Source: Desulfobacterales bacterium (lineage in GTDB: Bacteria > Desulfobacterota > Desulfobacteria > Desulfobacterales > UBA5852). From it: 12,236 nt of DNA. Positions 1-12,236 of this stretch are shown in pieces. A program made the position numbers and the translations under genes. The notes beneath the pieces were generated by a model. That model was given only the letters and a program-made list of their open reading frames with translations. It was not told the origin of the DNA and did no database searches. The stretch is taken from positions 1 to 12,236 of the forward strand of contig JASJBQ010000149.1 in the NCBI GenBank assembly GCA_030066455.1, in the 5' to 3' direction. Within the stretch, counting starts at the first letter, position 1. Each line of letters begins with the position of its first letter.

Positions 1-58
1 CCAATGCGTCGGTATCGACCGATAAATTCCGCTTGAACTTGTAGCCCGGTAAATTCAT
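1..58 (-). CDS. Partial CDS, N-terminus only, unknown product
   Basis: An ATG at 58-56 opens a frame that runs to the left edge of the window (19 codons, starting MNLPGYKFKRNL). A GGAG ribosome-binding site lies a few bases upstream on the minus strand, and a sigma-70-like promoter lies further upstream (101-129), so a real leftward gene probably starts here. Too little is visible to name it. The 'PGYK' opening resembles the lead-in of some bacterial Ser/Thr kinases, but no glycine-rich loop is seen in the available residues, so I make no assignment. Confidence 0.45.
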   Translation of the reverse strand, partial: MNLPGYKFKRNLSVDTDAL

Positions 59-100
59 GCCCGCTCCAGATCCAATCCTTAGTATTTGTTTAAAAACAGT

Positions 101-129
101 TTCATACTCAGATGTGGTGGGTTTTTCAA
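101..129 (-). promoter_or_regulatory. Sigma-70-like promoter for the leftward edge gene
   Basis: On the minus strand TTGAAA (129-124, five of six matches to the -35 consensus) is followed after 17 bases by TATGAA (106-101, four of six to the -10). Transcription would start near 95 and give a leader of about 37 bases ahead of the ATG at 58. The surroundings are AT-richer than the rest of the window. Confidence 0.45.
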
Positions 130-437
130 GCCCAGAATCATACCGACAGCTCGATTCGCGGCCGGAATGGCTGCGGCAGGACGGCCAATAGGCCTTCAAG
201 GGGTCGATCAAATGGCCACGATCCGTCGCCGATTCCCTGGTCGCCGAGGGGCAGGCGCATTCGCTGATCCACCGCCGCGCAGCAATAAAAAAATGCACAC
301 GGCATTATCCTTTTGGATCCCATCCACGTTCTCCATTTTCAGACCACGATCCTGGCGCTGCGCCTGCCAGATTTTTCCGCTGTCAAATCAGGTGATTTGA
401 GCCCAAGCCTTGCATAGGGACCGCAGGTCTAAAAACC
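130..437. other. Intergenic stretch with no convincing gene
   Basis: This stretch lies between the leftward edge gene and the rightward sigma-54 operon. Short open frames exist on both strands (a 104-residue one on plus, a 61-residue one at 138-323 on minus). Neither has a recognisable protein pattern, and their composition looks like translated non-coding DNA. The only clear structure is the inverted repeat at 383-400. Confidence 0.5.
383..400. repeat. Perfect inverted repeat TCAAATCA-GG-TGATTTGA upstream of the sigma-54 promoter
   Basis: Two 8-base arms (383-390 and 393-400) are exact reverse complements separated by GG. The centre is about 72 bases before the predicted start near 464. A dyad of this size suits a dimeric DNA-binding regulator, and sigma-54 promoters need an upstream-bound activator, so it is a candidate activator site. 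The regulator is not encoded nearby, and the position is closer than many known activator sites. Confidence 0.4.
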
Positions 438-453
438 TGGCACGCAAATTGTT
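438..453 (+). promoter_or_regulatory. Sigma-54 (-24/-12) promoter
   Basis: The sequence TGGCACG-CAAA-TTGTT (438-453) matches the sigma-54 consensus TGGCACG-N4-TTGCW at every position of the -24 element and at all but one base of the -12 element (T in place of C after TTG). The GG-to-GT spacing is the required one. The predicted start is about 463-464, giving a leader of roughly 110 bases before the ATG at 577. A small hairpin (CAGGT 424-428 with ACCTG 435-439) overlaps its upstream edge. Confidence 0.65.
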
Positions 454-576
454 CTGGTTTATACCGTTTCGGCAGAATTGAACCGAGCATTGATCCCTGA
501 TGACCGACATGCTGGCCCGATCGCGATAACGCTGTCTTCTCTATCAGCCGGTTCCATGCAACCGGGGGAGGCTCCT

Positions 577-2019
577 ATGACCGCTGCAAAACTGTTGAAT
601 ATCTGGCCCCACGCACCCCTTCTGTCCGCGTTTTTCTGGATCACGGTCAGCGTCTTTTTACTCTACCTGGCCCGTACGCCGGCTCACCGCTCGATCTATT
701 CGCTCAGCCGCGTCATCCACAACGGCATGCGACTGCTGGCCCGCTCGACCCGGATGGCCGCTTCAGGCGTCAGCGATCGCAACAAGGAGGTGCTCTTCAA
801 CCTCGGGCGGGAATCGACCGAACGGATCATCATTCGGGAATTCCAGCGGGTGGATGGCGTCATCAAGCGCGACCTCAGCAGCTACCCGATACTGCAGAGG
901 GATATGTCCGATCAGATCGCCCGGATGGACGAAGACTACCTCAAAAGTGCTGAACTGCCTCCGCCGGTGCCCACCTGGGTGGATGCCGTTACCGCTCTCG
1001 GCAAGATTTCTTCCAAGGATGCATCGGTGGCCGCCATTCTCGAGCAGATCCATAAAACCATCAACAGCCAGCACAAAGGCGTTCTGGATGAATACCGCCG
1101 GGTGTCGAGCGACCGTCACGCCATCCTGCATAAGATGATGCCGCTTTGGCGCCGGCTGTCGGAAACGCTCGAACAGGCCTCCCAGCGATTCACCGGCCTG
1201 AACGAACGCGCCCAGGTCATCGATCGCCACATGCAGGCCTACCAGGAGATCCAGGACCGCTCGGAAAAGGCCGACCGGATGCTGACCTCGTCGGCCGCCA
1301 CGCAGTTCTTCATTGCCGGTTTCGTGCTCATGATCGCCATCGGGGGGGCCGTGATCAACTTCAACCTGATCGCCCTGCCCATGTCGGAAATGGTGGGCGG
1401 CGGCAGCTATATCGGTGCGTTCAAGACCTCCGACGTGGCCGCCATGGTCATCATCCTGGTGGAACTGGCCATGGGTCTCTATCTGATGGAGTCGCTGCGC
1501 ATCACCCGCCTGTTTCCCATCATCGGGCAGATGGACGACCGCACCCGGCGACGCATGATCTGGATCACCTTCACGATTCTCTTTATCATGGCCGGTGTCG
1601 AGGCCTCCCTGGCCTTCATGCGCGACCGCCTGGCCGCCGATATCCAGGCCCTGCGCCAGTCGCTGGCCGACGTGGAGGTCGTGGCGGCCGCCAACAACTG
1701 GATTCCCACCGTGGGCCAGATGGTCATGGGCTTTATCCTGCCCTTTGCCCTGGCCTTCGTGGCCATCCCCCTCGAATCTTTCGTGCACGCGGCCCGCACC
1801 GTTCTGGGCAGCGTGTTGGCGGCCCTGCTCAATGGGCTGGCGTTCGCCTTCCGCCTGGTGGGCAACGTGGTCCGCTACGGTGGCGAGTTCGGTGTCAATC
1901 TCTACGATCTGGCCATTTTCCCCTCTCTCTGGATCGAGCGTCTCATCCTCGAAAAACGCCGCCGGCCGGAGGCAACCAAAGCCGCCGATACCGGCGAACT
2001 GGCGGAGGAAACCTCATGA
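577..2019 (+). CDS. Polytopic membrane protein with long coiled-coil-like region, unknown family
   Basis: A 480-residue protein I cannot assign to a named family. Its ATG at 577 is preceded by GGGGGAGG five bases away, which decides the start over the in-frame ATG at 556 and TTG at 478. One hydrophobic helix at about residues 14-32 is followed by some 200 mostly polar, helix-rich residues with coiled-coil character around 150-235. Four more membrane segments follow at about 242-264, 285-305, 327-347 and 379-399, then an amphipathic or hydrophobic stretch at 405-430 and a charged tail. It is the first gene of the sigma-54 unit, and its TGA overlaps the ATG of the von Willebrand A lipoprotein (ATGA, 2016-2019), so the two are translationally coupled. 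A scaffold or transducer role in the envelope is a guess. Confidence 0.9.
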   Translation: MTAAKLLNIWPHAPLLSAFFWITVSVFLLYLARTPAHRSIYSLSRVIHNGMRLLARSTRMAASGVSDRNKEVLFNLGRESTERIIIREFQRVDGVIKRDLSSYPILQRDMSDQIARMDEDYLKSAELPPPVPTWVDAVTALGKISSKDASVAAILEQIHKTINSQHKGVLDEYRRVSSDRHAILHKMMPLWRRLSETLEQASQRFTGLNERAQVIDRHMQAYQEIQDRSEKADRMLTSSAATQFFIAGFVLMIAIGGAVINFNLIALPMSEMVGGGSYIGAFKTSDVAAMVIILVELAMGLYLMESLRITRLFPIIGQMDDRTRRRMIWITFTILFIMAGVEASLAFMRDRLAADIQALRQSLADVEVVAAANNWIPTVGQMVMGFILPFALAFVAIPLESFVHAARTVLGSVLAALLNGLAFAFRLVGNVVRYGGEFGVNLYDLAIFPSLWIERLILEKRRRPEATKAADTGELAEETS

Positions 2020-2666
2020 AACGATTGCTCATGATCGTCCTGATCGGCATCCTTGTGCTGGGCGGTGGCTGCGCCGACAGCACCAGCCGGGCGCGCAGCG
2101 TGTTTTTGCTGCTCGACACCTCCGGCACCTACAAGGCTGAAATCGACAAGGCCCGCGCGATCATCAACTACCTGCTGGGCACCTTCGAGCCGGGCGACTC
2201 CATGGCCGTGGCCCGCATCGACAGCGGCAGCTTCAGCGAAAAAGATATCGTGGCCAAGGTGACGTTCGACCGGCGTCCCTCGGTGGCCACCGAGCAAAAG
2301 CGACTGTTCAAGGCCCAAATCGACCGCTTTATCGCCCAATCCGGGAGCAGCGCCCATACCGACATCACCGGCGGCGTGGTCCAGGCCGTTCAATACCTGA
2401 ACGAAACCGGAGCCGGCTATCGGTACATCCTCATTTTCTCGGATCTGGAGGAGGATCTGGCCAGGGGGCATGTGCGCGACTTCCCCCTGGAAATGGATGG
2501 CTGCCAGGCGATCGCATTAAACGTCACCAAGCTGCGCAGCGACAATGTTGACCCCCGGCAGTACTTCAAGCGGGTGGAAGACTGGAAAAAACGGGTCGAA
2601 GACGGTGGCGGATCCTGGCGCCTGCTCAACGATCTGGAACGCCTGGACCGCATCCTCGAAAGCTGA
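2016..2666 (+). CDS. von Willebrand factor A (MIDAS) lipoprotein
   Basis: A 216-residue protein. The ATG at 2016 has GGAGGAA five bases upstream. Residues 1-18 form a lipoprotein-type signal (KR, hydrophobic core, LGGG) ahead of Cys19; Gly at -3 makes the lipobox slightly unusual. Ala at +2 would not give inner-membrane retention by the E. coli rule. The rest is a compact VWA domain with a complete metal-ion-dependent adhesion site: Asp34-x-Ser36-x-Thr38, Thr115-Asp116 and Asp143 in FSDLEED. VWA domains bind protein partners through Mg2+, so it probably acts in the envelope on a partner such as the upstream membrane protein. It is coupled to that gene by a 4-base overlap. The partner and function are not known. 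Confidence 0.88.
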   Translation: MKRLLMIVLIGILVLGGGCADSTSRARSVFLLLDTSGTYKAEIDKARAIINYLLGTFEPGDSMAVARIDSGSFSEKDIVAKVTFDRRPSVATEQKRLFKAQIDRFIAQSGSSAHTDITGGVVQAVQYLNETGAGYRYILIFSDLEEDLARGHVRDFPLEMDGCQAIALNVTKLRSDNVDPRQYFKRVEDWKKRVEDGGGSWRLLNDLERLDRILES

Positions 2667-2741
2667 CCGGGCTATAGCAGGGCCTGGTTTCAGCTTCGGT
2701 CGGACAGGTCGCACGCCGGCGCGAAGCGGCCGGTCGTTCAT

Positions 2742-2768
2742 CCTTAGGGAAAAAGGCTGCCCGTAAGG
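2742..2768 (+). other. Possible mRNA hairpin between the VWA and small coiled-coil genes
   Basis: CCTTAGGG (2742-2749) can pair with CCC-G-TAAGG (2760-2768) through one bulged G, closing a 10-base loop. A second short palindrome, AAGGGG-GG-CCCCTT, overlaps it at 2765-2778. No T-run follows, so it is not a classical terminator. It lies in the 144-base spacer before the 66-residue gene and could alter message stability. Confidence 0.3.
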
Positions 2769-2810
2769 GGGGCCCCTTCCGTAGTCAACGCCATGGGAAG
2801 GGAAGTCGAC

Positions 2811-3011
2811 ATGCGAACCATTATGATCGTGGGACTCTTGGTGGTCATGTTGATTGCCGGCATCCTGACGATGCAGAACCTGGGAGTTCGCTCCAGCGAC
2901 GGTAAGACAGAAATCCAGGCCCGGGATTCTATCGACCAGGCCGAAGACGCCGCCGAAGCCGCCAAAGCCAAGGTGCAGGACTTGGAAGAGCGGTTGAACC
3001 GGAACGACTGA
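2811..3011 (+). CDS. Small membrane-anchored coiled-coil protein
   Basis: A 66-residue protein of unknown family. The ATG at 2811 follows GGAAGGGAAG with a 5-base spacer. An in-frame ATG at 2793 lacks such a site, so I prefer 2811. Residues 4-22 are one hydrophobic helix; residues 38-66 are rich in Ala, Glu, Lys and Asp with a heptad-like pattern (for example DQAEDAAEAAKAKVQDLEER). It probably anchors in the inner membrane with a short helical tail and could contact the coiled-coil region of the first gene in this unit. It is 144 bases behind the VWA gene on the same strand, so co-transcription is likely but not certain. Confidence 0.75.
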   Translation: MRTIMIVGLLVVMLIAGILTMQNLGVRSSDGKTEIQARDSIDQAEDAAEAAKAKVQDLEERLNRND

Positions 3012-3015
3012 CCCA

Positions 3016-3029
3016 CCGGTGCTAACCGG
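3016..3029. terminator. Short hairpin between convergent genes
   Basis: CCGGT (3016-3020) and ACCGG (3025-3029) are exact complements around a GCTA loop that contains the stop codon of the leftward dehydrogenase. The convergent genes are only 10 bases apart. The stem is short and lacks a T-run on either strand, so termination activity is doubtful. Confidence 0.25.
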
Positions 3030-3882
3030 CCAGGAACTTCCAAACGGCAGCGAAGTCCTGCTTGCCCCAACCCGCCTTCTCCGCCAGGGCGTAGACTTCC
3101 TTGATGGCATTGAGGGTGGGCAGGGCGGCGCCCTGCTCGTAAGCGCTCTGGGCCGCCAGATGGAGATCCTTGCGCATCCAGCGCAGGGGGAAATGGGCCC
3201 CGAAGTCGTCCTGATCGATCAGCGCCTGTTTGGCCTTGAGAAACGGGGCGCTCACCGGAGCCTCCAGCAACACGTCGGCCAGCTTCTCGCGGGGGAGCCC
3301 CAGCGCGTCGCCCAACACCAGCGCTTCCGCGTAGGCGGCCATGGCGCTGCCCAGCATGAGGTTGAAAACCATCTTCATGGCCGCCCCCTGGCCAACGCCC
3401 CCCAGCTGTAAAACTTTCTTGCCCATGCTGTCGAAGAGGGGGCGGCAGAAATCGATGTCATCCTTGCGGCCCCCGGCCAGGAATACCAGTTCGCCGGCCG
3501 CGGCCGGCCCTTTGGTCCCGGCCACGGGGGCGTCGATCAAATGGACGCCCTGGGCCCCGGCCAGTCCGGCCATCCAGCGCACGAAACCGGGGTGCACGGT
3601 GGAGCAGTCCACCCAGCGGCTGCCCCGCGGCATGGCGGCCAGGAAACCGTCATCCTCCAGGGCCAGCGTCTGAACGGCCACAGGGGTCGCGAGCATGGTC
3701 ACCAGCACCTCGACGTCGCGGACGGCCAGGGCCGGGGTCTCGGCCCAGGCGGCGCCCGCCGCCGTGAGCGCATCGGCCTTTTCCCGCGTGCGGTTGTAGA
3801 CCTGCAGCGCGTGGCCGTCTGCCAGCAGATTGCGTGCCATCCGCCGGCCCATGATGCCCAGACCGATAAATCCAATCCGCAT
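3022..3882 (-). CDS. NAD(P)-dependent beta-hydroxyacid dehydrogenase (GLYR/3-hydroxyisobutyrate dehydrogenase family)
   Basis: A 286-residue protein, the usual length of the family. The ATG at 3882 has AAGGAT upstream and starts directly at MRIGFIGLGIMG; an upstream in-frame ATG would add ten residues before the Rossmann strand and is less likely. The dinucleotide-binding GxGxxG is Gly7-Gly12. Asn30-Arg31-Thr32 at the end of the second strand suggests NADP(H) rather than NAD(H). The substrate motif DAPVAGTKGPA starts at residue 117, the catalytic Lys is Lys170 with Asn174, and Lys238-Asp239 is the later conserved pair. The motif most resembles glyoxylate/succinic-semialdehyde reductases, so it probably reduces a small semialdehyde or oxoacid in the cytoplasm. 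The exact substrate cannot be read from sequence. Confidence 0.9.
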   Translation of the reverse strand: MRIGFIGLGIMGRRMARNLLADGHALQVYNRTREKADALTAAGAAWAETPALAVRDVEVLVTMLATPVAVQTLALEDDGFLAAMPRGSRWVDCSTVHPGFVRWMAGLAGAQGVHLIDAPVAGTKGPAAAGELVFLAGGRKDDIDFCRPLFDSMGKKVLQLGGVGQGAAMKMVFNLMLGSAMAAYAEALVLGDALGLPREKLADVLLEAPVSAPFLKAKQALIDQDDFGAHFPLRWMRKDLHLAAQSAYEQGAALPTLNAIKEVYALAEKAGWGKQDFAAVWKFLAG

Positions 3883-3927
3883 GTTGAATCCTTTCGGCAG
3901 TCGCCAGTTCAAAGATTGTCACCGGCG

Positions 3928-3962
3928 GGGACCTCACGCCGACCGGTCAGGCGGCTGGTCCC
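3928..3962. repeat. Multi-segment inverted repeat upstream of the dehydrogenase
   Basis: GGGACC (3928-3933) pairs with GGTCCC (3957-3962). Inside it CGCC (3937-3940) pairs with GGCG (3951-3954), around a GACCGGTC core. It sits 46-80 bases upstream of the dehydrogenase ATG at 3882, in its promoter or leader. It could be an operator or an mRNA structure. No T-run follows on either strand. Confidence 0.35.
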
Positions 3963-3984
3963 TGAGGGTTAAACCGTCCGTCGC

Positions 3985-4008
3985 TGAAAATGCCGGGGAG
4001 CGCCCCGG
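3985..4008 (-). terminator. Probable intrinsic terminator after mscS
   Basis: Reading the minus strand just past the mscS stop, CCGGGG (4008-4003), a four-base loop and CCCCGG (3998-3993) form a perfect 6-bp GC stem. CATTTTC follows. The stem and short T-rich tail sit where mscS transcripts should end, and they separate it from the dehydrogenase. Confidence 0.55.
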
Positions 4009-4017
4009 TCGTTGACG

Positions 4018-4839
4018 TCAGGCCGCGTTCTGTTGGTAGAGGTGCACGTCACGCTGCGGGAAGGGGATACTGACCCCGGCGGCATCAAAACGCTTCTTGA
4101 TGGTTTCGGTCACGTCGAAGTAGACGCCCCAGTAGTCGCCGGTGTTGACCCAGGGGCGCACGACGAAATTAACCGAACTGTCCGCCAGTTCGGATAAGGC
4201 AATTTGCGGCGGCGGGTTCTTCAAAATGCGCTCTTCAGCCGCCAGGACTTCTTGCATAATGGCTTTGGCCTTGTCGATGTCGTCTTCGTAGCCGATACCG
4301 AAGACCATGTCCACGCGCCGGGTGCCGGTGGCCGACCAGTTGACGATGTTGTCGTCGGTGAGCTTGGCATTGGGGATGATAATGATTTTGTTGTCCGGCG
4401 TTTTGAGCTGGGTGGTGAATATCTGGATATTTTCAACTGTGCCGGCCACTCCGGCGCCCTCGATATAGTCACCGACCCGAAAGGGGCGGAAGAAGATCAG
4501 CATGAATCCGGCGGCAAAATTGGCCAGCGAACCTTGCAGCGCCAGCCCCACAGCCAGACCGGCAGCACCGATGACGGCGATAAACGATGTGGTCTGGATG
4601 CCCAGCTGGCTGAGGGCGGCCAGGACAACAAAGGTGAACAGCGCATAATAGGTCAGGCTGCCGACAAAACCCGTCAAGGTCGGGTCGACATCACGCTTTT
4701 CCATCAGGCGCTGGACCAGCCGACCGAAAAAGCGCGCAATCCAGCGCCCGATAATCAGAATGACCAGGGCCGTCAGAATGCGTACACCGTAGAAAGCGAG
4801 CAGTTCCCCACCCTTGTTGATCAGAGCTTCCCAGTTCAT
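4018..4839 (-). CDS. mscS: Small-conductance mechanosensitive channel MscS
   Basis: A 273-residue protein close in length to E. coli MscS (286). The ATG at 4839 follows GGGAGGG with a 5-base gap; longer in-frame starts lack this. Three membrane helices lie at about residues 20-40, 62-80 and 86-118. The pore helix carries the MscS signature GLAVGLALQGSLANFAAG, with pore-constriction leucines at about Leu95 and Leu99 and the hinge Gly103. The cytoplasmic beta domain contains FRPFRVGDYIEGAGVAGTV and IPNAKL, and the C-terminal domain contains NFVVRPWVNTGDYW and PFPQRDV. The homoheptamer in the inner membrane opens under high tension to release solutes in hypo-osmotic shock. It appears to be a single-gene unit. 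Confidence 0.95.
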   Translation of the reverse strand: MNWEALINKGGELLAFYGVRILTALVILIIGRWIARFFGRLVQRLMEKRDVDPTLTGFVGSLTYYALFTFVVLAALSQLGIQTTSFIAVIGAAGLAVGLALQGSLANFAAGFMLIFFRPFRVGDYIEGAGVAGTVENIQIFTTQLKTPDNKIIIIPNAKLTDDNIVNWSATGTRRVDMVFGIGYEDDIDKAKAIMQEVLAAEERILKNPPPQIALSELADSSVNFVVRPWVNTGDYWGVYFDVTETIKKRFDAAGVSIPFPQRDVHLYQQNAA

Positions 4840-5125
4840 GAAATCCCTCCCGTTAATTGTGATCGGTTCAGTGGCCCGCAGCGCGATTCGCCGAACAGAC
4901 GACACCAAATTTGTGCTTGGAAATGCAATTGCGGGTGAGACGTCGATGAGGTGTTTTAAGCTGCCGTCCTGCCGTCAACCAAAGCCAATCTAAAGTAGGA
5001 CTCAGGAGAGAATCGTCAAGTCTTCCAGCAGTTTAAACGCTATATTCGCTGCTGCCGACATCGATCGTACAGGCCCCTGAAGACTTGTTCGAGAAAGGTC
5101 GCCGACGCGGTGGGCAACCGGATTG
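4840..5125. other. Intergenic region, mscS promoter side
   Basis: No gene is seen. On the minus strand TTGACG (5019-5014) lies 16 bases from TACTTT (4997-4992), a weak candidate promoter for mscS that I do not list separately. The main structure is the nested inverted repeat at 5017-5087. The region also takes the 3' end of the leftward exonuclease/GIY-YIG message. Confidence 0.4.
5017..5087. repeat. Nested inverted repeat, possible structured RNA or small repeat element
   Basis: Outer arms CAAGTCTTC (5017-5025) and GAAGACTTG (5079-5087) are perfect 9-bp complements. Directly inside the left arm, CAGCAG (5026-5031) pairs with CTGCTG (5049-5054) around an AT-rich 17-base loop. The remaining 24 bases contain ATCGATCG-type short palindromes. 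It lies about 40 bases past the stop of the exonuclease/GIY-YIG gene, so it may protect or end that message, or be a copy of a dispersed repeat. No transposase is near. Confidence 0.4.
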
Positions 5126-6895
5126 TCAAATTAAATTCAGTAGACGCGCAAGGCCCCGGCGCCCGATAATGCCACCGACGGCGGGTTGAATACGAACGAA
5201 ACGTCTCTCGCCCGTCAGGCGGCGTAATTCGGTGGTGAGCACCCGCATGCGGTCGTAGGTGGCCGCCGTTGTGAAAACCGCGCGTTCGAGGAAGACCGGC
5301 AAAGTGGCCGGGGACGACGGAAAGGCCATAGGGTCCCCGGCTTTCTCCTGGGTACCGGGGTAGATACGGCCCTCGCGGATGTGCAGGCGACGCTCCGCGA
5401 GGGGTTTCTGGCCGGCGGTATGCCAGCAGAGGCTGGCATTGGCGAGGATCTGCAGCCAGCGTCCGCGACGGACCAGCTGGCTTCCCCGGCGCACGATACC
5501 GTCGAGCATGGCCACCACGGCCGCAACGTCCCAATCATTTGGGACGTCGTCTTCCCCACCGACATCCATTTGAGCGTCCCTTTCCGAGCAGGCCCCCTGG
5601 TGCTGCCGCCACAATAACAGCCCCCGTTTGAGCAGAAGTCTTCCCGTACGGGTCAGATCGCCCGGGAAGGCGCAGAACTCCCGGTAGCGGTCCAAACCTT
5701 CCTCCAGAATGCCGCCCGGTGGCAAATAGGTGGCGGGCATGTCAAAGGCTGCGGCCAACGCCTCCTCCCCCTGGGGGAGGGCCGGTTCGGGCCGGCCGCA
5801 CCAGGAAACGACAAACCGGAAGGCCGCAAGCGAACGCTCGGCGGGCAGAGGACCCACCGGGCACTTCGGGTCCCCCGGAATACCGGCGGTTTGAAAATCC
5901 TGGGTAAAGTACGCCGGGGCGGCTTCCCTCGGTTTGAGTGCGATATTGTAGGGCGGTGCCGCCTCCTTGATGAGGTCGGCTTCCAGGAGGGCGGCCTCCA
6001 GCGCCGTGGGGGTGGGCGTGTAATCGAGGCTGCGGGCCTGGGTCAGCATTTCGAGAATATGCTCCGGATGCCGGCGTCGGGACTGGAAATAGCTGTTGAT
6101 CCGGCGCCGGAGAGATCGCGTCTTGCCTACGTAAAGCAGATCCCCGTTGCCTCGGCGCATCCGGTAGACTCCGGGAGCATCCGGTAGGCCGCGCCGCAGC
6201 GGATCCGGCATGGGATAGATTCGTGCCGCCCGATCGGCCGCCGGCGGACGGCGCAGCCAGGCCGCCAGCTGCGACCACCTGCGGATGCCTTTCGACATTA
6301 GAAGCGGTACCAGATGCGCCCAGATTCCCCGCGTGGCCGCGGCGTGATCGGCAGCCCGTTTGCGTTCACCGAGCGTGACGCCGAAGTAGCCGGCGAGGGC
6401 GCGCAGCCCGCAGCGGGGCAGGTGGGGCAGCAGACGGCGGGCAATCGCGTGGGTGCAGACAATCTCGAACGGCAAGTTGCCATCGTATCCGCAGCGGGCG
6501 TGCAGTGCCTCGAGGAACGGGACTTCAAACCGGGCGTAGTGAATCAGGAGGATGCCGCCGGCCCCCCTGGCCGGGACGGGCAGGTCGCCCGCCGCCGCCA
6601 GCAGCCGCTGCCATGCGGCCTCAGGCTCGAGGGCGGTTTCAAGATCAGATGCCTGAACGCCGGTCAACTTAGCGACCACTGGTGTCAGCCGGGCCCCTTC
6701 CGGCAGGGCAAGCAGGTGGGCGCAAGGATCCTGCGGCGCCAGGCCCGCGACCGGATCTATCCGCGCCCAGCCGATTTCAACGACATGGTCACGCCCGGCG
6801 CGCGCGCCGGTGGTCTGGCAGTCGACCGCCAGTGCGGTCAGCGTTTCCAGCGGTGGATCGATGCCAGCGGGTAAGCCGGCGGCAGACGGATTCAT
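5126..6895 (-). CDS. DEDDh exonuclease-like / GIY-YIG nuclease fusion
   Basis: A 589-residue protein. Residues 18-200 have the fold pattern of a DnaQ-type 3'-5' exonuclease. The metal ligands look altered: motif I reads Asp25-Cys-Gln27-TTG where Asp-x-Glu is expected, motif II reads HYARFE (119-124) with Glu for Asp, and motif III has Lys179 and His184 where His and Asp are expected. Residues 236-320 are a UvrC/Cho-like GIY-YIG domain with the key residues present: GVY (242-244), YVGK (255-258), Arg near 264, Glu305 and Asn317. The last 260 residues are not recognised. It could incise or process damaged DNA in the cytoplasm. The ATG is in frame with, and 30 bases after, the stop of the DUF6485 gene; its ribosome-binding site is weak (GGA), which suggests coupled translation. 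Confidence 0.88.
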   Translation of the reverse strand: MNPSAAGLPAGIDPPLETLTALAVDCQTTGARAGRDHVVEIGWARIDPVAGLAPQDPCAHLLALPEGARLTPVVAKLTGVQASDLETALEPEAAWQRLLAAAGDLPVPARGAGGILLIHYARFEVPFLEALHARCGYDGNLPFEIVCTHAIARRLLPHLPRCGLRALAGYFGVTLGERKRAADHAAATRGIWAHLVPLLMSKGIRRWSQLAAWLRRPPAADRAARIYPMPDPLRRGLPDAPGVYRMRRGNGDLLYVGKTRSLRRRINSYFQSRRRHPEHILEMLTQARSLDYTPTPTALEAALLEADLIKEAAPPYNIALKPREAAPAYFTQDFQTAGIPGDPKCPVGPLPAERSLAAFRFVVSWCGRPEPALPQGEEALAAAFDMPATYLPPGGILEEGLDRYREFCAFPGDLTRTGRLLLKRGLLLWRQHQGACSERDAQMDVGGEDDVPNDWDVAAVVAMLDGIVRRGSQLVRRGRWLQILANASLCWHTAGQKPLAERRLHIREGRIYPGTQEKAGDPMAFPSSPATLPVFLERAVFTTAATYDRMRVLTTELRRLTGERRFVRIQPAVGGIIGRRGLARLLNLI

Positions 6896-6925
6896 CAGGC
6901 CGGATCCATCATCGGAATGACGTTG

Positions 6926-7129
6926 TCAGACGCGGCCCTCCTGGACCAGGCGCGCAAAATGTTCGAAAGAGCGGTCGTAGGTTTTTTCGGCATCGGCCGG
7001 AAAGACACAGGCCGGCAGCTGTCTATTGCGCGTGTGGTAGGTCAGGCATTCGCAGCAGTTGCCTTTACGACTGCAGGGTTCGTAGGTACAGTTGCAGCGG
7101 GCGAGGTTTTTTTCCTTGATGCAGTCCAT
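6926..7129 (-). CDS. DUF6485 family Cys-rich small protein
   Basis: A 67-residue protein. The ATG at 7129 follows a strong AAGGAG with a 5-base spacer, so this start is preferred over much longer upstream extension in the same frame. It has eight cysteines (3, 12, 14, 19, 25, 26, 28, 41), arranged as CxC-x4-C-x5-CCxC and a later Cys, a pattern suited to Zn or an Fe-S cluster. The LPACVFP and [13 protein letters not shown] segments match my memory of DUF6485 proteins of anaerobic bacteria. The function of the family is not known to me. It is the middle gene of a leftward unit, 25 bases behind the hydrolase and 30 bases ahead of the exonuclease/GIY-YIG gene. Confidence 0.85.
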
Positions 7130-7154
7130 TGAAACTCCTTCAGCAGACAACCGG

Positions 7155-8054
7155 TTACCGTCCGACGTGTCGGCTGATACGGTCGATGACAATATCCCAC
7201 AGCGATGCCGGGATAGCGTGCCCCATCCCCTCGATAATTTCGAGCCCGGCGCCCGGGATGGCATCGGCGGTGGCATGGCCGTGCGCGACGGGAAGAAGCG
7301 GGTCCTTGTCGCCGTGCAGCACCAGAACGGGCCGGTTGACCTTCTGCAGCCGTAGCGTGCGGTCGCCCGAAGCCATGATGGCGGCCGTCTGCCGGACAAT
7401 GCCGTCCGGGTTCAGGCCGCGGTCGTAATGGGCCGCCGCCCACCGGTGGGTCATGGCGTCGTCGACCGGATGGATCGGCCCGCTCAGCACCCGGTAGGCC
7501 GCCATGAACGCCTCGATATAGCCCTCCCGGTCCGAGGGAAACGGATTGATCAGGACCGCCAGTGCCTCGGGCGTCGGGGGCGGAAGATCGGGAGCGCCCG
7601 TGGTGGACATGATCGAGGTCAAGGTCAGAAGCCGTTCGGGCCATTGGACCGCAAGCTCCTGGCCGATCATGGCCCCCATGGAGATGCCCGCCAGATGCGC
7701 CCGTTCGATTCCGAGCGCGTCCATCAGGCCGACCGTATCACCGGCCATGTCGATCAGGTTGTAGGGGGCGTCTACGGCCTGGCCACTAAACTGCGCCTGC
7801 ATAAGGGCATCCAGATCCGGCCGGCCGCCCTGGTCCCAGTGGCCGCTGAGACCGATATCGCGGTTGTCGAAGCGGATCACGCACAGCCCGCGCCGGGCCA
7901 GCTGGTCGCAGAAAGCGTCGTCCCAGGCCACCATCTGAGTCCCCAGCCCCATGACCAGCAGAAGGGCCGGGTGTTCCGGGCGGCCGAATCGCTGATAGGC
8001 GATGCGAAGCTTTCCGGTCTGAGCATATTCGGTCATGTCGAGCGTCATGGTCAT
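7155..8054 (-). CDS. Alpha/beta hydrolase (RdmC-like esterase family)
   Basis: A 299-residue cytoplasmic protein with no signal peptide. The alpha/beta-hydrolase order is clear: oxyanion region VMGLGTQM (34-41), DNRDIGLS (63-70), nucleophile elbow GISMG with Ser125, acid Asp251 in HGDKDPLLP, and His279 in GMGHAIP. The DNRDxGxS motif is typical of the aclacinomycin methylesterase-like group, so a carboxyl-ester or lactone substrate is likely but not identifiable. The start is uncertain: ATGs at 8054, 8048 and 8036 are all possible and none has a good ribosome-binding site. The in-frame sequence upstream has no other start before a stop. It is the first gene of the leftward unit and diverges from the kinase operon. 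Confidence 0.9.
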
Positions 8055-8104
8055 CGGTAATCGGATCTGTCGGCGGGTTGAAATCCTTTACGAAGTGAAT
8101 GGCC

Positions 8105-8134
8105 ACCATAGCATAGACCTCCCGAAACCGGCAA
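8105..8134 (-). promoter_or_regulatory. Weak candidate promoter for the hydrolase operon
   Basis: On the minus strand TTGCCG (8134-8129) and TATGGT (8110-8105), each four of six to consensus, are 18 bases apart. Their position fits a promoter for the gene starting at 8054. The -35 lies inside a short CCGGC-AAG-GCCGG dyad (8128-8140). The match is modest. Confidence 0.3.
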
Positions 8135-8163
8135 GGCCGGGCGGGAGAGCCGCCAGTTTTCTT

Positions 8164-8192
8164 TTGACATCATGGTGTTTTTGCCCTATGCA
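8164..8192 (+). promoter_or_regulatory. Sigma-70-type promoter of the riboswitch-kinase operon
   Basis: A perfect -35 box TTGACA (8164-8169) is followed after exactly 17 bases by TATGCA (8187-8192), a partial -10. Transcription would begin near 8199, just ahead of the riboswitch aptamer, leaving a leader of about 168 bases before the kinase ATG. Confidence 0.6.
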
Positions 8193-8213
8193 ATTTAAAT
8201 AAGCTGCTAGACA

Positions 8214-8298
8214 GCGATACTTGAAAGGCCAAACCTGTCGCGAGGCAGGGACGGAAAGCCACGGGTCTTAAAAAGACAGCCGGGCTGCCGATGATCGC
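8214..8298 (+). ncRNA. GEMM-I cyclic dinucleotide riboswitch aptamer
   Basis: The leader shows the GEMM-I (c-di-GMP-I) pattern in order. The outer stem P1 is GCGAT (8214-8218) with ATCGC (8294-8298). CCAAACC (8229-8235) is followed by a hairpin CCTGTC-GCGA-GGCAGG (8234-8249) capped by a GNRA tetraloop. Then come the conserved GGGACGGAAAGCC (8248-8260) and ACGGGTCT, a second stem GTCT/AGAC (8265-8276), and AGCCGGGCTGCCGATG (8277-8293). This parallels the Vibrio Vc2 aptamer element by element. Two positions differ from the common consensus: an extra or changed C in GGCCAAACC, and G for C in GACGGAAAG. The ligand is c-di-GMP in most members and cyclic AMP-GMP in some Geobacter relatives; I cannot decide between them by eye. 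Confidence 0.88.
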
Positions 8299-8304
8299 AG
8301 AACA

Positions 8305-8340
8305 CCGAATCGCATCGGACAGCCGGTCGATTCGGTTTTT
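8305..8340 (+). terminator. Riboswitch-controlled intrinsic terminator
   Basis: CCGAATCG (8305-8312) and CGATTCGG (8328-8335) form a perfect 8-bp stem with a 15-base loop, directly followed by TTTTT (8336-8340). It lies between the GEMM-I aptamer and the kinase start, as expected of a transcriptional expression platform. Two alternative pairings can compete: aptamer CCGATG (8288-8293) with loop CATCGG (8313-8318), and the 5' P1 strand GCGAT (8214-8218) with ATCGC (8309-8313). Confidence 0.8.
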
Positions 8341-8366
8341 CGTTGGGGCCGCCAAGCCAACGAGAA

Positions 8367-10907
8367 ATGAAACGCTACCTCTTTTCTACCAGCATCGTCA
8401 TCACCCTGATCGCCCTACTGCTGCTGCTCGGCAGCTATTTGGAACTGCGGCCGCTGTACACACTGGAGGCTCTGACCTTCGACCGCCTATCGGCGCTGCG
8501 CTCCCCCCCGCCGAACGATAAGGTCGTCCTGGTGGCCGTCGACGAGGCCAGCATCCGTCAGATCGGTCCATGGCCCTGGCCGCGAAGCGTGATCGCCCGC
8601 GGCATCGAGCGTCTCTCCCGAAGCGGTGCGGCGGGCGTCGGCCTAACCCTGCTGTACCCCGATCGCGCGCTCAACCCGGCCCTGGAGGAAATCGACGCGC
8701 TGCGATCCGATCTGGGCCCGGTACGCACCAAATCACAGAAGCAGCTGGCCGCACGGATCCGATCGAAACTCCAGACCACCCGTCACCGCCTGGACCAGGA
8801 CCGCCAGCTCATCAATGCGGTTCGCGGGGCCAAAAATGCTGTCCTGCCCTATCGCATCATTTGGGGGCCGCCGGACAGCGGGGAACCGCCGCCGCTGTCC
8901 GGCCTGTTGACCGTCAACTCCCGACGTGTGGAGGGCGCGAAGGCCGGGACGCCGGATCCGTTGTCCGCGCTGCACCGGGCCGCCGCCCCGCTGCGCGCGC
9001 CCCGGCGGGCGCCGATCGATTTTCAGGAGACATTTCGCGATCTGGCCGGGAAAGCCGGCGCCCTGGGTTTTATCGACATCCGCCCGGATCGGGACGGCAC
9101 CGTCCGTCGCCTGCCCCTGCTGACGACCTATCGTAATCGCGATCTGGCGTCCCTGGCGCTGCAGTTGGCTCTCAAGACACAGGGTTCAAGCATCCGAAAA
9201 CTGTCCCTGGAGGACGGCGATGGGTCGACCAGCGCTATAAATATCGGTGACACCGTCGTTCCCGCGGGCACCGACCGCGCCCTGTTGATCGACTATTCCC
9301 GCGACGGGCAGCCGGTTCCGAAGCTTGCCTTCGCCGCCCTCCTGGATGAAGCGGCCGACCTGGCGCTGGTCAAAGACAAGGTCGCCGTTATCGGGGTGAC
9401 CGAAGGAACCAGCACGCGGGTTTACCCCATCCCCGGCGGTCGGACGGCTACCGTCCCCGAAATCAGCGCCGCCGGATTGGCCACGCTCCTGAGCGGGCGC
9501 TTCCTGCAGCGGCCTTCGTGGGCCTTGATGGTGGAGGGCGCCGCCCTGCTCTACTTCCTCTTTTTTCTGCTGATTGTTATTCCCCGGGTCCGGCTGAGGA
9601 TTGGCGGACTGATTCTGCTCGTCTTTCTGTTCACCTGGTGGGGTGCGGCCGGTGTGGGCCTGGTGCATTTCGGCTATTGGCTCTGGTTTCTTCCGCCCCT
9701 TATCCTGTGCCTGGTGGGGTTCAGCCTGACGGCCGCCCGGCAGATCGCCCGACGTCTGCAAAGCGAAAATCTCGAGTTGAACCGCTCGCTGGGGCTCTCC
9801 TTCCAGACCCAGGGGATGCTGGACATGGCCCTGGACAAATTCCTCAAATGCCCGGTGGCAGACAAAACCGTGCGAGACCTTCTCTACAATCTGGCGCTTG
9901 ATTTCGAACGCAAACGCATGGGGGACAAGGCGCTTGCGGTTTACGAGCACATCCTCAAGGCGGGCCGCTTCAAAGACGTCAAAAAACGTATCAAAAAGCT
10001 GCGCGAATACGAGAAGGCCGCCTTGCTGCCCGAAGGATCCAACGGGGCCGGAGCGACCCTGCGCCTGACGAACACCGACACCCTGCCCACCTTCGGGCGC
10101 TACGAGATCATGAAGGAACTTGGGCAGGGCGCCATGGGGACCGTGTACCTGGGTCGGGATCCCAAGATCAACCGCCAGGTGGCCATCAAGACCCTGCAAT
10201 ACGGCAGCGTGCCGGCCGAAGAGCTCGCCGAGGTCAAGGCACGTTTTTTTCGTGAGGCCGAGGCCGCCGGCAAGCTTTCCCACCCCAACATCGTCACGGT
10301 ATACGATATCGGCGAGGAGCACGACATCGCCTACATGGCCATGGAGCTGCTGGAAGGAACGGAGCTGACGCCTTTCTGCCGACCGGGCCAACTCCTGCCG
10401 GTGGACGAGGTCATCGACATCATGGCCGCAGTGGCCGGGGCGCTGGCCTATGCCCACCAGCAGGGCGTCGTGCACCGCGACATCAAGCCGGCCAACATCA
10501 TGCGGCTGCAAAACGGTTCGATCCGGGTCACGGATTTCGGCATTGCCCGCGTGATGGACAAGACCAAAACGAAAACCGGCATCGTCATGGGCACCCCGTC
10601 CTACATGTCACCCGAGCAGGTGGTCGGCAAGAAGGTGGACGGCCGCTCCGATCTCTTCTCCCTGGGCATCGTCTTCTACGAGATGCTCACCGGCCAGAAG
10701 CCGTTCGAGGGAGAGACCATTGCGGCCCTGATGTACGCCATCTCCAAATCACCCTTCAAACCCCTGGTCGAGGTGGTGCCGGATCTGCCGCCCAGCTGCG
10801 TCGAGATTGTGGGCAAACTCCTCAACAAGGGCGTATCGCGACGCTACAAATCGGCCGACCAGGCCCTGGAGGCCATTCGCGCGTGTCGGGGCGATGCGCC
10901 CCAATAA
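8367..10907 (+). CDS. CHASE2-domain transmembrane Ser/Thr protein kinase
   Basis: An 846-residue protein. I chose the ATG at 8367 because it directly opens the first membrane helix (residues 8-27); a TTG 24 bases upstream is less likely. Both have poor ribosome-binding sites. Residues 28-385 are an extracytoplasmic CHASE2 sensor (LTFDRLSALR, VVLVAVDEASI, GPWPWPR, GFIDIRPDRDGTVRRLPL). About three helices follow at 388-406, 411-429 and 435-455. Residues 465-550 are a helical, TPR-like linker. Residues 579-840 are a PknB-type kinase: glycine loop GQGAMG (586-591), Lys608, Glu630, HRDIKPAN (703-710), DFG (723-725), GTPSYMSPE (742-750). All catalytic residues are present, so it should be active. 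It would sense a periplasmic signal and phosphorylate Ser/Thr in the cytoplasm. It is expressed behind the GEMM-I riboswitch. Confidence 0.95.
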   Translation: MKRYLFSTSIVITLIALLLLLGSYLELRPLYTLEALTFDRLSALRSPPPNDKVVLVAVDEASIRQIGPWPWPRSVIARGIERLSRSGAAGVGLTLLYPDRALNPALEEIDALRSDLGPVRTKSQKQLAARIRSKLQTTRHRLDQDRQLINAVRGAKNAVLPYRIIWGPPDSGEPPPLSGLLTVNSRRVEGAKAGTPDPLSALHRAAAPLRAPRRAPIDFQETFRDLAGKAGALGFIDIRPDRDGTVRRLPLLTTYRNRDLASLALQLALKTQGSSIRKLSLEDGDGSTSAINIGDTVVPAGTDRALLIDYSRDGQPVPKLAFAALLDEAADLALVKDKVAVIGVTEGTSTRVYPIPGGRTATVPEISAAGLATLLSGRFLQRPSWALMVEGAALLYFLFFLLIVIPRVRLRIGGLILLVFLFTWWGAAGVGLVHFGYWLWFLPPLILCLVGFSLTAARQIARRLQSENLELNRSLGLSFQTQGMLDMALDKFLKCPVADKTVRDLLYNLALDFERKRMGDKALAVYEHILKAGRFKDVKKRIKKLREYEKAALLPEGSNGAGATLRLTNTDTLPTFGRYEIMKELGQGAMGTVYLGRDPKINRQVAIKTLQYGSVPAEELAEVKARFFREAEAAGKLSHPNIVTVYDIGEEHDIAYMAMELLEGTELTPFCRPGQLLPVDEVIDIMAAVAGALAYAHQQGVVHRDIKPANIMRLQNGSIRVTDFGIARVMDKTKTKTGIVMGTPSYMSPEQVVGKKVDGRSDLFSLGIVFYEMLTGQKPFEGETIAALMYAISKSPFKPLVEVVPDLPPSCVEIVGKLLNKGVSRRYKSADQALEAIRACRGDAPQ

Positions 10908-10958
10908 CATCGAATCGAAGGATCGAACGCCACTGCCGCCGGCCCACATGCGGCCGGC
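10888..10958 (+). other. Two tandem hairpins at the kinase-FHA junction
   Basis: GGGGCG-ATG-CGCCCC (10888-10902) is a 6-bp stem inside the last codons of the kinase gene. GCCGGCC (10938-10944) and GGCCGGC (10952-10958) form a perfect 7-bp stem in the 80-base spacer, flanked by ATCGAA repeats. Neither has a T-run. They may act in message processing or set relative amounts of kinase and FHA protein. Confidence 0.4.
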
Positions 10959-10987
10959 AATCGAACCAAACCCGGAGGGAATCCATC

Positions 10988-11320
10988 ATGCTGGAAATAA
11001 CGGTCGAACTCAAAAACACCATTCTCGACACCTACAAAATCGACAAGCCCGAGATCACCATCGGCCGCAACAAGAAGAACGACATCAGCATCGACAACCT
11101 GGCCGTCTCCGACCGGCACGCCCGCATCTATAAATCCAAGGGCGCGTATATCATGGAAGATCTCGACAGCACCAACGGTACCATCGTCAACGGCCGCAGG
11201 ATCAAGCAGATCACCCTGCGCGGCGGTCTGCAGGTAGAGATCGGCAAACATATCCTGCTCATTGAGATGAACGGGGCCGACAAGACCAGCCCGGCTTTCG
11301 ACCGCACGATGAAAATTTAG
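10988..11320 (+). CDS. FHA-domain protein
   Basis: A 110-residue protein that is essentially one forkhead-associated domain. The ATG at 10988 follows GGAGGG about nine bases away. The phosphothreonine-binding signature is complete: Gly26-Arg27, Ser41-x-x-His44, and Asn63-Gly64/Asn68-Gly69 in STNGTIVNGR. FHA domains bind phospho-Thr peptides, so this small protein most likely reads the output of the adjacent kinase, comparable in layout to PknB with GarA. The tail after the domain (residues 96-110) holds Thr100 and Thr107, possible self-docking phosphosites; this is inference. It probably shares the riboswitch-controlled transcript. Confidence 0.92.
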   Translation: MLEITVELKNTILDTYKIDKPEITIGRNKKNDISIDNLAVSDRHARIYKSKGAYIMEDLDSTNGTIVNGRRIKQITLRGGLQVEIGKHILLIEMNGADKTSPAFDRTMKI

Positions 11321-11338
11321 GCCGGGCCGGGCATCGTA

Positions 11339-11354
11339 TGCCGCCGCGGCGGCA
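11339..11354. repeat. Perfect 16-base palindrome in the convergent gap
   Basis: TGCCGCCGCGGCGGCA is its own reverse complement. It lies 18 bases past the FHA stop, between convergent genes. As RNA it would give a 6-bp GC stem with a CGCG loop on either strand, but no T-run follows. A run of eight T at 11411-11418 lies further along the plus strand behind only a weak stem. Together these may form an inefficient end for the kinase-FHA transcript. Confidence 0.35.
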
Positions 11355-11470
11355 CCGCCCTGATGATCCTGGTGGCCCTCCGGGATGACGGCGAACCGGC
11401 TCCGAATGGATTTTTTTTCGGCCCGCCTGAAAACCCGCGATGGTTCTGATCGGCTTGACCCGGCAGCGTT

Positions 11471-12013
11471 TTAGGCTTCGTGGCGCGTTCCGCCCTTGGG
11501 GCCGGATGGCAACGTAAAGCGCCACTGGCAGAACTGGTCTTCAGGGTGGGGATCGGGCGGTGCGAAGAGGCACTCCACCCGGATGGCGGGATCGATGACG
11601 GCAGCGAAACCCTCGAATTCACGACGGTGCATCTCTTTACAGTTGTACTCCCCCAGGCCGCGCTTGAGGCGGGCCACCTGGGTCGGGCAGGAAGGCACCC
11701 GCAGCGTGACGGCATCACCGGTCGCCTCGATCTGATACCCCACCAGGATGCTCCACGGAAAAAGCCGCAGGGCCTGAACGAACCCCTCAAGCCCCTTGGC
11801 CGTGATGTCGAAGCGTTTCACCAGGTCCCTGGCCGCCATGCCCGAAACGCGCCCCCAGACGTCGGCGTTGATGCTCTCGGCCGTGTCCTGCCCGAACTTC
11901 GCCGTCACTTCGATGAACCAGAAGGCGTCCACCACCCGGTAATGCCAGAGCAGAAAGGTGATGTACGCCCGCAGCTGAGCGCGGTCCATACGCTCGAAAC
12001 ATTCAAGATCCAT
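11471..12013 (-). CDS. DUF6125 family protein
   Basis: A 180-residue soluble protein. I recognise it from memory as DUF6125, which is common in sulfate-reducing bacteria. It resembles the L-2-amino-thiazoline-4-carboxylate hydrolase-like fold, but no activity is established here. Conserved-looking parts include [17 protein letters not shown] (16-32), [58 protein letters not shown] with two Cys, and [19 protein letters not shown]. Its ATG at 12013 lies inside the end of the upstream dehydrogenase gene (11-base overlap), so translation should be coupled and a role linked to that enzyme is plausible. Confidence 0.85.
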
Positions 12014-12236
12014 AGCGCGATGACTCCATCAGTGCCCGCGCCCGGGCCGTGATCCGGGGCACATTCGGCAGGGCGGCCGCCTCGCGGCGGCGATCGAAGG
12101 GAAGGGTGTCCTTGGTGCAAACGCGCCCGAAACGGGTCTTGATGTCGGCCGCCATCAGAATCGCGGCAATCTCCCCGGAAAGGCCGAACCGCTGATAATC
12201 CTCGTCCACCACCAGCACCCGCCCCGTGCGCCGGGC
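12003..12236 (-). CDS. Partial thiamine-diphosphate-dependent dehydrogenase E1 beta-type subunit, C-terminal end
   Basis: The frame enters from the right edge and ends at TGA 12005-12003, giving the last 77 residues. The stretch [20 protein letters not shown], followed by [24 protein letters not shown], matches the C-terminal domain of E1 beta subunits of acetoin, pyruvate or branched-chain 2-oxoacid dehydrogenases, where the consensus reads roughly V-x-D-t-P-x-P-x-s-x-x-x-E-x-x-x-l-P. The catalytic Glu and thiamine sites lie outside the window, so the substrate cannot be judged. It precedes and overlaps the DUF6125 gene. Confidence 0.75.

Follow-up and report, generated by a model that had tools for sequence, protein, structure and literature searches.

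A predicted c-di-GMP-I riboswitch in front of a CHASE2 Ser/Thr kinase and FHA operon in a Desulfobacterales bacterium

Does an RNA switch place a Ser/Thr phosphorylation pathway under a cyclic dinucleotide? This question is raised by a locus in the window, i.e., the whole 12,236-nucleotide stretch of contig JASJBQ010000149.1 of a Desulfobacterales bacterium that was analysed here, in which a structured leader precedes the genes of a membrane Ser/Thr kinase and of a small FHA-domain protein. The initial annotation had described promoter, aptamer, terminator with a T5 tract and kinase ATG in that order, and sequence, Rfam and folding all agree with this layout. The features, all on the forward strand, are as follows:

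8164-8169 and 8187-8192 (+): promoter, -35 TTGACA, 17-base spacer, -10 TATGCA (sequence)
8214-8218 / 8294-8298 (+): P1 helix enclosing the aptamer, GCGAT with ATCGC (MFE fold)
8219-8293 (+): complete aptamer of the c-di-GMP-I class (Rfam covariance match to RF03167, c-di-GMP-I-GGC)
8228, 8255, 8288 (+): pocket bases G, A and C (aptamer alignment)
8234-8249 (+): P2 with a GCGA tetraloop of the GNRA type (aptamer alignment)
about 8257-8285 (+): P3 (aptamer alignment)
8283-8293 with 8313-8318 and 8320-8324 (+): predicted antiterminator (MFE of growing transcripts)
8304-8312/8328-8336, 8314-8318/8323-8327 and 8336-8340 (+): intrinsic terminator, 9-bp stem, inner 5-bp stem and T5 (sequence, MFE fold)
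8337-8366 (+): second hairpin of 10 pairs (8337-8346 with 8357-8366) that overlaps the T tract and ends at the ATG (MFE fold)
8367-10907 (+): CHASE2, membrane and Ser/Thr kinase protein, 846 aa (Pfam CHASE2 E 9.6e-42, Pkinase E 3.2e-57)
10988-11320 (+): small FHA-domain protein, 110 aa (Pfam FHA E 1.8e-18)

The aptamer and the operon behind it

The aptamer is the sole strong RNA match in a cmscan of the whole window, in which RF03167 scores 72.5 bits (cut-off 59, E 6e-16). When the segment 8150-8400 is scanned alone, RF03167 again exceeds its curated cut-off, which places the leader in clan CL00126 by score, and one lower-scoring family of the clan, unnamed by the tool, also exceeds its own. 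The leader had been proposed as a match to RF01051; the above-threshold assignment to the clan stands, and the best model is RF03167 instead. A match of the L31-leader family at 2713-2750 was rejected at 28.2 bits, below its cut-off of 36. A simple sigma-70 scan of 7900-8600 reports no promoter, and it misses TTGACA-17-TATGCA because it demands a T at the last -10 position.

The leader (8198-8380) has a more stable fold than all 200 of its shuffled versions (z -3.2). The aptamer fold was further followed through 32 aligned sequences, comprising the window, five kinase leaders and 26 of 36 other aptamer loci (of the other ten, four are truncated at contig ends, two are weak and four were left out without a stated reason). 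In this alignment 98.0% of cells are paired and 15 of 19 pairs have changed on both sides, and P2 with its GNRA loop and P3 are kept by covariation, as in the c-di-GMP-I clan. None of 500 shuffles scores as high on four of five measures and three do on the fifth, in a test that leans towards the aptamer fold because its 32 rows were found with models of the same fold.

The operon itself begins at the kinase ATG (8367), and the kinase sequence contains HRDIKPAN and DFG. The FHA protein carries a signature (GR, S, H, NG) that is invariant among six aligned sequences. Gene order and a gap of 80 bases suggest that the two genes are cotranscribed, and their domains point to a signalling relay in which the FHA protein would be the phospho-Thr reader: the kinase would sense something via CHASE2 and phosphorylate threonines, which the FHA protein would then read. 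Among homologues from a named organism the closest is a partial protein of Desulfosarcina sp. (P0015; 76% identity over 71% of the query). CHASE2 joined to a kinase domain is also found in the Ser/Thr kinases of a cyanobacterial survey, from which, as far as the available text of that survey goes, the window differs by its leader riboswitch and its separate adjoining FHA gene (PMC2176072). The FHA protein also has an invariant Thr near both ends (T12 and T108, alignment numbering), and these are possible phosphorylation sites. After the operon lies a DUF6125 gene on the reverse strand (11471-12013), as in L213, L214, L215, L216 and L217.

The arrangement recurs in close kinase orthologues from the order of G168, presumably Desulfobacterales, which are 88% (L183), 80% (L184), 57% (L185) and 54% (L186) identical to the window kinase. 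RF03167 is above its cut-off in the leaders of all four, i.e., in every close orthologue with a readable leader, and promoter block, aptamer and T-tailed terminator stem align through them; the -35 is TTGACT in L183 and TTGACA in the others, and the -10 varies. An FHA gene follows the kinase in each of the four and lies beside it in the more distant L201. No usable leader is present at L187, L194 (74 bases) and L215, a second copy in G756 with 78% kinase identity and only 64 bases of leader. A comparison of orthologous leaders had been set beforehand as a test of the claim that a GEMM-I class riboswitch precedes the kinase-FHA operon. The claim has come through it, with aptamer, terminator stem, kinase and FHA gene in 4/4 close orthologues. 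Most of the more distant kinases have no detected aptamer. In L185 (1306-1319) and L186 (4209-4222, reverse strand) an extra small hairpin, CTCCG/CGGAG, lies between aptamer P1 and P2.

The pocket and its ligand

We take 8228 G, 8255 A and 8288 C to be G20, A47 and C92 in Vc2 numbering. With this numbering the three pocket bases of the clan are present in the window and in 32/32 aligned aptamers; the 21-46 pair is C-G in the window, and among the 32 rows it is C-G in 20 and G-C in 12. GEMM-Ib, which binds cGAMP, has an A at position 20, whereas 8228 is a G, and the ligand is therefore probably c-di-GMP and not cGAMP. An A20G change converts a cGAMP riboswitch to c-di-GMP, according to the available part of PMC6456294.

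The Rfam family label needs a separate reading. The printed consensus of RF03167 has a G at the A47 place, and 'GGC' in the family name presumably refers to a pocket variant with that G. The window scores as RF03167 yet has an A there, as have all 32 rows, so that RF03167 denotes here the model with the best score, without implying a pocket variant; the mismatch between consensus G and observed A was counted against the best explanation. An A, not a G, also occupies this place in all 23 aligned matches from a phylum-wide RF03167 search, and the family name may be misleading in the phylum of G004.

Terminator, antiterminator and the direction of the switch

The terminator has a perfect 8-bp stem, CCGAATCG (8305-8312) with CGATTCGG (8328-8335), followed by T5 (8336-8340). 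Growing transcripts were folded without ligand at sampled 3' ends. A 6-bp core of the antiterminator is already in the MFE at 8320; at 8323 the aptamer with P1 is best and the antiterminator is not the MFE, which counts against the best explanation. The antiterminator is the MFE at 8324, 8328, 8329 and 8332, lying below a forced aptamer core by 0.5, 1.8 and 3.0 kcal/mol at 8324, 8328 and 8332, respectively (-45.2 versus -42.2 kcal/mol at the last). From 8336 onwards the P1, P2 and P3 stems together with the terminator are best at -52.7 kcal/mol, compared with -51.3 when the pocket core pairs are forced and -47.4 when the antiterminator is. Since the terminator state is the stabler one at full length without ligand (-52.7 versus -47.4), read-through would have to be kinetic.

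An antiterminator that is the MFE shortly before a terminator able to coexist with the aptamer leads to the prediction of an OFF switch like Cd1 of Clostridioides difficile. The two-gene CHASE2 Ser/Thr kinase and FHA operon is thus probably controlled by a transcriptional c-di-GMP-I riboswitch of this type, a reading drawn from sequence, folding models and analogy. At low c-di-GMP the 3' strands of the aptamer would pair with a strand inside the terminator, allowing read-through; bound c-di-GMP would hold the aptamer, the terminator would form, and the kinase and FHA genes would be turned down. Cd1 likewise has a terminator separate from its aptamer and an antiterminator that uses an aptamer strand, as given in the available text of PMC9262584. 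It differs in that it controls flagellar genes and that earlier work cited there describes it as lacking P1, which is predicted in the window (PMC9262584, in part).

Support for this layout among the relatives is partial, and folding reproduces it fully (terminator without aptamer strands, antiterminator using one) in the window only. The antiterminator duplex is matched by 50 of 2000 shuffles, i.e., moderately beyond chance, and this was counted against the best explanation. Its strands are identical in L183 and L184 and therefore give it no covariation support. L183 has the antiterminator two bases into the 3' arm and the terminator at five (MFE). L184 has the antiterminator at both two and five bases, and its full-length MFE retains it and does not form the terminator; L185 forms a different alternative pairing and the MFE of L186 retains the aptamer, all three counting against the best explanation.

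A rival reading is an ON switch with the same RNA and ligand, in which ligand binding would permit transcription. GEMM-I ON switches do exist, pilM being one in the available text of PMC9262584, and the MFE terminator of L202, a doubtful relative, includes an aptamer-like 3' strand. We nevertheless consider this direction unlikely, as in the window, L183, L185 and L186 no aptamer strand is taken up by the folded terminator; L184, whose MFE lacks the terminator, still keeps the stem sequence. The pilM GEMM-Ib riboswitch of Geobacter (ON, cGAMP) shares the overall platform of aptamer and terminator with the window, which differs by its G, not A, at position 20 and by a terminator without an aptamer strand.

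That the ligand is cGAMP or some other dinucleotide is less probable again. GEMM-Ib riboswitches look alike and the best Rfam model is that of a variant family, but the pocket is G, A and C and position 20 is not the GEMM-Ib A. Least credible of all is that the aptamer has decayed or is a passenger and leaves the kinase genes unaffected: most of the more distant kinases have no detectable aptamer, but over 54-88% protein identity the aptamer stays above cut-off in 4/4 leaders, together with promoter block and terminator stem. The preferred reading remains the c-di-GMP OFF switch. As a side observation, CGTTGG/CCAACG of the hairpin at 8337-8366 is kept in L183 and L184, and in read-through mRNA this hairpin may affect translation.

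Targets of the aptamer and its spread among kinases

The window resembles known c-di-GMP-I (GEMM-I) riboswitches (RF01051/RF03167) in its whole aptamer, GNRA tetraloop P2, P3, pocket bases and leader position, and is unlike them in its 21-46 pair (C-G) and in its target, a Ser/Thr kinase-FHA operon. Of 395 genomes in the phylum of G004, 176 contain an RF03167 match, which is above cut-off in 114. A CHASE2-kinase profile matched no same-strand ORF in 76 other aptamer loci, which makes the target unusual; 70 of these loci come from the phylum-wide RF03167 search (30 loci and 40 places among the best matches listed) and six from another search (three from an Elusimicrobiota record and three below cut-off), and several are truncated at contig ends, with one only 254 bases long. 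By the rule used 12 of the 76 gave no ORF, and the Pfam count covers the 64 first downstream ORFs: the 25 of 67 families listed include fn3 (7), Ig-like, cytochromes, peptidases, GGDEF and HD. Where a target can be recognised among the families listed, it is in the sampled phylum loci mostly a surface protein, cytochrome, peptidase or c-di-GMP enzyme, unlike the signalling kinase and likely reader found here. By title or abstract, none of the open-access papers among the matches listed concerns a Ser/Thr kinase-FHA operon preceded by a c-di-GMP riboswitch. A regulatory target is not in itself new, since the available text of PMC11124144 describes a c-di-GMP-I riboswitch ahead of norR, a regulator gene, in a different sulfate reducer. 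The riboswitch class is known, and its use before a kinase-FHA operon appears real but unusual. If the proposed control is true, a Desulfosarcina-like bacterium would have a Ser/Thr phosphorylation pathway subordinate to c-di-GMP, and the leader would offer a handle on a CHASE2 kinase.

Kinase searches round other loci returned proteins of about 36-55% identity, those at 53-55% being partial matches; one other search centre yielded no kinase. At the Rfam cut-off, c-di-GMP-I aptamers were found in 0/20, 0/20, 5/20 and 0/20 members of four kinase-locus sets. L201 (46% kinase identity) has a clear aptamer (RF01051, 77.3 bits). A custom model derived from the 32 aligned aptamers, and so bound to match the five kinase leaders among them, was searched against 92 and 60 sources, at least two of which (L187, L194) have little or no leader. 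Beyond those five it recovers L092 (42.2 bits) and, doubtfully, L202 (17.2 bits), both just upstream of a kinase; other matches reach at most 11.4 bits in the 92 sources and none exceeds 12.7 in the 60. The divergent L092 aptamer scores 36.2 bits with RF03167, under the cut-off (E 4e-5). Most of the more distant kinases have no detected aptamer, which was counted against the best explanation and makes the kinase-leader aptamer a lineage feature, not a general one.

A tree of 86 kinases, built by a quick method with SH-aLRT support only and carrying warnings on long branches and on composition (the window clade among the latter), joins the window and L183-L186 in one clade (SH-aLRT 99). With the doubtful L202 counted, the aptamer label needs four changes on this tree and 0/500 shuffles need as few; the tree does not separate repeated gain from one gain with many losses. 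An FHA gene lies directly downstream on the same strand in 17 of 83 loci with data (two more have none), all 17 within L183-L212. We tentatively suggest that CHASE2 Ser/Thr kinases may have acquired c-di-GMP-I riboswitches on three or more occasions, in the window clade, L201 and L092. The c-di-GMP level would then set how much of a phospho-threonine signalling module is made, and RNA would connect the second messenger directly to Ser/Thr phosphorylation, perhaps with opposite sign from one lineage to another.

By eye the L092 terminator had seemed of the ON type; this was rejected, its MFE terminator containing no aptamer strand, and no direction is claimed. The L092 aptamer (4103-4262, reverse strand) has long insertions in P2 and in the loop of P3, and the kinase that follows it is about 40% identical. 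At L202 (4077-4158, reverse strand) the aptamer-like sequence is degenerate, and its 3' strand contributes to a strong terminator predicted ahead of a kinase.
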